A DNA stretch of 64,000 nucleotides from positions 124,001 through 188,000 of the forward strand of contig BMTG01000011.1 in NCBI GenBank assembly GCA_014649555.1, written 5' to 3'. Of the stretch, positions 1 to 64,000 are shown one piece after another. The notes under the pieces are model-generated. The model searched no databases. It worked only from the letters and a program-made list of their open reading frames with translations, and had not been told where the DNA came from. Origin of the DNA: Streptomyces globisporus (GTDB lineage Bacteria; Actinomycetota; Actinomycetes; Streptomycetales; Streptomycetaceae). The first letter of the stretch is position 1. Every line of letters begins with the position of its first letter. The position numbers and the translations under genes were made by a program.

Positions 1-630
1 CACCTCGTCGGGCGCGACCCAGTAGTGCTTGGCGTCGTCGAGCACCGGCAGCAGGACATAGAGCTGCCGCAGCGCGTCGGCGAGCCGCAACTCGCCCTCC
101 AGCACCAGCCGTACGTAACGCGAGTCGCCCCACGCGGGGAACTGCTCGTCCAGCGGTACGGCCGTGACCTCGACCCGCTCCCAGCCGAGCGGCGCGAACA
201 GCTTGTGCACCAGCTCGACGCCGCCCCGGGCGGGCAGGGCTGGCACCTCGATCCGCAGCGGCAGCGGGCTCTCCGCCCGCTCGGGCATGGCCCGGCAGAC
301 CCCACCGAGCGCGGACTTGAACACGGCGGCGAGGGCGACCGACAGCAGCGAGGACGCCGCGTAGGGGCGGTCGTTGACGTACTGCGCGAGCGCCGCGTCG
401 GGTGCGCCTCCCCGGCCCTTGCCCTTGCCGCGCCGCACGAGCGCCACCGGATCCACCTCCAGCAGGAGTGCGGCCGTGCAACGCTCGGCGGACGCCTCGG
501 GGTAGAAGACGTGCGCGGAGCCGTGCGAGGTGGAGAACGCCTGCGCCTTGTCCGGATGCTTGTGCAGCAGGAAGCCCAGATCAGTGGCGGGACGCTCTTG
601 GGTGCCGGTCGTACCGATTGTCAGGAACAC
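1..630 (-). CDS. hen1: 3'-terminal RNA ribose 2'-O-methyltransferase Hen1, N-terminal part (runs off left edge)
   Basis: Bacterial Hen1 2'-O-methylates the 3' end of cleaved RNA before Pnkp ligates it, protecting the repaired RNA. The 210 codons here are the N-terminal domain, which in the family activates the Pnkp ligase: the protein opens MFLTIGTTGT and carries LGFLLHKHPDKAQ, FYPEAS and LLLEVDPVALVRRGKGKGRG, all recognisable Hen1 signatures. The SAM-binding and metal-dependent catalytic C-terminal half lies beyond the left edge, as would any pnkp gene. I took GTG at 630 because homologues begin with this FLTI strand; an in-frame GTG at 651 is the alternative and neither has a strong ribosome site. 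Family assignment is secure; the start is less so. Confidence 0.88.
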   Translation of the reverse strand, partial: MFLTIGTTGTQERPATDLGFLLHKHPDKAQAFSTSHGSAHVFYPEASAERCTAALLLEVDPVALVRRGKGKGRGGAPDAALAQYVNDRPYAASSLLSVALAAVFKSALGGVCRAMPERAESPLPLRIEVPALPARGGVELVHKLFAPLGWERVEVTAVPLDEQFPAWGDSRYVRLVLEGELRLADALRQLYVLLPVLDDAKHYWVAPDEV

Positions 631-686
631 CTGTCCGAGTATGATCCTCACCCCCTGCCCCCACCAGGTAATTTCTCCTCGCTCGT

Positions 687-1655
687 CTACTTCTCCGGTC
701 CCTCCGGCTTCTCCGGCTCTGTCAGCTCCCCCGGCGCCTCCAGTCGACCGGCCAGCTCGGCTATGAGGCCGGGCCCCACCCGGCAGCAGCCCCCGACGAG
801 GCGTGCCCCGGCCCGGGTCCAGGCCCGCACCCTGCCCGGGTCGAAGGTGCCGACCCCGGTCCATCCCCGTGCCCCGGCGTCCCAGCCCTCGCCGCTGTTC
901 GGGTAGACCACGGCGGGCCTGCCCGTGACCGCCACCGCCAGTTCCACCGCCGCCAACGCCTCGTCCGGCTCGCAGCAGTTGACCCCGACCGCGACGACGG
1001 ACTCCCGCCCGGCCGCCACCGCGAACGCCTCCTCCAGCGGCTGCCCGGCCCGGGTCCGGCCGCCGGCCACGCTGTAGGAGAGCCAGTACGGCAGTCCGGT
1101 CTCCTCAGCCACCCGGACCAGGGCCTCGGCCTCGTCCAGATCCGGCACGGTCTCCAGTGCCAGGACGTCGGGCCCGGCCGCCGCGAGCGCCGCAACCCGG
1201 GGGCGGTGGAAACGCTCCAGCTCATCGACGCTCAGCCCGTAACGCCCCCGGTACTCGCTGCCGTCCGCGAGCATCGCCCCGTACGGTCCGACGGACGCGG
1301 CGACCCAGGCCTCCCGCCCGGGGCCGGCCCGGCGCGCCGCATCGGCGGCGCCCCGGGCCAGCTCCACGCTGCGGGCAAGCAGGGCCTCGGTCCCGGACCG
1401 GTCGAGCCCGTATCTCCCGAACCCTTCGAACGTGGCCTGATAGCTGGCCGTGATGAGCACCCGCGCCCCGGCCCGGAGATAGGCGAGGTGAGCGGCCTCG
1501 ATCTGTTCCGGCGCGTCGGCCAGCAGCCGGGCCGACCACAGCGCGTCGGTCAGGTCACAGCCCTGCGCCTCCAGTTGGTTGGAGAGCCCGCCGTCCAGCA
1601 GGACGGGCCCGGCGTCCAGCGCGTCGGCGAGCGTGCTGCCCGTGCTCGCGGCCAC
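687..1655 (-). CDS. mmuM: homocysteine S-methyltransferase
   Basis: A 322-residue single-domain homocysteine S-methyltransferase of the MmuM type, which transfers a methyl group from S-methylmethionine (or SAM) to homocysteine to make methionine in the cytoplasm. The barrel opens with LLDGGLSNQLEAQG, and the zinc-binding cysteines are present: Cys227 in GVNCC and Cys290/291 in GGCCR. The start is GTG with GGAGG six bases upstream. The gene lies 30 bases after the luciferase-like gene on the same strand, separated by a TCAGG tandem repeat, so the two are probably co-transcribed. The C-terminal 15 residues are a low-complexity Glu/Pro/Lys tail. The substrate is inferred from the family. Confidence 0.88.
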   Translation of the reverse strand: MAASTGSTLADALDAGPVLLDGGLSNQLEAQGCDLTDALWSARLLADAPEQIEAAHLAYLRAGARVLITASYQATFEGFGRYGLDRSGTEALLARSVELARGAADAARRAGPGREAWVAASVGPYGAMLADGSEYRGRYGLSVDELERFHRPRVAALAAAGPDVLALETVPDLDEAEALVRVAEETGLPYWLSYSVAGGRTRAGQPLEEAFAVAAGRESVVAVGVNCCEPDEALAAVELAVAVTGRPAVVYPNSGEGWDAGARGWTGVGTFDPGRVRAWTRAGARLVGGCCRVGPGLIAELAGRLEAPGELTEPEKPEGPEK

Positions 1656-1665
1656 CTCTGCCTCC

Positions 1666-1694
1666 TCAGGTCAGGTCAGGTCAGGTCAGGTCAG
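1666..1694. repeat. pentanucleotide tandem repeat TCAGG, 5.8 copies
   Basis: Five perfect TCAGG units plus TCAG fill the gap between two minus-strand genes. Read on the minus strand each unit is CCTGA, so the array supplies TGA stops in all three frames. The upstream gene's stop codon lies inside the array and the next gene's ribosome site directly abuts it. A change in copy number would keep the stop while altering the distance to the downstream ribosome site. Confidence 0.95.
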
Positions 1695-2609
1695 CTGGGA
1701 CTGGATCTGCGAGGAGATCAGTTCCAGATGGTCCAGGTCGTCCAGGTCGAGGATCTGGAGGTAGATCCTCTGCGAGCCGATCGCCCCGTAGCGGCCGATC
1801 TTGTCGACCACCTCGGCGGGCGATCCGGCCAGGCCGTTCGCCTTGAGCTCCTCCACATCCCGGCCGATGGCCGCCGCGCGCCGGGCGACCTCGGCGTCGT
1901 CCTTGCCCGTGCAGACGATCAGCGCGTTGGAGTACACGAGGTCGTCCGGCGAGCGCCCGTGCGCCTGCGCGGCGGCCCGGACCCGGCCGAACTGCTTCTC
2001 GCTGTCCTCCAGCGAGGCGAACGGGATGTTGAACTCGTCCGCGTACTGCGCGGCGAGGCGGGGGGTGCGGGTCGCCCCGTGGCCGCCGATCAGGACGGGC
2101 ACCTTGGCCTGGGCGGGCTTGGGCAGCGCGGGCGAGTCGGTGAGCTGGTAGTAGGTCCCGTCGTAGCTGAAGGTCTTGCCGACCTCCGTGGCCCAAAGAC
2201 CGGTGACGATCGCGAGCTGCTCCTCCAGGCGGCCGAACTTCTCCTTCGGGAACGGGATGCCGTAGGCCTTGTGCTCCTCCTCGAACCAGCCCGCGCCCAG
2301 GCCCAGTTCGATCCGGCCGCCGGACATCTGGTCGACCTGGGCCACCTGGATGGCCAGCACCCCCGGAAGCCGGAACGTGCCCGCGGTCATCAGCGTGCCG
2401 AGCCGGATCCGCCGGGTCTCGCGCGCCAGTCCGGCCAGGGTGATCCAGGCGTCCGTCGGTCCGGGCAGACCGTCCCCGGAGCCCATGCGGAGATAGTGGT
2501 CGGAGCGGTAGAAGGCGTCGAAGCCCAGGTCCTCCGTGGCCTTGGCGACGGTGAGCAAGGTGTCGTAGTCGGCCCCCTGCTGGGGCTCGGTGAAGATGCG
2601 AAGATCCAT
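1686..2609 (-). CDS. LLM-class F420-dependent oxidoreductase
   Basis: A 307-residue luciferase-like TIM-barrel protein of the kind that uses coenzyme F420 in actinobacteria. It opens MDLRIFTEPQQGADY, has the barrel element FDAFYRSDHYLRMG, then RIRLGTLMTAGTFRLPGVLA and the family signature GGRIELGLGAGWFEEEHKAYGIPF around residues 95-120, and IGGHGATRTPRLAAQYADEFN further on. The reaction and substrate cannot be told from sequence. It is the first gene of a probable two-gene unit with mmuM. The stop codon falls inside the TCAGG repeat; a shift of frame near the end would simply meet another TGA. Confidence 0.87.
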   Translation of the reverse strand: MDLRIFTEPQQGADYDTLLTVAKATEDLGFDAFYRSDHYLRMGSGDGLPGPTDAWITLAGLARETRRIRLGTLMTAGTFRLPGVLAIQVAQVDQMSGGRIELGLGAGWFEEEHKAYGIPFPKEKFGRLEEQLAIVTGLWATEVGKTFSYDGTYYQLTDSPALPKPAQAKVPVLIGGHGATRTPRLAAQYADEFNIPFASLEDSEKQFGRVRAAAQAHGRSPDDLVYSNALIVCTGKDDAEVARRAAAIGRDVEELKANGLAGSPAEVVDKIGRYGAIGSQRIYLQILDLDDLDHLELISSQIQSQLT

Positions 2610-2727
2610 GCCTCCATCCTGCCTCCCCCGAGGCCGTCGCCCGGCCCTCGCCTCCCCCGGAACACGCGCCTTCCCTCATCGGACCCGGCGCCGCCCCCTC
2701 ACAGCGCCTCGGAGCCCATGCCTTCGC

Positions 2728-3243
2728 TCAGGAGCCTGTGGCCGATGGTGCGGGGCCTCGTATGCCGTACGGGCCGTCACGCTCCCTCGCCCGCTCCGGC
2801 TCCCGCTCCCTTTCCGCCAGGCGTCTCAGCATCCCGTGCACACGGTCCAGTGATTCGTCCGCCGCGTCCATGGCCTCGATGCACTGCCAGTACAGCCCGT
2901 CCTCCCCTGTGTCGCAGGCCACCCCGACCAGCGCGATCCCGGCCTCGCCGAGCAGCAGCGCGAGCCCGGCCAGGGCGGGCCGGACCTCGCCGATCCCCGA
3001 CAACTGGGCGGCCCTGGCACCGCCGGAGATCACCGTCGGATGGTCCAGCGCCGAGCATCCGGCACCGATCTCCCCCAGCGCCCGCGCCTCGCTCCGTAAT
3101 TCCATCGGCCCGCACAGCGCCAGCCGACTGCCGACCGCCCGGGCGAGCGCCTGGGCCTGCCAGGCCTCCGCCATGACGTCCAGCGCGCCCCGGCTGTCGG
3201 CCAGAGCCCGCCGGCCCGCCTCGATGAGTCGCTCCGCTTCCAT
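2728..3243 (-). CDS. conserved Streptomyces protein, DUF6099-like
   Basis: A 171-residue mostly helical protein beginning MEAERLIEAGRRALADSRG and rich in alanine and leucine, with no membrane segment or catalytic motif I can point to. It resembles the small actinobacterial family I recall as DUF6099; that name is from memory and is tentative. The C-terminal 25 residues are a charged Arg/Glu run (REREPERARERD). I chose ATG at 3243 because GGGGGAG stands just upstream; a longer reading from 3309 adds an unlikely N-terminus. No function can be proposed. Confidence 0.6.
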   Translation of the reverse strand: MEAERLIEAGRRALADSRGALDVMAEAWQAQALARAVGSRLALCGPMELRSEARALGEIGAGCSALDHPTVISGGARAAQLSGIGEVRPALAGLALLLGEAGIALVGVACDTGEDGLYWQCIEAMDAADESLDRVHGMLRRLAEREREPERARERDGPYGIRGPAPSATGS

Positions 3244-3367
3244 CTGTCTCCCCCGTCCGTACGAAAACCCGCTCACCTCATTCATTACCCACAGTGAGGT
3301 AGACAGCACCGTAAGGCCAGAGGAAATCGGAAATCTGTGGACACGAAGTCGAATGTGGATAACTCGA

Positions 3368-3727
3368 TCACTCCGAAGAGTGACGATCGGGTGGTTCGAC
3401 GGCGCTCGGCAGAGGGAAGCGCTTCTCGTTCCGCTCCAGCTTGGCCACCAGTGCCGCCGTCGGGTCGATGCCCAACACCTCGCAGAACTGCAGAAGATAG
3501 GCGAGCACGTCCGCCACCTCGTCGGCGACCCGGTGGGCGGATGCGGGGTCCTCCATGATCCCGGCCGACTGTTCGGGCGTCAGCCACTGGAAGATCTCCA
3601 GCAGTTCGGAGGCCTCGACGCTGAGCGCGGCCGCCAGGTTCTTCGGGGTGTGGTACTGCCCCCAGTCCCGGGCCGCCGCGAACGCGGCCAGCCGACGCTG
3701 GAGTTCTGCCACATCGATGTCCGTCAC
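3368..3727 (-). CDS. MazG-like nucleotide pyrophosphohydrolase
   Basis: A 119-residue all-alpha NTP pyrophosphohydrolase of the MazG/RS21-C6 (dCTPase-like) class, which hydrolyses non-canonical or excess nucleoside triphosphates to the monophosphate and pyrophosphate. The metal-binding signature is clear: EASELLEIFQWL followed about 20 residues later by DEVADVLAYLL, the paired ExxE and ExxD motifs. WGQYHTPKNLAAALSVEASE is typical of the RS21-C6 side of the superfamily. The GTG start at 3727 gives a normal family length; no strong ribosome site is visible. The exact nucleotide is not predictable. Confidence 0.82.
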   Translation of the reverse strand: MTDIDVAELQRRLAAFAAARDWGQYHTPKNLAAALSVEASELLEIFQWLTPEQSAGIMEDPASAHRVADEVADVLAYLLQFCEVLGIDPTAALVAKLERNEKRFPLPSAVEPPDRHSSE

Positions 3728-3838
3728 AGCACCAGGTCTATCACCGGCCACCGACAGTGCCTCCCGCACGTTCGAGGCACGCCCGCCGCACACCGGCCCC
3801 CGCGCGGCTCCCGCACACGTGCACTCCTTGCGGAGGCC

Positions 3839-3873
3839 GGGGGCGGCGGTCCCGACCGGCTGCCGCCGCTCCC
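3839..3873. terminator. GC-rich hairpin downstream of the sepF-like gene
   Basis: Arms 3839-3849 and 3863-3873 pair over 11 bp with one G-T wobble around a 13-base loop. It sits between the sepF-like stop and the MazG-like start, both minus strand, with no T-run. A terminator role is inferred from position. Confidence 0.4.
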
Positions 3874-3897
3874 GGCCGCCGTCCCGACTACCGCTTC

Positions 3898-4302
3898 CTA
3901 CGACTGGGCGAGGCCCGCGGGCGTGACCCCTTCGACCTCCATGCCGACCGGTGCGAGCAGGAAGACGTTGCGGTCGACGCGGTGCATTCCGCTGCCGAGG
4001 CCGAAGACCACGCCGCTGCTGAAGTCGAGAATCCGCTTCGCCACGTCCGTCTCCGCCGCCGTCAGGTCGAGCAGCACCGGAACCTGGGCGACGAGATACT
4101 CGGCGACCTCCCGGGCGTCCGCGAAGACCTGCACCCGCAGGACGACGAGACGGCGCTGTTCGACAGCGCGCTCGTCGGGGACGGTGCGATGGTCGATCCG
4201 GGACGGCCATTCGTCGCGGCCGCGCAGGGGTACGACCTGGGCGAGCCCCTCCCACTGTTCGTCGGTGGCGTCGTATCTGTCATACCTGTCGTACCTGCTC
4301 AC
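3898..4302 (-). CDS. SepF paralogue (SepF-like division protein)
   Basis: SepF proteins polymerise and link FtsZ to the membrane. This 134-residue protein carries the SepF core: VVLRVQVFADAREVAEYLVAQVPVLLDLT, then AAETDVAKRILDFSSGVVFGL and NVFLLAPVGMEVEG at the end. It is shorter than canonical SepF, lacks the long acidic linker, and instead starts SRYDRYDRYDATDEQWEGL, a Tyr-Asp-Arg repeat. Its neighbours are not division genes, so it is more likely one of the extra SepF-like proteins of Streptomyces (the SflA/SflB type) than the ylmD-sepF gene. GTG at 4302 was chosen; an in-frame upstream start at 4347 would add a basic 15-residue leader. Confidence 0.78.
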   Translation of the reverse strand: MSRYDRYDRYDATDEQWEGLAQVVPLRGRDEWPSRIDHRTVPDERAVEQRRLVVLRVQVFADAREVAEYLVAQVPVLLDLTAAETDVAKRILDFSSGVVFGLGSGMHRVDRNVFLLAPVGMEVEGVTPAGLAQS

Positions 4303-4469
4303 CGGTTCACCCCGTCGTCGAGCCGGTCGGATGGGCACCGGCTGCACTCACTGTTCATCGGGCAATCCTCTCGCCCCTCACCCGTTCGGCGTACCAGCGA
4401 CACGGCGAAGTCCGCCTCCGTGTCGCATCCGATACCCGGTGGACATCGGTTCATGACGACCGGGCCCGG

Positions 4470-5267
4470 TCAGACCGCGATGACCTGGACCCCCGCCTCG
4501 CCGAACCGGTCCCTCGCCTCCGCCCCGATGTGCGAGTCGGTGACCAGGACGTCGACGAGGCCCAGGTCGCAGACGCGCGCGAAGGCCCGCTTGCCGATCT
4601 TCGACGAGTCGGCCGCCACCACCACCCGCTGGGCACGTTCCGCGAGCAGCCGGTTGACGCTGGCCTCGCCCTCGTGGTGGACGTAGGCGCCGCGTTCGAT
4701 GTCGATGGCGTTCACCCCGAGGACGGCGACGTCCAGCGTGATCTCGTTCATCACGCCGACCGCGAGCGGACCCGTCAGCTCGTACGACTGGGGGCGTGCG
4801 ACACCGCCCGTCACGACCATCTTGATCTGCGGGCGGATCGCCAGCTCGCTCGCGATGTTGAGGGCGTTGGTCACCACGGTCAGCGTCGGCTGGCCGCCCG
4901 CCACCGCTGTCTCGCCCACGATGTCCGGGCGTACCGCCAGCGCCCTGGCCACCTCGGTCACGGTCGTCCCGCCGGTCAGGCCGACGACCTGGCCGACGGC
5001 CACGAGGCCGGACACCGCACGGCCGATGGCCTGCTTCTCCGGTGCGTGGCGGCCCGTCTTGTAGCGGAGCGCCAGTTCGTAGGAGACCCCGTGCGCGACC
5101 GCGCCGCCCCTGGTGCGGGTGAGCAGGTGCTGCTCGGCCAGCTGGTCCAGGTCCCGGCGGATGGTGGCGGCCGACACGTCGAGCGCCGTCGCCGCCTCCT
5201 CGACGTCCACCCTGCCGTGTTTGCCGACCAGTTCCAGCAGCGCGTCCCACCGGGCGTCCCTGGACAA
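4470..5267 (-). CDS. DeoR/GlpR-family transcriptional regulator
   Basis: A 265-residue sugar-responsive repressor. The N-terminus has a DeoR helix-turn-helix (DALLELVGKHGRVDVEEAATALDVSAATIRRDLDQL, residues about 6-40) followed by RTRGGA, and the rest is the DeoR C-terminal sensor domain with GLTGGTTVTEVARAL and VVVAADSSKIGKRAFARVCDL, the phosphosugar-binding loops. TTG at 5267 is the start: GAGGAG is six bases upstream, whereas the longer reading to 5411 would run through the divergent promoter. It is transcribed away from the SIS-domain gene, so that gene and itself are the likely targets, with the 5406-5422 palindrome a candidate operator. Confidence 0.86.
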   Translation of the reverse strand: MSRDARWDALLELVGKHGRVDVEEAATALDVSAATIRRDLDQLAEQHLLTRTRGGAVAHGVSYELALRYKTGRHAPEKQAIGRAVSGLVAVGQVVGLTGGTTVTEVARALAVRPDIVGETAVAGGQPTLTVVTNALNIASELAIRPQIKMVVTGGVARPQSYELTGPLAVGVMNEITLDVAVLGVNAIDIERGAYVHHEGEASVNRLLAERAQRVVVAADSSKIGKRAFARVCDLGLVDVLVTDSHIGAEARDRFGEAGVQVIAV

Positions 5268-5405
5268 GAGCGTCTCCTCACCGTCCGGCGCGGGCACCGC
5301 GTTTCGCGGGAACGCGGTCGCCGGGGGCCGGACCGCCGCAAGCGTCGCACAGGGCCTGCCGGGTGCCCTCCACCCACCTGCACCTTGCTTGTTTTTGCTC
5401 GATAA

Positions 5406-5422
5406 CTGCATGTAACGTGCAG
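5406..5422. promoter_or_regulatory. imperfect palindrome between deoR-type and SIS genes
   Basis: CTGCATGTAACGTGCAG is an imperfect 17-bp palindrome with perfect 5-bp outer arms, in the only AT-richer patch of the divergent intergenic region (TTGTTT at 5389 and TGTAAC at 5411 could be promoter elements). A role as the DeoR-type operator is inferred from position. Confidence 0.45.
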
Positions 5423-5458
5423 AATTCTACACGCGGGGTGATCGGCCCCGCTCGGCCC

Positions 5459-5504
5459 CGTTCCCGTGGTCCACCTCGTTCCCGTGTCCACCTCGTTCCC
5501 GTGG
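5459..5504. repeat. three imperfect direct repeats upstream of the SIS gene
   Basis: CGTTCCCGTGGTCCACCT at 5459-5476 is followed by a one-base-shorter copy at 5477-5493 and the first 11 bases of a third copy at 5494-5504. The last copy ends in the ribosome site (GGAG at 5503) of the SIS-domain gene, so the array forms the whole proximal leader. Confidence 0.85.
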
Positions 5505-5513
5505 AGTGCAGAC

Positions 5514-6401
5514 GTGTCGTATGCCGAGACCGAGACAGCCAGTCAGCCCGCCTGCTGGCGGCGCGCCGCCGATCTGGCCGGCGGCCCCGAGGCCGTCGCC
5601 CTGCCCGTCGCGGGCGAGCGCGTCGCGGTCGTCGGCTGCGGCACCTCCTTCTACATGGCGCAGGCCTACGCAGGGCTCCGCGAGGGCTCGGGACAGGGCG
5701 AGTCGGACGCCTTCGCCGCCTCCGAGTTCCCCTTCGGGCGCGGCTACGACCGGGTCGTCGCGCTGACCCGCTCGGGGACCACGACCGAGGTGCTGGAGCT
5801 GCTGAACCGGCTGCGCGGCACGACGCGCACGGTGGCCGTCACGGCGGATCCGCGGACTCCGGTCAGGGCGGCGGCCGACGGTCTCGTCGTCCTGGACTTC
5901 GCCGACGAACGGTCCGTGGTCCAGACCCGCTTCGCCACGACCGCCCTCACCCTGCTGCGGGCCCACCTGGGGCTGCACTCCGACGCGGTCGTCGCGGACG
6001 CGGAGGCCGCGCTCGCCGAGCCGCTCCCCGACGAGCTGCTGCGGAGCACCCAGTTCTCGTTCCTCGGCCGGGGGTGGACGGTCGGTCTGGCCCACGAGGC
6101 GGCGCTGAAGATGAAGGAGGCGTCGCTGTCCTGGACGGAGTCGTACCCCGCGATGGAATACCGCCACGGCCCCATCAGCATCTCCACCGCCGGCACCACG
6201 ACCTGGATGTTCGGCGAGGCCCCCGAGGGCCTGCCCGAGCAGGTGCGTGCCACGGGCGCCCGGTGGGTGAACGGCTCCCTCGATCCCCTGGCCGATCTCG
6301 TACGCGTCCAGCGCCTCGCCCTCGCCCGGGCGGCCGCCCGGGGGCTCGACCCCGACCTGCCGCGCCATCTGAGCCGCTCGGTGGTTCTCGACGGGGCCTG
6401 A
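5514..6401 (+). CDS. SIS-domain sugar-phosphate isomerase/deaminase-like protein
   Basis: A 295-residue protein with two SIS (sugar isomerase) lobes, like AgaS and the isomerase half of GlmS. Lobe 1 holds VAVVGCGTSFYMAQAYAG and ALTRSGTTTEVLELL, the phosphosugar-binding loops; lobe 2 has FLGRGWTVGLAHEAALKMKEAS and the Glu/His motif YPAMEYRHGPIS. It probably isomerises or deaminates an amino-sugar phosphate; the substrate is unknown. GTG at 5514 has GGAG seven bases upstream. The divergent DeoR-type regulator is its likely controller. The C-terminal third is short on conserved motifs and may bind the partner subunit. Confidence 0.84.
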   Translation: MSYAETETASQPACWRRAADLAGGPEAVALPVAGERVAVVGCGTSFYMAQAYAGLREGSGQGESDAFAASEFPFGRGYDRVVALTRSGTTTEVLELLNRLRGTTRTVAVTADPRTPVRAAADGLVVLDFADERSVVQTRFATTALTLLRAHLGLHSDAVVADAEAALAEPLPDELLRSTQFSFLGRGWTVGLAHEAALKMKEASLSWTESYPAMEYRHGPISISTAGTTTWMFGEAPEGLPEQVRATGARWVNGSLDPLADLVRVQRLALARAAARGLDPDLPRHLSRSVVLDGA

Positions 6402-6427
6402 GGCGGGGACTGCGCGACCATGGAGGC

Positions 6428-7096
6428 ATGCACCTGACCTTGTCCGCGGCGGCCAACCGGCCGTCGGCGGCCTCGGAGCCGCAGGGGGGTATCGCCGGCT
6501 GGGCCGCCGGTCTGGTCGAGACGTTCGGCGGGCCCGGCGCGGGTGCGGCCATCGCGCTGGAGAACGTGTTCCCGCCGCTGCCGAGCGAGGTCGTCCTGCC
6601 GCTGACCGGGTTCACCGCCGCGCAGGGCGGGCTCAGCATCGCCTCGGCGCTGTTCTGGACGACGCTGGGCTCGGTCGGGGGCGCGGTGGTCCTGTACGGC
6701 GTAGGCGCCGTCTTCGGCCGGGAACGGATGCACGCCTGGTGGGCGAAGCTGCCGCTGGTCAAGGCCTCCGACCTGGTACGGACGGAGGCGTGGTTCGCCC
6801 GGCACGGCACGAAGGCGGTGCTGCTGGGACGGATGGTGCCGGTGTTCCGGAGCTTGATCTCGGTGCCCGCGGGTGTGGAGCGCATGCCGCTGCCGGTGTT
6901 CGTCGCGCTGACGACGGTGGGCAGCCTGGTGTGGAACACGGTGCTCGTGATGGCCGGATACCTGCTCGGCGACCAGTGGGACGTCGTCGGGGCGTACGTC
7001 GGCGTCGTGTCCAAGGTCGTCCTGGGCCTGGCCGTCGTCGCCCTGGCCGTCTACGTCACTATGCGGATCCGGGGCCGGAGACGCGAGAAGCCCTGA
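6428..7096 (+). CDS. DedA-family membrane protein
   Basis: A 222-residue inner-membrane protein of the DedA/SNARE-associated family, implicated in lipid carrier recycling and membrane homeostasis. It shows the re-entrant signature ALENVFPPLPSEVVLPLTGF (about residues 40-60), the glycine-rich segment TTLGSVGGAVVLYGVGAVFGRE, then RHGTKAVLLGRMVPVFRSLISVPAG, the basic-proline motif of DedA, and two C-terminal hydrophobic spans. ATG at 6428 follows GGAGG by only one base, which is unusually tight, so the true start may be a nearby downstream codon such as TTG 6440. It begins 26 bases after the SIS gene. Confidence 0.86.
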   Translation: MHLTLSAAANRPSAASEPQGGIAGWAAGLVETFGGPGAGAAIALENVFPPLPSEVVLPLTGFTAAQGGLSIASALFWTTLGSVGGAVVLYGVGAVFGRERMHAWWAKLPLVKASDLVRTEAWFARHGTKAVLLGRMVPVFRSLISVPAGVERMPLPVFVALTTVGSLVWNTVLVMAGYLLGDQWDVVGAYVGVVSKVVLGLAVVALAVYVTMRIRGRRREKP

Positions 7097-7113
7097 CGGC
7101 ACGGGGCGGTCGA

Positions 7114-7138
7114 CGGGACACCCCGCCGGGGTGTCCCG
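7114..7138. terminator. bidirectional hairpin between dedA and the 7169-7711 gene
   Basis: Perfect 11-bp stem (CGGGACACCCC at 7114-7124 with its complement at 7128-7138) and a 3-base loop, placed exactly between two convergent genes. Confidence 0.75.
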
Positions 7139-7168
7139 CGCACGACCGCTCAGGGTGCGACGTAGGCG

Positions 7169-7711
7169 TCACTCCTCGAAGTAGGCGTCCAGGGCCTTGT
7201 CCAGCTCGGCCGGCCAGCTCTTGAGCTCGCTGCGGCTGGCCGCCTCGACCTCGGCGTTGAACCAGCGTCGGCTCGACAGGTGGACGGTGACCGTGAACCT
7301 GCGGCCGAAGCGGGCCGGGGTGGTCTCCACCGCACCGATCTCGTCCCAGCCGAACTCGGCCTCCTGGTCGTCCAGCCGGAACCGGACGCCTTCCCGGGCC
7401 ACCCGGATCGAACCGCGCCGGTCGCTGACCTCGAAAACGGGTCCGTCCTCGGCATCGGCATCGGCATCGGCCTGAGACTCGGTCCTGCCGTCGACCGCCG
7501 CGGCATCGTCCGCCGCTTCCGGTTCCCGGGCGGCGTCGGCCTCCGCGGCCGCCGTTCCGGCCTCGTCGTCGCGGGGGCCGGCCTCCGACTCCGCTTCCGG
7601 TTCCGGCTTGCGGATTCCGGCGGGCGCCGCCAGTCCGGGCAGGGGGATGAACGCCGGGTCGGTGCCTGCGGCGAACTCGGGCTTCTTGTTCGAATCTATG
7701 CTCTGCTCCAC
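7169..7711 (-). CDS. conserved hypothetical protein with acidic low-complexity N-terminus
   Basis: A 180-residue protein with two parts. Residues about 1-90 are disordered and rich in Ala, Glu and Asp, with a short ADADADAED run. Residues about 91-180 form a compact domain: FEVSDRRGSIRVAREGVRFRLDDQEAEFGWDEIGAVE, then RFTVTVHLSSRRWFNAEVEA and a C-terminal helix ending LDAYFEE, which looks like a small PH-like beta fold with a capping helix. I do not recognise a named family. It is divergent from the PPOX-fold gene. Confidence 0.7.
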   Translation of the reverse strand: MEQSIDSNKKPEFAAGTDPAFIPLPGLAAPAGIRKPEPEAESEAGPRDDEAGTAAAEADAAREPEAADDAAAVDGRTESQADADADAEDGPVFEVSDRRGSIRVAREGVRFRLDDQEAEFGWDEIGAVETTPARFGRRFTVTVHLSSRRWFNAEVEAASRSELKSWPAELDKALDAYFEE

Positions 7712-7815
7712 GGCGGGCAGTATGGTCGACGAACCTGTACGTGACCAGTCGCCACTGCTCCGGTCGGCCCAGAGGTGCCGGAAATTACCTGGCGGCCACG
7801 GAGGTTGCCCCCTTC

Positions 7816-8268
7816 ATGACTCAACGCCCAGGACCTCGCGCCCTGTCCGACGAAGCCCTCTCCGGACTGCTCGGCCGGCAGCAGTTCGGCACGCTCGCCA
7901 CGAACAAGCGCAGCGGCCACCCCCATCTGACGACCATGGTCTACAGCTGGGACCCCGAGGCCCGCATCGTACGGTTCTCGACCACGGCCGACCGGATCAA
8001 GATCAAGCATCTGCGGCGCGATCCCCGTGCGGCGCTGCATGTGCCGGGCGGCGATGTGTGGTCGTTCGCCGTCGCCGAGGGCGAGGCCGAGGTCTCCGGG
8101 ACCACGGCGGAGCCCGGGGACGCGGTCGGGCGGGAGCTGCTCGGGATGATCCCGGAGGCCGGGAGGCCCGAGGACGAAGCCGCGTTCTTCGAGGAACTGG
8201 TCGCCGAGCGGCGGGTGGTCATCCGGCTGAAGGTGGACCGGCTGTACGGCACGGTGCTCGACGTCTGA
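7816..8268 (+). CDS. PPOX-class (flavin/F420) oxidoreductase family protein
   Basis: A 150-residue split-barrel protein of the pyridoxamine 5'-phosphate oxidase-like superfamily, whose actinobacterial members often bind F420. Visible landmarks are FGTLATNKRSGHPHLTTMVYSW, RIVRFSTTADRIKIKHLRRDPRAALHV and the C-terminal strand VVIRLKVDRLYG. Length and motif order fit the F420-dependent group, but cofactor and substrate are inference. ATG at 7816 is taken with GGAGG at 7800-7804, a slightly long 11-base spacing. It converges on the FecCD permease gene. Confidence 0.83.
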   Translation: MTQRPGPRALSDEALSGLLGRQQFGTLATNKRSGHPHLTTMVYSWDPEARIVRFSTTADRIKIKHLRRDPRAALHVPGGDVWSFAVAEGEAEVSGTTAEPGDAVGRELLGMIPEAGRPEDEAAFFEELVAERRVVIRLKVDRLYGTVLDV

Positions 8269-8298
8269 CGGCAAAGGAGCGACAAGAAGGGGCGGCCG

Positions 8299-8316
8299 GG
8301 GCCGCAGGGGCGGCCC
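8299..8316. terminator. short hairpin between PPOX and fecCD genes
   Basis: GGGCCGC at 8299-8305 pairs with GCGGCCC at 8310-8316 across a 4-base loop, between two convergent genes. No T-run. Confidence 0.4.
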
Positions 8317-8373
8317 TGAAAGACCCCCGGCCCCTCGGGCCACGCCCGCCCGCCCCTCGCGTCCCCCCGGTCC

Positions 8374-9441
8374 TCAGAGCACGCCCTTGCGCCACTCCCG
8401 TACCAGCAGGTAGCCCAGGTACGCACCGCCGATCGCCATCGTGTAGATCCCGACCGGCAGGTCGTCGAAGAGCGGCAGCTGCTGGGAGCAGAGGTCCGCG
8501 AGGACGAGCAGCAGACTGCCGGTGAGGGCGGAGAGCAGCAGGTGCGGGCCGGAGCCGCGGGTGAGGCGCCGGGCGATCTGGGGGGCGGTCAGGGCGATGA
8601 AGGCGATGGGGCCCGAGACGCTGACCGCGGCGGCCGAGAGGGCGATGGCCAGGAGCACGGCGAGGGTCTTGGCTTTCTTCGGCTCGGAGCCGAGCCCCTC
8701 GGCGATGTCGTCGCCCATCTCACCGATGTCGAGCCGCCGCGAGATCAGCGCGGCGAGTGGGGCGGCGGCCGCCAGGACCAACAAGACGGTCGTGGCGTCG
8801 GTCCAGGAGCGTGCGGTCAGGCTGCCGTTGACGTACGCGGTGAGAACGGAGGCCTTGTCACGTTCCAGGGCGTAGACGACGTACTGGGTGACGGCCGCGC
8901 CCATCGCGGCCACCCCGATGCCCGCGATGACGAGCCGGGCGGGGTTGCGGAAGCCGGTGCCGGTCGAGACGTACACGAGGGCCATCGCGACGATCGCGCC
9001 GATGAGCGCGCCGACGGGGACCGGGACCGTGTCGGGGAACATCAGCGCGCAGAACGCGGCGCCCGCACCGGCCCCGGCGGAGAGCCCGATGACGTCCGGG
9101 CTGCCGAGCGGGTTGCGGGTGACGGACTGGAACAGCGCGCCGGACAGACCGAGCGCCGCTCCGACACCGATGGCGACGGTGAGCCGGGGCCCGCGCAGCC
9201 GGTTGAAGACGAACCGGTCCTTGCCCTCGGCGTCCCCGACGAGGGCGGCGGGCAGGTCGGCGAGGTCGATGCCGAGGCGTCCCCAGGCCAGGGTCGCCAC
9301 GGCGGCCGCGAGGAGGAGGACGAAGAGCCCGGCGCCCGCGAACACGGAGGCCCGGCGCAGGGGTATCGCCACGGTGCTGCCGACGGTCAGATAGCCCCGG
9401 GGCGCCTTGCGGACGGGGGCGGTGCGGTCGGTGACGGTCAT
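8374..9441 (-). CDS. iron-siderophore ABC transporter permease (FecCD family)
   Basis: A 355-residue polytopic membrane protein of the BtuC/FecCD family, half of the channel that passes Fe(III)-siderophores through the inner membrane. Signatures include RLRGPRLTVAIGVGAALGLSGALFQSVTRNPLGSPDVIG at the first helices and VSGPIAFIALTAPQIARRL, the loop that contacts the ATPase. About ten hydrophobic helices follow a 40-residue basic N-terminal tail. Its ATG overlaps the stop of the preceding permease by 4 bp, so both are translationally coupled. The operon ends here without an ATPase gene; the ATPase must be encoded elsewhere. Confidence 0.92.
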   Translation of the reverse strand: MTVTDRTAPVRKAPRGYLTVGSTVAIPLRRASVFAGAGLFVLLLAAAVATLAWGRLGIDLADLPAALVGDAEGKDRFVFNRLRGPRLTVAIGVGAALGLSGALFQSVTRNPLGSPDVIGLSAGAGAGAAFCALMFPDTVPVPVGALIGAIVAMALVYVSTGTGFRNPARLVIAGIGVAAMGAAVTQYVVYALERDKASVLTAYVNGSLTARSWTDATTVLLVLAAAAPLAALISRRLDIGEMGDDIAEGLGSEPKKAKTLAVLLAIALSAAAVSVSGPIAFIALTAPQIARRLTRGSGPHLLLSALTGSLLLVLADLCSQQLPLFDDLPVGIYTMAIGGAYLGYLLVREWRKGVL

Positions 9442-10475
9442 GAGGTGCCCCGCATCCTGCGTACGGCGATGAGCAGCGCGGGTGCGCCGATGAAGGCGGT
9501 GACGACGCCGACCATGAGTTCGGTGGGCCGCATGACCACCCGGCCCACCACGTCCGCGAGGAGCAGGAGGGTGGGGCCCATCAGGGCGGAGAAGAGGACC
9601 TGGGCGCGGAAGTCGACGCCGACCAGGGCCCGTACGACGTGCGGGACGGCCAGGCCGACGAAGGCGATCGGGCCGACGGCGGCGGTCGCGGCCGCGCTGA
9701 GCAGGGTGGCGGCGAGCAGTCCCGCGCCCCTCGTGCGCCCGGGGTGCGAGCCGATGGCGACGGCGGTCGCGTCGCCGAGGGCCAGGGCGTTGAGGCCGGG
9801 GCCGAGGGCGAGGGCGATCAGGAGGCCGACGGCGGCGAACGGCAGGACGGACCAGAGGACCTCGAAGTCCCGGCCGCCGAGCGCTCCGACGACCCAGTAG
9901 CGGTAGCTGTCGAAGACCTGCGGTTTGCTGAGGGTCACCGCCTGGATGAACGCCATCAGGACGGCGGTGAGCACAGCTCCGGCAAGCACCAGGCGCACCA
10001 CGCTCGTTCCCGTACCGGCGGAGCCGATGACGTGGACGAGGACGCCCGCGATCAGCGCTCCGGGCAGCGCCCACCACATGGTGTCGGTGGCGCCGGAGGC
10101 CCCGAGCCAGGCGGTCGCGGCGACGATGCTCGCGGAGGCGCCGGCGTTGATGCCGAGGAGGCCCGGTTCGGCCAGCGGGTTGCGCGAGACGCCCTGCATG
10201 AGGGTGCCCGCGACCGCGAGGCAGACGCCGGCGAGGACGCCGAGGACGGTGCGGGGGTAGCGGCTCTCGACGATGGTGGTGATGGTGGGGTCGGCGGTGC
10301 CGCTCAGGACGTCGAGGACATCGCCGAACGACGTGGAGCGGCTGCCGAACATGACGCTGGCGCAGAGCGCGAGTGCCAGCGCGGCCAGGCCGAGGAGCAG
10401 GAGGAACGCCGTCCGAGCGGCGCCGGTACGCGAGGTACCCGCGCCGCTCGGGGGTGCGACCGTGGTGGTTGCCAT
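9438..10475 (-). CDS. iron-siderophore ABC transporter permease (FecCD family)
   Basis: A 345-residue FecCD/BtuC-type permease, partner of the next gene in a heterodimeric channel. It has ESRYPRTVLGVLAGVCLAVAGTLMQGVSRNPLAEPGLLGI near the N-terminus and VGPIAFVGLAVPHVVRALVG, the ATPase-coupling loop, near residue 270. Second gene of an operon that begins with the binding protein at 11578; the gap to that gene is 50 bases. Iron control through the box at 11606-11624 is expected. Confidence 0.92.
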   Translation of the reverse strand: MATTTVAPPSGAGTSRTGAARTAFLLLLGLAALALALCASVMFGSRSTSFGDVLDVLSGTADPTITTIVESRYPRTVLGVLAGVCLAVAGTLMQGVSRNPLAEPGLLGINAGASASIVAATAWLGASGATDTMWWALPGALIAGVLVHVIGSAGTGTSVVRLVLAGAVLTAVLMAFIQAVTLSKPQVFDSYRYWVVGALGGRDFEVLWSVLPFAAVGLLIALALGPGLNALALGDATAVAIGSHPGRTRGAGLLAATLLSAAATAAVGPIAFVGLAVPHVVRALVGVDFRAQVLFSALMGPTLLLLADVVGRVVMRPTELMVGVVTAFIGAPALLIAVRRMRGTS

Positions 10476-10525
10476 GGGAGTGGAGTGTGCCTTGTGGGCT
10501 CGGCGGTCCGGATACCCGGCCGGGG

Positions 10526-11578
10526 TTACTTGCCGGCGGTCTTGACGGCCTTGTCGATGAGCGGCAGGTAGCGCTCGATCGTCCACGGCACGGTCAGCGG
10601 GTTGATGATCGAGGAGGCGGTGACGAAGGAGTTGTCGTTGCTCGCGACGACGGCGCCCTTCTTGATCGCGGGGATCTCGCCGTACAGCTTCTGGCCCTCG
10701 ATCTCCTTGCGGTTCTTCGCGTCCGTGTAGAACGTGAAGACGAGGTCGCTGTCCTTGAGCTTCTCGGCGTTCTCCAGGCCGATGAGGGCCGAGTCGGTGC
10801 CGGGGGTCTCCTTGAAGCCGTTGACGACCGGGTCGACCTTCAGGCCGAGCGAGGAGACCATCTTGACGCGCTGCTCCTCGGGCTTGAAGACGCCGAGGGT
10901 GCCGGGGCCGGAGTTGTAGATGTACGAGAAGGTGACGTCCTTGTAGTTCGGCCGGGTGGCCGCGGCGTCGGCGAGCTGCTTCTCGATCTTCGTCTTGAGG
11001 CCGTTCGTGTCCTCGGTGCGGCCGAGCGCCTTGCCGATGATGTCGATCTGCTGGTCCCAGTCGGTGCTCCACGCCTGGTCCGGGTAGGCGACCGTGGGGG
11101 CGATGTCCTTGAGGACGTCGTACTGCTTCTGCGTGATGCCCGACCAGGGGGCGAGGATGACGTCCGGCTCCAGCTCGGTGATCGCCTCGAAGTCGATCTC
11201 CTCGCCGCCCGTGAACTGCTTCGGGAGCTTGTCGCCGGACTTCTTGACGGCTTCGTTGATCCACGGCAGGTAGCCGGACTTGTCGCTGCCCCACGGGTAG
11301 CTCTCGATGCCGACCGGGGTCTCGCCGAGGGCTATCGCGGTCTCGGCGGAGCCCTGGCCGAGGGTGACGATGCGTTCGGGCTTCTCCTCGATCTTCGCGG
11401 TGCCGAGCGAGCTCTTGACCGAGACGGGGAAGGCGCCGCCGCTCTTCGCCGAGTCCTTCGCCCCGTCCTTCTCGTCGCCGTCGCCGTCCGAGGAGCAGCC
11501 GACCAGGGCGACGGCGAGAGCGACGGTGGTGGCCGTGGCGGCAAGAGTGTGGCGGCGCACGCGGGTGAAGCCGAGCAT
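10526..11578 (-). CDS. iron-siderophore ABC transporter substrate-binding lipoprotein
   Basis: A 350-residue periplasmic-binding lipoprotein. The signal peptide (RVRRHTLAATATTVALAVALVGC) ends in the lipobox LVGC, giving a lipid-anchored extracellular receptor, followed by a Ser/Asp-rich linker. The FepB/FhuD-like fold is visible in PERIVTLGQGSAETAIALGETPVGI and FEAITELEPDVILAPWSGITQKQYDVLKDIAPTVA. It captures Fe(III)-siderophore for the two FecCD permeases downstream. The siderophore cannot be named from sequence. An iron box lies 28 bases upstream of the start. Confidence 0.92.
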   Translation of the reverse strand: MLGFTRVRRHTLAATATTVALAVALVGCSSDGDGDEKDGAKDSAKSGGAFPVSVKSSLGTAKIEEKPERIVTLGQGSAETAIALGETPVGIESYPWGSDKSGYLPWINEAVKKSGDKLPKQFTGGEEIDFEAITELEPDVILAPWSGITQKQYDVLKDIAPTVAYPDQAWSTDWDQQIDIIGKALGRTEDTNGLKTKIEKQLADAAATRPNYKDVTFSYIYNSGPGTLGVFKPEEQRVKMVSSLGLKVDPVVNGFKETPGTDSALIGLENAEKLKDSDLVFTFYTDAKNRKEIEGQKLYGEIPAIKKGAVVASNDNSFVTASSIINPLTVPWTIERYLPLIDKAVKTAGK

Positions 11579-11605
11579 GGAGGGTCCTCAGGTTGGCCGA
11601 GCAAT

Positions 11606-11624
11606 GAAGGTTAGGCAAGCCTAA
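11606..11624. promoter_or_regulatory. iron box (DmdR1/IdeR-type operator)
   Basis: GAAGGTTAGGCAAGCCTAA matches the actinobacterial iron-box consensus TWAGGTTAGSCTWACCTWA at 16 of 19 positions, with the core TTAGGCAAGCCTAA close to a palindrome. It lies just upstream of the siderophore-binding lipoprotein gene. DmdR1/IdeR repression under iron sufficiency is inferred. Confidence 0.88.
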
Positions 11625-11857
11625 TCCAGGGAGGCGGTGGCTCAAACACGCCCCTCCCTCACCACCGGTCATCGGCGCGGCCTTCGGGGACCGCCACTCC
11701 GGCATGAGCCCCGGCGGGGCAGGGGCGGAAGCGGAAGCGGAAGCGCGACGTGATCTTGAGGCGACAAACCCAGGCCGAGGGATGGGAACCTGCTCCGGGG
11801 GCAGACGGTCTCGACCCACCGTATGGATCGCCGCCCCGAACCGCAGAAGGAGCAACC

Positions 11858-12352
11858 TTGACCGCCGCACCGCCTCCCCGTCCCGCCTCCCCTCACAGGC
11901 AGCCCGAGGCCGGTGACCGCGACCGGTACTTCTCCCGGCTGGCGCAGGAGCGCCCCGACATCGCGATGTGCCGGGCGGCGGCGCTGGTGGCCCACTCGAC
12001 CGACGAGGAGCTGTCCGGGCGCGGACTGACCGTGGCCCAGCACCTCGTACTGAAGATGCTGAACGACGTGGGCCCTTGCTCCCAGCAGGAGTTGAGCACG
12101 CAGTTGCGCATCGACCGGAGCGTGATGGTCGGTTGTATCGACGGCCTGGAGGACTCCGGCCTCGTGCGGCGCGAGCGCCACCCCACGGACCGCCGGGCCT
12201 ATGCGGTGACGCTGACCCCGGGGGCGGGACCTGTGCTGGCGGAGGCGGAGGGCGGGGTGCCACGGCTGCTGGACCGGGCCTTCGGTGCACTGACGGCCGC
12301 CGAGCGGCGGACCCTGACCCGGCTCGTGGGCAAGATCCTCGACGTGAGCTGA
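11858..12352 (+). CDS. MarR-family transcriptional regulator
   Basis: A 164-residue winged-helix regulator. After a 25-residue Pro-rich leader come the MarR dimer helix, then LTVAQHLVLKMLNDVGPCSQQELSTQLRIDRSVMVGCIDGLEDSGLVRRERHPTDRRAYAVTLTP, the DNA-binding helices and wing with the conserved DRR motif. TTG at 11858 was chosen because AAGGAG stands six bases upstream; starting at 11750 would read through a region with no coding character. It is divergent from the siderophore operon, but iron control of that operon is better explained by the iron box, so its target is unknown. Confidence 0.85.
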   Translation: MTAAPPPRPASPHRQPEAGDRDRYFSRLAQERPDIAMCRAAALVAHSTDEELSGRGLTVAQHLVLKMLNDVGPCSQQELSTQLRIDRSVMVGCIDGLEDSGLVRRERHPTDRRAYAVTLTPGAGPVLAEAEGGVPRLLDRAFGALTAAERRTLTRLVGKILDVS

Positions 12353-12361
12353 ACCCGATCA

Positions 12362-12385
12362 GCCTCGGCGGGGGTGCGCCGAGGC
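12362..12385. terminator. hairpin between marR-type and copper-linked genes
   Basis: GCCTCGGCG at 12362-12370 pairs perfectly with CGCCGAGGC at 12377-12385, with a 6-base loop, between two convergent genes. Confidence 0.7.
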
Positions 12386-12411
12386 GACCCGGCAGAGCGG
12401 GCGGGCGGAGA

Positions 12412-13377
12412 TCAGTGACCGTGATCGGCGGACTCGTCACCCTCGGGCGCGGGCTCCTCGTGTGCCGCGCCCCCGGCGTGCACGGTGAAGGCGGCCGTAC
12501 GGACCTTCCCCTCGTGCCGGAAGTCGAGGAAGAGGCGGTAGGCCCCCTTGCTCGGGGCCGTCGCGGTGAAGGAGACCTCGGGTCCGGACTCCGTACGCCC
12601 GTCGCCCGGTTCGCCGTTCGGGTGGACGTGGAGGTACGCCAGGTCCCCGGCGCGCAGCGCCACGAGGTGGCCGTACGCACCGAGGTAGGGCTGGAGGTCG
12701 GTGACCGGCCTGCCGTCCTTCTCGACCTCCAGCTTCAGTTCGCTGCCCGCCCCGGGGCGCAGCGCACCGGCGAGCGTGACCTCGTACCCGTCGACGGTCA
12801 CCGTCCGCTCGGCTTCCGGGAGCGGCTCGGGGCGCGCGTCGCCGGAGACGGCGAGGTCGGCGCCCAGGGTGACGCCCTCGGCGTTCTTCTCGTCGGGGGT
12901 GAAGTCGGCGAAGACCCGGTAGCCGCCGGCCTCGGGAAGCTCGACGGGGGTGGACCAGGTGCCGTCGGCGGCCCGCTCGGGGTGCAGGTGCCGGTAGGTG
13001 GTGAGGTCGCTCGACGCCACGATCAGGTGCAGTTCCTTGCCGTGCTCGCGACGGAACGCGGTCACGTTACGGGAGGTGTCGTCGTCCACGACGGCGAAGC
13101 GCAGCTCGGCGGGCTCGCCGGCATCGACGCGCGGGGTGTCGAGGTCGAGGGTGAAGCCTCCCTGCGAGACCTGCAGGCCGCCGGGAAGCCCGGACGCCTC
13201 CCCCGCACCCTCCTCGGCCGTCGGACGCTCCTTCTCGCCGTGCCCCTCCCCGCTCTCCTGGTGGGACGGCTCCTTCGGCGCGGCCACGGGATCCAGCGCG
13301 CCGCCCACCGCGTACGCCGACCCGAAGGTCGCCGCGAGCCCCGCGGCGAAGGCCGTGATCTTGAGACCGGTCTGCAT
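12412..13377 (-). CDS. secreted His-rich protein under CsoR-type copper control
   Basis: A 321-residue exported protein. The N-terminus (MQTGLKITAFAAGLAATFGSAYAVGGALD) is a signal peptide or signal anchor. Two beta-rich repeats follow: each has a histidine-containing strand, KELHLIVASSDLTTYRHLHPE and DLAYLHVHPNGEPGDG, and a closing strand with RVFADFTPDEKN or RLFLDFRHEGKVR. The C-terminus ends HEEPAPEGDESADHGH. The paired His motifs and the perfect CsoR-type operator 51 bases upstream make copper binding or handling outside the cell the best guess; I cannot name the family. Signal-peptide cleavage and metal ligation are inference. Confidence 0.75.
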   Translation of the reverse strand: MQTGLKITAFAAGLAATFGSAYAVGGALDPVAAPKEPSHQESGEGHGEKERPTAEEGAGEASGLPGGLQVSQGGFTLDLDTPRVDAGEPAELRFAVVDDDTSRNVTAFRREHGKELHLIVASSDLTTYRHLHPERAADGTWSTPVELPEAGGYRVFADFTPDEKNAEGVTLGADLAVSGDARPEPLPEAERTVTVDGYEVTLAGALRPGAGSELKLEVEKDGRPVTDLQPYLGAYGHLVALRAGDLAYLHVHPNGEPGDGRTESGPEVSFTATAPSKGAYRLFLDFRHEGKVRTAAFTVHAGGAAHEEPAPEGDESADHGH

Positions 13378-13427
13378 GGCCCACTCCCTCGTCAAGGCCG
13401 CCGGATCGCGACCACCCACCGTCCAAG

Positions 13428-13444
13428 ATACCCCCCAGGGGTAT
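13428..13444. promoter_or_regulatory. CsoR-type copper operator
   Basis: ATACCCCCCAGGGGTAT is a near-perfect palindrome of the form ATACCCC-n3-GGGGTAT, the operator bound by the copper-sensing repressor CsoR in Streptomyces (copZ/copA type promoters). It lies upstream of the secreted His-rich gene. CsoR itself is not in this window. Confidence 0.88.
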
Positions 13445-13464
13445 GAAGTCAACCGGGGGCGATC

Positions 13465-13755
13465 TTGCGGCGCGGTACGAGGGCCCCGGACAATGAAGGT
13501 CACCGGACGGGTGCGGCACGGGGAAGCGGGGGATTCACGGGGGCGTTCGTCGCGCTACTGGCAGGGATCGGCGCGGTGTCCGCGTGGTGTGCGGTGGTGC
13601 TGATCCGGCGCGGGCGTCGCGGGGCCACCGAGAACGCGGACGGGCTGCTGATCGAGCAGGCGGCCCGGCTGCGGGCCCAGCAGTCGCGGAGCGAGGGGCG
13701 GGATTTCCGGGCCCATCCGCAGGGCAGGCGCAGCTCGGGGCCGCGCCGCCACTGA
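13465..13755 (+). CDS. small membrane protein, uncharacterised
   Basis: A possible 96-residue protein with one hydrophobic segment, FVALLAGIGAVSAWCAVVLI, followed by the positive cluster RRGRRG and a charged soluble tail (LLIEQAARLRAQQSRSEGRDF) that looks helical. Topology would be N-out, C-in. The only in-frame start before the membrane segment is TTG at 13465 with GGGGG five bases upstream. The hydrophobic segment and coding-like third-position bias are the only support; the first 25 residues are doubtful. Confidence 0.45.
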   Translation: MRRGTRAPDNEGHRTGAARGSGGFTGAFVALLAGIGAVSAWCAVVLIRRGRRGATENADGLLIEQAARLRAQQSRSEGRDFRAHPQGRRSSGPRRH

Positions 13756-13921
13756 CCCCCGGCGCCCGGCCGGCCTCGGTTCGACCGGCTACTGGCCCCG
13801 CCGCCGCCCGGCGCACCGGCGACCGTACGAGCTCTGCCTGCCTGCGCGGCGTGGCGTCGCGGGAGCCGTCCTCGCTCTCCCTAGCGTGGCGGGACCTCCG
13901 ACGGCAGGACAGACGCACCTC

Positions 13922-15439
13922 ATGGCACCACGCACCCACTGGCTCTTCGGGGACCAGCTCGGCCCCCACTTCCTGGACCCGCGCCACGGCGGCCCGGACG
14001 CCAACGCCCCCCTCCTGATGATCGAGGCCCGGTCCGTCCTGCGGCGGCGCCGCTTCCACCGGGCCAAGGCCCACCTCGTCCTCTCCGCGATGCGGCACCG
14101 GGCGGCCGAACTGGGCGACCGGGTCCACTACGTCCGGGCCCGGACCTACGCGGAAGGGCTGGCGGAGGCGGGTTTCGGCGGTGGGGGCGACCGGCTGACG
14201 GTCTGCCACCCGACCTCCCGGGCCGCGCTGGACTTCGTGACCGCCCGGGACGGGATCGACGTACTTCCGGCCCGGGGCTTTCTGCTCGCACAGGAGGAGT
14301 TCGGGGCGTGGGCGAAGGAGCACGGGGGCGACCGGCTGCGGATGGAGGGCTTCTACCGGTGGATGCGCCGGGAGCACGAGCTGCTCATGGACGGCGATGA
14401 ACCGGCCGGCGGAACGTGGAACCTCGACCACGACAACCGCGAGCCGCCGCCCAAGGGCGTGAAGACCCTGGACGTCCCCGCGCCCTACCGCCCGCACGAG
14501 GACGAGATCGACGACGAGGTGCGCCGCGATCTCGACCGCTGGGAACGGGACGGCGAGGTCACGTTCGTCGGACGCGACGGCCCCCGCCGCTTCCCCGTCA
14601 CCCGGCGGGAGGCGCTGGCCGCGCTGAAGCGCTTCATCGCCCAGCGACTCGGCGACTTCGGCCGGTACGAGGACGCGATGCTCGCGGCCGACCCCGTGAT
14701 GAGCCACAGCCTGCTGTCCGTCCCGCTCAACCTGGGGCTCCTGGACCCCGCCGAGTGCGTGGAGCGGGCCGAGCAGGCGTGGCGCGCGGGCGAGGCGCCG
14801 CTCAACAGCGTCGAGGGATTCGTCCGGCAGATCGCGGGCTGGCGGGAGTACGTGTGGCAGCTGTACTGGCACTTCGGGGAGGAGTACCGGGGCCGGAACG
14901 CCCTGCGCCACCGGGCTCCGCTGCCCGACTGGTTCCTCGACCTGGACGCCGACGCGGTCACCGCGAACTGTCTGTCCACCGTGCTGGCCCAGGTCCGCGA
15001 CACCGGCTGGACGCACCACATCCCGCGGCTGATGGTGCTGGGCAGCCGGGCCCTCCAGGACGGCTGGGACCCGGCCGCCGTGACCGACTGGTTCCACCGG
15101 TGCTTCGTCGACGGCTACGACTGGGTGATGCTGCCCAATGTCGTCGGCATGTCGCAGTACGCGGACGGCGGCCGGATGACGACCAAGCCGTACACCTCCG
15201 GCGGGGCCTACATCAACAGGATGAGCGACCTGTGCGGGCCCTGCGCCTACCGCCCCACCGACCGCACGGGCGAGCACGCCTGCCCGTACACGGCGGGCTA
15301 CTGGGCCTTCCTCCACCGCCACCGCGAGTCCTTGACTGCCAACCACCGGATGGCCAGGGCGGTGAAGGGCCTGGACCGGCTGAAGGATCTCGACGGGCTC
15401 CTGGAGGAGGTCGCGGAGCGCGGCGACCGGGCGCCCTGA
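13922..15439 (+). CDS. cryptochrome/photolyase family protein of the FeS (PhrB/CryB) class
   Basis: A 505-residue deoxyribodipyrimidine photolyase-related protein. The N-terminal alpha/beta domain starts THWLFGDQLGP, and the FAD domain has SVEGFVRQIAGWREYVWQLYW and LPNVVGMSQYADGG. Four cysteines expected to hold a [4Fe-4S] cluster are present at residues 350, 438, 441 and 454 (TANCLST, LCGPC, HACPY), the same spacing and numbering I recall for Agrobacterium PhrB, a (6-4) photolyase. Light-driven repair of (6-4) photoproducts is therefore likely; a pure photoreceptor role is the alternative. Confidence 0.92.
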   Translation: MAPRTHWLFGDQLGPHFLDPRHGGPDANAPLLMIEARSVLRRRRFHRAKAHLVLSAMRHRAAELGDRVHYVRARTYAEGLAEAGFGGGGDRLTVCHPTSRAALDFVTARDGIDVLPARGFLLAQEEFGAWAKEHGGDRLRMEGFYRWMRREHELLMDGDEPAGGTWNLDHDNREPPPKGVKTLDVPAPYRPHEDEIDDEVRRDLDRWERDGEVTFVGRDGPRRFPVTRREALAALKRFIAQRLGDFGRYEDAMLAADPVMSHSLLSVPLNLGLLDPAECVERAEQAWRAGEAPLNSVEGFVRQIAGWREYVWQLYWHFGEEYRGRNALRHRAPLPDWFLDLDADAVTANCLSTVLAQVRDTGWTHHIPRLMVLGSRALQDGWDPAAVTDWFHRCFVDGYDWVMLPNVVGMSQYADGGRMTTKPYTSGGAYINRMSDLCGPCAYRPTDRTGEHACPYTAGYWAFLHRHRESLTANHRMARAVKGLDRLKDLDGLLEEVAERGDRAP

Positions 15440-15456
15440 GGCCCGGGCCCCGTTGC

Positions 15457-16800
15457 TCAGTCCCCGGCGAAGTCGTCCGGAGCGGACCGGGCGAGGCCGG
15501 CAAGGGCCGCGAGGGTCTGGGAGAGCACCTCCCTGGTGGGGGACGCCAGGCCGAGGCGGATCGCGTGCGGGCCGCGGGGGCGGCCTGCGGCGAACGCCGC
15601 GGCCGGGGTCACCGCGATGGAGTGCCGCGCGGCGGCGGCGACGAACGTGTCGGAGCGCCAGGGGGCGGGCAGCTCCCACCAGAGGTGGTACGAGGACGGG
15701 TCGCTGCGGGTGCGGAAGTCTCCCAGGTGGCGTTGCGCGATCGCCTGACGCGCCCCGGCCTCCCGCTGTTTGGCCCGTACGAGCGTGGCGACGACACCGT
15801 CCTCCTGCCACCGCACCATCGCCTCCAGGGGAAACCGCATGGGCGTCCACCCGCCGGAGCGCACGGCCGCCGTGACCCGGCCCTCCAGCGCGGCGGGGGC
15901 CACGGCGAACCCGAGGGACAGGCCTGGGGAGAGCCGTTTGGAGAGGCTGTCGACGAGGACGGTGTGCTCGGGGGCCCGCGAGGAAAGGGACGGCAGGTCG
16001 TCCCGGAGGAAGGCCCAGACGGCGTCCTCGATCGCGTGGATCCCCGATGTCAGCAGCACATCGGCCAACTGGTCGAGCCGCCGCGCGGGCATGGTGAGCG
16101 ACAGCGGGTTGTGCAGGACCGGTTGTACGTAGACGGCGTGCAGCGGTTCGGCGCGGTGCGCCTCCTCCACCGCCTCGGGGATCAGCCCGTCCTCGTCCAT
16201 GGCGAGCGGTACGAGGGTGACGCCGAGCCGGGCGGCGATGGCCTTCAGGACGGGGTAGGTGTACTCCTCGACGCCCAGCCGGGCCCCCGGCCGGGTCAGT
16301 GCGGCGACAACGGCGGAGATGGCCTGCCGGCCGTTTCCGGCGAACAGGACACGTTCCGGATCGGGCCGCCAGCCGCCCCGCGCCAGGAGATCGGCGGCCG
16401 CCTCGCGGGCGGCGGGGGTCCCGGTGGGCCCGACCGGGCGCAGCACCGACTCCAGGTCGTCGGGGCGCACCAGCTTCTCCAGGCCGGCGGCGAGCAGGCC
16501 GGCCTGTTCGGGGACGACGGGGTGGTTGAGTTCCAGGTCCACGCGGTGGGCGGCGGGCTCCGAGAGGGCCGGGGCGGGAACGGGCGCGCCGGGCGCGGCC
16601 GCCACGAACGTGCCGCGGCCGACGTGGCCGACGGTGAGACCCCGGCGGGCCAGTTCCTGGTAGACACGGGAGGCGGTGGAGTCGGCGATGGCGTGGAGCC
16701 GGGCGAACTCCCGCTGCGGAGGCAGGCGTTGCCCCGGTCCGAGCCGACCGGACGCGATTTCCGCCGCCACGGTGTCCGCGACGGACCGGAAGTCCTTCAC
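15457..16800 (-). CDS. MocR-type (GntR/aminotransferase fusion) transcriptional regulator
   Basis: A 447-residue fusion of a GntR winged helix (VADTVAAEIASGRLGPGQRLPPQREFARLHAIADSTASRVYQELARRGL, residues about 5-55) to a fold-type I aminotransferase-like domain. PLP-site features are visible: NGRQAISAVV, the YVQPVLHNPLS region, and the candidate PLP lysine in VDSLSKRLSPGLSLGF. MocR proteins use PLP adducts to control promoters. GTG at 16800 is preceded by AAGGAGG at a seven-base spacing, which rules against the longer reading from 16902 through the operator. It is divergent from the LysE-type exporter, the likely target. Confidence 0.88.
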   Translation of the reverse strand: MKDFRSVADTVAAEIASGRLGPGQRLPPQREFARLHAIADSTASRVYQELARRGLTVGHVGRGTFVAAAPGAPVPAPALSEPAAHRVDLELNHPVVPEQAGLLAAGLEKLVRPDDLESVLRPVGPTGTPAAREAAADLLARGGWRPDPERVLFAGNGRQAISAVVAALTRPGARLGVEEYTYPVLKAIAARLGVTLVPLAMDEDGLIPEAVEEAHRAEPLHAVYVQPVLHNPLSLTMPARRLDQLADVLLTSGIHAIEDAVWAFLRDDLPSLSSRAPEHTVLVDSLSKRLSPGLSLGFAVAPAALEGRVTAAVRSGGWTPMRFPLEAMVRWQEDGVVATLVRAKQREAGARQAIAQRHLGDFRTRSDPSSYHLWWELPAPWRSDTFVAAAARHSIAVTPAAAFAAGRPRGPHAIRLGLASPTREVLSQTLAALAGLARSAPDDFAGD

Positions 16801-16837
16801 GGGCTTCACCTCCTTGGTCGCCGCATCGAAACACATC

Positions 16838-16854
16838 ATTGCACCGAGTGCAAT
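16838..16854. promoter_or_regulatory. perfect palindrome, candidate MocR operator
   Basis: ATTGCACCGAGTGCAAT is a perfect inverted repeat with 7-bp arms around CGA. A partial copy, ATTGCACCGAGCAAC, lies at 16896-16910, 58 bases away in the same orientation. Both are in the space between the divergent MocR and LysE genes; direct repeats of this kind are typical of MocR operators. Confidence 0.75.
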
Positions 16855-16895
16855 GTCCGCTATTGAATCGACCTGAAAGGCGAACCTAGACTCCG

Positions 16896-16910
16896 ATTGC
16901 ACCGAGCAAC
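16896..16910. promoter_or_regulatory. second copy of the MocR-type operator word
   Basis: ATTGCACCGAGCAAC repeats the first 11 bases of the palindrome at 16838-16854 and ends in a partial complement. It lies 58 bases upstream of the lysE-type start, so it is well placed to act on that promoter. Confidence 0.6.
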
Positions 16911-16968
16911 GGGGGCGGGAACGGGCGATGCGGTCGGGACCGAGACATGATTAGAGCGGCGGACACGC

Positions 16969-17616
16969 ATGGTTGAGCTGAGCGGAGTGCTGGGCGTCGC
17001 GATGATCGCCCTGGGTATGGTGCTCACCCCGGGGCCGAACATGATCTATCTCGTCTCCCGGAGCATCACTCAGGGGCGACGCGCGGGGGTGGTCTCCCTC
17101 GGCGGTGTGGCCGTGGGGTTCCTCGTCTATCTGGTGGCCACGAATCTCGGTCTGTCGGTGGTCTTCCTCGCGGTACCCGAGCTGTACGTGGCGGTGAAAC
17201 TGGCCGGGGCCGGCTACCTGGCCTATCTGGCCTGGACAGCCCTGAGGCCCGGGGGCGTCTCCGTCTTCGCGCCCAAGGAGATGCCGCACGACTCCGCGCG
17301 CAGGCTGTTCACGATGGGCCTGATGACGAATCTGCTCAACCCGAAGATCGCCATCATGTATCTGTCCCTCATCCCGCAGTTCATCAGCCTGGAGGCGGGA
17401 AACGTGCTCCTCCAGGGCTTCGTGCTGGGCTCCGTCCAGATCGTGGTGGCCCTCACCGTCAATCTGGGCATCGTCCTCGCGGCGGGGGCGATCGCCGTCT
17501 TTCTCGCCCGGCGCCCTTCCTGGCTCCGCGCCCAGCGCTATCTGATGGGCACCGCCCTGGGCCTCCTCGCGGTGTCGGTCGCGACGGACACCTCGGCACC
17601 GGCGGCCTCGGACTGA
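16969..17616 (+). CDS. LysE/RhtB-family amino-acid exporter
   Basis: A 215-residue membrane protein with about six hydrophobic spans. It has the LysE signature IALGMVLTPGPNMIYLVSRSITQGRRAGVVSLGGVAVGF at residues 13-50 and GLMTNLLNPKIAIMYLSLIPQFI near residue 120. Family members export basic, hydroxylated or sulphur amino acids. Divergence from a MocR regulator, which senses through PLP and often an amino compound, fits export of an amino acid, but the substrate is not readable from sequence. Confidence 0.9.
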   Translation: MVELSGVLGVAMIALGMVLTPGPNMIYLVSRSITQGRRAGVVSLGGVAVGFLVYLVATNLGLSVVFLAVPELYVAVKLAGAGYLAYLAWTALRPGGVSVFAPKEMPHDSARRLFTMGLMTNLLNPKIAIMYLSLIPQFISLEAGNVLLQGFVLGSVQIVVALTVNLGIVLAAGAIAVFLARRPSWLRAQRYLMGTALGLLAVSVATDTSAPAASD

Positions 17617-17646
17617 ACGACCGTCCGGGGCAGGGTTCAGAGCATT

Positions 17647-18705
17647 TCAGAGCATGATGAGCAGGCGCGTATCGGCCTTGAGCTTCCTGTTCACCGAACG
17701 GCTCTGGACATAGACCTCCAGCTTGGGGTTGTTGCCCGCCTTCACCGAGACGGTCCCGCGGACTCCGGCGCCGAACAGGAGGTTGCGCGCCGCCTCGCCC
17801 GTGTAGGCGCGGTCGGTGTCCTTCTCGACGACGACGACCTCCTTGTCGGGCTGCACCTGGACGCGGGAGCCCAACTGGTAGTAGCAGGAGCCGCGTTCGT
17901 ACGTGACGCCCGGGTGCGAGTCGACGAAGGCGCGGATCTCCATCTCCTTGTCGACCTTCAGCAGCCGGTACTTGTCGGCCGCGACCGGTTCGAGGGTGGC
18001 CCGCACGTCGTCCACGGATATGTCCTGGCCGACGGCGAACAGGTTCTTCGTGCCGCGCACGCCCTGCTCCCGGCCGCGCAGGAAGCTGGTGGCGGCGGCG
18101 CGCACGGTGCCGATCGCGTCCTCGACGCCCTTCTGCGAGTCCGCGTCCCAGATCGCGATGTTGCCGGCCGGGAAGCCGTAGTTCTGGGCGGTGCGCTTGG
18201 CCAGGGAGTTCGGCACGAGGATCGCGGAGGTCCAGTGCCCCGGGAGCCCGTTCATCTTCGCGGTGATCCGGTCGAGCCAGGGGCCGAGGATGGTCATGTC
18301 GCCGTCGTGGCGCCGGTCGCCGCCGGAGGCGTTCTCCTCACCGTCCGTCACGACGATCTGGAGGAAGCTGTGCTCGCCGTACTCCTCCCAGATGTGGCCC
18401 AGGTCGTCCAGGGACTTCAGCGAGGCCTCGATCAGCGCCGTCGCACCGTTGTTGACCTTGTACAGCCCGCGCATCGACGGGAGGTGCTTCACATCCATGT
18501 CCCAGACCAGGTTCTCCACCCGGTGGTCGAAGGAGTAGAGGCTGATCCGGGTCTCGTGGCCGAGGCTGTCCGACTCGGCCTTCAGCCCCGCCACGAACTC
18601 GTCGACGACGCGGATCAGCTGACCCTGGTGCTGGTACATCGAACCGGAGGCGTCCACGACCAGAGCGACGTGATTCACCTTGTGCTGGATCCTGTTGGCG
18701 GACAT
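17647..18705 (-). CDS. von Willebrand factor A domain protein
   Basis: A 352-residue cytoplasmic protein. Residues about 10-200 are a VWA domain with the MIDAS motif DASGSM (VNHVALVVDASGSMYQHQGQL) and later VVTDGEENASGGDRR. The C-terminal 120 residues are a second region (YQLGSRVQVQPDKEVVVVEKDTDRAYTG..LLFGAGVRGTVSVKAGNNPKLEVYVQ) that I do not recognise. ATG 18705 follows AAGGAG. In Streptomyces such proteins often accompany stress or tellurium-type gene sets, but no such neighbours are here. Confidence 0.82.
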   Translation of the reverse strand: MSANRIQHKVNHVALVVDASGSMYQHQGQLIRVVDEFVAGLKAESDSLGHETRISLYSFDHRVENLVWDMDVKHLPSMRGLYKVNNGATALIEASLKSLDDLGHIWEEYGEHSFLQIVVTDGEENASGGDRRHDGDMTILGPWLDRITAKMNGLPGHWTSAILVPNSLAKRTAQNYGFPAGNIAIWDADSQKGVEDAIGTVRAAATSFLRGREQGVRGTKNLFAVGQDISVDDVRATLEPVAADKYRLLKVDKEMEIRAFVDSHPGVTYERGSCYYQLGSRVQVQPDKEVVVVEKDTDRAYTGEAARNLLFGAGVRGTVSVKAGNNPKLEVYVQSRSVNRKLKADTRLLIML

Positions 18706-18790
18706 GGCAGTGCTCCTTCTCCGGTGTTCCCCGAACCCCCCGGGGGTTCCCCGAGCGATGTCTTCGACTCTATGGGGAGGCACTGACAGC

Positions 18791-18819
18791 GGGGCCGGGC
18801 GCGCGTGGCGCCCGGCCCC
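18791..18819. terminator. strong hairpin after the collagenase gene
   Basis: GGGGCCGGGCGC at 18791-18802 pairs perfectly with GCGCCCGGCCCC at 18808-18819 across a 5-base loop, 23 bases beyond the collagenase stop on the minus strand. Confidence 0.75.
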
Positions 18820-18841
18820 GGCCGGAGGTGCGGTGGGCGGA

Positions 18842-21139
18842 TCAGTAGGCGGTCGTGACGGTGGTTCCGCCGAAGGTGCTCACCGCGTGCAGGCTGATGT
18901 AGTGGGCACCGGCGGGCGGGTCGGTGACGGTCAGGGTGTGGGTGTTGCCGGGGCCGGTGTCGCGGCTGGTGTGGGAGGCGGTGGTGGCCCAGCCGGTGGC
19001 GCTGTGGTACAGGTCAGCGTCGCCGGTGCCGCCGCTGACGGTGATCTTCAGCCGCTCGGTGCCGGCGGGGATGTACAGGTAGTGGTAGGCGTAGTTGCCC
19101 GTGGTGGCGGAGAGGTTGCCGCGACGGCAGTTCTCGCCCAGGACGCGGGGGTCGGGGTCGGTGCACTCGGCGACGGGAGTGGTGGAGCCGTCGCCGCAGT
19201 CACCGGCGGCGCACCCCGCCAGCCAGGTCCGGAAGTCGCTGTCGTACCGCGTGCCGATGGTGCTGGTGAGGTGGGTCCGGGCGGCGGCCCACCGACCGGT
19301 GCGGTAGTGGCCGAGCACCGTGTCCATGTCGGCGGGGTGCTTCTCCAGCATGTACCGCACGGCGAGGTAGCCCCAGCGGTACACCCGGGTGGTGTCGTGG
19401 CTGTAGTCGGTTCCGAAGAGGGTGCTCAGGGCGTAGGTGCCCTTGCCGGCCTCGGTCATCGCAGCGGTGTAGGGCTCGCCCCGGTAGTGGTAGGAGATGT
19501 ACTCCGCGAAGCCCTCCACCCACCAGACGGTGGGGGTGCTCATGCCCGCGGCGAAATCGCCGTACATGGTGAAGCGGCCGTCCAGGTAGTGCGTGTACTC
19601 GTGGTTGAGGTTCCAGATGTGGAAGTCCGGCCGCAGCCACTCCGCCTCATAGGCGATGAAGCGGGGCTGGTTGCCCACGACGGAGGGGTCGCCCTCCAGG
19701 TACATGCCGCCGTTGTTGGTGTCGATCCCGTACATCGCACCGGCGTACGTCTGGTAGTCGGCGCTGGAGTCGTAGGCGATCACCTCGATCGAGGTGTTGT
19801 GGTCGTCGGCGACCGGGCCGTCGTCCTTGGCGATCCGGTGGAAGTAGGCGTCCTGCCCGATGAGGCTGGTGCAGGACGCGCTCAGCTCGGCGGACGTCAT
19901 CTGCTGGGCGAGGATCCGGATGCCGGGGCTGCAGGTGTGACGGACCGGCAGGACCTCCCGCTTGAGGCGTTCCTGGAGGTCGCAGACGCCGTACGCCGAG
20001 CAGTTCGCGCGGTCGTAGTGGTCGGCCATCTCCGCTATGCCCACCCAGAGCGGGGCGGTGGGGCCGGTGATCGAGCTGCGGCCGAGCAGGTCGGTGGCCA
20101 GGGGCCGGGCCTTGCCCCGCAGGCTCGGGTACTGGAGGAAGCGGCCCAGCTCCCGCCCGGCGTTGGAGGTCAGGTACGCGTGGTCGCCGTCGAGCAGGGA
20201 GAGGTGGTCGGCGGCGAAGCGGTGCAGCGAGTCGAGGAGGCTCGGGTCCGCCTCGACGGCGCTGACGAACTCGGGTACCTGGTGACCCCGGAAGGTCACC
20301 GTGTACACGCCGTTGACCGCGGCGAGCATCCGCGAGAGGCCGTTCCAGGAGGAGTCGTAGTCCGCCAGCATCCGCTTGACCACGGTCAGATAGCGGGCGT
20401 TCTCCTGGGCGCTGTCGATCAGGATGACCGCCTCGGAGAGCGTCTCGCCGTTCTCGTCGGTGACGTCACGCGACCGCGGGCTCGCGAAGAAGCTGTCGAG
20501 ACCCGAGCGGATGGCGGTCCGCAGAGCGCTGCCGTACGGGCCGACGACATCAGGGTTGTACCACTGCACGTAGTAGCCCGCCCGGAGGTAGAGCACGAGC
20601 TGCGGAGTGCCGGTGCTCCCGTCACCCGGGTAGTAGGCAGAGTTGTCGCGCAGCGCGTACGCCACCGCGGTCATCTGGGCTTCGCGGAAGGCCAGTCGGG
20701 CGTCGTTTCCCGTCAGGCTGAACAGCGTGTTCACGCAGTCGGTGGTGGACGCCTTGATCTGGCGCACCAGTTCGGCCCCGGTGCGGCCGGTGAAGTCGGC
20801 CGGGTCGCACGCGGCGGCCTTCGCCGATGACGGGGCGTCGTGGTCGCCGTACACCTCCCTGAGGGCTGACTTGTCGGCGCTCAGCGGGGGGAGCTGGGAC
20901 ACCGATCGCCGGTCCTCGGTGCGGTGACCGGTGCCCGGTGCGGGGGACTGCTGCGCCTGCGGCGCGGGGTCGGCCGATCCGGTGGTGCGGTTCGGTTGCG
21001 ACGCGTTCGATGCCGTGGCGGCCGACGGGGAGTTCGGCTGCGCCTGGGCCGGCTGCGCGAGCAGCGCGACGCCCATCGCCCCGGCCAGAGCCAGCGGCAG
21101 AACGGCACCCACACCTCGGCGGACGAGTGTGGTTCTCAC
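18842..21139 (-). CDS. secreted zinc collagenase (peptidase family M9)
   Basis: A 765-residue secreted metalloprotease. The signal peptide (RTTLVRRGVGAVLPLALAGAMGVALLAQPAQA) is followed by a Ser/Asn-rich linker, a helical M9 activator-type region, and the gluzincin catalytic domain with HEYTH at 513-517 and the third zinc ligand Glu546 in GFAEY. The C-terminus (from about residue 680) is a PPC-type beta domain (YLYIPAGTERLKITVSGGTGDADLY) that in this family aids substrate binding. GTG at 21139 is preferred over 21169 because GGGAGG precedes it. The adjacent hydroxyproline genes suit a role in collagen utilisation. Confidence 0.9.
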   Translation of the reverse strand: MRTTLVRRGVGAVLPLALAGAMGVALLAQPAQAQPNSPSAATASNASQPNRTTGSADPAPQAQQSPAPGTGHRTEDRRSVSQLPPLSADKSALREVYGDHDAPSSAKAAACDPADFTGRTGAELVRQIKASTTDCVNTLFSLTGNDARLAFREAQMTAVAYALRDNSAYYPGDGSTGTPQLVLYLRAGYYVQWYNPDVVGPYGSALRTAIRSGLDSFFASPRSRDVTDENGETLSEAVILIDSAQENARYLTVVKRMLADYDSSWNGLSRMLAAVNGVYTVTFRGHQVPEFVSAVEADPSLLDSLHRFAADHLSLLDGDHAYLTSNAGRELGRFLQYPSLRGKARPLATDLLGRSSITGPTAPLWVGIAEMADHYDRANCSAYGVCDLQERLKREVLPVRHTCSPGIRILAQQMTSAELSASCTSLIGQDAYFHRIAKDDGPVADDHNTSIEVIAYDSSADYQTYAGAMYGIDTNNGGMYLEGDPSVVGNQPRFIAYEAEWLRPDFHIWNLNHEYTHYLDGRFTMYGDFAAGMSTPTVWWVEGFAEYISYHYRGEPYTAAMTEAGKGTYALSTLFGTDYSHDTTRVYRWGYLAVRYMLEKHPADMDTVLGHYRTGRWAAARTHLTSTIGTRYDSDFRTWLAGCAAGDCGDGSTTPVAECTDPDPRVLGENCRRGNLSATTGNYAYHYLYIPAGTERLKITVSGGTGDADLYHSATGWATTASHTSRDTGPGNTHTLTVTDPPAGAHYISLHAVSTFGGTTVTTAY

Positions 21140-21452
21140 GTTGTTTCCTCCCATGAGGGATCGGGCCACGCGCTCGCGTGACCGATGGGATGGACGGGGC
21201 GCGGCTCGGGGATGTCGTCATGCCGTGTTGCCGGCCGGACGGGATGGCGCCGACGCAGGACTTGGCATGTCCACGCCCTGTGACATGTACAATGGCACAG
21301 GTCACACTTCACAGGAAGGCCCATGGCCGAACTCCGCCCGGGACTCTCCGTTTCGGGAAAGCCTCGGGCGACAGAAAGAGGAGGGGGAAGGAGGCGGACT
21401 CACCGCGCAACGTGACATTGTATAGTGCGGTGACAAAACGGAGGGGGAACGC
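21140..21452. promoter_or_regulatory. collagenase/gntR divergent intergenic region with two operator-like sites
   Basis: No gene seen in this 313-base stretch. It holds two related AT-richer words: CATGTACAATGGCACA at 21284-21299, nearer the collagenase start, and GTGACATTGTATAGTGC at 21412-21428, over a likely -10 (TATAGT at 21421) of the gntR gene. GTGACATTG, TGTATAG and CAATGGCA recur in front of the hydroxyproline dehydrogenase operon at 27071-27100. Shared control by the GntR-type regulator is inferred. Confidence 0.6.
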
Positions 21453-22163
21453 ATGGGTGAGCTGAAGTCCCGCAAACTCATCCCGGTGCAGGAGCATTTG
21501 CGCGACCAGGTGGCCAACGCCCTGCGGGCCGCGCTGATCGCGGGGGAACTTCAGCCCGGCGTGATCTACTCCGCGCCCACCCTGGCCGCCGAGTACGGCG
21601 TCTCGGCCACACCCGTGCGCGAGGCCATGCTGGATCTGGCCCGGGAGGGCCTGGTCGAGGCGGTGCGCAACAAGGGTTTCCGGGTCACCGAGCTCTCCGA
21701 GCGCGACCTGGACGAGTACACCGAGATCCGCTCGCTCATCGAGATCCCCACCATCGGCCGCGTGACCCGCACCGCCTCCCGTGAGCAACTGGAGGCCCTG
21801 CGCCCGGTGGCCGAGGAGATCGTGGCCGCCGCACAGCGGGGCGACCTGATCGGCTACCTGGAGTCGGACCGCCGCTTCCACCTCGACCTGCTCGCCCTCG
21901 CGGGCAACGCGCGCCTCGTCGAGACGGTGGCCGGCCTGCGCAAGCGCTCCCGGCTGTACGGGCTCACCGACCTGTCCCAGGAAGGGTCGTTGGTGGGTTC
22001 CGCGCAGGAGCACACCGCGCTCCTGGACATCATGATCGAGGGCGACGCGGAGGCGGCCGAGGAGCACATGCGCCGCCATCTCGCGCATGTGCGGACCCTG
22101 TGGGCAGCCCGGAAGCGGGAGGCCGAACGCACGGCCCCGTCCCGGAGGCTCGGCGCGCACTGA
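21453..22163 (+). CDS. GntR-family (FadR/FCD subfamily) regulator, probable controller of hydroxyproline genes
   Basis: A 236-residue regulator. The winged helix (LRDQVANALRAALIAGELQPGVIYSAPTLAAEYGVSATPVREAMLDLAREGLVEAVRNKGFRVTELSERDL) is followed by the all-helical FCD ligand domain with the metal-site pattern SDRRFHLDLL, LVGSAQEHTALLD and EEHMRRHLAHV, the three histidines and acid that bind metal and ligand in this group. It sits between the collagenase and the convergent hydroxyproline operon, so hydroxyproline or a breakdown product is a reasonable effector. ATG 21453 has GGAGGGGGAA upstream. Confidence 0.88.
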   Translation: MGELKSRKLIPVQEHLRDQVANALRAALIAGELQPGVIYSAPTLAAEYGVSATPVREAMLDLAREGLVEAVRNKGFRVTELSERDLDEYTEIRSLIEIPTIGRVTRTASREQLEALRPVAEEIVAAAQRGDLIGYLESDRRFHLDLLALAGNARLVETVAGLRKRSRLYGLTDLSQEGSLVGSAQEHTALLDIMIEGDAEAAEEHMRRHLAHVRTLWAARKREAERTAPSRRLGAH

Positions 22164-22223
22164 CTCCGACATCGCTCCGGTACGGCGGGCGTTGAATCCT
22201 GGGCCGGGTGTGCGGACCGGCGG

Positions 22224-23225
22224 TCACATGGTGAACCCCTCCGGGTAGGGGTCGGTCGGGTCGAGCAGATACTGGGCGGTCCCGGTGATCCAGGCGCGGC
22301 CGGTGACGGAGGGCAGGACGGCGGGCAGGCCGCCGACCGTGGTCTCCGACAGGATCCGGCCGGTGAAACGGGAGCCGATGAAGGACTCGTTGACGAAGTC
22401 CTGCCCGGCCTTCAGCACTCCCCGCGCGTGCAGTTGGGCCATCCGGGCGCTGGTTCCCGTCCCGCAGGGCGAGCGGTCGAACCAGCCGGGGTGGATCGCC
22501 ATGGCGTGCCGGGAGTGCTCGGCGGTGGAGCCGGGGGCCTCCAGATAGACGTGGTGACAGACGTCGATCGCGGGGTTCTCCGGGTGGACCACCGGGTTCT
22601 GTTCGTTGACCGCCCGCATGACGGCCAGGCCCGCGTCGAGCAGCCGGCCCTTCTCCGCCCGGTCGAAGGGGATGCCGAGGTCTTCGGTGCGCACGATCGC
22701 GTAGAAGTTGCCGCCGTACGCCATGTCGTAGCGGACCGGGCCGAACCCCGCCACCTCCACGACCAGGTCCAGCGCGTGGCTGTAGGAGGCGACGTTCTCC
22801 AGGGTGACGGACTCCGCGCGGCCGTCGCGGACGGCGACCCGTGCCGTGACGAGGCCGGCGGGGGTGTCGAGGCGGATGAGGGTCTCCGGCTCGACCGCCT
22901 CGACCATGCCCGTCTCCACCAGGACCGTCGCCACGCCGATGGTGCCGTGGCCGCACATGGGCAGGCAGCCGGAGACCTCGATGAACAGCACGCCGAAGTC
23001 GGCGTCCGGCCGGGTCGGGGGCTGGAGGATCGCGCCGGACATGGACGCGTGCCCGCGCGGCTCGCACATCAACAGGGTGCGCAGACCGTCCCGTTCGGCC
23101 ATGAACCGCTCGCGTCGCTCGGCCATGGTCGCGCCCGGCAGGACGCCCACCCCGCCGGTGATCACCCGGGTCGGCATGCCCTCCGTGTGCGAGTCGACCG
23201 CATGGTAACAGACCGTGGAGCGCAC
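22224..23225 (-). CDS. 4-hydroxyproline 2-epimerase (proline racemase family)
   Basis: A 333-residue member of the proline racemase superfamily, converting trans-4-hydroxy-L-proline to cis-4-hydroxy-D-proline by a two-base mechanism. Both catalytic cysteines are present, Cys91 in MCGHGTIG and Cys254 in SPCGTGTSARMA, which separates it from the dehydratase branch that has Thr in the second position. The neighbours (deaminase and D-hydroxyproline dehydrogenase) point to hydroxyproline rather than proline. GTG start lies one base after the stop of the deaminase gene, so the two are coupled. Last gene of the operon; it converges on gntR. Confidence 0.9.
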   Translation of the reverse strand: MRSTVCYHAVDSHTEGMPTRVITGGVGVLPGATMAERRERFMAERDGLRTLLMCEPRGHASMSGAILQPPTRPDADFGVLFIEVSGCLPMCGHGTIGVATVLVETGMVEAVEPETLIRLDTPAGLVTARVAVRDGRAESVTLENVASYSHALDLVVEVAGFGPVRYDMAYGGNFYAIVRTEDLGIPFDRAEKGRLLDAGLAVMRAVNEQNPVVHPENPAIDVCHHVYLEAPGSTAEHSRHAMAIHPGWFDRSPCGTGTSARMAQLHARGVLKAGQDFVNESFIGSRFTGRILSETTVGGLPAVLPSVTGRAWITGTAQYLLDPTDPYPEGFTM

Positions 23226-23226
23226 G

Positions 23227-24141
23227 TCAGTTCACCCCCGCGTCGATGAGGGCCTGGGTGGCGGAACGTACGACGGCCTCGGTCTCCGGGTCCAGGGGCT
23301 GCCGGGGCGGCCGGCAGACGCCGCCGGTCCGGCCGGTCATGTCCTGGCCGAGCTTGATCGCCTGGACGAACTCGGTCCTGCTGTCCCAGCGCAGTACGGC
23401 GTGGAGCCGGCGGTAGAGCGGGAGCGCGGTGGTGAGATCGCCTGCCAGCGCGGCGTCGTAGAGGTCGAGGCAGGCGCGCGGGAAGACCTGGGGGTACCCG
23501 GCGACCCAGCCCTTGGCCCCGGCGAGGGCGACTTCGAGGAGGGTGTCGTCGGTGCCGATGATCAGGTCGAGCCCGGGGGCGAGTTCGTTGATGGCGTAGC
23601 ACCTGCGGACGTCCCCGGAGAACTCCTTCACGCCCACGATGAACCCCTCGGCGTACAGCTTGGCCAGCAGCTCGGGGCGCAGGTCGACCTTGGTGTCGAT
23701 GGGGTTGTTGTACGCGGTGACGGGAAGCCCGGCGGAGGCGACCATCGCGTAGTGCTCCAGGACGGCGCGGTCGTCGGCCCGGTAGGCGTTGGGCGGCAGG
23801 CACATGACGGCCTGGCAGCCGGCGTCCCTGGCGAAGAGGGCGTGCCGCCTGGCCTCGATCGCGCCGTACGCCCCGACGCCCGGCATCACGGTGAAGCCCT
23901 CGGGGGCGTGGGCGACGGCGGTCTCGACGACACGGTCGCGTTCCTCGTACGTCAGGGTCTGGTACTCCCCCAGCGACCCGTTCGGGGCGACGCCGTGCAG
24001 GCCCTGTTCGGCGAGCCGGGCGACGTTGTCCCCGTACGCGCCGTGGTCGACGGCGAGGTCCCGGCCGAACGGGAGGCTCGTCGCGACGATGACACCGTGC
24101 CAGGGCATACGGGCGGGGGCCGTGCGGTCCACGCGGTTCAT
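23227..24141 (-). CDS. 1-pyrroline-4-hydroxy-2-carboxylate deaminase (DapA superfamily)
   Basis: A 304-residue TIM-barrel aldolase/lyase of the dihydrodipicolinate synthase superfamily. The Schiff-base lysine is Lys172 in FIVGVKEFSGD, with the general acid Tyr144 in TAYNNP and the GSLGEY loop at 55-60. In hydroxyproline pathways this enzyme converts the dehydrogenase product to 2-oxoglutarate semialdehyde plus ammonia. That assignment rests on the operon; without it the sequence alone would only say DapA family. The dehydrogenase needed to oxidise the semialdehyde to 2-oxoglutarate is not in the window. Confidence 0.85.
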   Translation of the reverse strand: MNRVDRTAPARMPWHGVIVATSLPFGRDLAVDHGAYGDNVARLAEQGLHGVAPNGSLGEYQTLTYEERDRVVETAVAHAPEGFTVMPGVGAYGAIEARRHALFARDAGCQAVMCLPPNAYRADDRAVLEHYAMVASAGLPVTAYNNPIDTKVDLRPELLAKLYAEGFIVGVKEFSGDVRRCYAINELAPGLDLIIGTDDTLLEVALAGAKGWVAGYPQVFPRACLDLYDAALAGDLTTALPLYRRLHAVLRWDSRTEFVQAIKLGQDMTGRTGGVCRPPRQPLDPETEAVVRSATQALIDAGVN

Positions 24142-24150
24142 GGGAACTCC

Positions 24151-25614
24151 TCAGGTGGGTTCGGACGGGGTGTCGCCGGTGGAGGGCTCGGCGGAATCGG
24201 CGAGCGCGCCGAGCGTGACCGGGGTCGCGATCAGCCGTTCGGCGGGGGTGTAGGGCTCGGCACGGGCGGCGACGAGGCAGTGCACGGCGGGCCCGCACAT
24301 CCGGCCCTGGCACCAGCCCATGCCTGCCCTGGTCAGCTGTTTGACCTGCCGGTGGTCGGATGCCGAACCGTCGGCACGGGCGGCGAGGACAGCCCCCGCG
24401 GTGACCTCCTCGCACCGGCAGACCGTGGTGTCGTCGGTGAGCCAGGCGGGCCAGTCCCGCGGCACGGGGTGCGCCCGGGCCAGGGCGCGCGCGAAGGCGC
24501 GGTGCCGGGCCACCGCCCGGCGCTGCGCGGCCAGGGGCCGGATTCCCGGCCGGCCCGGCGCGGACAAGTCGGTGAGCACCGAGACCGCCGCCACGCGCCC
24601 CTCGCTCAGCGCGAGCGCCGCCCCGCCCACCCCGCAGGTCTCGCCCGCCGCGTAGAGGCCTGGCACGGTGGTGCGCTGTCCGGCGTCGACGGCGGCGGCC
24701 ATGGTGCCGTCGCCCGCGTCGGCGAGGTCGCAGCCGAGCGGGAGCAGCAGGTCGAGCTGGGGCACGAAGCCCCAGCCGACGCCCACGGTGTCGGCCTCGA
24801 TCCGCCGCTCGGTACCCGGGAGCGGTGCCCCGTCGGCACCCAGGGCCGCGGTGCGTACGACGGCGACCCGACCCTCCCCTTCGGCGCCGACGATGCCGGT
24901 GCGGGTGCGGACCGGGATCCGGTGCCGGGCCAGCGTGCCCGCGTAACCAGCGGCTTCGGCCCACTTGGCGGGGTTACGCAGCAGGGGTGCGGGGTGGCGC
25001 AGCCAGGCCGAGGGGGCCGCCGCCTCGCACACCGCGACGACCTCCGCCCCGCGTGCGGCGAGGGCGGCGGCGACGGGCAGCAGGAAGGGGCCCGTACCGC
25101 CGAGGACCACGCGCCGGCCGGCCACCACTCCCCCGCCCTTGAGCAGCGACTGGAGTCCGCCGGCGGTGAGCACGCCGGGCAGGTCCCAACCGGGGAAGGG
25201 GAGTTGGCGGTCGTAGGCGCCCGTCGCCACGAGCAGGGCCGGTGCGCGCAGCACGACGGCCCGCTCCTCGGGCGGCCTGCCGCGGTCCACGGCGTGGACG
25301 GTGAAGCCGTCCGCCGCGCGGGCCGTGGTCCAGACGGGGTGGTCGAGCAGGAGCGTGAGCCGTCCGGTGCGCTGGTGGGCGGCCAGGGTCGCGCGGAGGG
25401 AGCGGTAGGTGCGCAGGTCGTGGTGCAGATCATCGGTGGGGAGGGCCTCGCGCGCGTGGTCCGGGGGGTGACGCCAGAACTGGCCGCCCGGCGCGGAGCC
25501 CGCGTCGACGAGGACGACTCGCAGCCCGCCGTCCAGGGCGGTGACGGCGGCCGCCATACCGGCGGGCCCGGCGCCCACCACCACGAGGTCGACGGGCTTC
25601 TGGGGCTCAGCCAT
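24151..25614 (-). CDS. D-hydroxyproline dehydrogenase, FAD/NAD(P)-binding subunit with BFD-type 2Fe-2S domain
   Basis: A 487-residue flavoprotein resembling HcnB and the alpha subunit of heteromeric amino-acid dehydrogenases. It has an N-terminal dinucleotide fold (DLVVVGAGPAGMAAAVTALDGG), a second one near residue 175 (VVLGGTGPFLLPVAAALAARGAEVVAV), and a C-terminal Fer2_BFD region with CRCEEVTAGAVLAA and RAGMGWCQGRMCGP supplying the four cysteines. With the small ferredoxin-like subunit and the DAO-type subunit upstream it forms an enzyme oxidising cis-4-hydroxy-D-proline to pyrroline-4-hydroxy-2-carboxylate. The start overlaps the preceding gene by 8 bp. Confidence 0.88.
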   Translation of the reverse strand: MAEPQKPVDLVVVGAGPAGMAAAVTALDGGLRVVLVDAGSAPGGQFWRHPPDHAREALPTDDLHHDLRTYRSLRATLAAHQRTGRLTLLLDHPVWTTARAADGFTVHAVDRGRPPEERAVVLRAPALLVATGAYDRQLPFPGWDLPGVLTAGGLQSLLKGGGVVAGRRVVLGGTGPFLLPVAAALAARGAEVVAVCEAAAPSAWLRHPAPLLRNPAKWAEAAGYAGTLARHRIPVRTRTGIVGAEGEGRVAVVRTAALGADGAPLPGTERRIEADTVGVGWGFVPQLDLLLPLGCDLADAGDGTMAAAVDAGQRTTVPGLYAAGETCGVGGAALALSEGRVAAVSVLTDLSAPGRPGIRPLAAQRRAVARHRAFARALARAHPVPRDWPAWLTDDTTVCRCEEVTAGAVLAARADGSASDHRQVKQLTRAGMGWCQGRMCGPAVHCLVAARAEPYTPAERLIATPVTLGALADSAEPSTGDTPSEPT

Positions 25615-25897
25615 CGTCGCCCTCCCCCGTCGCGACGGCCATGCCCGCTCGGGCCTGCACCAGGCAGGCGCGCTGCCCGCGCCGCCCGTCGACGGTGACG
25701 AGGCAGTCGTAACAGACGCCGATCCCGCAGAAGACGCCCCGGGGCCGCTGCCCGCCCCGGGTGGTCCGCCAGGCGACCCGGCCGGAGGCGACGAGCGCGG
25801 CGGCCAGGGTCTGCCCGGGCACGAACGCCAGGGGTTCGCCGTCCACGGTCAGTCCAGGTGCGGTGGGTACGTCGGTCTCCGCGGCCACTCGGGTCAC
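25607..25897 (-). CDS. D-hydroxyproline dehydrogenase, small 2Fe-2S subunit (HcnA-like)
   Basis: A 96-residue plant-type ferredoxin-like subunit. LTVDGEPLAFVPGQTLAAALVASG is the beta-grasp start, and the cysteines in GVFCGIGVCYDCLVTVDGRRGQRACL bind a [2Fe-2S] cluster. It has the size and cysteine pattern of HcnA and the gamma subunit of D-hydroxyproline dehydrogenase. GTG at 25897 overlaps the stop of the DAO-type subunit by 4 bp (GTGA), and its own end overlaps the next start, so all three subunits are translated as a coupled set. Confidence 0.88.
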   Translation of the reverse strand: MTRVAAETDVPTAPGLTVDGEPLAFVPGQTLAAALVASGRVAWRTTRGGQRPRGVFCGIGVCYDCLVTVDGRRGQRACLVQARAGMAVATGEGDDG

Positions 25898-27054
25898 TTC
25901 GGCACACCTCCGGTCGTGAGGAATCGGTCGGGCAGGAGGCCGGTGTGGGCGGCCGGATCGGCTCCGCGCCACGGGCGGCCGAGCAGCTGGGCGGTGATCA
26001 GGGCGCCGGTGCCGGGAGCGAGGCCGATGCCCGCGCCCTCGTGGCCGCACGCGTGGAGGACGCCGGGGACCCGGGGGTCCGGGCCCACAACGGGCAGGTG
26101 GTCGGGGCAGTACGGCCTGAACCCCCGGTAGGCGCGGATCAGATGGACGTCGCGCAGGAACGGGAAGAGGCGGCAGGCCTGCGCGGCGAGCAGGGCCACC
26201 ACGGCCGGGTTCATCGCGGTGTCGAAGCCGACGCGTTCGCGGCTGGCGCCGATCAGGATGGTGCCCGCGCGGGTGCCCTCGACGACGCACGAGGTCTCCA
26301 GGCCCTCGTCGCTGGAGGCGACGTTGGCGACGTAGTCGGCGGAGTAGACCTTGTGCCGGATCATCGGCGGCAGCGGTTCGGTGACCAGGACGAAGCCCCG
26401 GCGCGGCAGGATCGCGACGGGGGCGCCGAGGCGGCGGCCGACCTCGCCGCCCCACGTTCCGGCCGCGTTGACCACGGCGTCGGCGGCCAGCACCGCGCCG
26501 TCGGCCGTGCGAACTCCGGTGACCCGCCCGTCGGTTCCGGTGACGGCGGCGACGGCCTCGCCGGTACGCACCCGGGCGCCGCGCCGGACGGCGGCCCGCA
26601 GCAGTCCGGCCGCCGCGAGGACGGGCTGCACCTGGGCGTCCTGCGGGTAGTGGACACCGCCGGGGAGGCCGGGTGCGATGTGCGGTTCGAACGCGTCGAC
26701 GCGGTCGACGAGTTCGGTCTGGATTCCGGCCGCCGCCTGGCGTGCGGCGAACGCGTGCAGGGCGGCGAGGCCTTCGGGGGTGCTCGCGACGACCAGGCCG
26801 CCCTTGTTCTCGAACTCGACTTCTCCCGGGCCGAGTTCCTTGCCCACCTCGTCCCAGAGGTCACGGCTGAGCCGGGCCAGCTCCAGTTCCGGGCCGGGCT
26901 CCTTGTCGGAGAGCAGGATGTTCCCCTCCCCCCGGCTGGTGGTGCCCGCACCGACCGGGCCCCGGTCGAGCACCGTGACACCGAGACCGGCGGAGGCGGC
27001 GTGGAACGCGCAGGCGGCGCCCACGATGCCCGCGCCGATGACCACGACGTCCAC
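25894..27054 (-). CDS. D-hydroxyproline dehydrogenase, FAD-dependent DAO-type subunit (HcnC-like)
   Basis: A 386-residue D-amino-acid-oxidase-type flavoprotein, the catalytic subunit. It starts DVVVIGAGIVGAACAFHAASAGLGVTVLDRG, the FAD-binding Rossmann motif, and ends with PYCPDHLPVVGPDPRVPGVLHACGHEGAGIGLAPGTGALI, typical of the DAO fold near the flavin. GTG at 27054 is chosen because GGAGG lies five bases upstream; the longer reading to 27078 would begin inside the operator-like sequence. First gene of the hydroxyproline operon; its promoter overlaps the 3' end of the unrelated monooxygenase gene. Confidence 0.88.
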   Translation of the reverse strand: MDVVVIGAGIVGAACAFHAASAGLGVTVLDRGPVGAGTTSRGEGNILLSDKEPGPELELARLSRDLWDEVGKELGPGEVEFENKGGLVVASTPEGLAALHAFAARQAAAGIQTELVDRVDAFEPHIAPGLPGGVHYPQDAQVQPVLAAAGLLRAAVRRGARVRTGEAVAAVTGTDGRVTGVRTADGAVLAADAVVNAAGTWGGEVGRRLGAPVAILPRRGFVLVTEPLPPMIRHKVYSADYVANVASSDEGLETSCVVEGTRAGTILIGASRERVGFDTAMNPAVVALLAAQACRLFPFLRDVHLIRAYRGFRPYCPDHLPVVGPDPRVPGVLHACGHEGAGIGLAPGTGALITAQLLGRPWRGADPAAHTGLLPDRFLTTGGVPK

Positions 27055-27070
27055 CGCCACCTCCAGGTGC

Positions 27071-27100
27071 AATGTCACATGCCATTGCCCAGGCTATACA
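27071..27100 (-). promoter_or_regulatory. promoter/operator of the hydroxyproline operon
   Basis: On the minus strand this reads TGTATAGCC, then CAATGGCATGTGACATTGC. TATAGC (27098-27093) is a plausible -10. GTGACATTG and TGTATAG also occur at 21412-21425 and CAATGGCA at 21290-21297, in front of gntR and collagenase. It lies at the stop codon of the monooxygenase gene. Binding by the GntR-type regulator is inferred. Confidence 0.55.
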
Positions 27101-28347
27101 TCGGTCCGGCCCGAGGACAATCCCGCCGTCGGCGCGAACTCGGGCAGGACCAGGGCCGCGTGGGCCGGTCGCCCCGCCGCCGCCGGGGGTGTGGCGGCGA
27201 GACCGCGCAGCAGGGCGTTGCGCTCCTCCAGGGCCCGGGCGGTGGTGGGGAACAGCAGGGCGTCGCCCGTGCCGACCAGGTCCTGGTTGAGGGTCACGAA
27301 CGGACGGCTGTCGCGTTCGTAGGCGGCGAACGCCGCGGTGTGGTCCCGTTCGGCCGCCAGGGAACCTGCGAGCATGTACGCGCCGACGAGCGCGAGACCG
27401 GAGCCCTGGCCGGTCAGGAACGAGGGCGCGTACGCGGCGTCGCCCACCAGCGCGACCCGGCCGTCGGCCCAGCGGGGCATGCGGATCTGGCTGACCACGT
27501 CGAAGAACAGGTCGTCCGCCGCGCGCATCGCGGCCAGCATGCCCGGGACTTCCCACCCCGCGTCGGCGAAGACCGCCTCGACCAGGTCCCGTTGGACCTC
27601 CGGATTGCGGAAGGCGTCCAACGGGGGTTGCGGACGGGCGAAGTTGAGGAAGCCGTGCACGTCGTCGCCGTCCCCCACGGCGTACAGCACCGCCGCCCGG
27701 CCTGGTGCGTTCCACAGGGTGGTCTCGCGGACGAGTCCGAAGGTGTTCGGCAGGGTGAATCCGGCGAAGCAGTAGCCGAGGTACCGGTGGAACCGCTCCT
27801 CGGGACCGAACACCAGCCCTCGGGTGTGGGAGTGCAGTCCGTCCGCACCGACCACCAGGTCGAAGGTCCGGCCGCCGCCCCGGCGGAACGTGACGTCGAC
27901 CCCGTGGCGGTGCTGGTCGAGCGTGTCGATGGAGTCGTCGAACAGGAACTCCACGTCGTCACGGACCGCCGAGTGAAGGGCGCCGGCCAGGGCTCCGCGC
28001 CGTACCTCCAGGTCCGCTCCCGCGACACCACCCGTGACGGTGTGCGGAGCGATCGAGGCCACCTCGGCGCCGTCCTCGTCGAGGAAGGTCAGTCGCCGCA
28101 GATCGATGTGCGCGTCCCGCAGTCGGGGCAGGATCCCCATCCTCCGGACGACGTCGAGCGCGGTGCCGCGTACGTCGATGGGGTAGCCGCCGCCGCGGAG
28201 CGCCCCCGCCTTCTCGACCACCGTGACGGCGAATCCGTAGCGGTTCAGCCAGAACGCGAGGGCGGGACCCGCGATACTGGCCCCGGATATCAGGACCGTA
28301 CGCCTCCGGCCGCCGGGGACGTGCCTCAACTCATCGGTGCGGGTCAT
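27094..28347 (-). CDS. FAD-dependent monooxygenase (PHBH fold)
   Basis: A 417-residue class A flavoprotein monooxygenase. It has the GxGxxG-like start VLISGASIAGPALAFWLNRYGFAVTVVEKA, the DG motif FDLVVGADGLHSHTR, and the GD motif GRVALVGDAAYAPSFLTGQGSGLALVGAYMLAGSL. Together with the upstream MFS exporter and TetR regulator it resembles resistance sets in which a hydroxylase modifies a drug (TetX- or Rox-like) while the pump removes it. The substrate is unknown. ATG overlaps the MFS stop by 4 bp. Confidence 0.88.
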   Translation of the reverse strand: MTRTDELRHVPGGRRRTVLISGASIAGPALAFWLNRYGFAVTVVEKAGALRGGGYPIDVRGTALDVVRRMGILPRLRDAHIDLRRLTFLDEDGAEVASIAPHTVTGGVAGADLEVRRGALAGALHSAVRDDVEFLFDDSIDTLDQHRHGVDVTFRRGGGRTFDLVVGADGLHSHTRGLVFGPEERFHRYLGYCFAGFTLPNTFGLVRETTLWNAPGRAAVLYAVGDGDDVHGFLNFARPQPPLDAFRNPEVQRDLVEAVFADAGWEVPGMLAAMRAADDLFFDVVSQIRMPRWADGRVALVGDAAYAPSFLTGQGSGLALVGAYMLAGSLAAERDHTAAFAAYERDSRPFVTLNQDLVGTGDALLFPTTARALEERNALLRGLAATPPAAAGRPAHAALVLPEFAPTAGLSSGRTDV

Positions 28348-29741
28348 TCCTTGACTCCTTTGCTCATGGTGCGGACGACCAGCAGGGACAGCACCGTGAC
28401 GGCGGCGGCCAGGACGAAGCCGGCGACGAAGGCCGACTCGGCCGGGATCTTCGACCCGGAGGGCGTTCCGGCGGTGAGGATCGCCCCGGTGACCTGCACC
28501 CCCACGGCGAAACCGATCACGCGGGTCACCAGGACGAGACCGGTGGCGATGCCGGTGTCCCCCAGGTCGACGGAGGTGGCGGTCCTGGTCACCATCGCCG
28601 TGACACAGAGCCCGTTGGCGAGCGCGACCAGCGCCTTGCCGAGGACGAGGTGCCAGATCTCGGTGTGCGCGGCCGCCAGGCCGAGCAGGCCGACGGCCAT
28701 GAGCAGCACCCCGGCGGTGACCACGGCCCGCGAGCCGAGCCGCCGCACCCCGATGCCGCTGATCGGCCCGGCCACCGACGCGGCCAGGGCGCCGGGCAGC
28801 AGGAAGAAGCCGATCGCGGTGGCGCTCGCCCCGAATCCGTAGGTGTCGGCGGGGACCGCGAACAGTTGCGGGACGAGGTAGGTCGCCGCCGAGGTGCCGA
28901 CGCAGATCAGGAACGTCAGCACACACGACTTCCCCACGGCGGGCCGGGTCAGCATGCGCAGATCGACCATCGGCGAGGCCGCACGGCGCTCGACGGCCAC
29001 CCAGCCGGTCCCGAAGGCGGCCAGCAGCACGACGAGCCCGAGGAGCACGAGGGGTTGGGTGACGAGGTCGGCCCCCAGGCCGAGGACGAGCATGAGCGTG
29101 ACGAGCGTGCCGCTCAGGAGGACCAGGCCGGGCCAGTCGATCCCGGCGCCCTGCGGGCGGCGCGGCGGATCGTGCGGCATCAGCCGGTGCACCAGCACCG
29201 TGGCCCCGGTGACGGCGAACGTCGGCAGCGCGAACATCCAGTGCCGGGACAGCCCTTCGGCGACGGGCCCGGCCGCCAGCGTCCCCGCCATGGCGCCGCC
29301 CACGAACAGCCCGCTGACCACCCCGATGGCCACCTTGGACTCCCCGGCGGGAAGGTGCGCGCGTACGAGGATGAACGACAGGGGCAGCGCCCCCACCATC
29401 GCGCCCTGCAGCACCTGGCCGAGCAGCAGGACCGGCAGATTCGGCGCGAGCGCGGAGACCAGACCACCGGCGCAGACCACCGCCATCAGCCGGACGACGA
29501 CCCGTTTCCCGCCGTAGCGGTCGCCTAATGTGCCCGCGATCGGCGTGATGAGCGCACCGGTGACCAGGAGCACGATGCTGAGCAACGCCCCTTCGGCGGG
29601 GCTCATGTCCAGCTCGCGCTGGAGGAGCGGGAGCGTCGGCGTCACCACCGATTCCAGGGCCCCGGTGGCGACCGCGAGTGCGCCGAGGGCTCCGACGGCG
29701 GCCTTCCCGATGGGGCGCGCGGGAGCGTGGGTCGTGGTCAT
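28344..29741 (-). CDS. MFS multidrug-type exporter
   Basis: A 465-residue major facilitator with about 14 hydrophobic spans, like the DHA2 (EmrB/QacA) group. Motif A-like sequence is LGDRYGGKRVVV after helix 2, and motif C-like glycine/proline runs are present in helix 5 (GAMAGTLAAGPVAEGL). It is translationally coupled to the FAD monooxygenase and divergent from a TetR regulator with a clear operator, the layout of an inducible resistance unit. ATG 29741 was chosen by homologue-like start MTTTHAP; no strong ribosome site is visible. Confidence 0.87.
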   Translation of the reverse strand: MTTTHAPARPIGKAAVGALGALAVATGALESVVTPTLPLLQRELDMSPAEGALLSIVLLVTGALITPIAGTLGDRYGGKRVVVRLMAVVCAGGLVSALAPNLPVLLLGQVLQGAMVGALPLSFILVRAHLPAGESKVAIGVVSGLFVGGAMAGTLAAGPVAEGLSRHWMFALPTFAVTGATVLVHRLMPHDPPRRPQGAGIDWPGLVLLSGTLVTLMLVLGLGADLVTQPLVLLGLVVLLAAFGTGWVAVERRAASPMVDLRMLTRPAVGKSCVLTFLICVGTSAATYLVPQLFAVPADTYGFGASATAIGFFLLPGALAASVAGPISGIGVRRLGSRAVVTAGVLLMAVGLLGLAAAHTEIWHLVLGKALVALANGLCVTAMVTRTATSVDLGDTGIATGLVLVTRVIGFAVGVQVTGAILTAGTPSGSKIPAESAFVAGFVLAAAVTVLSLLVVRTMSKGVKE

Positions 29742-29775
29742 GGACGTCCTTTCCGTCGCGGCCCGGCCGAAAGGG

Positions 29776-29829
29776 CCGACAGGAGGTGGCCGACAGGAGG
29801 TGGCCGACAGGGGGTGACCGACAGGACGG
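29776..29829. repeat. 14-bp tandem repeat in the MFS leader
   Basis: CCGACAGGAGGTGG occurs twice exactly (29776-29789, 29790-29803), once with two changes (29804-29817) and partly again (29818-29829). It lies between the TetR-type operator and the MFS start. On the plus strand each unit carries AGGAGG; on the minus strand, which is transcribed here, it reads CCACCTCCTGTCGG. Confidence 0.9.
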
Positions 29830-29873
29830 AGCGGCCGCACACGGCTGTACGGGTACGGCATGCACCGAACCCG

Positions 29874-29900
29874 AACTACACTACACCGTGCAGTGTAGTT
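29874..29900. promoter_or_regulatory. TetR-type operator
   Basis: AACTACACT at 29874-29882 is the exact complement of AGTGTAGTT at 29892-29900, with a 9-base centre. It is 17 bases before the tetR start and 133 bases before the divergent MFS start, so it can control both. Confidence 0.82.
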
Positions 29901-29916
29901 CCGTTAGGATGAGCAC

Positions 29917-30573
29917 ATGCCGACCACCAAGACCCTGCGCGAGGGGTCCGCTCAGAAGCGGGCCGCGATCCTCACCGCGGCCCGGGAACTGTTCCTCGCC
30001 GACGGCTTCGACCGGTCCAGCGTCGACGCGGTCGCCGCCCGGGCGGAGGTGTCCAAGCGGACGGTCTACGACTACTTCGGCGACAAGCGCACCCTGCTGC
30101 GGGCGGTCGTCGACTCCGTCGGCGACGCGCTGGTCACGACGGTCCGGCGCACGCTGGACGAGACCCTGACGGACCGGACGGAGGCCGCCCAACTGGAGGA
30201 CGCCCTGGTCGCGTTCTCGATGCGCATCGCGACGGAGATGCTCGGCTCGGCGGAGTACACGACCCTCCAGCGCCTGCTGCGGTCCGACTCCGGCCGACTG
30301 GAGCAGCAGGACTACAACCCCATGGCGAACACGCCTGATGAGGCGATCGCCGAGCGGTTCGCCGCCTTCGCCGACGCCGGACTGCTCGACGTCCCCGACC
30401 CGCGTCTGGCGGCCGACCAGTTCCTGGCGCTGACCTTCGGCGTCGCGCTGGACCGGCTCGGCTCCGCGAACGCCGCGCGGGACACCCGCGTACGGCCGCT
30501 CGTCGTCGAGGGCGTACGGACCTTCCTGCGGGCGTACCGGGCCGATCCGGGTACGAGCGGCGGCGCGGCCTGA
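29917..30573 (+). CDS. TetR/AcrR-family transcriptional regulator
   Basis: A 218-residue repressor. The helix-turn-helix is AILTAARELFLADGFDRSSVDAVAARAEVSKRTVYDYFGDKRTLLRAVVDSVGDAL (residues about 16-70), a textbook TetR N-terminus; the remainder is a helical ligand domain of the AcrR C-terminal type (EMLGSAEYTTLQRLLRSDSGRLEQ). It is divergent from the MFS/monooxygenase pair and has a 9+9 bp palindrome just upstream of its own start, so it most likely represses both directions until a drug-like ligand binds. Confidence 0.9.
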   Translation: MPTTKTLREGSAQKRAAILTAARELFLADGFDRSSVDAVAARAEVSKRTVYDYFGDKRTLLRAVVDSVGDALVTTVRRTLDETLTDRTEAAQLEDALVAFSMRIATEMLGSAEYTTLQRLLRSDSGRLEQQDYNPMANTPDEAIAERFAAFADAGLLDVPDPRLAADQFLALTFGVALDRLGSANAARDTRVRPLVVEGVRTFLRAYRADPGTSGGAA

Positions 30574-30579
30574 CGCCGA

Positions 30580-30623
30580 GCGGCCGGGACCCCGGCGGAG
30601 CTGCCCGCCGATGTCCCGGCCGC
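30580..30623. terminator. nested hairpin after the tetR gene
   Basis: GCGGCCGGGAC at 30580-30590 pairs with GTCCCGGCCGC at 30613-30623. The loop holds a second stem, CGGCGG with CCGCCG. Seven bases beyond the tetR stop. Confidence 0.72.
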
Positions 30624-30640
30624 CGCCGCCAGGTCGTGCC

Positions 30641-31293
30641 TCAGGGGACGGGCTGCTGCTGCGTGACGCAGTGGATGCCGCCGCCGCCCGTGCCGAGACG
30701 GTCGATGTTCAGCTGCTCGATCGTACGGTCGGGGTGGAGGCGGGCCAGCGTGGCGTTCGCCGCCGCGTCCGCGCGGGAGTCACCGAAGTGGGCGTGCGGT
30801 TGAGCAGACTGCTGCGGGTCGCCATCAGGGTGCCCGCGCCGTCCTGTTCGATGGCGCCGCGCTCGCCGACGAAGTCGGCGGAGGTGAACGGGACGCCGAC
30901 CTACGAGGCGATCCGCTCGGCGACGCGCGTGTCCTGGCGGTGGGTCTGCTTGTTGCCCCAGCCGACGAAGTTGAGGCCCACCGCGTCGAGGCCGCCTGCC
31001 CGGTTGGTCCGGAACACCGGCCCGGCGTCCCGCATCCAGCAGTCGTCGACGGGGATGGAGCTGATGACCGTCACCGACGTGCCGCACAGCGAGCGCGCCT
31101 TGGCCGCGCTCGCGGAGTTGCCGGACATGACGACCGGCTCGTACCGGGCGATGGTGCGGGCGGTCAGCGCGATGTCGGCCTCGATGCCGGCGAGGCTTCC
31201 CGGCCCCAGATCGCGGTGCTGTCGGGCCGGGCCATCCACGTACGGGGGTGGCGGACGTCCTCGACGGGGACGCGGAAGGCGCCGGCTGCGGAC
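30641..31293 (-). pseudogene. agmatine deiminase relic (frameshifts, stop and internal deletion)
   Basis: Reading the minus strand across frames recovers an agmatine deiminase (porphyromonas-type peptidyl-arginine deiminase family): FRVPVEDVRHPRTWMARPDS, then after a frame change IEADIALTARTIARYEPVV, VDDCWMRDAGPVFRTNRAGG and VGLNFVGWGNKQTHRQDTRVAERIAS, an in-frame TAG, GVPFTSADFVGERGAIEQDG, and finally in another frame TIEQLNIDRLGTGGGGIHCVTQQQP with the catalytic Cys motif. The centre of the family, about 150 residues, is missing. The intact gene would be near 340-380 residues. Expression as a working enzyme is not possible. Confidence 0.82.
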
Positions 31294-31305
31294 CGGGGCC
31301 GGTGT

Positions 31306-31420
31306 CGCGCCCGAGTTCCCCGACCGCGACGTCGTCCCGGTCGTGATCGACACCGTCACCTCCGGGGGCGGCGGCATCCACTGCGCCACCCACGACCAGC
31401 CGGGCGAGCCGGTCGACTGA
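31306..31420 (+). pseudogene. C-terminal fragment of a second agmatine deiminase
   Basis: On the plus strand PEFPDRDVVPVVIDTVTSG and GGGIHCATHDQPGEPVD, then a stop, match the C-terminus of agmatine deiminase including the catalytic GGGIHC cysteine loop. Nothing before about 31306 in this frame continues the family; the sequence there encodes the N-terminus of the minus-strand relic. It is a distinct copy, not the mirror of the other relic's C-terminus. Confidence 0.75.
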
Positions 31421-31538
31421 CGCCCGCCGCGATCACCGGGGGCGACATCCGGCCTTCAGGGCGAGCGTGCGAACCATGGGATCGAAACCTTCAGGGCAAG
31501 CGCTGAGAAGGCGCCTGCTCCGAAACACCGGCGCCGGT

Positions 31539-32507
31539 CTAACCCCCGGCATTCCACCCCGCCACCAGCTCACCCAGCGCCTCGGCCGCCTCCTCCGTGT
31601 CGCGGCCGTCGTCGGCGCGGGCGTGGCGGGCCAGTTCGACGTGGACGAAGCCCGCGTGTTCGCGCTCCGCCGAGCGGCCCTGGACGTTGCTCCGGCCCTC
31701 CAGCGGGCAGCGCGCCTCCCAGGCCCGGCAGACCCGTAGTCCGTCGTCGTCCAAGCGGTCGGCCAGGGCGGCCACCTCGGCGGGGGCCGTCTCGGCGGCG
31801 CCGGTGGAGACGACGGCGTCCCAGGGGCGGTCGGAGGAGTCGGTGAAGCCGTGCAGCTGGACGCCGGGGACCCCGCGCTTCTGCAGCTCCACGACGACCG
31901 TGTGGAAGGCGCTGTCCTCGCGGTGGGCGACATCGGCTTCGCCGTCCTTGCCGGCCCGGCGGTGGGATCCGGCGAGGACGAGTGCGCCGCCGGGGTTCTG
32001 CTCCAGGAGCCGGATGCCGAGGTCCTCGGTGTCGCGGTCGGAGACGGGGTGCGGGACCTGGGCGTTCCAGCGGACGGTCGAGTCGGCGTTCAGATACACG
32101 CGGCCCCAGCGGGCGCTCTCCCCCGGGCCGGTCGCGGCGATCTCGTCGTAGCGGCGGCCCGAGTCGGTGTCGGTGAGGCGGGTGAGGCCGAGGCCGAGCG
32201 GGGCGAGTTGCCGCTCGGCGCCCTGGGCGTCACCCGACAGCAGACTGCCGACGGCCTTCGCCAGTCGCGCGCGCTGCGCCTTGCCGGGCGGGCTGTAGGG
32301 AGTGTCGGCGCGGAACGTCGATGTGTATCCGAGGACGCGGCTGCGCAGGTCGACCAGTTCCCGGGCGCGCGGAACGGTTTCCTCCGGGTTCGGGGACGTA
32401 TCGGCCTGACAACCGGCCAGAGTCAGGATCAAACCCACCGGGACGAAAATGCGGAGGAAACGTGATCGTCTCGTGATGGCAATACGACGATCACGCATGA
32501 TGCTCAT
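31539..32507 (-). CDS. uncharacterised lipoprotein next to capA
   Basis: A 322-residue exported protein. After the basic start RDRRIAITRRSRFLRIF the signal peptide VPVGLILTLAGC ends in a lipobox, so it should be membrane-anchored on the outside. The mature part has a helical region, then a C-terminal domain with histidine- and acid-containing motifs (LVLAGSHRRAG, ADVAHREDSAFHTVVVELQ, GVQLHGFTDSS, GFVHVELARHA) that look like metal ligands of a hydrolase or amidase. I do not recognise the family. Divergence from capA suggests a link to the gamma-glutamyl polymer. Start is uncertain: ATG at 32528, 32507 or 32498. Confidence 0.68.
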   Translation of the reverse strand: MSIMRDRRIAITRRSRFLRIFVPVGLILTLAGCQADTSPNPEETVPRARELVDLRSRVLGYTSTFRADTPYSPPGKAQRARLAKAVGSLLSGDAQGAERQLAPLGLGLTRLTDTDSGRRYDEIAATGPGESARWGRVYLNADSTVRWNAQVPHPVSDRDTEDLGIRLLEQNPGGALVLAGSHRRAGKDGEADVAHREDSAFHTVVVELQKRGVPGVQLHGFTDSSDRPWDAVVSTGAAETAPAEVAALADRLDDDGLRVCRAWEARCPLEGRSNVQGRSAEREHAGFVHVELARHARADDGRDTEEAAEALGELVAGWNAGG

Positions 32508-32521
32508 GTAACCATGACTCA

Positions 32522-33724
32522 GTGACATTCCGTAATTCTCTCGGTATGGGTCGCTCGGTGGGCCTGCTGGCGATAGCCATCGGCCTCACCGTGTCGTGCG
32601 GCTCCGAGCCCGCGCCGCCCCAGGCCAAGGCCGGCGGCCGCAGTTTCACCGTCGCCGCGGCCGGCGACGTCCTCATCCATCCCGAGCTGGTCGAGCAGGC
32701 CGCCAAGGATGCCGAGAAGAGCGGACGCGGGGAGGCCGGCCTGGACTTCGGGCCGCTGCTCGCCGGGGTGAAGCCCGTGATCAGCAAGGCCGACCTCGCG
32801 ATCTGTCACATGGAGACACCCGTCGGGAAGCCCGAGGGCCCGTTCCAGGGATATCCGGAATTCCTGGTTCCGCCGCAGATCCTGACCAGTCTGAAAGACG
32901 TCGGATACGACACCTGCTCGACAGCCTCCAATCACACCTTCGACCATGGGCTGAAAGCCGTGCGCCGCACGCTGGACGCCATGGACAAGGTGGGCCTCGG
33001 GCACAGCGGGTCGGCGCGGACGCCGAAGGAAGCAGAGCAGATCAACATCCGCGACGTCAACGGCGTCAAGGTCGCTCACCTCTCGTACTCCTGGGAGTCC
33101 TTCCTCAACCCCACGCCCGAGAAGCAGCGCTGGGCCTTCAACCTCTCCCGCACGGAGACCATCAAGAAGGACGAGAAGCGGGCCCGCGACAAGGGTGCCG
33201 AGGTGGTGCTGCTCTCCCTGCACTGGGGCCTGGAGCACTACAACGAGCCGAGCGTCCCGCAGCTGGACATGGCCCGGCGGATCACCGAGGAGACCGGTGT
33301 CGATCTGGTGATCGGGCACCACGCCCACGTGGTGCAGCCGATCCAGAAGGTCAACGGCACCTGGGTCGCCTACGGCCTCGGCAACCAGGTGGCCCGGCAC
33401 TCCTCGCCGACCGGCCTCACCGAGGAGGGGGCCATCGGCTGGTTCGAGTTCCGTGAGACCGCCGACGGCTGGGATGTCGCCGCCCGCTACCGCACCACGC
33501 TCGTGGACATCCCGCCGGAGCTCGAACCCGGGGAGAAGGCACCCGAGGGCGCGGTCGAGGACCTCCGGCTGGTGGACGTACAGCAGGCACTGGAGAACCC
33601 CGGAGAGCTGTCCGCCGACCGGACCGCCCGCTACCGGCTGGCCGAGGACCGGACGCGCGGCTTCCTCTTCAACCGGGGAGCGCCGGGCGGTGACGGCCTG
33701 AAGCGGCTGTCGCCGCAGAAGTGA
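32522..33724 (+). CDS. capA: CapA/PgsA-type poly-gamma-glutamate protein
   Basis: A 400-residue CapA-family protein with a calcineurin-like metallophosphatase fold. The N-terminal hydrophobic segment ending LTVSC suggests a lipid anchor. Family motifs are FTVAAAGDVLIHPELVEQA, LAICHMETPVG, ASNHTFDHGLKAVRRTLDAM, VVLLSLHWGLEHYNEPS and VDLVIGHHAHVVQPIQKVNGTWVAYGLGNQ, with the metal-binding Asp, Glu, Asn and His residues intact. In Bacillus CapA/PgsA is needed for polymer assembly and export with CapB and CapC, both present just downstream. GTG 32522 is one choice of start; ATG 32546 is the alternative. A hairpin with a T-run follows. Confidence 0.88.
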   Translation: MTFRNSLGMGRSVGLLAIAIGLTVSCGSEPAPPQAKAGGRSFTVAAAGDVLIHPELVEQAAKDAEKSGRGEAGLDFGPLLAGVKPVISKADLAICHMETPVGKPEGPFQGYPEFLVPPQILTSLKDVGYDTCSTASNHTFDHGLKAVRRTLDAMDKVGLGHSGSARTPKEAEQINIRDVNGVKVAHLSYSWESFLNPTPEKQRWAFNLSRTETIKKDEKRARDKGAEVVLLSLHWGLEHYNEPSVPQLDMARRITEETGVDLVIGHHAHVVQPIQKVNGTWVAYGLGNQVARHSSPTGLTEEGAIGWFEFRETADGWDVAARYRTTLVDIPPELEPGEKAPEGAVEDLRLVDVQQALENPGELSADRTARYRLAEDRTRGFLFNRGAPGGDGLKRLSPQK

Positions 33725-33750
33725 CCAGGACCACACCACCACATACGCCA

Positions 33751-33786
33751 ACGGACACAACCCTTTAGGCGGTTGTCCGTCTTTTC
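33751..33786 (+). terminator. intrinsic terminator or attenuator after capA
   Basis: ACGGACACAACC at 33751-33762 pairs with GGTTGTCCGT at 33771-33780 (two-base bulge), followed by CTTTTC. This is one of the few hairpins here with a T-run. It separates capA from the membrane protein, capB, capC and nlpC genes, so those may have a second promoter or be attenuated. Confidence 0.68.
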
Positions 33787-33889
33787 TACGACAGCGTCTC
33801 GCGCTTTTCGACGACGACGTCTCGCAGCCACGCGACAGCGGTGCTTCCTCCGGGCACTGAGCTCCCGCAGCGACCAAGGAAGAAAACCG

Positions 33890-36211
33890 GTGACATCGAC
33901 TCCTGCCGCGCCCCTCGTGCCGAAAGGCCGGCGGCGCAGCCGCAGACGTGCGGACATGCCGTTGCTGGGTGGCATCAGGCCGCCGATCGCCCTGCTGTGC
34001 GTGCTGATCCTCGCCCTCGCGGGCCTCACGGCCAAGGTGTTGGGGCCGGGCGCGGAACCGGTCGTGCCCAAGGCGGTGCTCTCCTCGCAGCAGCACTTCG
34101 CCGAGGACGGCGCCATCGCCCTGCGCGCCTCGATCGACGAGCGGGTCACGGACCTCGAACGCACCGCGACCGCGCTGAACTCGGGCAAGCCGGCCGACCC
34201 CGAGCGCGTGCTGTCGGACCTGAGCAAGGCGTACCAGAAGTGGACCGGCACCACCGTGCTGGACCTGGCGGACGGCAAGGTGCTGGCCGCCCGCGGGGAG
34301 CGCATCCCGCTCGCCTGGGTGGACAAGGACGTCCTCACTGGTGACGAGGCGCTCACCCCGCGGATGGTGCGGCTGGACACCGGCGACGTACGTCTGATGA
34401 CGATGGCGGTGCTGGAGGGGAAGCAGGGGGCGCAGCACCTGCTGGTCGCCTCCAACAGCCTCTCCGTGCCCCCCATCAACCTGGGCCCGTTCCGCAGCAT
34501 GGCCGTCGTCGCGCGCGGTGGCGAGATCCTGGCGACCGCCGGCTTCGAGCAGTCCGAGGCGCTGAACTCGGACGCGGAACGCAAGGAACTCACCTTCCTG
34601 CAGAAGCAGATGACCCGGCTGTCCGACCAGTCCGCCGAGGAGACCGAGCAGAACCCGGTGAGCGCCCGGGAGCCCGGCTCCCGCGGCTACCCCGGCGTCA
34701 GCGGAACCCTGGTGGGCGGGGGCTACAACGGCCGGGTCGCCACCGTCGGGTACGCCTCCCTCGCCGCCTCCGACCCGGAGGACGGGGAGAGCGTCGCCGC
34801 CGGTCTCGGCCTCACGGTCGTCTCCCTGCTTCCCGTGGTCCAGCAGCAGACCCTCACCGACGACAGCCGGCAGCTCTTCGGCCTGCTCGCGGCGGGCGCC
34901 CTGGTGCTGCTCGGCCTGCTCGCGGTCGCCGTGCTGTGGATGACCGTGCAGCGCCCGCTGCTCGGCCTGTTCCTGGAGTCCCGCCGGCTCGCCCGGGGCG
35001 ACCTGGTCCGCCCGGTCACGGTGCCCCGCTGGGGCGAGGCCGCCCGGATCGGCGCCGCGCTGGAGAGCATCCGCGGTCAGCTCGGCGGCCCGCACGGATC
35101 CGACGGCCCCGTCGGCGCGCGCCCGGCCGGCCGGTTCCGGGGCGGTGCGCGCGGGCCGCTGGCGCTGACGGCGGTTCTCCTGCTGCTGTGGTGCGTTCCC
35201 GTCGGGCTCCTGCTCAACCGCACGGACGGGACCGTCAGCATCCCCGCCGTCATGGTCAACGACCAGCGCGACCGCACCGACCTGGTCGCCGACCGGGCCC
35301 GCCGGGCACTGAACGAGGCCCAGGCCGACCTCGTGTCCACCTCCCGCCTGCTCGACCTCGACGACCCCGCCGGCACCGAGACCGTGCTGAAGAGCGCCTT
35401 GCGCGAACACACCCGCTACCAGGCGCTGTACGTCGTCGGCGCGACCGGCGACATCGTCGCCCGGGCCGGCGGCGACCCCCACCCGTGGAGCACGGAGAAG
35501 GCCCCCTCGCTGGTCCGTGTCTCCGGCCAGGGCGAGAAGAGGCCCGTCGTCCAGGCCGGGGCGCCCGTGCCGGAGCGCAAGGGCATGACCCTGGTCGGTG
35601 AGGTGCGGGTGGAGTTCCTCAACTCGCTGCTGAAGCGGCCCGGCCTCGGCGAGGTCCGGATCGTGAACGCGGACGCGCGGACCCTCGCCGGCAGCGACGG
35701 TTTCCGCGCCTTCGAGGGGCTGCCGGAGGACGCGCTGCCCGACCTGGTGCGCGCCGCCAATGTGCGGGTGGGCGCCGGGCCGCTGGAGAACGGGCTGCTC
35801 ATCCGGGACGGCGGCGCCGTCACCGTGGCCGCCGCGGCGCCGTTCACCGGTGGCGGGGTCGCCGCCGACCTGGGCTGGACCGTCGTGAGCTGGCAGGACG
35901 CCGGCCGCTTCGAGATCACCGCCTACGAGCGCGAGGACCGCAGCGTGCTCGCCAGTCTGCTCGGCATCGCCCTGATCGTGGTCTGCCTGGGCTGGATCCA
36001 CCTCGTCGTCGTACGGCCCCTGCGGGCCCTCGCGGCGGCCGCCGAGAAGCTCGCCGACGGAGACCTCAAGACCGTGCACTACCCCCGCTACCAGGACGAG
36101 GTGGGCGCCGTCGTCCGGAGCCTCGAACTGATCCGCCAGCAGTTGCAGGCCCGTCGGCAGACCCAGGCGCGCCGGCCCGCCGAGTCCCGGCCCGGCGCCG
36201 GAGGAAGGTGA
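33890..36211 (+). CDS. membrane protein with two extracytoplasmic sensor/HAMP modules and no output domain
   Basis: A 773-residue protein made of two similar halves. Half 1: transmembrane helix (IALLCVLILALAGLTAKVL), a 270-residue outside domain, helix LLAAGALVLLGLLAVAVLWM, then a HAMP-like region (RPLLGLFLESRRLARGDLVRPV). Half 2: helix LALTAVLLLLWCVPVGLLL, an outside domain, helix LLGIALIVVCLGWIHLVVV, and HAMP (RPLRALAAAAEKLADGDLKTVHYPRYQDEVGAVVRSLELI). It stops right after the second HAMP, with no kinase, cyclase or methyl-accepting domain. GTG 33890 has AAGGAAG upstream. Its stop is six bases from the capB start, so it belongs to the polymer operon; a scaffold or regulator of synthesis is a guess. 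Confidence 0.82.
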   Translation: MTSTPAAPLVPKGRRRSRRRADMPLLGGIRPPIALLCVLILALAGLTAKVLGPGAEPVVPKAVLSSQQHFAEDGAIALRASIDERVTDLERTATALNSGKPADPERVLSDLSKAYQKWTGTTVLDLADGKVLAARGERIPLAWVDKDVLTGDEALTPRMVRLDTGDVRLMTMAVLEGKQGAQHLLVASNSLSVPPINLGPFRSMAVVARGGEILATAGFEQSEALNSDAERKELTFLQKQMTRLSDQSAEETEQNPVSAREPGSRGYPGVSGTLVGGGYNGRVATVGYASLAASDPEDGESVAAGLGLTVVSLLPVVQQQTLTDDSRQLFGLLAAGALVLLGLLAVAVLWMTVQRPLLGLFLESRRLARGDLVRPVTVPRWGEAARIGAALESIRGQLGGPHGSDGPVGARPAGRFRGGARGPLALTAVLLLLWCVPVGLLLNRTDGTVSIPAVMVNDQRDRTDLVADRARRALNEAQADLVSTSRLLDLDDPAGTETVLKSALREHTRYQALYVVGATGDIVARAGGDPHPWSTEKAPSLVRVSGQGEKRPVVQAGAPVPERKGMTLVGEVRVEFLNSLLKRPGLGEVRIVNADARTLAGSDGFRAFEGLPEDALPDLVRAANVRVGAGPLENGLLIRDGGAVTVAAAAPFTGGGVAADLGWTVVSWQDAGRFEITAYEREDRSVLASLLGIALIVVCLGWIHLVVVRPLRALAAAAEKLADGDLKTVHYPRYQDEVGAVVRSLELIRQQLQARRQTQARRPAESRPGAGGR

Positions 36212-36217
36212 CCCAGC

Positions 36218-37924
36218 GTGCTCTACCTCTACTTCGTCCTGCTCACCGGCAGCGTGTTCCTGCTCGTCGCGGGCATCGTGGAGCAGCGTCGGCACTACGC
36301 CGCGCTGCACACGATCCCCTCGCGGGTGCTCGTCAACGGCATCCGCGGCAAGTCCTCCATCACCCGGCTCTGCGCGGGCGCGCTGCGGGGCGGTGACCTG
36401 ATCACCGTCGCCAAGACGACCGGGACGGCGGCCCGTTTCATCCACCCGGACGCCACCGAGGAGCCGGTCTACCGCAAGTTCGGCATCGCCAACGTGGTGG
36501 AGCAGATCGGCATCGTCCGCCGGGCCGCCACCTACCGGCCCGACGCGCTCGTCATCGAGTGCATGGCCGTGATGCCGGCGCTCCAGGAGGTCAACCAGAG
36601 CAAGCTGATCCGCTCGACGATCGGCGTGCTCTGCAACGTACGCGAGGACCACCTCGCCGAGATGGGGCCCACCCTCGACGACGTGGCCCGCTCGCTGTGC
36701 CGCTCGATGCCCGAGGACGGCATCTGCGTCACGGCCGAGAAGGAACGTTTCCACATCCTCCAGGAGGAGGCGGACGCCCGGAACTGCCAGTTGGTGTACG
36801 CCGATCCGGAGACCGTCAGCGACGAGGAGCTGCGCGGCTTCAGCTGGTTCACCTTCAAGGAGAACGTGGCGATCGCCCTGGTCGTCGCCGATCTCCTCGG
36901 CGTGGAGCGCGAGGTCGCCCTCCAGGGGATGTACGACGCCCCGCCGGACCCGGGTGTGCTCTCGGTGGAGCGCTACGTGGCCCCCGACGGCAACCGCCTC
37001 GCCTTCGCCAACGTCTTCGCGGCCAACGACCCCGAGTCGACGCTGATGAACATCAACCAGCTCCTCGACCTCGGCGCGATCCGCCGCCCGCTGAACGTGG
37101 TGATCAACTGCCGCCCCGACCGCGTGGAGCGCAACGGGCAGATGGGCGAGATCATCCCCGACCTCCAGCCCGACAACGTCTTCGTCATCGGGCACCCCGC
37201 CAAGAGCGCGATCGACGCCATCCCCGCCGCGTGGCAGGACCGGGCGGTCGACCTGGGCGGCGAGAAGCGGGCCGCCGAGGAGTTCATGCCGGCGATGCTC
37301 GGCCGGATGTCCGACGGCGCGTCCCTGGTGGCGATCGGCAACATCCACGGCCAGGGCGAGGAGCTGCTGGAGTACCTCGCCGAGCTCCCCGCCGACGAGA
37401 GCGAGACGGACGAGGAAGCTCCGGCCCCCGTCGCCGCGAACCCGGCGCAGGCGTCCCGCCTGGATCCGTTCGCCTCGTACCACCCGGCGTACGAGGAGCG
37501 CTACCAGGCTTCGCAGACGCAGGAGATCCCGGTGGTCCGCATCCCGGCGCAGCCGACGGATTCCCACCGGCAACAGCCCGGACACCACGAGCAGTACGCC
37601 GGGCGTGAGCCGTACACACAGCGCGAACGGCACACCCAGCAGGAGCCGTACACACAGCGCGAACAGCACACCCAGCAGGAGCCGTACACACAGCGCGAAC
37701 AGCACACCCAGCAGGAGCCGTACACGCAGCGCGAACAGCACGCCCAGCAGGAGCCGTACGCACAGCGTGAGCCCTACGCGCAGCAGGGCCGGGACCGGGA
37801 CCGGACCCAGGACCAGCCCTTCGAGTTCTTCGCCGGCGCGCCGCGGAAGCAGCCGTCCGAACCCGCCCCGCACATCTGGCCGCCCCACGACGAGCCGCAC
37901 GACGACGCCCGGAGTTCCCGTTGA
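36218..37924 (+). CDS. capB: poly-gamma-glutamate synthase CapB/PgsB with repeat tail
   Basis: A 568-residue Mur-ligase-like ATP-dependent amide ligase that joins glutamates through the gamma-carboxyl. After an N-terminal membrane helix the P-loop is NGIRGKSSITR at 40-50; KTTGTAARFI, VIECMAVMPALQEVNQSKLI, CNVREDHLAEMG and VINCRPDRVERN follow as in Bacillus CapB. The family normally ends near 400 residues; here a 170-residue extension, rich in Pro, Gln and Glu, carries five 12-residue repeats EPYTQREQHTQQ. GTG 36218 follows GGAGGAAGG. The stop overlaps the capC start (TTGA). Confidence 0.9.
   Translation: MLYLYFVLLTGSVFLLVAGIVEQRRHYAALHTIPSRVLVNGIRGKSSITRLCAGALRGGDLITVAKTTGTAARFIHPDATEEPVYRKFGIANVVEQIGIVRRAATYRPDALVIECMAVMPALQEVNQSKLIRSTIGVLCNVREDHLAEMGPTLDDVARSLCRSMPEDGICVTAEKERFHILQEEADARNCQLVYADPETVSDEELRGFSWFTFKENVAIALVVADLLGVEREVALQGMYDAPPDPGVLSVERYVAPDGNRLAFANVFAANDPESTLMNINQLLDLGAIRRPLNVVINCRPDRVERNGQMGEIIPDLQPDNVFVIGHPAKSAIDAIPAAWQDRAVDLGGEKRAAEEFMPAMLGRMSDGASLVAIGNIHGQGEELLEYLAELPADESETDEEAPAPVAANPAQASRLDPFASYHPAYEERYQASQTQEIPVVRIPAQPTDSHRQQPGHHEQYAGREPYTQRERHTQQEPYTQREQHTQQEPYTQREQHTQQEPYTQREQHAQQEPYAQREPYAQQGRDRDRTQDQPFEFFAGAPRKQPSEPAPHIWPPHDEPHDDARSSR
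37607..37786 (+). repeat. 36-bp coding tandem repeat in capB
   Basis: Five units of 36 bases from 37607, the second and third identical, the first and fourth with a few changes, the fifth diverging. Each encodes EPYTQREQHTQQ. The strong nucleotide identity including silent positions suggests recent expansion by slippage or recombination. Confidence 0.93.
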
Positions 37925-38403
37925 CCACCGCCGCACTGACCCCCGAGATGGCCGCCCTGGGTATCGCCATAGGGCTGTTCTTCTCGCTGCTGTGCTACCT
38001 CACCACCAACCTTTCGCCCGGCGGAATGATCACCCCGGGCTGGCTCGCGCTGACGCTGATCGAGGATGTCCAGCGCGCGGCCATGGTGCTGGGCGTCACG
38101 GCGCTCACCTACGCGGGCACCAAGGTGATGCAGCGGCTGGTGATCCTGTACGGCAAGCGGCTGTTCGCCTCGGTCGTGCTGCTCGGCGTGCTGCTCCAGA
38201 GCACGGTGATGATCCTGCTGTCGCTGGAGTTCCCGCTGCTCTACGGCAACCAGACCCTCGGCTTCATCGTGCCCGGTCTGATCGCCTACCAGCTGGTGCG
38301 CCAGCCGAAGGGCCCGACCCTGCTGGCCACCGGCACGGTCTCGCTCATGGCCTACATCGTCGTCGCCGCCGGGCTGCTGCTCGGCATCATGCCCGCTGTC
38401 TGA
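37921..38403 (+). CDS. capC: poly-gamma-glutamate synthesis protein CapC/PgsC
   Basis: A 160-residue membrane protein with about five hydrophobic segments. It matches CapC: LGIAIGLFFSLLCYLTTNLSPGGMITPGWLAL, then YGKRLFASVVLLGVLLQ and GNQTLGFIVPGLIAYQLVRQ. CapC forms the membrane synthase complex with CapB. TTG at 37921 overlaps the capB stop, giving tight coupling and probably a fixed CapB:CapC ratio. Confidence 0.9.
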   Translation: MTTAALTPEMAALGIAIGLFFSLLCYLTTNLSPGGMITPGWLALTLIEDVQRAAMVLGVTALTYAGTKVMQRLVILYGKRLFASVVLLGVLLQSTVMILLSLEFPLLYGNQTLGFIVPGLIAYQLVRQPKGPTLLATGTVSLMAYIVVAAGLLLGIMPAV

Positions 38404-38435
38404 CCAGCCGCCCACGAACAACCGAGGAGTTACCG

Positions 38436-39515
38436 ATGGCAGGGAAGAAGAAGTCACGGCCCGTCGTCTCGGGACTGGTGGTGCTGGCGCTCGTCGCGAC
38501 CTCCGGCTACCTCACCCTGGAACTGCGCAAGCAGGAGGCGCCCGGGGTGACCGAGGTCCGCAACGTCGGCGTCCTGGACGGCGGCAAGGCCTCCGGCTCG
38601 GCCGACGACGACAAGGGCGAGGCCACCTGGTCCCGGCTGGAGAACCCGGCGCGCTCCGTGCTGCGCGGTTCCGACGGCCGGATCAAGGCGGTGTTCACCG
38701 ACGGGGCGCGCCTGGCCACGCTCACCGGCCCGGCCCGCACCTTCACCGAACCGGCCTCCACCTCGTCCAAGGTCTCCACCACGGACTGGGTGCGTCTGAT
38801 GCCCGAGCCGTGGAAGAAGGGTGCCGAGAAGGAGAAGTGGTTCACCGACTGGCACGCCGAGTACGCGGACAGCAAGGAGGACGACGTCTTCGCGACCGCC
38901 TTCCAGTACGTGGCCGGCGCCCCGCAGAAGAAGGACGACCAGGGCGTCGCCTACGCCGGTGACGCCAACTTCGGGCCGCTGAACACCACCGGCGCGGAGG
39001 GCGGCGACCTGCGCCTGGAGCAGTCCGACTTCTACGACTACCTCGGCCTGCCCTACCCCTTCCGCGACGGGCAGACCGGCACCCCGGAGTCCATGCGCGC
39101 CAAGTCCCTGGACTGCTCGGGGTTCATCCGGATGGTGCTCGGCTACCGCACCCGTTACCCGCTGATGTCCTCGGACGCCTCGGGCGACGGGCTGCCGCGC
39201 ACCGCGAACGGCATGGCCCGCTCCGACGAGGGTGCCGACGTGCTCCCGCTGACCGGTGTGGGTCCCGACGACCGGCCGTCCGCCATCGACCAGCTCCAGC
39301 CGGGCGACCTGGTCTTCTTCAAGCTGGACGCCCGCACGAAGGAGCGGCTCGACCACGTCGGCATCGTGCTCGGCTACGACACCGAGGGCCACCTGATCTT
39401 CGTCTCCAGCCGCGAGGAGATCAACGGCCCGACCATCGGCGACGTCGGCGGGGTCTCCCGGCTGGACGGCAACGGCTACTACGCCAAGACCCTGCGCAGC
39501 GCGAAGCGGCTGTGA
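38436..39515 (+). CDS. NlpC/P60-type cysteine peptidase of the cap operon
   Basis: A 359-residue exported enzyme. One N-terminal membrane helix (VVSGLVVLALVATSGYLTL) anchors it outside; residues about 50-200 are a linker and SH3-like region; the C-terminus is an NlpC/P60 papain-like domain with Cys227 in LDCSGFIRMV and His307 in LDHVGIVLGYD. NlpC/P60 enzymes cut gamma-D-glutamyl bonds, so in this operon it could trim, release or attach the gamma-glutamyl polymer, a job done by CapD or PgdS in Bacillus. GAGGAG precedes ATG 38436. Confidence 0.85.
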   Translation: MAGKKKSRPVVSGLVVLALVATSGYLTLELRKQEAPGVTEVRNVGVLDGGKASGSADDDKGEATWSRLENPARSVLRGSDGRIKAVFTDGARLATLTGPARTFTEPASTSSKVSTTDWVRLMPEPWKKGAEKEKWFTDWHAEYADSKEDDVFATAFQYVAGAPQKKDDQGVAYAGDANFGPLNTTGAEGGDLRLEQSDFYDYLGLPYPFRDGQTGTPESMRAKSLDCSGFIRMVLGYRTRYPLMSSDASGDGLPRTANGMARSDEGADVLPLTGVGPDDRPSAIDQLQPGDLVFFKLDARTKERLDHVGIVLGYDTEGHLIFVSSREEINGPTIGDVGGVSRLDGNGYYAKTLRSAKRL

Positions 39516-39550
39516 CCCGGCGGCGGCCCGCCGCGGCTGTCCTTCCATAA

Positions 39551-39598
39551 AACGGCGCGGCGCTATGGGAGTTCCTGCTCCCGTAGCGCCGCGCCGTT
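39551..39598. terminator. strong bidirectional terminator between cap and azt loci
   Basis: The sequence from AACGGCGCGGCGCTA to its complement TAGCGCCGCGCCGTT forms a stem of about 21 bp with one T-G mismatch and a 6-base loop. It lies between two convergent transcription units, preceded by an A-run (useful as a T-run on the minus strand). Confidence 0.88.
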
Positions 39599-39659
39599 CA
39601 TAGCTCCTGGAGGCAGAGCCTCTCTGGACAGGGGCGGTGTGCTGCCGGGCGCGGACCGG

Positions 39660-40883
39660 TCAGTGACCGTCCACCGTCCCGGACAGTTCGTTGGTGGCCT
39701 TCGGCAGCGTCACGGACGTGCCCTTCTTCCCCGACTCCAGGTCGATGGAGTGCAGTTGGCGCTTGCCCGGTTCGGAGACGTACGCCGTGTGGTCCCGGAC
39801 GAACAGGGTGGGCCTGGGCTGCTGCCAGTCCAGGGGCTCGGTCCAGTCGCCGACCGCTTCGATCTTCTTCTCCACCTCCCCGGTCTCCGGGTCGATGACG
39901 TGGAGGATGCCGTTGGTGCCGAGCACGAGGGCCTCGCCGTGCGGGCCGCGGGCGAGCGAGCGGAAGGAGTAGCTGGTGCCGAGGTCGACCAGCTTCATCT
40001 TCGCCGTACGGGTGTCGATCAGGGATATACGGGTCGGGCGTTCCAGTTCGGCGTCGGGGTCGGTCTTGTAGTCGCCGAGGAGGATCGGGGAGACGTCGCT
40101 TCCGGCCTGGTTACCGGTACGGGCGTAGTCGCCGGGGGCGTCGACCTTGGTGAACTCACCGTCCTTGTAGAGCAGGACGCCGTCCTCGCAGCCGAAACCG
40201 ACCACCTCGCCCTGGGCGGCGGCCTCGCCGTGGACACCCGGGCAGTTCTCGGCGCGCGCGATCTCCTTGTCGTTCTTGTCCAGGACGAGGGCTCCGGTGC
40301 GCTTCTCCTCGGTGCCGAGGGTGGTGACGAGCTCTCCGCCGGCCAGTTCGATGGCGACACCGTGATGGGCCTCGGCGGAGGTGTAGCTGCGTCCCTCGGG
40401 CCGCTTGCCGCCGGCCAGGTCGGCGGGGTCGAAGACGTTCACCTCGCCGGTGCCGTCGGTGAACAGGACCGTCCTGCCGCCGTGCCGGACGACATGGCCG
40501 GGCTTCGCACCCTTGAACTCGGCGTCCGTGAAGGCCTGCCGGGCCGCGTCGTACACCCGGAAGCCGCTGTCGGTGGAGACGACGACGTGGTCATCGTCGC
40601 CCGCCGGGTTGACCCGGTTGAAGCCGGGCAGCTCGACGGTCTTCGCGAGCTTCAGGGTCTCGCCGTCGAGGACGTACAGTCCCCCGTCGTACGAGGCGAC
40701 CAGCGGGTTCTTCACCGTGGTGGCTCCACCGTTCTTGGCCTGTTCCGCCTGCTTCGGCTCGGCCTCGGACGCTGTGTCACCGCTGCCGCCACAGGCGGCC
40801 AGCACGAGGGACGCCGTCAGAGCGAGGGTGGTGCCCGTGAGTATGCGGGCGGTTGCAGAACTGTTCATTTTCATGGTGTGCAT
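39660..40883 (-). CDS. aztD: zinc metallochaperone AztD
   Basis: A 407-residue lipoprotein (signal peptide with the lipobox LAAC) predicted to be a beta-propeller of the AztD type, which in the family passes zinc to the binding protein AztC outside the cytoplasm. His-bearing motifs include KPGHVVRHGGRT, TSAEAHHGVAIELAGG and the C-terminal VDGH. Repeated blade sequences such as GGLYVLDGETLKLAKTVELPGFNRV and NGILHVIDPETGEVEKKI are visible. Last gene of the minus-strand azt operon, 84 bases after aztC. ATG 40883, 40874 and 40868 are all possible starts. Confidence 0.85.
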   Translation of the reverse strand: MHTMKMNSSATARILTGTTLALTASLVLAACGGSGDTASEAEPKQAEQAKNGGATTVKNPLVASYDGGLYVLDGETLKLAKTVELPGFNRVNPAGDDDHVVVSTDSGFRVYDAARQAFTDAEFKGAKPGHVVRHGGRTVLFTDGTGEVNVFDPADLAGGKRPEGRSYTSAEAHHGVAIELAGGELVTTLGTEEKRTGALVLDKNDKEIARAENCPGVHGEAAAQGEVVGFGCEDGVLLYKDGEFTKVDAPGDYARTGNQAGSDVSPILLGDYKTDPDAELERPTRISLIDTRTAKMKLVDLGTSYSFRSLARGPHGEALVLGTNGILHVIDPETGEVEKKIEAVGDWTEPLDWQQPRPTLFVRDHTAYVSEPGKRQLHSIDLESGKKGTSVTLPKATNELSGTVDGH

Positions 40884-40967
40884 GTCCTCTCCGGCCCTGC
40901 GGGCACGGGATGGCGGGGTAGGTGGGGTGGGGTGGCCGGTCGTCGGTGGACCGGCCCTCGGGAGCGG

Positions 40968-41927
40968 TCAGTTGGCGGTGAGACCTTCGGTCATGGCCGA
41001 GGTGTTGGCGCGCATCATTTCCAGATAGGTGCCGGCGCCCTCGCCCTTCTCGGTCAGCGACTCGGAGTACAGCGGGACGACGTTCACGTCACCGCCCATC
41101 TCCCTGCGCAGGACGTCGGCGAGTCGGGTGGGCTGGGAGGAGTCGGCGAAGACGGTGCGCACGTCGGCCTTCTCCATGGCACGGGTGAGGGAGCGCAGAT
41201 CGGACGAGCTGGGTGAGGCGAGTGTCGTACCGCTGGGGATGACCGCACCGACCACGCGGAAGCCGAAGCGTTCGGCGAGGTAGCCGAAGACGTGGTGGTT
41301 GGTGACCAGGGCGCGACGGCCTTCGGGGATGGCCGCGAAGGACTTCTCCATCCAGCTGGAGAGGGCGGTGAGTTCACCGTCGTAACGTTCGGCGTTGTCC
41401 CGTACGGCCTTCTCGTTCACGCCGTCCACGTGCTCGACGATCCGGTCGGTGATCAGGCCGGCCACCTTGCGTACGCGATCGGGGTCGGTCCAGAAGTGCG
41501 GGTCGGGCGCTCCGGCCCCGTCGCCCGGGCCGCCCTCCTCGTCGGCGTGGAAGGTCAGGGGGTCGGCCGCCTCACCCGCGGCGAAGGTGGCCACTCCCGA
41601 TTCCCGGGCGGCCTCCACGTGCCGGGTCACGTTCTCCTCCAGGCCCAGGCCGTTGTGGACGACCAGGTCCGCGTTCTCCAGCTCGGCGGCCTGCACGGCC
41701 GACAGGCCGAACGAGTGCGGGTCGGCGTTGGGCTTCATCAGGACACTGACCTCCGCCTCGCCCCCGACGATCTCCCGGGTGATGTCGCCGAGGATGTTGG
41801 TCGTCACCACGATCCGGGGCCGGTCGTCGCCCGGGTCGCAGCCGGTCGCCGTACCGGCGACGACGAGGAAGGCGACCAGGGTCAGCAGCAGGGCGCGCAG
41901 CCGCGCTGTCGTCACGCGTACGCTCAT
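40968..41927 (-). CDS. aztC: zinc ABC transporter substrate-binding lipoprotein AztC
   Basis: A 319-residue cluster A-I (ZnuA/AztC) binding lipoprotein. The signal peptide LLLTLVAFLVVAGTATGC ends in a lipobox. Metal ligands expected for the family are visible: His in NADPHSFGLS, the acidic and His loop HADEEGGPGDGAGAPDPHFW, His in VTNHHVFGYLAERFGF and Asp in VFADSSQPTRLADVL. It delivers zinc to the AztB permease. ATG overlaps the stop of the AztD-like gene by 4 bp. Confidence 0.9.
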   Translation of the reverse strand: MSVRVTTARLRALLLTLVAFLVVAGTATGCDPGDDRPRIVVTTNILGDITREIVGGEAEVSVLMKPNADPHSFGLSAVQAAELENADLVVHNGLGLEENVTRHVEAARESGVATFAAGEAADPLTFHADEEGGPGDGAGAPDPHFWTDPDRVRKVAGLITDRIVEHVDGVNEKAVRDNAERYDGELTALSSWMEKSFAAIPEGRRALVTNHHVFGYLAERFGFRVVGAVIPSGTTLASPSSSDLRSLTRAMEKADVRTVFADSSQPTRLADVLRREMGGDVNVVPLYSESLTEKGEGAGTYLEMMRANTSAMTEGLTAN

Positions 41928-43162
41928 CGGCCCGTCTCCACCATCAGGGACGGCCGGATGTCCAGGTCGAAGGTGCGGGCGACCCGGAGGTCGTCGTTGT
42001 AGTCGACCTCGTACACGCGCTTGCCTTTGGGATCGTTGAGGTAGGCGCGGCTCCGGTCGACCTCGATCACCGGTGCCCCGGTGCGACCACCGGCGGTGCG
42101 GGGGACGTCCTTGAGCAGGCGCTCGGTCGCGGTGGTCTTCTCGCCGGTGGATATGTCGTAGCCGTGCAGCGCTCCGTCGCTCTCCAGGACGACGAGCGGA
42201 GCGCCCTCGCCCGCGGTGTTGGCAGCGACCACGGGGCCGGTCTCCACGCGTTTCCAGGTCCGCTCGGTGATGTCGAGGACCCAGACGGCGGCCTTGCCCG
42301 CGTGCGCCGTGAGCGTGGTGCTGCCCGGTCGGTGCCGGAACTCCGCGGCCCGCTCCGTGTCCGGCACGTCCTCGCCGTACGGGATCTTCTCCGCGGTGAA
42401 GGTGCCGTCGTCCTCGCCGACGAGCAGAGCGCCGTCGGCGCAGCCGAGGACGACCCCCCGCCGGGTGACCGCGTCGCCCTGCGGGTCCTCGCACGCGGAC
42501 TCCAAAGCGGCGACGCGCTTCCCGGACCGGTCGAGGACCACGGCCTTCGCGGGGGCGTCGCCGTCGCGCGTGAGGGTGACCAGGTGTTCGGCGTACGGCA
42601 CGACGGGTCCGGCGTAGGTGCCCGGGAGCTGGTCCGGAGTGCCGAGAGTGCCCTTCTCCAGCTCCGCGCGGTGGTACGCCCTCGCCCTCCCGTCCGCCGC
42701 CGTCACCACGGTGACACCCTTGTCGCTGCGGATGCTCGTGCCGCCTCCGCCCGGGAGCTCGCCCACCTCCTTGATCTTCGCGCGGTAGTAGTGCACATGG
42801 TCTCCGTGGTCGACCATCCACGCGCCGCTGTCGAGGACCTGGGTGCTGTCCGCGCCGTGGAAGTAGCCGAAGCGGCCGTCCGTGGTGAGTGCGGTGACAC
42901 CGGCTCGGCGCGCCGTGTCGTGGGTTTTGCCGGTGATCAGGTCCAGGACGCGCGTGTCGCCTGATGCGGCGTCACCGAGGAGGAGCCGGGACTGCTGCTC
43001 GGCGGCTTCGGCGGCGCCTTCCACGTACCCGTGGGGAACGGTCGGTGCGTCAGTGCTGTCGGACGGGGACTTGGCGTCGTCCTGCCCCGCGCAGCCCGCG
43101 GTCAGCAGGACCACGGACAGGAGTGCGGACGCCAGGGGCGCGCCATGCGTTCGGACGGACAA
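41924..43162 (-). CDS. second AztD-like beta-propeller lipoprotein
   Basis: A 412-residue lipoprotein (LTAGC lipobox) with blade-like repeats (AAVWVLDITERTWKRV, GALHGYDISTGEKTTA, KRVYEVDYNDDLRVARTFDLDI). It resembles the AztD gene downstream but is distinct; a GYVEGAAEAAEQQSRLLLGDA motif after the lipobox and the His sites YFHGADS, HGDHVHYYRAK are potential metal ligands. It sits between aztB and aztC in the same operon, 11 bases after aztB, so a role in zinc capture or delivery is likely. Two AztD-type genes in one locus is unusual relative to the four-gene aztABCD prototype. Confidence 0.8.
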   Translation of the reverse strand: MSVRTHGAPLASALLSVVLLTAGCAGQDDAKSPSDSTDAPTVPHGYVEGAAEAAEQQSRLLLGDAASGDTRVLDLITGKTHDTARRAGVTALTTDGRFGYFHGADSTQVLDSGAWMVDHGDHVHYYRAKIKEVGELPGGGGTSIRSDKGVTVVTAADGRARAYHRAELEKGTLGTPDQLPGTYAGPVVPYAEHLVTLTRDGDAPAKAVVLDRSGKRVAALESACEDPQGDAVTRRGVVLGCADGALLVGEDDGTFTAEKIPYGEDVPDTERAAEFRHRPGSTTLTAHAGKAAVWVLDITERTWKRVETGPVVAANTAGEGAPLVVLESDGALHGYDISTGEKTTATERLLKDVPRTAGGRTGAPVIEVDRSRAYLNDPKGKRVYEVDYNDDLRVARTFDLDIRPSLMVETGR

Positions 43163-43173
43163 GGGGGATCGCC

Positions 43174-44070
43174 TCAGGTTTCGTTCGGTCGGGTCGTGGG
43201 GGCGTTCGCGGTGAACGTGACGGCAGGGGCGGGGGCGCCGGTGCCGCGCGTACGGCGTCGGTGGTGGAGCCCGGACGCCAGGTGGGACAGGAAGAAGAGG
43301 CTGACCGCAAGGGCCGAGACGGTCGCGCCGGCCGCTGTGCGCAGATGCCAGGAGAGCAGCAGGCCGCCGAAGGTGGCGGCCGCGCCGAGAACCGCGGCAA
43401 GGGCCATGACGCCGTGGACGCTTCGCGCCCAGGGCAGGGCTGCCGCGGGCGGGGCGATGAGCAGGCCGAGGACGAGCAGTGTGCCCACGATGTGGAAGGA
43501 GGCGACGATGGCCAGGGCCAGCAGGCCGAGCAGCACGGCGTGCGCGAGCCGGGGGCGCAGGCCGAGCGTTCGGGCCTTGCGCTCGTCGAACGCGAGGGCC
43601 AGGAAGGCACGGTGTCCGAGCACGGAGACGGCCAGCGCCAGCAGGAACGCCACCCCGAGGAGGGCCAGATCGCTCTCGCGCACGGCGAGTACGTCGCCGA
43701 AGAGGAAACCCGTGAGGTCCACGGCGAACGACTGCGAGCGCGACACGATGATGACGCCCAGGGACAGCATGCCGACGAAGAGCAGGCCGATGCCGGTGTC
43801 CTGGGACAGCCGTGGGGTACGGCCGAGGGCGGTGACGCCCGCGGTCATCACGGCGGCGCTCGCCACCGCTCCCACCAGCAGGTTGCCGCCGAGCAGGGCG
43901 GCGACGGCGACGCCCGGCAGGAGTCCGTGGGACATGGCGTCACCGAGGAAGGCCATCCCCCTCAGCACCACCCACGTTCCGGCCAGGGCGCATATCGCCG
44001 ACACCAGGATCCCGGCCCACAGGGCACGCTGCACAAAGGCCACCTCGAAGGGGGCCGTCAACCACTCCAT
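43174..44070 (-). CDS. aztB: zinc ABC transporter permease AztB
   Basis: A 298-residue ABC-3 family permease with about eight hydrophobic helices. Signatures are GTWVVLRGMAFLGDAMSHGLLPGVAVAALLGGN (residues 32-64) and FDERKARTLGLRPRLAHAVLLGLLALAIVASFHIVGTLLVLGLLIAPPAAA. It forms the zinc channel energised by AztA. The ATG is six bases downstream of TAGGGT, so the mRNA is probably leaderless. Its start is separated from aztA by fewer than 25 bases, in which the Zur box lies. Confidence 0.9.
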   Translation of the reverse strand: MEWLTAPFEVAFVQRALWAGILVSAICALAGTWVVLRGMAFLGDAMSHGLLPGVAVAALLGGNLLVGAVASAAVMTAGVTALGRTPRLSQDTGIGLLFVGMLSLGVIIVSRSQSFAVDLTGFLFGDVLAVRESDLALLGVAFLLALAVSVLGHRAFLALAFDERKARTLGLRPRLAHAVLLGLLALAIVASFHIVGTLLVLGLLIAPPAAALPWARSVHGVMALAAVLGAAATFGGLLLSWHLRTAAGATVSALAVSLFFLSHLASGLHHRRRTRGTGAPAPAVTFTANAPTTRPNET

Positions 44071-44076
44071 ACGATG

Positions 44077-44086
44077 ACCCTACAAT
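44077..44086. promoter_or_regulatory. overlapping divergent -10 elements of aztA and aztB
   Basis: TACAAT (44081-44086, plus) ends seven bases before the aztA ATG at 44094. TAGGGT (44082-44077, minus) ends six bases before the aztB ATG at 44070. Each spacing would put transcription at or next to the start codon, so both messages look leaderless. The two elements share two bases. Confidence 0.65.
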
Positions 44087-44100
44087 GACAATCATGTTCA
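44086..44100. promoter_or_regulatory. Zur box
   Basis: TGACAATCATGTTCA is a 15-bp inverted repeat (7-1-7) that fits the Streptomyces Zur-box form TGAAAATGATTTTCA. It overlaps the aztA start codon and begins within its -10. Zinc-dependent repression of both azt directions is inferred. Confidence 0.85.
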
Positions 44101-44828
44101 ATAACAGCGCGACGACACCGCCCGGCGGCGAACGACAGAGCGAGCGCGTCCGGTTCGACGACCTCAACGCCGGCTATCCCGGCCGCCCGGTGCTCCACCA
44201 ACTCAGCGGCGTGATACCGGCGTTGGCCATGACCGCACTGGTCGGCCCGAACGGCAGCGGCAAGTCCACGCTGCTCGGTGTGCTCGCCGGGGTGATCGAT
44301 GCCACATCCGGACAGCTCCGGTACGCGGAGGACTGCCCACCGGCCTTCGTCCCGCAGCGCGGCGCCGTCGGCGACACACTCCCCCTCACCGCACGGCAGA
44401 CCGTGGAGATGGGCCGCTGGGGAGAGCGGGGCCTGTGGCGAAAGCTGACCCGGAAGGACCGGACCGTGGTCGACTCCGCCCTGGAACGCCTGGGCGTCGC
44501 CGATCTCGCCGGCCGCCAGCTCGGCGAGCTGTCCGGCGGGCAACGGCAACGCGTACTGATCGCCCAGGGCCTGGCCCAGCAGTCCGACCTGCTGCTCCTG
44601 GACGAGCCGACGACCGGACTCGACCCCGAGGCCCGGACCCGGATCACGGCCCTGCTGGCGGACCTGGTCGCCGACGGCACGACCGTCGTCCAGGCGACAC
44701 ACGATCTGGAGGCCGCCCGCTCGGCCCACGCCTGCCTGCTCCTGGCCGACGGACGGCTGATCGGCCAGGGCAGGCCCGAGGAGGTGCTCACGCCGACGGC
44801 CCTGTCCCGCGTCTGGCAGCCGGTGTGA
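44094..44828 (+). CDS. aztA: zinc ABC transporter ATP-binding protein AztA
   Basis: A 244-residue ABC ATPase. Walker A is GPNGSGKST, the signature is LSGGQRQRVLIAQGLAQQ, Walker B is LLLLDEPTTGLD, and the switch histidine is in VVQATHDLE. It powers zinc uptake through AztB. ATG at 44094 is preferred to ATG 44085 because TACAAT ends exactly seven bases upstream, pointing to a leaderless message. The gene is transcribed away from aztB, aztD-like, aztC and aztD, with one Zur box for both directions. Confidence 0.9.
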   Translation: MFNNSATTPPGGERQSERVRFDDLNAGYPGRPVLHQLSGVIPALAMTALVGPNGSGKSTLLGVLAGVIDATSGQLRYAEDCPPAFVPQRGAVGDTLPLTARQTVEMGRWGERGLWRKLTRKDRTVVDSALERLGVADLAGRQLGELSGGQRQRVLIAQGLAQQSDLLLLDEPTTGLDPEARTRITALLADLVADGTTVVQATHDLEAARSAHACLLLADGRLIGQGRPEEVLTPTALSRVWQPV

Positions 44829-44969
44829 GGCGGCGGCGGAGGCCCGTAAGGGGGGATTGGCGATCCCTGGATCACTGCGGCCTTCATCCGTCCTTCGGCC
44901 TGCGACACCGTTGACGGGAAGGCGGCGGACCAGCGGTCCTGCCCGCACCTCACGGAAAGGGAGCCCACC

Positions 44970-45201
44970 ATGACGCGCATCGCCCTGATCACCGGCACCA
45001 ACCGCGGCCTCGGCCGCAGCACCGCCCTGCACCTCGCCGCAGCGGGCACCGATCTGATCCTCACCTACCGCTCGCACGCCGAGGAGGCACAGGCCGTCGT
45101 CGAGGAGGCCCGAAAGCTCGGCCGTGCGGCGGTCGCCCTGAGGCTGGACACCGGAGACACCGCCACGTTCCCGGACTTCACCGCGCAGGTGCGGGCGCGC
45201 C
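44970..45201 (+). pseudogene. N-terminal fragment of a short-chain dehydrogenase/reductase
   Basis: The first 75 or so codons encode a typical SDR start: TRIALITGTNRGLGRSTALHLAAAGTDLILTYRSHAEEAQAVVEEARKLG, with the TGxxxGxG cofactor motif, preceded by a good ribosome site (AAAGGGAG). After QVRA the frame runs into RRRLPQRLPPSP, unrelated to SDRs, and stops at 45269. The catalytic Tyr-xxx-Lys part (normal length about 245 residues) is absent. At 45202 an unrelated reading frame takes over, so the gene is cut by a deletion or insertion. Confidence 0.82.
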
Positions 45202-45363
45202 GTCGACTTCCTCAACGGCTGCCGCCAAGCCCCACTCACTCATCTGTGGCTGGCCTCGGACATCGGTGACTCCTGGAAGTGGCTGCGTGAATTTCCGCAC
45301 CTTCGCTCCCTGACCATCGAAACCTCACTGGAGGTCATTCGCATGCGGCACGACTCGGAGTAA
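45202..45363 (+). pseudogene. C-terminal leucine-rich-repeat-like fragment
   Basis: In another frame VDFLNGCRQAPLTHLWLASDIGDSWKWLREFPHLRSLTIETS and LEVIRMRHDSE, then a stop, resembles the C-terminus of a leucine-rich-repeat protein of the sort fused to NACHT/STAND ATPases in Streptomyces (pattern LTHLWLAS...LREFPHLRSLTI). There is no start codon or upstream part; it joins the SDR fragment directly. Identification is by LRR-like spacing only. Confidence 0.55.
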
Positions 45364-45536
45364 TCGCCCGACTACCTACCCGACGGAGGTGGTCGACATC
45401 CGGGACAGCGGCGGTCGGTACGGGAACACAAGCGCGAAGTGAAAGGTTTGGATAGCGGTCCACATCCGGCCGATCGCGTCCGGAGACTCCACCGTGGGAG
45501 GACCTCGGGCCGTGTTGAGGGGACACCCTCAGTTCT

Positions 45537-45923
45537 TCAGAGATCTTGCAGACGACTGCGCGGCGGATGGGTCGACGGAGTTGACAAGGCATCTGCGGCT
45601 GCTTCTACGTCGATGTCGACCTGGACTCTGCGGAACTGTTCAAGGGTCTCGAGCTCTTGGTCCGTGAAGCCTCCTTCGCTGAGACGAATGGCCTGCGCCA
45701 GAGCTTGAATGGTCTGCCCGATACGAACGGCATCCTCCGCGGCGCCGCGATGGAGCGATCGATAAGACGTGGCAGTGGGGCCCTGCCAGCCGGTCTCGAT
45801 GCCGTCGACGATCTCGTCCATACGCTTGAACTGCTTGCCGAGATACTCGTGCATGTCATCCAGATCGTCCGCCAGCTTTCTCAACTGTGACGACGTATAA
45901 GCGAGTTTGGGCTCATCACCCAT
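45537..45923 (-). CDS. WXG100-like (ESAT-6 type) protein
   Basis: A 128-residue helical protein with the hairpin pattern of WXG100 proteins: LAYTSSQLRKLADDLDDMHEYLGKQFKRMDEIVDGIETGWQGPTATSYRSLHRGAAEDAVRIGQTIQALAQAI. The turn WQG stands in for W-x-G. A 40-residue tail (EQFRRVQVDIDVEAAADAL) follows, longer than usual. WXG100 proteins are secreted by, or chaperone substrates of, type VII secretion. It is divergent from a second WXG100 gene and the toxin cluster. No ESX core genes lie in the window. Confidence 0.75.
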   Translation of the reverse strand: MGDEPKLAYTSSQLRKLADDLDDMHEYLGKQFKRMDEIVDGIETGWQGPTATSYRSLHRGAAEDAVRIGQTIQALAQAIRLSEGGFTDQELETLEQFRRVQVDIDVEAAADALSTPSTHPPRSRLQDL

Positions 45924-46149
45924 GTCGGTCCCCCACGTTCGAACCCGTGTTGCAAGCCGACCAACCCTAGCAAGGCGGACACGACTTCACAGGCATGAGG
46001 GTCACGCACGCCGCTATCACTCCCACCACTGAGGGGCCCGGCTTCGAGTTGGGCAGGCATGCGGCCGCCATGCGGCCCAGTGCCCGCGTCGGACTCCGCT
46101 CAGTTGATGAGTCGCATCATGAGTGACTGCTTCTAGGGGGATCAATACC

Positions 46150-46455
46150 GTGCCGGGCGAAGACCGCATCACCGTTAATTTCGCTACTTTGCAACAGCTT
46201 TCGGGTGACCTGGAGGACATCCTCCGCGTCCTCAACAAGAAGCTGGACACGTTGTACGGGCGGACTGCCAAAGCCGTGCTGAGCTGGGACGGCGAGGCGC
46301 GCGAAGCGTTCATCGACGAGCTGGACAAGTGGAGCCACTCCGCCGACGACCTCAAGGCGGCCCAGGCTTGGCTTCACGAGGTCGTGGTGAAGGGGCACCT
46401 GAACTACGCCGCGGCCAACAGGTCTGTGCTCGAAGGCTGGGGAGGCGGTGCCTGA
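46150..46455 (+). CDS. WXG100-family protein
   Basis: A 101-residue ESAT-6-like protein: ITVNFATLQQLSGDLEDILRVLNKKLDTLYGRTAKAVLSWDGEAREAFIDELDKWSHSADDLKAAQAWLHEVV is a helix-turn-helix hairpin with WDG at the turn. Such proteins accompany and target larger toxins to type VII secretion. GTG 46150 has AGGGGGATC upstream. Its stop overlaps the start of the next gene (TGATG), so both are coupled. Likely the secretion partner of the downstream toxin. Confidence 0.82.
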   Translation: MPGEDRITVNFATLQQLSGDLEDILRVLNKKLDTLYGRTAKAVLSWDGEAREAFIDELDKWSHSADDLKAAQAWLHEVVVKGHLNYAAANRSVLEGWGGGA

Positions 46456-47115
46456 TGGCCAGCCCTGCCTCACCCGCCCAGACGCCGGGTGACAGCGGCA
46501 CCATCGACGTCAAGCCGAGCGACCTCTGGTCGGTCTCAGGTAGGGTCGCCGCACAGCAGGACTTCCTGGTACGGGGTGCCAAGACGCTTCTCGAGGAGCT
46601 GGGCAAGTACCCCGACGCAGGCGGTGCCGGCACCGAGGCCGAGAAGTTCGCCCGGGCGTACAAGAAGATCGGTAATCGCTGGCTGGAGCGTGCTCAGCGT
46701 CGGCGGTGTCGCAGTCGGGTTCACCGAGACGGCCAACGCATACACCAGGGCAGACGCGGCAGCCCACCCCAAGCCGGGGAAGACGGCCGAGCAGCGCCCC
46801 CGGCCCGCAGTCATCGACAAAGACCCGAACCTTGGCTCCATCCCCGACATCAAGTGGGGCGATGACGACGGTGGCGATGACATCCTGCGGGGCTTGATGG
46901 AAGGCATGCCCGAAATCGTCCGAGATCTCCTCCATCCCCTGTGCAAGCACGTGTTCCGGGTCGGCAGGGTGGCAGACGTTCACCCGTATCCGGAGCAGCA
47001 CTATCTCAACTCCCTCTGCCACAGCTGGATGAACGTCTCCGTCACTGCGTCGCTGGGGGCGGACCAGCTCACCCAGGCTGTCGGTGTCATCACCAACCAC
47101 CAGCAGGCAGAGTAG
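46455..47115 (+). pseudogene. frameshifted gene between WXG100 and toxin genes
   Basis: Frame 1 from ATG 46455 reads IDVKPSDLWSVSGRVAAQQDFLVRGAKTLLEELGKYPDAGGAG and GTEAEKFARAYKKIGNRWLE; at about 46685 the sensible reading moves to another frame, VLSVGGVAVGFTETANAYTRADAAAH through ADVHPYPEQHYLNSLCHSWMNV to a stop at 47115. Removing one base restores a single 219-residue protein. The first half is WXG100-like (helical, LWSVSG); the second is unrecognised. GGAGG of the next gene overlaps the stop. It may be a real disabling mutation, a sequencing error or a programmed shift. Confidence 0.72.
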
Positions 47116-47124
47116 GAGGCCGCG

Positions 47125-48210
47125 ATGCGGACCTTCTGCAGCGCCCTGTGGGGAGGAACGGCCTGGGGGCAGCGACAGCACGGCTACCAGTGGGCGCAGA
47201 CCGCCAACTCCGGCCGCGGCACGCCACGCGTCCCCACGGGCAGTCAGCCCGTCCTGGCCGTACTGAAAGACAAGGCCGATGACATCGCCACCATCCTGCG
47301 CGAGTACGCGGAAGCCGCCGTCGACCTGAACCGCGACGTCAAGGACGAGCTCGACCGCGCCATGTGGAGAGCCGCCAAGGACATCATCGAGGACTTGGCC
47401 AAGCCCAAAGACCTGAAGAGCGCGCTCGGCGCCGCCACATCTCTCCTCGGCAGCGGTGCCGGCCTGCTTATGTCGTTCGACGTCAAGACGGTACTGAACC
47501 TCGACACCGCCAAGCTGAACGGGATCGTCGCCAAATACACCGGCATCCTGGACGGCTTGACCACGCGGATGACGGGACTGGAAGGGCCGCTGGATGAAAC
47601 GTACCGCAGCGCCCCCAAGTTCGAGGCCGGCGTCGCTCGTGCGCACGGCTTCGGTACTCGGGCCCTGGAGGAATTCAGGGACTCGAAGGTCTGGCTGAAG
47701 GTCGATTCGAACGGCAACTACGACCTGAATCTCGCCGCCAACGAATACATGGCGAACGGCCATACTTTGGACAAGCACGTCGGAAAGACGGACGAGCAGT
47801 TGGCGCAGCGCCTGCGTGACCAGCAGTCAGGCGGCCCGACAACAGCCTGGCCTCACGGCAAGCCGATGCCCAGCAACTCCTCCGCCTTCCCGAACTACCA
47901 GCGCGCCGAGGAATTGACCGAGCGCAATCTCAACAAGAACAAGGCCGCCATCGAGGCATGGATCAAGGGGCCTCCGCCGGCCTCCGACGGCGACGTCAAG
48001 TCGTTCTACGACAAGGTGCCCAGCGGTGAGACCAGTGGCCGTAGCGTGAGCAAGCAGCCGGTGGACCCCAACGACCCGCTGTCCGGCTACAAGCAGGGCG
48101 GTCTGAATGCCAAGGCGTACGACGTGAGCGGCGTCGACACGCGTATCCGCTACGACAGCAACCGCAACTCTCCTTTCACTGTCATGACGTCGATGCCCTC
48201 CAAGACCTAG
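47125..48210 (+). CDS. polymorphic toxin with C-terminal RNase A-like (CdiA-CT type) domain
   Basis: A 361-residue protein. Residues 1-200 are a mostly helical secretion or pretoxin part. From about residue 205 it matches the bacterial RNase A-like toxin domain: GHTLDKHVGKTDEQLAQRLRDQ (from residue 212, with the conserved His), then SSAFPNYQRAEELTERNLNKNKAAIEAWIKG, DPNDPLSGYKQGG and DTRIRYDSNRNSPFTVMTSMP. Such domains cleave RNA in rival cells. GGAGG precedes ATG 47125. The WXG100 genes upstream suggest export through a type VII system, and an immunity-type gene follows within 27 bases. The family match is from memory of the fold's motifs. Confidence 0.78.
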   Translation: MRTFCSALWGGTAWGQRQHGYQWAQTANSGRGTPRVPTGSQPVLAVLKDKADDIATILREYAEAAVDLNRDVKDELDRAMWRAAKDIIEDLAKPKDLKSALGAATSLLGSGAGLLMSFDVKTVLNLDTAKLNGIVAKYTGILDGLTTRMTGLEGPLDETYRSAPKFEAGVARAHGFGTRALEEFRDSKVWLKVDSNGNYDLNLAANEYMANGHTLDKHVGKTDEQLAQRLRDQQSGGPTTAWPHGKPMPSNSSAFPNYQRAEELTERNLNKNKAAIEAWIKGPPPASDGDVKSFYDKVPSGETSGRSVSKQPVDPNDPLSGYKQGGLNAKAYDVSGVDTRIRYDSNRNSPFTVMTSMPSKT

Positions 48211-48236
48211 CGAAAGCCGAGAAAGGCCAGCACCAC

Positions 48237-48797
48237 ATGTCCGTCGACCAGACGTCCTGGGAAGCCGCGGTACGCCACTTGTACGAGGACGCATACCCAT
48301 ACGACGCCACGGGCCCGCGTCGCCACGAAAACTGGGTCCTCGACGTCCTTGCTCTGATGGCACGGGCCCCGGACCCCCGCGGCTGGACCGGTCTCGATGA
48401 CGCGGCTGAGAACCCGGAGCGCGAGGCGTGGCCCACCTATCCCTTCGCCGCCCATCCGCCGGAGTACATCGCGAGGCGTCTCCAGGAGATCGACCGGGCC
48501 AGTGCCGAGAACCTGCTCCTCGCCCTTACAGACGACGGCTGCACCCTGTCCAACCTGAGTCGCTTCGCCGAAAGCGAGGCGGAGCTCCGGGCGATGGCGC
48601 GCACGATCCTCAAGCGCTACGGGGACTCCGCCCTTTTCGTCACCAACGTCAACAAACCCGGTCACGCGAGCGGCACGCTCGACTTCACATCATCGGACTG
48701 GGCGTACAGCCCGCTGAGTGTGTACTCGGAGGACTATGGCCTGATCGTCGTCTCGGACACCGAGGTGGGCATGTTCTGGAACTTCGCCGACTACTGA
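48237..48797 (+). CDS. probable immunity protein for the RNase A-like toxin
   Basis: A 186-residue soluble acidic protein that directly follows the toxin gene. Features include SWEAAVRHLYEDAYPYDATGPRRHENWVLDVLALMARAPDPRGW, WPTYPFAAHPPEYIARRLQEIDRAS and FTSSDWAYSPLSVYSEDYGLIVVSDTEVGMFWNFADY, the last like a SMI1/SUKH-type closing strand. I do not recognise the family with confidence. Position immediately after a toxin with a small gap is the main argument for immunity. Confidence 0.65.
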   Translation: MSVDQTSWEAAVRHLYEDAYPYDATGPRRHENWVLDVLALMARAPDPRGWTGLDDAAENPEREAWPTYPFAAHPPEYIARRLQEIDRASAENLLLALTDDGCTLSNLSRFAESEAELRAMARTILKRYGDSALFVTNVNKPGHASGTLDFTSSDWAYSPLSVYSEDYGLIVVSDTEVGMFWNFADY

Positions 48798-48854
48798 ACC
48801 GCTTGCCGTCCGTGGGAGCTCGGCTCCTGACGAGGCAATTTGAGAGGACGCCCC

Positions 48855-49154
48855 GTGCTGACCCGATCCGCCTCTTACCCCGACCGGGAGACCGCCCAGT
48901 GGGCCACCCAGCAGGTGGTGACCGCCAACGAACAGGTCGTCCACCGCTGGCTCGCCCAGAACACCCGGGTCCGCCTCACTCTCGAGGCAGCCTGGCCGTC
49001 CCGTGAGGAGCCTGTGGGCCGGGTCCAGCTGGAGGGCGACCTGCTGGCCGGGCGCGGCCCCGTCGATGTGCGCGCGGCGCGCGTGGTGCTGCGCCGCGAG
49101 GCGACGAGTCCTCTCGGCTTTGTCGTCCACACAACCTTCCCGTTCTACCTGTAG
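48855..49154 (+). CDS. orphan C-terminal part of an RNase A-like toxin domain
   Basis: A 99-residue reading frame: TRSASYPDRETAQWATQQVV, ANEQVVHRWLAQNTRVRLTLEAAW, EEPVGRVQLEGD, VDVRAARVVLRREATSPLGFVVHTTFPFYL. It corresponds to the second half of the same RNase A-like domain as the 47125 toxin (compare SSAFPNYQRAEELTERNL and FTVMTSMP), but is a different variant and lacks the GHTxxxHVGKT segment with the catalytic His. A ribosome-site-like GAGAGGA precedes GTG 48855. It is best read as a displaced toxin cassette kept with its own immunity gene for recombination into the toxin. Confidence 0.7.
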   Translation: MLTRSASYPDRETAQWATQQVVTANEQVVHRWLAQNTRVRLTLEAAWPSREEPVGRVQLEGDLLAGRGPVDVRAARVVLRREATSPLGFVVHTTFPFYL

Positions 49155-49167
49155 GGGTCGCACGCAC

Positions 49168-49824
49168 ATGTCCATGAAGCCCCTCGAACACGACCGGCGG
49201 TACGGCGAGCTGGACCAGGTCATGCGCGCGTATCTGGGTCAGCCCGCCGACGACACCCCGGAGCGACGCAGTCGCGCCCTGGACGCGTACCTCCGTCACA
49301 CCTGGCATAACCGCCCTGCGGCCATCGCGGAGGCGGAGCGACAGCTGCGCGAGTACAGCCGTAATCCTCCGGGGCGCATTCGGCATGAGCTGGGTGAGTT
49401 CTACTCGATCCCGGACACCGGAAAGCCCCAGTCGGACATCGGTGACTGGCTGACAGTGCTGGCCGACCACCTGAAGCGGAGCATCGAGGAGGGCGACGTC
49501 CCGGAGCCATCGTCCCCACAGACGCACTGGGAGTGGCACGCGCGCTTTCCGGAGACCGCGCAACTACTGGGGGGCTGGTTCTCGCAGGACATCGTTGACG
49601 AGTTTCTCGGCCACGACGCCGCAGTCACCGACTACGCCCAGACCACAAACCCGCAGTTGGTCGCCCGCCTCGTGGGTGAACTGCACGAGTTGCTCGCCCT
49701 CCCCCTGGACGAGGGGGACTACGCCCTGGCTGCCACCGAACTCGGCATGGAGGTCGGCCCGCCGGAACCGTTCTCCCACGGCGCCTGGTTCCAGTCGCTG
49801 GCTGCGACGCTCTCCGGTGTCTGA
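49168..49824 (+). CDS. CdiI-like immunity protein with two related halves
   Basis: A 218-residue protein. The second half (ETAQLLGGWFSQDIVDEFLGHDAAVTDYAQTTNPQLVARLVGELHELLALPLDEGDYALAATELGMEV) matches the CdiI_2-type contact-dependent-inhibition immunity pattern, an aromatic GWFSQDI followed by a helix with ELxELL. The first half (YGELDQVMRAYLGQPADDTPERRSRALDAYLRHTWHNRPAAIAEAERQLREY and DIGDWLTVLADHLKRSI) has a similar layout, as if the domain had been duplicated. It follows the orphan toxin cassette by 13 bases. ATG 49168 and 49174 are both possible. Confidence 0.75.
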   Translation: MSMKPLEHDRRYGELDQVMRAYLGQPADDTPERRSRALDAYLRHTWHNRPAAIAEAERQLREYSRNPPGRIRHELGEFYSIPDTGKPQSDIGDWLTVLADHLKRSIEEGDVPEPSSPQTHWEWHARFPETAQLLGGWFSQDIVDEFLGHDAAVTDYAQTTNPQLVARLVGELHELLALPLDEGDYALAATELGMEVGPPEPFSHGAWFQSLAATLSGV

Positions 49825-49991
49825 TCCGGCTGAGCGGGCGATTCGCAATCCGGGGACGGATGTACCTCAGCGCCCTGAACGCACCGAGCGGGCCAGGACG
49901 CTACACCAAGTTGGCCACCCGGGCGGCCAGATGGCTCGCGGCGGCCAAGAAACCTCTCCTCCCTGATGACGCGACGACCCGTACCGCGCCG

Positions 49992-50019
49992 TGGGTTCGA
50001 AGCTCACCTGACGCACCAT
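49992..50019 (+). other. tRNA 3'-end-like remnant, possible attachment site
   Basis: GTGGG TTCGAAG CTCAC has the exact form of a T-arm (5-bp stem with one G-T pair, 7-base loop starting TTCGA), followed by seven bases CTGACGC, a discriminator A and CCA at the correct distance. The 5' part of a tRNA is not found upstream: no GCGTCAG at the right spacing. Such 3' fragments are left when integrative elements recombine at tRNA genes. Confidence 0.5.
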
Positions 50020-50040
50020 AAGAACGAGCGTCAGGTGAGC
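50002..50040. repeat. perfect 13-bp inverted repeat
   Basis: GCTCACCTGACGC at 50002-50014 and its exact complement GCGTCAGGTGAGC at 50028-50040, loop 13 bases. It overlaps the tRNA-like 3' end. It could act as a terminator (no T-run) or be part of a recombination site. Confidence 0.85.
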
Positions 50041-50088
50041 GTCGAGCCCGTCGTGCGCCATTCCTGACGAAGGCCGCCGCAGACCGCT

Positions 50089-50220
50089 TGCCCCTGCACT
50101 CTTGGGTGAGACCGCAGGTCAGAGCAGTGCGCCTGGACGGCCGCGCGCTCCATGTCGTGTCCGGTGGGAAACATGTCGAACGCATCCCGCCGCACCTGAG
50201 AACCCCGGAAAAACTGCAGG
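50089..50220 (+). pseudogene. possible C-terminal transposase/integrase remnant
   Basis: The plus frame PLHSWVRPQVRAVRLDGRALHVVSGGKHVERIPPHLRTPEKLQ resembles the C-terminal tail of IS481-like or integrase-core transposases in Streptomyces (a strand with LDG-LHV--GG and a final P-L-P-like run). It has no start and merges into the antisense of the RNA methyltransferase gene. Resemblance is by pattern only. Confidence 0.3.
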
Positions 50221-51549
50221 TCAGATCCCCTTTGCAGCAGGCTCCAAGATCGCCACACATTCGACATGGTGCGTCATCGGAAACAGATCGAACGCCCGCA
50301 GCGTCCGCACCCGGTACCCGCCCTCCCGGAAGTACGCCAGGTCCCGGGCCAGAGCCGCCGGGTCGCAGGCCACGTAGGCGATCTTGCGTGCGCCCAGGCC
50401 CGACAGGTGCTTGACGACCTGCTTGCCCGCGCCCGCGCGCGGCGGGTCCAGGACGATCAGGTCGCACTCCGTGATGCCCGTGCGGGGCAGGACCTGGTCG
50501 ACCTTGCCGTGTTCGATGCGGACCCGGTCCAGGTCCTTCAGGTTGTGGCGGGCGTCCTCGACCGCGCGCTTGCCGGACTCGATGCCGAGGACCGCGCCCT
50601 TCTCGCCGAGGCGCTGGCCGATGGCGCCGGCGAAGAGGCCGACGCCGCAGTAGAGGTCGAGGGCCGTGTCGTTCTTGCGGGGCAGCAGGCCCTGCATGAC
50701 TGCGCGGACCAGGGTGTTGGCCGCCTGCGGGTGGACCTGCCAGAAGCCGCCGGAGCCGACGCGGTACGTGCGGTCGTCGGCGCGTTCGCGGACGAAGGCA
50801 CGGCCGTGGACGCGGTGGACGCCGCCGTCCTTCTCGTCGACGCGGAGCACGGAGACCGGCTTGTCCAGCTCGACCAGGGGGAGCCGGCCGCCGGGCTTCG
50901 GGGTGAGGATGACCTGGCGGTCGTTCGAGCCCGTGGCGGTGATGGCCTCCACCGCGGCGATCTGCGGCCACTCCCGCTTCTCGACGCCGAGCTCCGAGAC
51001 GCCCGGCGCGGCGATCAGGCAGTGGTCGATCGGCTGCACGTCGTGCGAGCGGTGCTTGCGCAGGCCCGCCCGGCCCTCGGCGTCGATGGCGTACTGGACG
51101 CGGGTGCGCCAGGCCGGCACCTCGCCCGCCGGGAGCTTGTCGCCCTCGGCCGGCATGACCGTGCCGTCCCAGCCGGCCTCCTCGGGGGTCAGGCCCGCCA
51201 GGCGCTGGAGCTGCTCGGCGATCACCTCGCCCTTCAGGCGCCTCTGCGCGCCCGGCTTCGCGTGCTGCCAGTCGCAGCCGCCGCACATGCCGGGGCCCGC
51301 GTACGGGCAGGGCGCCTCGACGCGGTCCTTGGACGGTTCGAGGATGCGTACCGCGTCGGCGCGCAGGAAACGCGAGTCCGTGTCGCCGTCCGTCACCTTG
51401 GCGATGATCTTCTCGCCGGGGAGCGTGTGGCGGACGAAGAGCACCTGGTTCTCGGCGGTCCGGGCGATGCAGTGGCCGCCGTGCGCGACGGGCCCGACCT
51501 CGACCTCGTACTCCTCCCCGACCAGCGACGACGTGGGTTCGTTCTGCAT
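50221..51549 (-). CDS. TrmA/RumA-family RNA (uracil-5) methyltransferase
   Basis: A 442-residue SAM-dependent methyltransferase. It has a TRAM-like N-terminus (EYEVEVGPVAHGGHCIARTAENQVLFVRHTLPGE), an iron-sulphur cysteine cluster (CPYAGPGMCGGCDWQH), SAM motif ALDLYCGVGLFAGAIGQRL, LIVLDPPRAGAGKQVV and the catalytic cysteine in YVACDPAALARDLAYF. RumA/RlmD-type enzymes make 5-methyluridine in rRNA; TrmA-type in tRNA, and the FeS cluster favours the RumA side. ATG 51549 is chosen; the longer reading has a Pro/Cys leader without coding character. It resumes normal core genes after the island. Confidence 0.88.
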   Translation of the reverse strand: MQNEPTSSLVGEEYEVEVGPVAHGGHCIARTAENQVLFVRHTLPGEKIIAKVTDGDTDSRFLRADAVRILEPSKDRVEAPCPYAGPGMCGGCDWQHAKPGAQRRLKGEVIAEQLQRLAGLTPEEAGWDGTVMPAEGDKLPAGEVPAWRTRVQYAIDAEGRAGLRKHRSHDVQPIDHCLIAAPGVSELGVEKREWPQIAAVEAITATGSNDRQVILTPKPGGRLPLVELDKPVSVLRVDEKDGGVHRVHGRAFVRERADDRTYRVGSGGFWQVHPQAANTLVRAVMQGLLPRKNDTALDLYCGVGLFAGAIGQRLGEKGAVLGIESGKRAVEDARHNLKDLDRVRIEHGKVDQVLPRTGITECDLIVLDPPRAGAGKQVVKHLSGLGARKIAYVACDPAALARDLAYFREGGYRVRTLRAFDLFPMTHHVECVAILEPAAKGI

Positions 51550-51691
51550 GAGGGGAGGCTCCAGAGAGGAAAGGGAGGAAAAGGGGCAGGCGGTCGAGTC
51601 TGCTGCCGGACAACAGCCCACCAGTCTACGTGGGACTGGTGGGGGTGGTGACCACGAGCGGCCCACGCCTCTCCGCCGTCCCCGCTCGCCC

Positions 51692-53728
51692 TCACCCCTT
51701 GCGGTGCCCCCGCTCCACCGGGCCCCGGCGCACCGACCCCGGAGCGCTCCAGTCCGCGCGCTTGCGGGCCCGCTTCTTCGCCGCCTCGGAGGACTGGAGC
51801 TGGTACGGGACGGAGGTCACCATGACGCCGGGTGTGAAGAGCAGCCGGCCCTTCAGGCGCAGGGCGCTCTGGTTGTGCAGCAGGTGCTCGTACCAGTGCC
51901 CGACCACGTACTCGGGGATGTAGACGCTGATCACGTCGCGCGGGCTCTGGCGGCGCAGGCCCTTGACGTACTCGATGACCGGGCGGGTCACCTCGCGGTA
52001 GGGCGAGTCGAGGATCTTGAGCGGGACGTTGACGCCGCGCCGCTCCCAGTCCTCGCGCAGGGCCTTCGTCTCGTCCGGGTCGACGCTGATGGAGAGCGCC
52101 TCCAGCTGGTCGGCGCGGATCAGCTGGGCGTAGGCGAGGGCGCGCAGGGTGGGGCGGTGGAGCTTGGAGACGAGGACGATGGCGTGGACGCGGGAGGGGC
52201 GCACGCTCTCGTCGGCGGGGGTCTCGTCGGCGGCGATCTCGGCGGCGACCCGGTCGTAGTGCTTCCGGATCGCGGTCATCGTGCCGTAGAAGATGACCAT
52301 GCCGAGCAGGGCCACCCAGGCGCCATGGGTGAACTTGGTGGCGAGGACGATCACCAGGACGACGCCGCAGAAGAAGGCGCCGAAGGCGTTGATGGCGCGG
52401 GAGCGGATCATGTGGCGGCGCCTGGCCTGGTCCCGTTCGTCGGCGAGCAGCCGGTTCCAGTGCCGCACCATGCCGGTCTGGCTGAGGGTGAAGGAGACGA
52501 ACACCCCGACGATGTAGAGCTGGATCAGCTTCGTGGAGTCGGCGCCGTAGATCCCGACGAGCAGGATCGCCGCGCCCGCCAGCAGCACGATGCCGTTGGA
52601 GAAGGCCAGGCGGTCGCCGCGGGTGTGGAGCTGGCGCGGCAGGTAGCGGTCCTGGGCGAGGATCGAGCCGAGCAGCGGGAAGCCGTTGTACGCGGTGTTC
52701 GCGGCCAGGAAGAGGACCAGGGCGGTGGCGGCCGCGAGGACCATGAAGAGGAAGGAGCCGTGTCCGAAGACCGCCTCGGCGACCTGGGCGATGACCGGGT
52801 CCTGGGTGAAGCCCGCGCCGACCGGGACGCCGTCGCGGATCAGGTCGACGGCCGGGTTCTCGGCCATCTTGACGTCGGTGACCAGGGCCAGGCCGATGAT
52901 GCCGCAGAACATGGTGACGGCGAACAGGCCCATCAGGGCGAGGGTCGTCGCGGCGTTACTGCTCTTCGGCTTCCGGAACGCCGGCACACCGTTGCTGATC
53001 GCCTCGACGCCGGTGAGAGCGGCGCAGCCGGAGGAGAAGGCCCGCAGGAGCAGGAAGACGAGTGCGAAGCCGGCCAGTCCCTCGTGTTCGGGCTTGATCT
53101 CCAGGTCGGAGGTGGGGGCGTGCATGGTGTCGCCGAGGATCAGTCCGCGAAAGGCACCCCACAGGATCATCAGGAAGACACCGGCCACGAAAAGGTACGT
53201 GGGGATGGCGAAGAGCTTCCCGGACTCCTTCACTCCGCGCAGGTTCATCAGGGTGAGCAGGACGATGGCGCCGATGGCGCAGAGCGTCTTGTGCTCGATG
53301 ACGAACGGGATCGCGGAGCCGAGGTTCTCGACGCCGGAGGAGATCGACACGGCGACGGTGAGGACGTAGTCGACGAGCAGGGCGCTGGCGACGGTCAGTC
53401 CGGCCTTGGGGCCGAGGTTGGTGGTCGCGACCTCGTAGTCGCCGCCGCCGCTCGGGTAGGCGTGGACGTTCTGCCGGTAGGAGGCGACGACCGTGAACAT
53501 GAGGACGACGACCGCGACGGCGATCCAGGGGCTGAAGTGGTACGCCGACACCCCCGCGATGGACAGCACGAGGAGGACTTCTCCCGGTGCGTACGCCACC
53601 GATGACAACGGGTCGGACGCGAACACGGGCAGCGCGATGCGCTTGGGGAGCAGGGTCTCCCCCAGCTTGTCGCTGCGCAGCGCGCGGCCGATCAGGATCC
53701 GTTTGGGCAGGTCGGTCAGTTTGGACAC
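51692..53728 (-). CDS. APC-superfamily permease, possible potassium or amino-acid transporter
   Basis: A 678-residue membrane protein with about 12 helices and a 190-residue cytoplasmic C-terminus. N-terminal helices show LPVFASDPLSSVAYAPGEVLLVLSIAG and ASYRQNVHAYPSGGGDYEVATTNLGPKAGLTVASALLVDYVLTVAVSISSG, typical of the KUP-like APC branch. The C-terminal part (HAIVLVSKLHRPTLRALAYAQLI..ADQLEALSISVDPDE) resembles a USP-like regulatory domain. Divergence from two TrkA-type genes supports potassium transport. TACGAT ends seven bases before GTG 53728, so the message may be leaderless. Confidence 0.85.
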   Translation of the reverse strand: MSKLTDLPKRILIGRALRSDKLGETLLPKRIALPVFASDPLSSVAYAPGEVLLVLSIAGVSAYHFSPWIAVAVVVLMFTVVASYRQNVHAYPSGGGDYEVATTNLGPKAGLTVASALLVDYVLTVAVSISSGVENLGSAIPFVIEHKTLCAIGAIVLLTLMNLRGVKESGKLFAIPTYLFVAGVFLMILWGAFRGLILGDTMHAPTSDLEIKPEHEGLAGFALVFLLLRAFSSGCAALTGVEAISNGVPAFRKPKSSNAATTLALMGLFAVTMFCGIIGLALVTDVKMAENPAVDLIRDGVPVGAGFTQDPVIAQVAEAVFGHGSFLFMVLAAATALVLFLAANTAYNGFPLLGSILAQDRYLPRQLHTRGDRLAFSNGIVLLAGAAILLVGIYGADSTKLIQLYIVGVFVSFTLSQTGMVRHWNRLLADERDQARRRHMIRSRAINAFGAFFCGVVLVIVLATKFTHGAWVALLGMVIFYGTMTAIRKHYDRVAAEIAADETPADESVRPSRVHAIVLVSKLHRPTLRALAYAQLIRADQLEALSISVDPDETKALREDWERRGVNVPLKILDSPYREVTRPVIEYVKGLRRQSPRDVISVYIPEYVVGHWYEHLLHNQSALRLKGRLLFTPGVMVTSVPYQLQSSEAAKKRARKRADWSAPGSVRRGPVERGHRKG

Positions 53729-54050
53729 GCAGAGGATCGTAAGCGGAGCCCGTGGCCGAAACGCACGGCCTTTCGACGTGGCCCCGCAATCTCCTGCGGT
53801 CGGAGGAGAACGCCGCTGCATTCTTTAACGCGATCCTTGCGCCCGTTCTCCCTGTTTTGCTTTCCCTTTACCGGAAGGCGCGAGGATGCGGACACGCGGA
53901 TGAGGGAGTGACTTCCCCGGCGCTTAAGCTCGTCTTCGGGCCACACCGCGGGTGTGTGCCGCGTTGTTTGCCCAGCAAGCCGAGAGAGAAGTGTGAGCAG
54001 CGTGTTTTCGCAGGTCAGCCGGATGACCAGGACGACGGGGTAGGCGCACA
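53729..54050. promoter_or_regulatory. divergent promoter region between the APC permease and trkA genes
   Basis: No gene seen in this 322-base gap. It contains the T-rich run CCTGTTTTGCTTTCCCTTTA near 53855 and inverted-repeat patches, suitable for promoters or a long trkA leader. I compared it by eye with the ydaO/c-di-AMP riboswitch, often found before potassium genes, and did not see its core. Confidence 0.4.
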
Positions 54051-54719
54051 GTGCACATCGTCATCATGGGCTGCGGGCGCGTCGGTGCCGCTCTCGCACA
54101 GACCCTGGAACAGCAGGGCCACACCGTCGCGGTGATCGACCAGGACCCGACGGCGTTCCGTCGCCTCGGGTCCGGGTTCGGCGGTCGCCGGGTCACCGGG
54201 GTCGGTTTCGACCAGGACACCCTCCGCGAGGCGGGGATCGAGGAGGCCGGGGCGTTCGCGGCGGTCAGCAGCGGCGACAACTCCAACATCATCGCGGCCC
54301 GGGTGGCCCGCGAGATGTACTCCATCGAGAACGTCGCGGCGCGCATCTACGACCCCCGGCGCGCCGAGGTCTACCAGCGCCTCGGCATCCCCACCGTGGC
54401 GACGGTGCGCTGGACGGCGGACCAGATGCTGCGGCGGCTGCTGCCGTCGGGCGCGGAGCCGCTGTGGCGTGATCCGAGCGGGGGTGTGCAGCTCGCCGAG
54501 GTGCACACGACGCCGTCCTGGATCGGCCACAAGATCAGCACGCTCCAGGAGGAGACGGGGGTCCGGGTGGCCTTCCTCACCCGGTTGGGCGAGGCCATAC
54601 TGCCGACCTCGCAGACCGTTCTCCAGGAAGGCGACCTGGTCCACGTGATGATGCGTACGGACGAGATCGCCCAGGTCGAAGAGGCCTTCGCCCAGGGTCC
54701 CGAGGAGGACGGTCACTGA
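54051..54719 (+). CDS. trkA: TrkA-type K+ channel/transporter gating protein
   Basis: A 222-residue RCK protein. The N-terminal Rossmann domain (HIVIMGCGRVGAALAQTLEQQGHTVAVIDQDPTAFRRL) binds NAD or ATP, and the TrkA-C domain begins near residue 140 (AEVHTTPSWIGHKISTLQEETGVRVAFL). Such proteins ring-assemble on the cytoplasmic face of K+ transporters and gate them. The next gene is a second TrkA, coupled by TGATG, and the APC permease is divergent, so the three likely act together. GTG start at 54051. Confidence 0.9.
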   Translation: MHIVIMGCGRVGAALAQTLEQQGHTVAVIDQDPTAFRRLGSGFGGRRVTGVGFDQDTLREAGIEEAGAFAAVSSGDNSNIIAARVAREMYSIENVAARIYDPRRAEVYQRLGIPTVATVRWTADQMLRRLLPSGAEPLWRDPSGGVQLAEVHTTPSWIGHKISTLQEETGVRVAFLTRLGEAILPTSQTVLQEGDLVHVMMRTDEIAQVEEAFAQGPEEDGH

Positions 54720-55396
54720 TGCGTGTGTCGATTGCCGGGGCGGGCGCGGTGGGTCGTTCCATCGCCGCCGAGCTGCTGGAGAACGGGCACGAGGTGCTGC
54801 TGATCGACAAGGCGCCGACCGCCATCTCGGTGGAGCGGGTCCCGATGGCCGAGTGGCTGCTCGCGGACGCCTGTGAGATCACGTCGCTGGACGAGGCGGC
54901 GCTGCAGCGGTGCAACGTGGTGATCGCCGCGACCGGGGACGACAAGGTGAACCTGGTCGTCTCGCTGCTCGCCAAGACCGAGTACGGCGTGCCGCGCGTG
55001 GTCGCCCGGGTGAACAACCCGAAGAACGAGTGGCTGTTCAACGAGTCCTGGGGCGTGGACGTCGCCGTCTCGACGCCGCGTCTGATGTCGGCCCTGGTCG
55101 AGGAGGCGGTGAGCGTCGGTGATCTGGTCCGGCTGCTGCGCTTCAGCCACGGCGACGCCAACCTGGTGGAGCTGACCCTGCCGCCGGAGTCGGCGCTGGC
55201 CGGCATCCGCGTCGGGGATGTGGCCTGGCCCGCGGACACCTCCCTGGTGACGATCATCCGGGGTACGCGGGTGCTGACGCCGAGCCCCGAGGAGTCCCTG
55301 GAGGCCGGGGACGAGCTGCTGTTCGTGGCCGCCCAGGCGCGCGAGGAGCAGTTGGAGGACCTGCTGTCGGTCCGGCGTAGTCCTGAGGACGACTGA
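54719..55396 (+). CDS. trkA: TrkA-type K+ channel/transporter gating protein
   Basis: A 225-residue paralogue of the preceding protein: RVSIAGAGAVGRSIAAELLENGHEVLLIDKAPTAISVERVPMAEWLLADACEITSLDEAALQRCNVVIAATGDDKVNLVVSLLAKTE is the RCK Rossmann domain, and LTLPPESALAGIRVGDVAWPADTSLVTIIRGTRVLTPSPEESLEAGDELLFVA is TrkA-C. Two different RCK subunits from one operon suggest a hetero-oligomeric ring. The stop is followed by a very strong hairpin. Confidence 0.9.
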   Translation: MRVSIAGAGAVGRSIAAELLENGHEVLLIDKAPTAISVERVPMAEWLLADACEITSLDEAALQRCNVVIAATGDDKVNLVVSLLAKTEYGVPRVVARVNNPKNEWLFNESWGVDVAVSTPRLMSALVEEAVSVGDLVRLLRFSHGDANLVELTLPPESALAGIRVGDVAWPADTSLVTIIRGTRVLTPSPEESLEAGDELLFVAAQAREEQLEDLLSVRRSPEDD

Positions 55397-55410
55397 GCCG
55401 GCCACCATGG

Positions 55411-55451
55411 GGAAGGGGCCCGGAACCGCTCAGCGGTTCCGGGCCCCTTCC
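55411..55451. terminator. long perfect terminator hairpin after trkA genes
   Basis: A 20-bp perfect stem, 55411-55430 with 55432-55451 (GGAAGGGGCCCGG side and its complement), leaves about a 5-base physical loop. It lies between convergent trkA and DUF3159 genes. Confidence 0.88.
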
Positions 55452-55467
55452 TTGCAGCGTGCGCGGG

Positions 55468-56259
55468 TCAGGCCTCCGGGTCGCGGACCGCGGCGGCGGC
55501 CTGCGCCTTGCGCTCCTTCTCGGCCTGTTCCTCGGCCTCCATCTCGGCGAAGACGTCGATGGGCGGCGGCGCCTTCGCGAGGAAGATCCAGGTCAGGTAG
55601 ACCGCGAGCAGGAACGGCGGGATCTTCAGGGCGATGAGCACCCAGCCGAACTGGGTGGTGTCGGCCCACCAGTAGAGCGGGAAGAGGATCGCGCACTTGG
55701 CCAGCAGGATGAAGCCCCAGGCGTAGCTGGCCCTGGTGTACGCCTTCTTCCGGCCCGGGTTACGGGTCCGCCAGGAGAGGTTCTCCTTGAAGACCGGGCC
55801 GAGGATCAGACCGATCAGGGGTACGCCGGCGGCGGCGGTGGCGATGTAGGCGACCGACAGGCCCAGGGTGTAGAGCATGCCCGGCAGATAGAAGTCCTTG
55901 GCATCTCCCGTCATCTTCGCGAAGAGGATGCCGAAGGCCACCCCGAAGACGCCGCTGAAGGCGTGCTTGACGGTGTCCCGGCGGATCAGCCGGACGACGA
56001 CGAGGACCAGGGACACCGCCAGGGCCGCGATGGCCGAGGCGTTCAGGTTCTTGTTGATGGTGAAGATCGTGACGAAGAGCAGCCCGGGGAGGACTGTCTC
56101 CACCATGCCGCGCACCCCGCCGAAGGCCTCGAAGAGGGCGGCCTCGGTGACGGCCTTCGACTCCGCGTCCTGCTGGGCGGCGTGCCTCCCGCCGGTGAGC
56201 TGCGGGTCGGTGCGGTGGGACTGGTCCGTGTCGGACGTCGGCTTGTCGAGAGACGTCAC
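55468..56259 (-). CDS. DUF3159 integral membrane protein
   Basis: A 263-residue protein with a soluble 50-residue N-terminus and about six membrane helices (LLFVTIFTINKNLNASAIAALAVSLVLVVVRLI, GVFGVAFGILFAK, LGLSVAYIATAAAGVPLIGLI, AYAWGFILLAKCAILFPLYWWAD, LIALKIPPFLLAVYLTWIFL). The pattern fits the actinobacterial DUF3159 family, of unknown function. It starts three bases after the OB-fold protein's stop, so they are co-translated; this pair next to kdpED and dut is a conserved Streptomyces arrangement. Confidence 0.82.
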   Translation of the reverse strand: MTSLDKPTSDTDQSHRTDPQLTGGRHAAQQDAESKAVTEAALFEAFGGVRGMVETVLPGLLFVTIFTINKNLNASAIAALAVSLVLVVVRLIRRDTVKHAFSGVFGVAFGILFAKMTGDAKDFYLPGMLYTLGLSVAYIATAAAGVPLIGLILGPVFKENLSWRTRNPGRKKAYTRASYAWGFILLAKCAILFPLYWWADTTQFGWVLIALKIPPFLLAVYLTWIFLAKAPPPIDVFAEMEAEEQAEKERKAQAAAAVRDPEA

Positions 56260-56262
56260 CGG

Positions 56263-56688
56263 CTACTCCTTGCCGAGCGGTCGGAGTTCGTATGTGGGGT
56301 TGAACAGCACCCGGCGGCCGTGGCTCATGGCGACCCGCCCCGAGGCGATGATCCTGCGGCCGGGCTCTATCCCTACGATGGAGCGACGGCCGAGCCAGAC
56401 CACGTCCAGCGGCTCGGTGCCGTCGAAGAGCTCCGCCTCCAGGGCGGGCACTCCGGCCCGGGGACGGAGGGTGACGGTCCGCAACGTACCAGCCACCTTC
56501 ACGATCTGCCGGTCGGAGCACTCGGAGATCCGGGTGCACCCGGTGGCCTGCGCGTCGTCCCGCAGCTCCTGGGACTCCAGGTCCTCCTGGGAACTGGAGA
56601 GCCGGTCGAGCATACGGCGGAAGCGCCCGGAAGGCTTCGCCGCCTTCCCGGCCTTCCCGGCTTTCTCGGATCGGGAAACAGCACTCAT
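56263..56688 (-). CDS. OB-fold nucleic-acid-binding protein
   Basis: A 141-residue small protein. After a Lys/Ala-rich start it has a helix (FRRMLDRLSSSQEDLESQELRDDAQ), TGCTRISECSDRQIVKVAGTLRTVTLRPRAGVPALEAELFDGTEPLDVVWLGRRSIVGIEPGRRIIASGRVAMSHGRRVLFNPTYEL, the five-strand pattern of an OB fold as in tRNA-type or single-strand DNA binding proteins. The function is not known. TACTCT lies six bases before ATG 56688, so the message may be leaderless. It is co-transcribed with DUF3159. Confidence 0.8.
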   Translation of the reverse strand: MSAVSRSEKAGKAGKAAKPSGRFRRMLDRLSSSQEDLESQELRDDAQATGCTRISECSDRQIVKVAGTLRTVTLRPRAGVPALEAELFDGTEPLDVVWLGRRSIVGIEPGRRIIASGRVAMSHGRRVLFNPTYELRPLGKE

Positions 56689-56764
56689 ACCCGAAGAGTA
56701 CCGGTCCTGCGGGCGGTACACCCGGGGCCGCGATGATCACTCGAAAGGGTGAGTCGGTGCGGGG

Positions 56765-57460
56765 TCAGTCGCGCTCGAACCGGTACCCCATGCCCGGTTC
56801 GGTGACGAAGTGGCGGGGGTGCGAGGGGTCCGCCTCCAGCTTGCGGCGCAGCTGGGCCATGTAGACGCGCAGATAGTTGGTCTCGGTGCCGTAGGAGGGG
56901 CCCCAGACCTCCTGGAGGAGCTGTTTCTGGCTGACCAGGCGGCCGGCGTTGCGGACGAGGACCTCCAGCAGGTGCCATTCGGTGGGGGTGAGGCGTACGT
57001 CGCGGCCGGCCCGGTGCACCTTTTTAGCCGCCAGGTCGACGGTGAAGCCGGCGGTCTCGACGAGGGCGACGTCCTCGGTGCCGCCCTCCTGGCCGACCGG
57101 CTCCGCCCGGCGCACCGAGGCGCGCAGCCGGGCGAGCAGCTCGTCCATGCCGAACGGTTTGGTGACGTAGTCGTCGGCTCCGGCGTCCAGCGCCTCCACC
57201 TTCTCGTCGGAGGTCTGGCGCGCGGAGAGGACGAGGATCGGGACCCGGGTCCAGCCGCGCAGGCCCCTGATCACCTCGACCCCGTCCATGTCGGGCAGCC
57301 CGAGGTCGAGGAGGACGACGTCGGGGTGGCGGGCGGCGGCGAGCTGGAGGGCGGTCGCCCCGTCGGGCGCGGCGTCGACCTCGTACTGGCGGGCCTTCAG
57401 GTTGATCACGAGGGCGCGGACGATCTGCGGCTCGTCGTCGACCACAAGCACCCTGGTCAT
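56765..57460 (-). CDS. kdpE: response regulator KdpE
   Basis: A 231-residue OmpR/PhoB-family response regulator. The receiver has the phosphoacceptor Asp52 in VVLLDLGLPDMDG, acidic pocket VVDDEPQIV and Lys101 in YVTKPF; the C-terminal winged helix includes DVRLTPTEWHLLEVLVRNAGRLVSQKQLLQEVWGPSYGTETNYLRVYMAQLRRKLE, the KdpE form. It is transcribed 103 bases after KdpD, whose kinase activity it answers to. The kdpFABC pump genes, its classical target, are not in the window. Confidence 0.92.
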   Translation of the reverse strand: MTRVLVVDDEPQIVRALVINLKARQYEVDAAPDGATALQLAAARHPDVVLLDLGLPDMDGVEVIRGLRGWTRVPILVLSARQTSDEKVEALDAGADDYVTKPFGMDELLARLRASVRRAEPVGQEGGTEDVALVETAGFTVDLAAKKVHRAGRDVRLTPTEWHLLEVLVRNAGRLVSQKQLLQEVWGPSYGTETNYLRVYMAQLRRKLEADPSHPRHFVTEPGMGYRFERD

Positions 57461-57563
57461 CGCGGACCTGCCTTTCTGCTGTACGGGCTGCACTGGCTGC
57501 CCGGGTTGTACGGGGAAGGGGTGGGGAACACGTCGGGGCGGGCGGGGTGCGCCCGAGGGTGGG

Positions 57564-60107
57564 TCACGAGGTGACCTGGGCCGGAAGCTCGGGGTCGGCC
57601 CGGACACCGCCCGGTGCCGCGGCCAGCGTCAGGACCATGGTCAGCCCGCCGCCCGGGGTGTCCTCGGCGTCCAGCGTGCCGCCCATGGCCTCGGCGAAGC
57701 CCCGGGAGACGGCGAGGCCGAGCCCCACTCCGGCGCCGCGCGGGGCGTCCCCGTACCGCTGGAAGGGCTCGAAGATGCGTTCCTTCGCCTCGTCGGGGAC
57801 GCCCCGGCCCCGGTCCACCACCCGCAGCTCGACCCGGCCGCCGAGTGCGCTGGCGGCCACGGCCACGGGCTCCCGGCCCGGGTTGTACTTGACGGCGTTC
57901 TCGACGATGTTGGCGACGACCCGCTCCAGGAGCCCGGGGTCGACGGCGACCATCGGCAGCGTCTCCGGGATGTCGAGGTCGACGCTGCCCTCGGGGACGC
58001 CGCCGAGCGCCATGGGCACCACCTCGTCGAGGTCGATCTCGCGGATCAGAGGGGTCACGGTGCCGGTCTGGAGGCGGGACATGTCCAGCAGGTTGCCGAC
58101 GAGGTGGTCCAGCCGGTCCGCGCCGTCCTCGATGCCTTCCAGCAGCTCCGCCTCGTCCTCGTCGGACCAGGCGACGTCGTCGGAGCGCAGCGAGCTGACG
58201 GCGGCCTTGATGGCGGCCAGCGGGGTGCGGAGGTCGTGGCTGACGGCGGCGAGCAGGGCGGTCCTGATCCGGTTTCCCTCGGCGAGCCTGCGGGCCTGCT
58301 CGGCCTCCCCGACCAGGCGCTGGCGGTCCAGGACGACGGCGGCCTGGGCGGCGAACGCGCCGAGCACCCGGCGGTCCTCGGCAGGCAGCACCCGGCCGGA
58401 GAGCGCGAGGGCCAGGTTGTCGCCGACCGGCATGTCCACGTCGGCGTCGTCGGGGCGGGTGACCGGGGCCGGTCCGACGGATCCGGCGCAGGTCCACGGC
58501 TCCACGTCACTGCTGCGCTCCAGCAGGGCGACGGACTCCATGGCGAAGGTCTCGCGGACCCGTTCCAGCAGGGCGTCCAGGGCGGTCTCGCCGCGCAGCA
58601 CGCTGCCGGCGAGGAAGGAGAGGATCTCCGACTCGGCGCGCAGCCGGGCGGCCTGGTGGGTACGCCGGGCCGCCAGGTCGACCACGGAGGAGACCGCCAC
58701 CGCCACCGCGAAGAAGATCACGATGGCGACGAGGTTCTCCGGGTCCTGGACGGTCAGGGTGCGGGTCGGCGGGGTGAACCAGTAGTTCAGCAGCAGACAG
58801 CCGACGGCCGCCGAGGCCAGCGCGGGTCTCAGCCCGCCGAGCAGGGCGGCGGCCACCGTCAGGAAGAGGAAGAGCAGGACGTCGTTGGCGAGACCGGGGG
58901 CGTCCTCCATGGAGCGCAGGACCACCGCGAGCAGGACGGGACCGACGACGCCGACGAGCCAGCCCCAGATGATCCTGGCGCGGCCGAGCCGGGCGCCGCG
59001 GGCGATGGGCAGGCCGCGGCCCTTGGCGACCTCTCCGTGGGTGACGATGTGGACGTCGAGGTCGGGTCCGGACTCGCGGGCGACGGTCGCGCCGACCCCG
59101 GGGCCGTAGATGTACTGCCAGGTCTTGCGGCGGCTGGAGCCCAGCACGATCTGCGTGGCGTTGACACCCCGGGCGAACTCCAGCAGGGCGGCCGGTATGT
59201 CGTCGCCGATGACGTGGTGGAAGGTGCCGCCGAGGTCCTCGACCAGGGTCCGCTGGACGGTCAGCTCCTTCGGGGAGGCCGAGGTCAGGCCGTCGCTGCG
59301 GGCGATGTACACGGCGAGGATCTCGCTCCCGGAGCCCTTGGCCGCCATCCGGGAGGCGCGGCGGATGAGGGTGCGGCCCTCGGGCCCGCCGGTCAGCCCG
59401 ACGACGATGCGTTCGCGGGCCTGCCAGGTGGTGCGGATGTTGTGCTCGCCCCGGTACTGCTGGAGGTACTCGTCGACCCGGTCTGCGGTCCACAGCAGGG
59501 CCAGCTCGCGCAGGGCGGTGAGGTTGCCGGGGCGGAAGTAGTTCGAGAGGGCGGCGTCCATCTTGTCGGGCTGGTAGATGTTGCCGTGCGCCATCCGGCG
59601 GCGCAGCGCCTGGGGCGACATGTCGACCAGCTCGATCTGGTCGGCCCGGCGGACCACCTCGTCGGGTACGGTCTCGCGCTGCCGGACGCCGGTGATCGAC
59701 TCGACGACGTCGCCGAGCGACTCCAGGTGCTGGATGTTGACCGTCGATATGACGTCGATCCCGGCCTTGAGCAGCTCCTCGACGTCCTGCCAGCGCTTGG
59801 CGTTACGGGAGCCGGGGACGTTGGTGTGGGCCAGCTCGTCGACCAGCGCCACGGCCGGGGCGCGCTCCAGGACGGCGTCGACGTCCATCTCGGTGAAGAC
59901 GGCGCCGCGGTAGCTGATCTCGCTGCGGCGGACCTGCTCCAGGCCGTGCAGCAGCACCTCGGTGCGCGGGCGGGCGTGGTGCTCCACGAAGGCCACCACG
60001 CAGTCGGTGCCGCGCTCGACCCGGCGGTGCGCCTCGGAGAGCATCGCGTACGTCTTGCCGACGCCCGGTGCCGCGCCCAGGTAGATCCGGAGTATGCCGC
60101 GTCCCAT
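57564..60107 (-). CDS. kdpD: osmosensitive K+ sensor histidine kinase KdpD
   Basis: An 847-residue kinase. The N-terminal KdpD domain has Walker A GAAPGVGKT at 11-19 and VDELAHTNVPGSRNAKRWQDVEELL; a USP-like domain follows (RERIVVGLTGGPEGRTLIRRASRMAAKGSGSEILAVYIA); four membrane helices cluster around residues 370-480; then a GAF-like part and the HisKA/HATPase core with His624 in SHDLRTPLAAIKAAV, NIVENAVKYNPG and DRGRGVPDEAKERIFEPF. Senses K+ limitation and phosphorylates KdpE. Family length is normal. Confidence 0.93.
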   Translation of the reverse strand: MGRGILRIYLGAAPGVGKTYAMLSEAHRRVERGTDCVVAFVEHHARPRTEVLLHGLEQVRRSEISYRGAVFTEMDVDAVLERAPAVALVDELAHTNVPGSRNAKRWQDVEELLKAGIDVISTVNIQHLESLGDVVESITGVRQRETVPDEVVRRADQIELVDMSPQALRRRMAHGNIYQPDKMDAALSNYFRPGNLTALRELALLWTADRVDEYLQQYRGEHNIRTTWQARERIVVGLTGGPEGRTLIRRASRMAAKGSGSEILAVYIARSDGLTSASPKELTVQRTLVEDLGGTFHHVIGDDIPAALLEFARGVNATQIVLGSSRRKTWQYIYGPGVGATVARESGPDLDVHIVTHGEVAKGRGLPIARGARLGRARIIWGWLVGVVGPVLLAVVLRSMEDAPGLANDVLLFLFLTVAAALLGGLRPALASAAVGCLLLNYWFTPPTRTLTVQDPENLVAIVIFFAVAVAVSSVVDLAARRTHQAARLRAESEILSFLAGSVLRGETALDALLERVRETFAMESVALLERSSDVEPWTCAGSVGPAPVTRPDDADVDMPVGDNLALALSGRVLPAEDRRVLGAFAAQAAVVLDRQRLVGEAEQARRLAEGNRIRTALLAAVSHDLRTPLAAIKAAVSSLRSDDVAWSDEDEAELLEGIEDGADRLDHLVGNLLDMSRLQTGTVTPLIREIDLDEVVPMALGGVPEGSVDLDIPETLPMVAVDPGLLERVVANIVENAVKYNPGREPVAVAASALGGRVELRVVDRGRGVPDEAKERIFEPFQRYGDAPRGAGVGLGLAVSRGFAEAMGGTLDAEDTPGGGLTMVLTLAAAPGGVRADPELPAQVTS

Positions 60108-60290
60108 GGCCCCATTGTCTTCTTCCGTCCGGCCGTGTCCTGCGGAGGGCCGGTGGCGCGCCCGGTGCGGCTGCCGCCATCGACGCTACTCCGCCGCGGG
60201 CCGTGGTTCGGTCCCGGGAGTGCAGGTGAGGGGCGTATTGACGGAACTCTGATGCGGGCCGGGAGGGCCGGGAGGGCGGGCCCGGGGGGC

Positions 60291-61025
60291 TCAGGACTGT
60301 TCGACGATATGGCCGTCGCTCAGCTCCAGGACCCGGTCGGCGAGGCCCAGCAACTGGGGGTCGTGGGTGGCGACGAGGGCGGTGACGTTCTCGCTGCGGA
60401 CGACCGCGCGGAGCAGTTCCATCACGGCGAGCCCGGTCTCGGCGTCGAGCTGTCCGGTGGGCTCGTCGGCGATCAGGAGGGCGGGGCGGTTGGCGAGGGC
60501 GCGGGCGATGGCGACGCGCTGCTGCTGGCCGCCGGAGAGCTCGCCGGGGCGCTGCTCGGCGTGGTCGGCGAGGCCGACGAGGGAGAGCAGCAGGGCGACC
60601 CGCTCGTCCCGCTCGGCCGGGTCGGCCTTGCGCAGCCGCAGCGGTACGCCGACGTTCTCGGCGGCGGTCAGGATCGGGATGAGGCCGAAGGACTGGAAGA
60701 TGAAGCCGACCCGGTCCCGGCGCAGCTCCAGCAGGCCCTTCTCGCCGAGGCCCGCCAGCTCGGTGCCGTCGACGGTGATCCGGCCGCTGTCGGGGGTGTC
60801 CAGGCCGCCGACCAGGTTGAGCAGGGTGGTCTTGCCGGAGCCGGAGCGGCCCTTGAGCGCGACCAGCTCGCCGCGCGGGATCTCGAAGGAGACACCGCGC
60901 AGGGCGTGCACGGCCGACGCGCCGCTGCCGTACGAGCGGTGCAGGTCCTCGACGGTGACCATGGCGCTGCGGGCCGGATCCTCGGCGAGGGCCGTGCCGG
61001 ACTGCCCGCTGGTGCTCTCGGTCAT
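60291..61025 (-). CDS. ABC transporter ATP-binding protein (MacB/LolD type)
   Basis: A 244-residue ATPase. Walker A KGRSGSGKTTLLNLVGGLD, signature LSGGQQQRVAIARALANRPALLIADEPTGQLD (Walker B included) and switch His in ALVATHDPQLL are intact; the motif order and LVGGLDTPDSG are of the MacB/LolD class, which pairs with FtsX-like permeases. No permease gene stands next to it: the downstream gene is kdpD. GGGGGAG precedes ATG 61025. Transport substrate unknown. Confidence 0.87.
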   Translation of the reverse strand: MTESTSGQSGTALAEDPARSAMVTVEDLHRSYGSGASAVHALRGVSFEIPRGELVALKGRSGSGKTTLLNLVGGLDTPDSGRITVDGTELAGLGEKGLLELRRDRVGFIFQSFGLIPILTAAENVGVPLRLRKADPAERDERVALLLSLVGLADHAEQRPGELSGGQQQRVAIARALANRPALLIADEPTGQLDAETGLAVMELLRAVVRSENVTALVATHDPQLLGLADRVLELSDGHIVEQS

Positions 61026-61118
61026 GCTGCTCCCCCGTCGTACGTACGTGCCCGCGTCGTCGCCCGCCAAGTATGTGTGTACGGCACACGGCCGGGCAAT
61101 GGCCGGGCCGGTACGTGC

Positions 61119-61166
61119 GACGGCCGGTGGGCCGCACCCGGGAAGGGGTGCGGCCCACCGGCCGTC
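61119..61166. terminator. 21-bp perfect terminator hairpin after the DUF3710 gene
   Basis: Stem 61119-61139 with 61146-61166 (starts GACGGCCGGTGGG and ends with its complement), loop 6 bases. It lies 24 bases past the DUF3710 stop on the minus strand. Confidence 0.88.
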
Positions 61167-61190
61167 GCTGTGGAGTTCCGCGAGGTGCCG

Positions 61191-61964
61191 CTAGCGGACC
61201 TCGGTGATCTCGGGGCCGCGCTGGAGCTGGCCCATGCCGCCGGAGAACCGGGAGCTCTCCTGGTCCTCCTGCTGCACGCCCTCGGGCACCATCTGGGCGT
61301 CGTTGGGGAGCTTGAGGACGATCGGGTCGCGGGGGGCCATCGGGCCCTCGCCGCGGACGACCACGGTGTCCCGGAAGATCGTCTCCAGCAGTCCGGCGGC
61401 CTCCGGCTGGACGGCGCCCTGGCCGGAGATGACTCCGCGCAGGAACCAGCGGGGGCCGTCGACGCCGACGAAGCGCACGAGCTGCACCCCGCCCGTGCCG
61501 TCCGGGAGCTGTACGGGGACCTGCGCGCGCAGCTCCCAGCCCAGCGGGCCCTCGACCTCGTCGATGATGCCGCCCTGCTGGGTGATGCCCGAGGCGATCT
61601 CGTCGCGGACCTCGCCCCAGATGCCCTCCTTCTTGGGGGCGGCGAAGGCCTGCAGCTGGACCGCGCTGTCGCGCAGCACCACGGTGGCGGCGACGATCGC
61701 GTCCCCGGCCACCTCGACGCGCAGTTCCATGCCCTCGACCCCGGGGACGAAGATGCCGCCCAGGTCGACCCGGCCCTCGCCGGGCTGGGAGACCTCGGAG
61801 CTGTCCCAGGGTCCGTCCGGCCGGGGGGCCGGCGGAAGATTCATCCGACGGGTGCCCCCGGCGGCGGCGTCGCCGCTCTCGGGCTCGTCGGCGACCTGCT
61901 CGGCCTCGCGCACCTCGTCCGCCGCGTCCTCGGCGGAACCACTCTTCTTGCGACGTCCGAACAC
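61191..61964 (-). CDS. DUF3710 family protein
   Basis: A 257-residue soluble protein: a basic/acidic N-terminus (FGRRKKSGSAEDAADEVREAEQVADEP), then PDGPWDSSEVSQPGEGRVDLGGIFVPGVEGMELRVEVAGDAIVAATVVL, GWELRAQVPVQLPDGTGGVQLVRFVGVDGPRWFLRGVISG, a beta-rich domain typical of actinobacterial DUF3710. Function unknown. AAGGA stands seven bases before GTG 61964, and the start is separated by one base from the dut stop, so it is translated with dUTPase. This dut-DUF3710 pair is a common actinobacterial arrangement. Confidence 0.85.
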   Translation of the reverse strand: MFGRRKKSGSAEDAADEVREAEQVADEPESGDAAAGGTRRMNLPPAPRPDGPWDSSEVSQPGEGRVDLGGIFVPGVEGMELRVEVAGDAIVAATVVLRDSAVQLQAFAAPKKEGIWGEVRDEIASGITQQGGIIDEVEGPLGWELRAQVPVQLPDGTGGVQLVRFVGVDGPRWFLRGVISGQGAVQPEAAGLLETIFRDTVVVRGEGPMAPRDPIVLKLPNDAQMVPEGVQQEDQESSRFSGGMGQLQRGPEITEVR

Positions 61965-61965
61965 G

Positions 61966-62496
61966 TCACTGTCCTTCCCGGTCGGATACGACCGAAGCGT
62001 AGCTGTTCCCACCGTGGGTGATCCCGCCCTCGGCGCCGTCCACCGACGCGTGGCCGCCGGTGGACCCGAAGCCCCCTTCGGCCCGCGCCGAGCCGGGAAG
62101 TTCCGCCACCTCGTGGAAGCGCACCTTCTCGACCTGCTGGACAACCAGTTGGGCAATCCGGTCGAACCGTTCGAATCGCACGCTCTCGCGTGGATCGAGG
62201 TTGACCACGATCACCTTGATCTCCCCACGGTACCCGGCATCAACCGTCCCTGGGGCATTCACGAGGGCCACTCCGCAGCGGGCTGCGAGGCCGGAGCGCG
62301 GGTGCACGAACGCGGCGTACCCGTCGGGCAGGGCGATCGAGACCCCGGTGGGCAGCACCACGCGCTCGCCGGGGGCGAGTTCGGCGGCCTCGGTGGTCAC
62401 CAGGTCGGCACCGGCGTCGCCCGGGTGCCCGTACGCCGGAATCGGCACATCCGGGTCGGTCCGGCGGATCAGTACGTCGACGGGGTTGCGGGTCAC
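61966..62496 (-). CDS. dut: deoxyuridine 5'-triphosphate nucleotidohydrolase (dUTPase)
   Basis: A 176-residue trimeric dUTPase, converting dUTP to dUMP and PPi and so keeping uracil out of DNA. The five motifs are present in order: PGDAGADL, FVHPRSGLAARCGVALVNAPGTVDAGYRGE, VNLDPRESVRFERFDRIAQLVVQQV, and the C-terminal arm EGGFGSTGGHAS (Phe stacks on uracil). The C-terminal tail of about 25 residues (DGAEGGITHGGNSYASVVSDREGQ) is extra. GTG 62496 overlaps the thioesterase stop by 4 bp. Confidence 0.93.
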   Translation of the reverse strand: MTRNPVDVLIRRTDPDVPIPAYGHPGDAGADLVTTEAAELAPGERVVLPTGVSIALPDGYAAFVHPRSGLAARCGVALVNAPGTVDAGYRGEIKVIVVNLDPRESVRFERFDRIAQLVVQQVEKVRFHEVAELPGSARAEGGFGSTGGHASVDGAEGGITHGGNSYASVVSDREGQ

Positions 62497-63077
62497 GGGT
62501 TCACCTCGAAGGCGCGGGCGCGCCGGACCTGGTCGGGGTCGGACATGGCGGCCTGGATCTCGGCGGGCCGGCCGTTGTCGATGAAGTGGTCGACCTTGAC
62601 CTCGATGAAGAGAGCGTCGGCCCGGACCGCGACGGGGCCTTCGGGGCCGCCGATCCGGCCGGTGGCGGTGGAGTAGATCTTGCGCCCGTGCACGGCGGTG
62701 ATCCGGGCGTCGAGGTGCAGCACGGTGTCCACGGGAACGGGGCGGACGAAGTCGGTCTCCAGCCGTCCGGTCACCGCGATCGTGCGCAGCAGCCAGTTCA
62801 GCGAGCCGAGGGTCTCGTCCAGCGCCGTGGCGAGCACGCCGCCGTGGGCCAGGCCGGGGGCGCCCTGGTGGGCGGGCTGCACGGTGAACTCGGCGGTGAC
62901 GCTCACGCCTTCACCGGCCCGCGCCATCAGGTGCAGTCCGTGCGGCTGTCCCCCGCCGCAGCCGAAACAGTGTTCGTAGTGCGCGCCGAGGAGCTCGCCG
63001 GGGGCGGGCGCGTCGGGGTGCCGGACCGGCGCGACGGCGTCGGCCGGGGGTGTCAGAGCTGCTGATGTTCCACTCAC
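62493..63077 (-). CDS. PaaI-type hotdog-fold thioesterase
   Basis: A 194-residue acyl-CoA thioesterase-like protein. The hotdog fold is visible: HYEHCFGCGGGQPHGLHLMARAGEGVSVTAEFTVQPAHQGAPGLAHGGVLATALDETLGSLNW, with the AHGG motif, then GRLETDFVRPVPVDTVLHLDARITAVHGRKIYSTATGRI. Substrate unknown; the FGCGG loop is seen in several actinobacterial members. GTG 63077 gives a sensible length; a longer reading would run through the divergent DUF3093 promoter. It is first in the thioesterase-dut-DUF3710 unit. Confidence 0.86.
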   Translation of the reverse strand: MSGTSAALTPPADAVAPVRHPDAPAPGELLGAHYEHCFGCGGGQPHGLHLMARAGEGVSVTAEFTVQPAHQGAPGLAHGGVLATALDETLGSLNWLLRTIAVTGRLETDFVRPVPVDTVLHLDARITAVHGRKIYSTATGRIGGPEGPVAVRADALFIEVKVDHFIDNGRPAEIQAAMSDPDQVRRARAFEVNP

Positions 63078-63135
63078 AGGCGCAGACCTTACCCGCGCGG
63101 CGGTGTGCCGGTCGCGCCGTGCCAAGCTTGGTGCC

Positions 63136-63594
63136 ATGCAGCCTTCCGCACCGCCCTTCGACGAACGTCTCACCGCGCCCCGCTCCTGGTGGTTCATCGC
63201 CTTCGGGGTCGGTGTGGCCTGTGCTCTGATGCTGCTGCCACTGGGCACCCTGCCGATGCTCGCGGGGCTGGTCGGCGGGACGGCCGCGGCGGCCCTCGTG
63301 GTGAGCGGTTACGGCTCGGCACGGATCCGGGTGGTGGCGGGGTCCCTCGTCGCCGGCGAGGCCCGGATCCCGCTGTCGGCGCTCGGTGAGCCCGAGGTGC
63401 TGGACGCGGAGGAGGCGCGGGCCTGGCGCACGCACAAGGCGGATGCCCGTGCGTTCATGCTGCTGCGCGGCTATGTGGAGACGGCGGTGCGGGTGGAGGT
63501 CACGGACCCGGAGGACCCGACTCCGTACGTCTATCTCTCCACCCGGGACCCGCGGGGCCTCGCGGCGGCGCTGAGCACCGTACCGACCGCCTGA
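63136..63594 (+). CDS. DUF3093 membrane protein
   Basis: A 152-residue protein with two N-terminal membrane helices (SWWFIAFGVGVACALMLLPLG and LPMLAGLVGGTAAAALVVSGYG) and a soluble beta-rich C-terminus (IRVVAGSLVAGEARIPLSALGEPEVLDAEEARAWRTHKADARAFMLLRGYVETAVRVEVTDPEDPTPYVYLSTRDP), characteristic of actinobacterial DUF3093. Function unknown. It is divergent from the thioesterase-dut unit, a neighbourhood conserved in Streptomyces. Confidence 0.85.
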   Translation: MQPSAPPFDERLTAPRSWWFIAFGVGVACALMLLPLGTLPMLAGLVGGTAAAALVVSGYGSARIRVVAGSLVAGEARIPLSALGEPEVLDAEEARAWRTHKADARAFMLLRGYVETAVRVEVTDPEDPTPYVYLSTRDPRGLAAALSTVPTA

Positions 63595-63613
63595 GCCGTT
63601 CGCCGGACCGGCC

Positions 63614-63634
63614 GAGGGCCTCTCAGGGGCCCTC
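63614..63634. terminator. hairpin between convergent DUF3093 and the right-edge gene
   Basis: GAGGGCC at 63614-63620 pairs with GGCCCTC at 63628-63634, loop 7 bases, between two convergent genes. Confidence 0.6.
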
Positions 63635-63649
63635 GATCTCCTTGGGCAG

Positions 63650-64000
63650 CTAGGCCGGGTTCAGCGGCTGCTCCAGCGGCGGCAGCGCGGGCAGCCGGTC
63701 CCAGGGGATCTGGTCCTTGCGCAGGTCGTCCCTGACCCGGTCGGCGAGCTTGCGGGTGTCGCGGCGGTTCATCGTGGCGCCGACGGCGGCGCCGATCATG
63801 AACGGGATCAGGTTGGGCAGATTGCGCGCCATACGCTTCATGATCTGCTGGCGCAGCTCACGCTTCATCTGACCGCCGAGAGCGGCGTTGAGCGTGGTGG
63901 GCCGGGTGACGTCGATGCCGCGCTCCTCGGTCCACGACGTCAGATACGCGGTGCTGCGCTGACCGAGATTGCCCGGGGGCCGACGGCCGTAGACCTCGTG
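63650..64000 (-). CDS. C-terminal part of a conserved protein, possibly EcsC-like (runs off right edge)
   Basis: The open frame continues to the right edge, so the 116 codons here are only the C-terminus: HEVYGRRPPGNLGQRSTAYL, GIDVTRPTTLNAALGGQMKRELRQQIMKRMARNLPNLIPFMIGAAVGATMNRRDTRKLADRVRDDLRKD, and a Pro/Leu-rich end. The helix NLIPFMIGAAVGATMNRRDTRKLA recalls the glycine-rich C-terminal segment of EcsC-type proteins; that is a weak similarity. An internal ATG at 63868 exists but the frame and coding character extend upstream of it. Confidence 0.55.
   Translation of the reverse strand, partial: HEVYGRRPPGNLGQRSTAYLTSWTEERGIDVTRPTTLNAALGGQMKRELRQQIMKRMARNLPNLIPFMIGAAVGATMNRRDTRKLADRVRDDLRKDQIPWDRLPALPPLEQPLNPA

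Follow-up and report, generated by a model that had tools for sequence, protein, structure and literature searches.

A probable HypR regulon joins collagenase and 4-hydroxyproline genes in one compact Streptomyces locus

The locus described here is very probably a HypR regulon whose targets are packed together, judging from its genes and predicted operators. It lies in a 64-kb stretch (hereafter the window) of an 8.2-Mb genome and consists of adjacent genes for an M9 collagenase, a GntR/FCD regulator (HypR) and a five-gene 4-hydroxyproline operon, as identified by open reading frame and Pfam analysis (Table 1). This set of neighbors, with the full five-gene pathway, was part of the original prediction and is borne out by the gene calls and Pfam matches. 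The collagenase gene (reverse strand) is divergent to hypR (forward strand) with about 0.3 kb between them, and the operon (reverse strand) converges on hypR. Read from 27.1 to 22.2 kb, the operon order is DAO, Fer2_4, Pyr_redox/Fer2_BFD, DHDPS-like and proline-racemase family.

Table 1. Genes, predicted operators and probable promoter elements of the locus (window positions).
Feature	Position	Strand	Evidence
Secreted M9 collagenase	18842-21169, likelier 18842..21139	-	Pfam M9_N, Peptidase_M9 (E=4.3e-127), PPC; likelier start GTG 21139, behind GGGAGG
Predicted collagenase operator, two overlapping 19-bp dyads	21280..21305		21280-21298 score 15.1; 21287-21305 score 14.0; conserved in seven in-register relatives
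Predicted hypR operator, contains TACAATGTCAC (reverse strand)	21405..21423		Score 23.7
Probable hypR -10 box TATAGT, overlapped by operator	21421..21426	+	Nine-species alignment; S. coelicolor footprint over -10 region
hypR, GntR/FCD (FadR-type) regulator, 236 aa	21453..22163	+	Pfam
Predicted 4-hydroxyproline epimerase (Pro_racemase family)	22224..23225	-	Pfam, NCBIfam
DHDPS-like predicted deaminase	23227..24141	-	PF00701, 138 bits; function by operon position, as SCO6292
D-Hydroxyproline dehydrogenase alpha (FAD/BFD; Pyr_redox+Fer2_BFD)	24151..25614	-	Pfam; same domains as in PMC6608401 Table 2
D-Hydroxyproline dehydrogenase gamma (Fer2_4)	25607..25897	-	Pfam
D-Hydroxyproline dehydrogenase beta (DAO)	25894-27078, likelier 25894..27054	-	Pfam; likelier start GTG 27054
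Predicted operon operator GTGCAATGTCACATGCCAT, contains TGCAATGTCAC	27067..27085		Score 23.9
Probable operon -10 box TATAGC	27093..27098	-	TATAGCCT invariant, 9/9 species
Possible operon -35 box TTGTCC	27115..27120	-	16 bases before -10; nine-species alignment

The collagenase carries both the M9_N and M9 domains, and its translation reads HEYTH with a downstream E. HypR matches GntR at 58 bits and FCD at 86.6 bits. The predicted epimerase scores 373.8 bits against NCBIfam PRK13971, slightly below its cut-off of 376 bits, the best among six families, and its translation contains both MCGHG and SPCGTG, which we take to be the cysteine motifs of the enzyme. The DHDPS-like protein reaches none of the NCBIfam cut-offs, and its function is assigned by context. 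The DAO, Fer2_4 and Pyr_redox/Fer2_BFD subunits occur together, as in a three-subunit D-hydroxyproline dehydrogenase.

The original prediction inferred that one regulator couples collagen digestion with hydroxyproline use, and comparison with the published HypR system supports this well. It also took the coupling to be undescribed; the coupling is not new, because Kotowska et al. (2019, PMC6608401) described it for Streptomyces coelicolor. In that work HypR (SCO6294) was characterized by EMSA, footprinting, reporters and deletions. In the hypR promoter the protein recognizes TACAATGTCAC, and the footprint there covers the -10 region; upstream of SCO6289 and at SCO5911/5912 it recognizes TGCAATGTCAC. 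Repression extends to the operon SCO6289-6293, to SCO5912 (the M9 collagenase gene) and to SCO5281, and in weaker form to hypR. L-Hydroxyproline induces the wild type and not the hypR deletion, while in vitro binding is unchanged by L-Hyp or D-Hyp. Deletion of the epimerase gene abolishes growth on L-Hyp, and HypR binds zinc. Among the papers listed by our literature searches, HypR together with a collagenase in Streptomyces is treated only in this one, and the consulted passages of PMC13170358 and PMC9739823 name no further HypR targets.

The window locus is like the S. coelicolor regulon in regulator type, the five enzymes, the M9 target and the motif words, and in the predicted autoregulation of hypR from a site over its -10 box (PMC6608401). 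It differs in that the S. coelicolor collagenase gene lies elsewhere on the chromosome, whereas here it stands directly across from hypR; moreover, operon and hypR are convergent here, the Pfam scan shows no PKD domain in the collagenase, and kgd (2-oxoglutarate dehydrogenase, SCO5281-type) has no site in the window genome, the best score being -1.6 in the 3.1-kb locus (L285) around the only family match. The kgd site is an optional HypR target and does not define the regulator. The closest named HypR proteins are from S. globisporus and S. parvus (97%). The DNA-contact residues are kept as S51, T53, R56, R72 and N73 (published as S50, T52, R55, R71 and N72; PMC6608401), a match that rests on an alignment and on a numbering shift of one, which we read from the motif. 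Of the 16 aligned homologues, 3 have another residue in place of R72.

Words repeated between the collagenase/hypR space and the region before the operon were a further element of the original prediction, and we found them where it had placed them: GTGACATTG at 21412-21420(+) and 27070-27078(-), TGTATAG at 21419-21425(+) and 27094-27100(-), and CAATGGCA at 21290-21297(+) and 27080-27087(-). Each has exactly two copies in the 64 kb. At least two copies also arose in 1 of 100 shuffles for GTGACATTG, in 2 of 100 for TGTATAG and in 16 of 100 for CAATGGCA, so CAATGGCA alone is weak evidence. Taken together the three words are far beyond chance, because the four best dyad matches of the window sit at the same places, and a 14-base core, RTRMWATKTCACRY, has just two exact copies in the 8.2-Mb genome, both of them in this locus. 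The published HypR words are also present without mismatch: hypR is preceded by TACAATGTCAC and the operon by TGCAATGTCAC. With a symmetrized 19-bp dyad model, the top scores in the window are 23.9, 23.7, 15.1 and 14.0, followed by 9.6; the window's hypR and operon promoters are two of the model's training sequences, and the collagenase promoter lies outside the training set. All four matches fall within the collagenase/hypR and operon-upstream intergenic regions.

Elsewhere in the genome, RTRMWATKTCACRY with at most one mismatch gives 18 matches (reversed control, 4), and TRCMATGTCAC gives four, two of them at the locus (reversed control, 0). The other TRCMATGTCAC matches (L123 and L124) were rejected as HypR targets, with motif-model scores of at most 6.0 and -5.6. 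The 16 one-mismatch matches to the 14-mer, two of which are a single palindrome counted twice, were also rejected; the best score there is at most 15.4.

The idea of one shared operator word holds in part. Only GTGACATTG is the operator core among the three words. CAATGGCA is part of half-sites, and at the collagenase it is part of a weaker two-sided operator. TGTATAG most likely belongs to the -10 box of two promoters, because it lies in stretches conserved across species before the operon and before hypR, and it was rejected as an operator since it behaves as a -10 box in these alignments. Before the operon, TATAGCCT is invariant in all nine species and is followed by GCAATGGCATGTGACATTGCAC one to two bases on; the operator itself is unchanged in eight of the nine, S. 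celluloflavus differing at two positions. The hypR upstream region carries GCAACGTGACATTGTAT without variation in 9/9 species. In S. bungoensis the TGTATAG word reads TCTATAG. The operator overlaps the -10 box at hypR and lies downstream of it at the operon. No promoter emerged from a strict sigma-70 scan of 18600-27300. Upstream of the collagenase, ACCTGTGCMATKGTACATGNCACAGG occurs in six of the eight in-register rows of the alignment (seven relatives plus the window, with one out-of-register row, G003, ignored), and the other two are one base off.

Could the repeated words be ordinary promoter elements, or chance, rather than operators? The probable -10 role of TGTATAG and the frequency of paired CAATGGCA copies in shuffled sequence fit such an account, but we give it almost no credence. 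GTGACATTG and its flanks are conserved across species at differing distances from the -10 box, and the published S. coelicolor footprint on the same word largely refutes a non-operator reading (PMC6608401). Among 61 genus genomes searched for both, the core pattern was found in 46/47 with HypR (at least 58% identity) and is nearly absent from those without it (2/14). It occurs in 95 of 121 genus genomes overall, against a single match in all 121 for the reversed control; a reversed-sequence control of the hypR loci was also nearly empty, with two sites in 2.6 Mb (140 loci).

The shape of the operator can be described from a motif model trained on hypR and operon upstream regions (60 hypR neighborhoods of relatives plus the window). 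Its majority consensus contains GTACAATGT-C-ACATTGCAC, a dyad of odd length. Among 339 unique sites, complementarity holds in 99, 72, 72 and 80% for the four inner pairs and in only 28-51% for the next five, which makes the inner dyad firm and its surroundings loose. Other symmetry centers were rejected: the C-centered dyad scored best (0.57), followed by 0.48, and a T-centered one scored 0.41. Kotowska et al. (2019, PMC6608401) described the symmetry of the HypR site as unclear. The GT-AC distance in the HypR operator is 1, versus the 3 nt typical of FadR-type sites (PMC4494728).

It is also conceivable, though improbable, that HypR controls only itself and the operon, with the collagenase next to them by coincidence or for historical reasons and with its palindrome serving another regulator. 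Of the three predicted operators, that of the collagenase scores lowest, at 15.1 (11.3 with an asymmetric model), and its base spacing is different. Linkage is also infrequent for the classic M9 subfamily, just 8 of whose 42 genes lie no farther than 20 kb from a hypR homologue; for the divergent subfamily, which is about 25-28% identical to the classic one, the count is 16/23. Against this, HypR binds and represses the S. coelicolor M9 promoter (PMC6608401), and dyads also occur at M9 genes unlinked to hypR. We surveyed 100 genomes for M9, finding 65 genes above the cut-off (the window's own included), and examined 60 loci; left out were the window gene, two partial genes, one at a short-contig edge and one inside L049. 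A dyad of at least 14 bits was found around the start of 54 of the 60, hypR-linked or unlinked, and in 0/600 shuffled windows (base shuffles, dinucleotides not kept). With the asymmetric model at 20 bits, the M9 genes near hypR that pass are 7/19 classic and 19/22 divergent.

Six M9 promoters fall below the dyad threshold. For L140, L155 and L156 the upstream stretch is complete; L159 reaches 10.9, L157 has 165 upstream bases and L184 has 29. L155 belongs to G005, the sole genome with M9 and without HypR, and its gene start is uncertain; in the remaining 46 of 47 a HypR homologue accompanies M9. Overall, a homologue of at least 200 bits was found in 62 of 100 genomes, the lowest (49-53% identity) being in two genomes without M9. 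A single origin of the M9-hypR linkage found no support, as the label 'classic M9 in locus' needs at least eight changes on the HypR tree; this is a quick tree of 92 rows with many weak forks, and L041 is labelled 'none' in it yet comes from the same genome as L226, which has a classic M9. Our preferred reading keeps the collagenase as a HypR target.

Relatives of the window strain carry additional genes at this place. In S. globisporus about 8 kb separates the collagenase from hypR, and this interval holds a five-gene oligopeptide ABC importer and, divergent from it, the gene for an M24 aminopeptidase P; a HypR-type site lies in the space that separates the two. By tblastn the arrangement is the same in S. 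parvus and S. griseus. The block is absent from the window locus; among the matches listed for the window genome, OppA identity does not exceed 28%, and a single M24 relative stands at 54% identity. Strain CB02366 (L189) likewise has no block. Because its nearest relatives have the block, the window strain has most likely lost it.

We scanned 60 + 80 hypR loci, or 136 unique loci after four repeats, of which 76 were outside the motif training set. Sites of at least 20 bits number 353 in the 136 loci, and 334 of them lie in upstream zones that make up 7.9% of the sequence. They stand upstream of oppA in 43/47 cases, M24 in 37/44, the beta subunit gene in 84/85, hypR in 106/136 and the deaminase gene in 59/103. 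Sites are rare or missing upstream of oppB (0/36), oppC (0/37), oppD (0/27), oppF (1/27), gamma (0/88), alpha (0/93) and racemase (0/103). The 76 non-training loci give 31/34 for oppA, 25/29 for M24, 46/47 for beta, 74/76 for hypR, 39/56 for deaminase, 14/16 for divergent M9 and 3/13 for classic M9. In these counts a single site is often common to oppA and M24, and loci related to each other do not count as independent.

We consider it likely that, in Streptomyces, in Kitasatospora and in another family of the same order, HypR governs a whole route from collagen to alpha-ketoglutarate semialdehyde, with secreted M9 collagenase, Opp importer, M24 aminopeptidase P and hydroxyproline operon under one operator, and that the window strain has a cut-down version from which importer and peptidase were lost. 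Among the papers covered by our searches, we found none that places an importer or aminopeptidase P in a HypR regulon.

Other published systems share parts of this arrangement. In Proteobacteria, HypR regulons likewise have a GntR-family regulator of hydroxyproline genes (autoregulated in 32/46 genomes), but their core member is a HypO-type dehydrogenase, and a collagenase was not found in the available account (PMC5343134). A Colwellia cluster brings together M9, hydroxyproline catabolism, peptidases and transport; unlike the window locus it is gammaproteobacterial, spans about 21 kb, uses MFS and TonB-dependent receptor transport and has PutR among its regulators, with no operator report found in the parts of the paper available (PMC7883544). 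Pseudomonas aeruginosa lhp has a three-subunit D-hydroxyproline dehydrogenase (LhpB/E/F), epimerase and deaminase, but is controlled by an AraC-type activator, LhpR, which responds to L-Hyp (via PMC6608401).

On the strength of the work in S. coelicolor and of operator conservation, we propose that HypR represses three units and is relieved by a catabolite; binding, repression and induction in the window strain are all inferred from S. coelicolor. As a FadR-type repressor, probably a dimer, HypR would occupy the dyad operators at the three units. At hypR it would cover the -10 box, at the operon it would bind shortly downstream of the -10 box, and at the collagenase it would bind upstream of the gene, keeping all three low. 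During hydroxyproline breakdown a metabolite would release HypR. The collagenase would then be secreted and cut collagen outside the cell, and the operon would convert 4-hydroxyproline to alpha-ketoglutarate semialdehyde through the epimerase, the three-subunit dehydrogenase and the deaminase.

We regard the window locus as an already published regulatory system that is packed more tightly than usual, and the importer/peptidase extension is the part for which our searches found no published account. Our survey suggests that a HypR-collagenase link known from one model strain may be general, as the collagenase of the sampled relatives nearly always comes with HypR. The operator rule may allow collagen-use genes to be predicted in streptomycetes, with peptide uptake and Xaa-Pro cleavage as likely added members of the regulon. 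This would help with collagenase production strains and with studies of how animal tissue is turned over in soil.

Among the 136 hypR loci, 59 of 103 deaminase genes carry a predicted HypR-type site of their own within the operon. The symmetric scan of the window gave its deaminase no site reaching 9.6, the best score there after the four operator matches. Loci L033 and L036 have a compact cassette of hypR, deaminase and collagenase, with the other operon genes absent from the locus.

Relative to the window layout, S. globisporus locus L208 has an extra importer/M24 block between collagenase and hypR, with a predicted HypR-type site. Loci L187 and L188 likewise carry an importer and M24 aminopeptidase P block, and L190 has it in part. 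The gene adjoining the window's collagenase had no Pfam match at 0.001; strain CB02366 has a 97% relative of it at the same position.

Features of the window and of relatives' loci (L-numbers)
Feature	Location	Strand	Remark
Gene next to collagenase	17647-18705	-	VWA-like start, by eye
Short hypR/deaminase/collagenase cassette	L033:9564-13990; also L036
Oligopeptide ABC importer, M24 aminopeptidase P and HypR-type site	L208:2292-9932		S. globisporus; collagenase-hypR interval
Second proline-racemase-family gene	L187:11744-12757
Second proline-racemase-family gene	L038:11337-12344
Second proline-racemase-family gene	L041:3194-4204
G022 core-pattern copies	L292-L303 and others

Across the 121 genus genomes searched, the operator core pattern occurred 22 times in genome G022, against 0-9 times in each of the remaining 120. 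Most G022 copies are AGTGCTATGTCACATA-like, some lie within coding frames, and at one place they are in tandem; they are perhaps sites for a different regulator, or a repeat.

Many relatives have an additional proline-racemase-family gene close to hypR, which had its own HypR-type site in none of 37 cases in the scan of hypR loci. Its top NCBIfam model is trans-3-hydroxy-L-proline dehydratase (score below the model's cut-off), and the gene could serve the use of collagen's 3-hydroxyproline.
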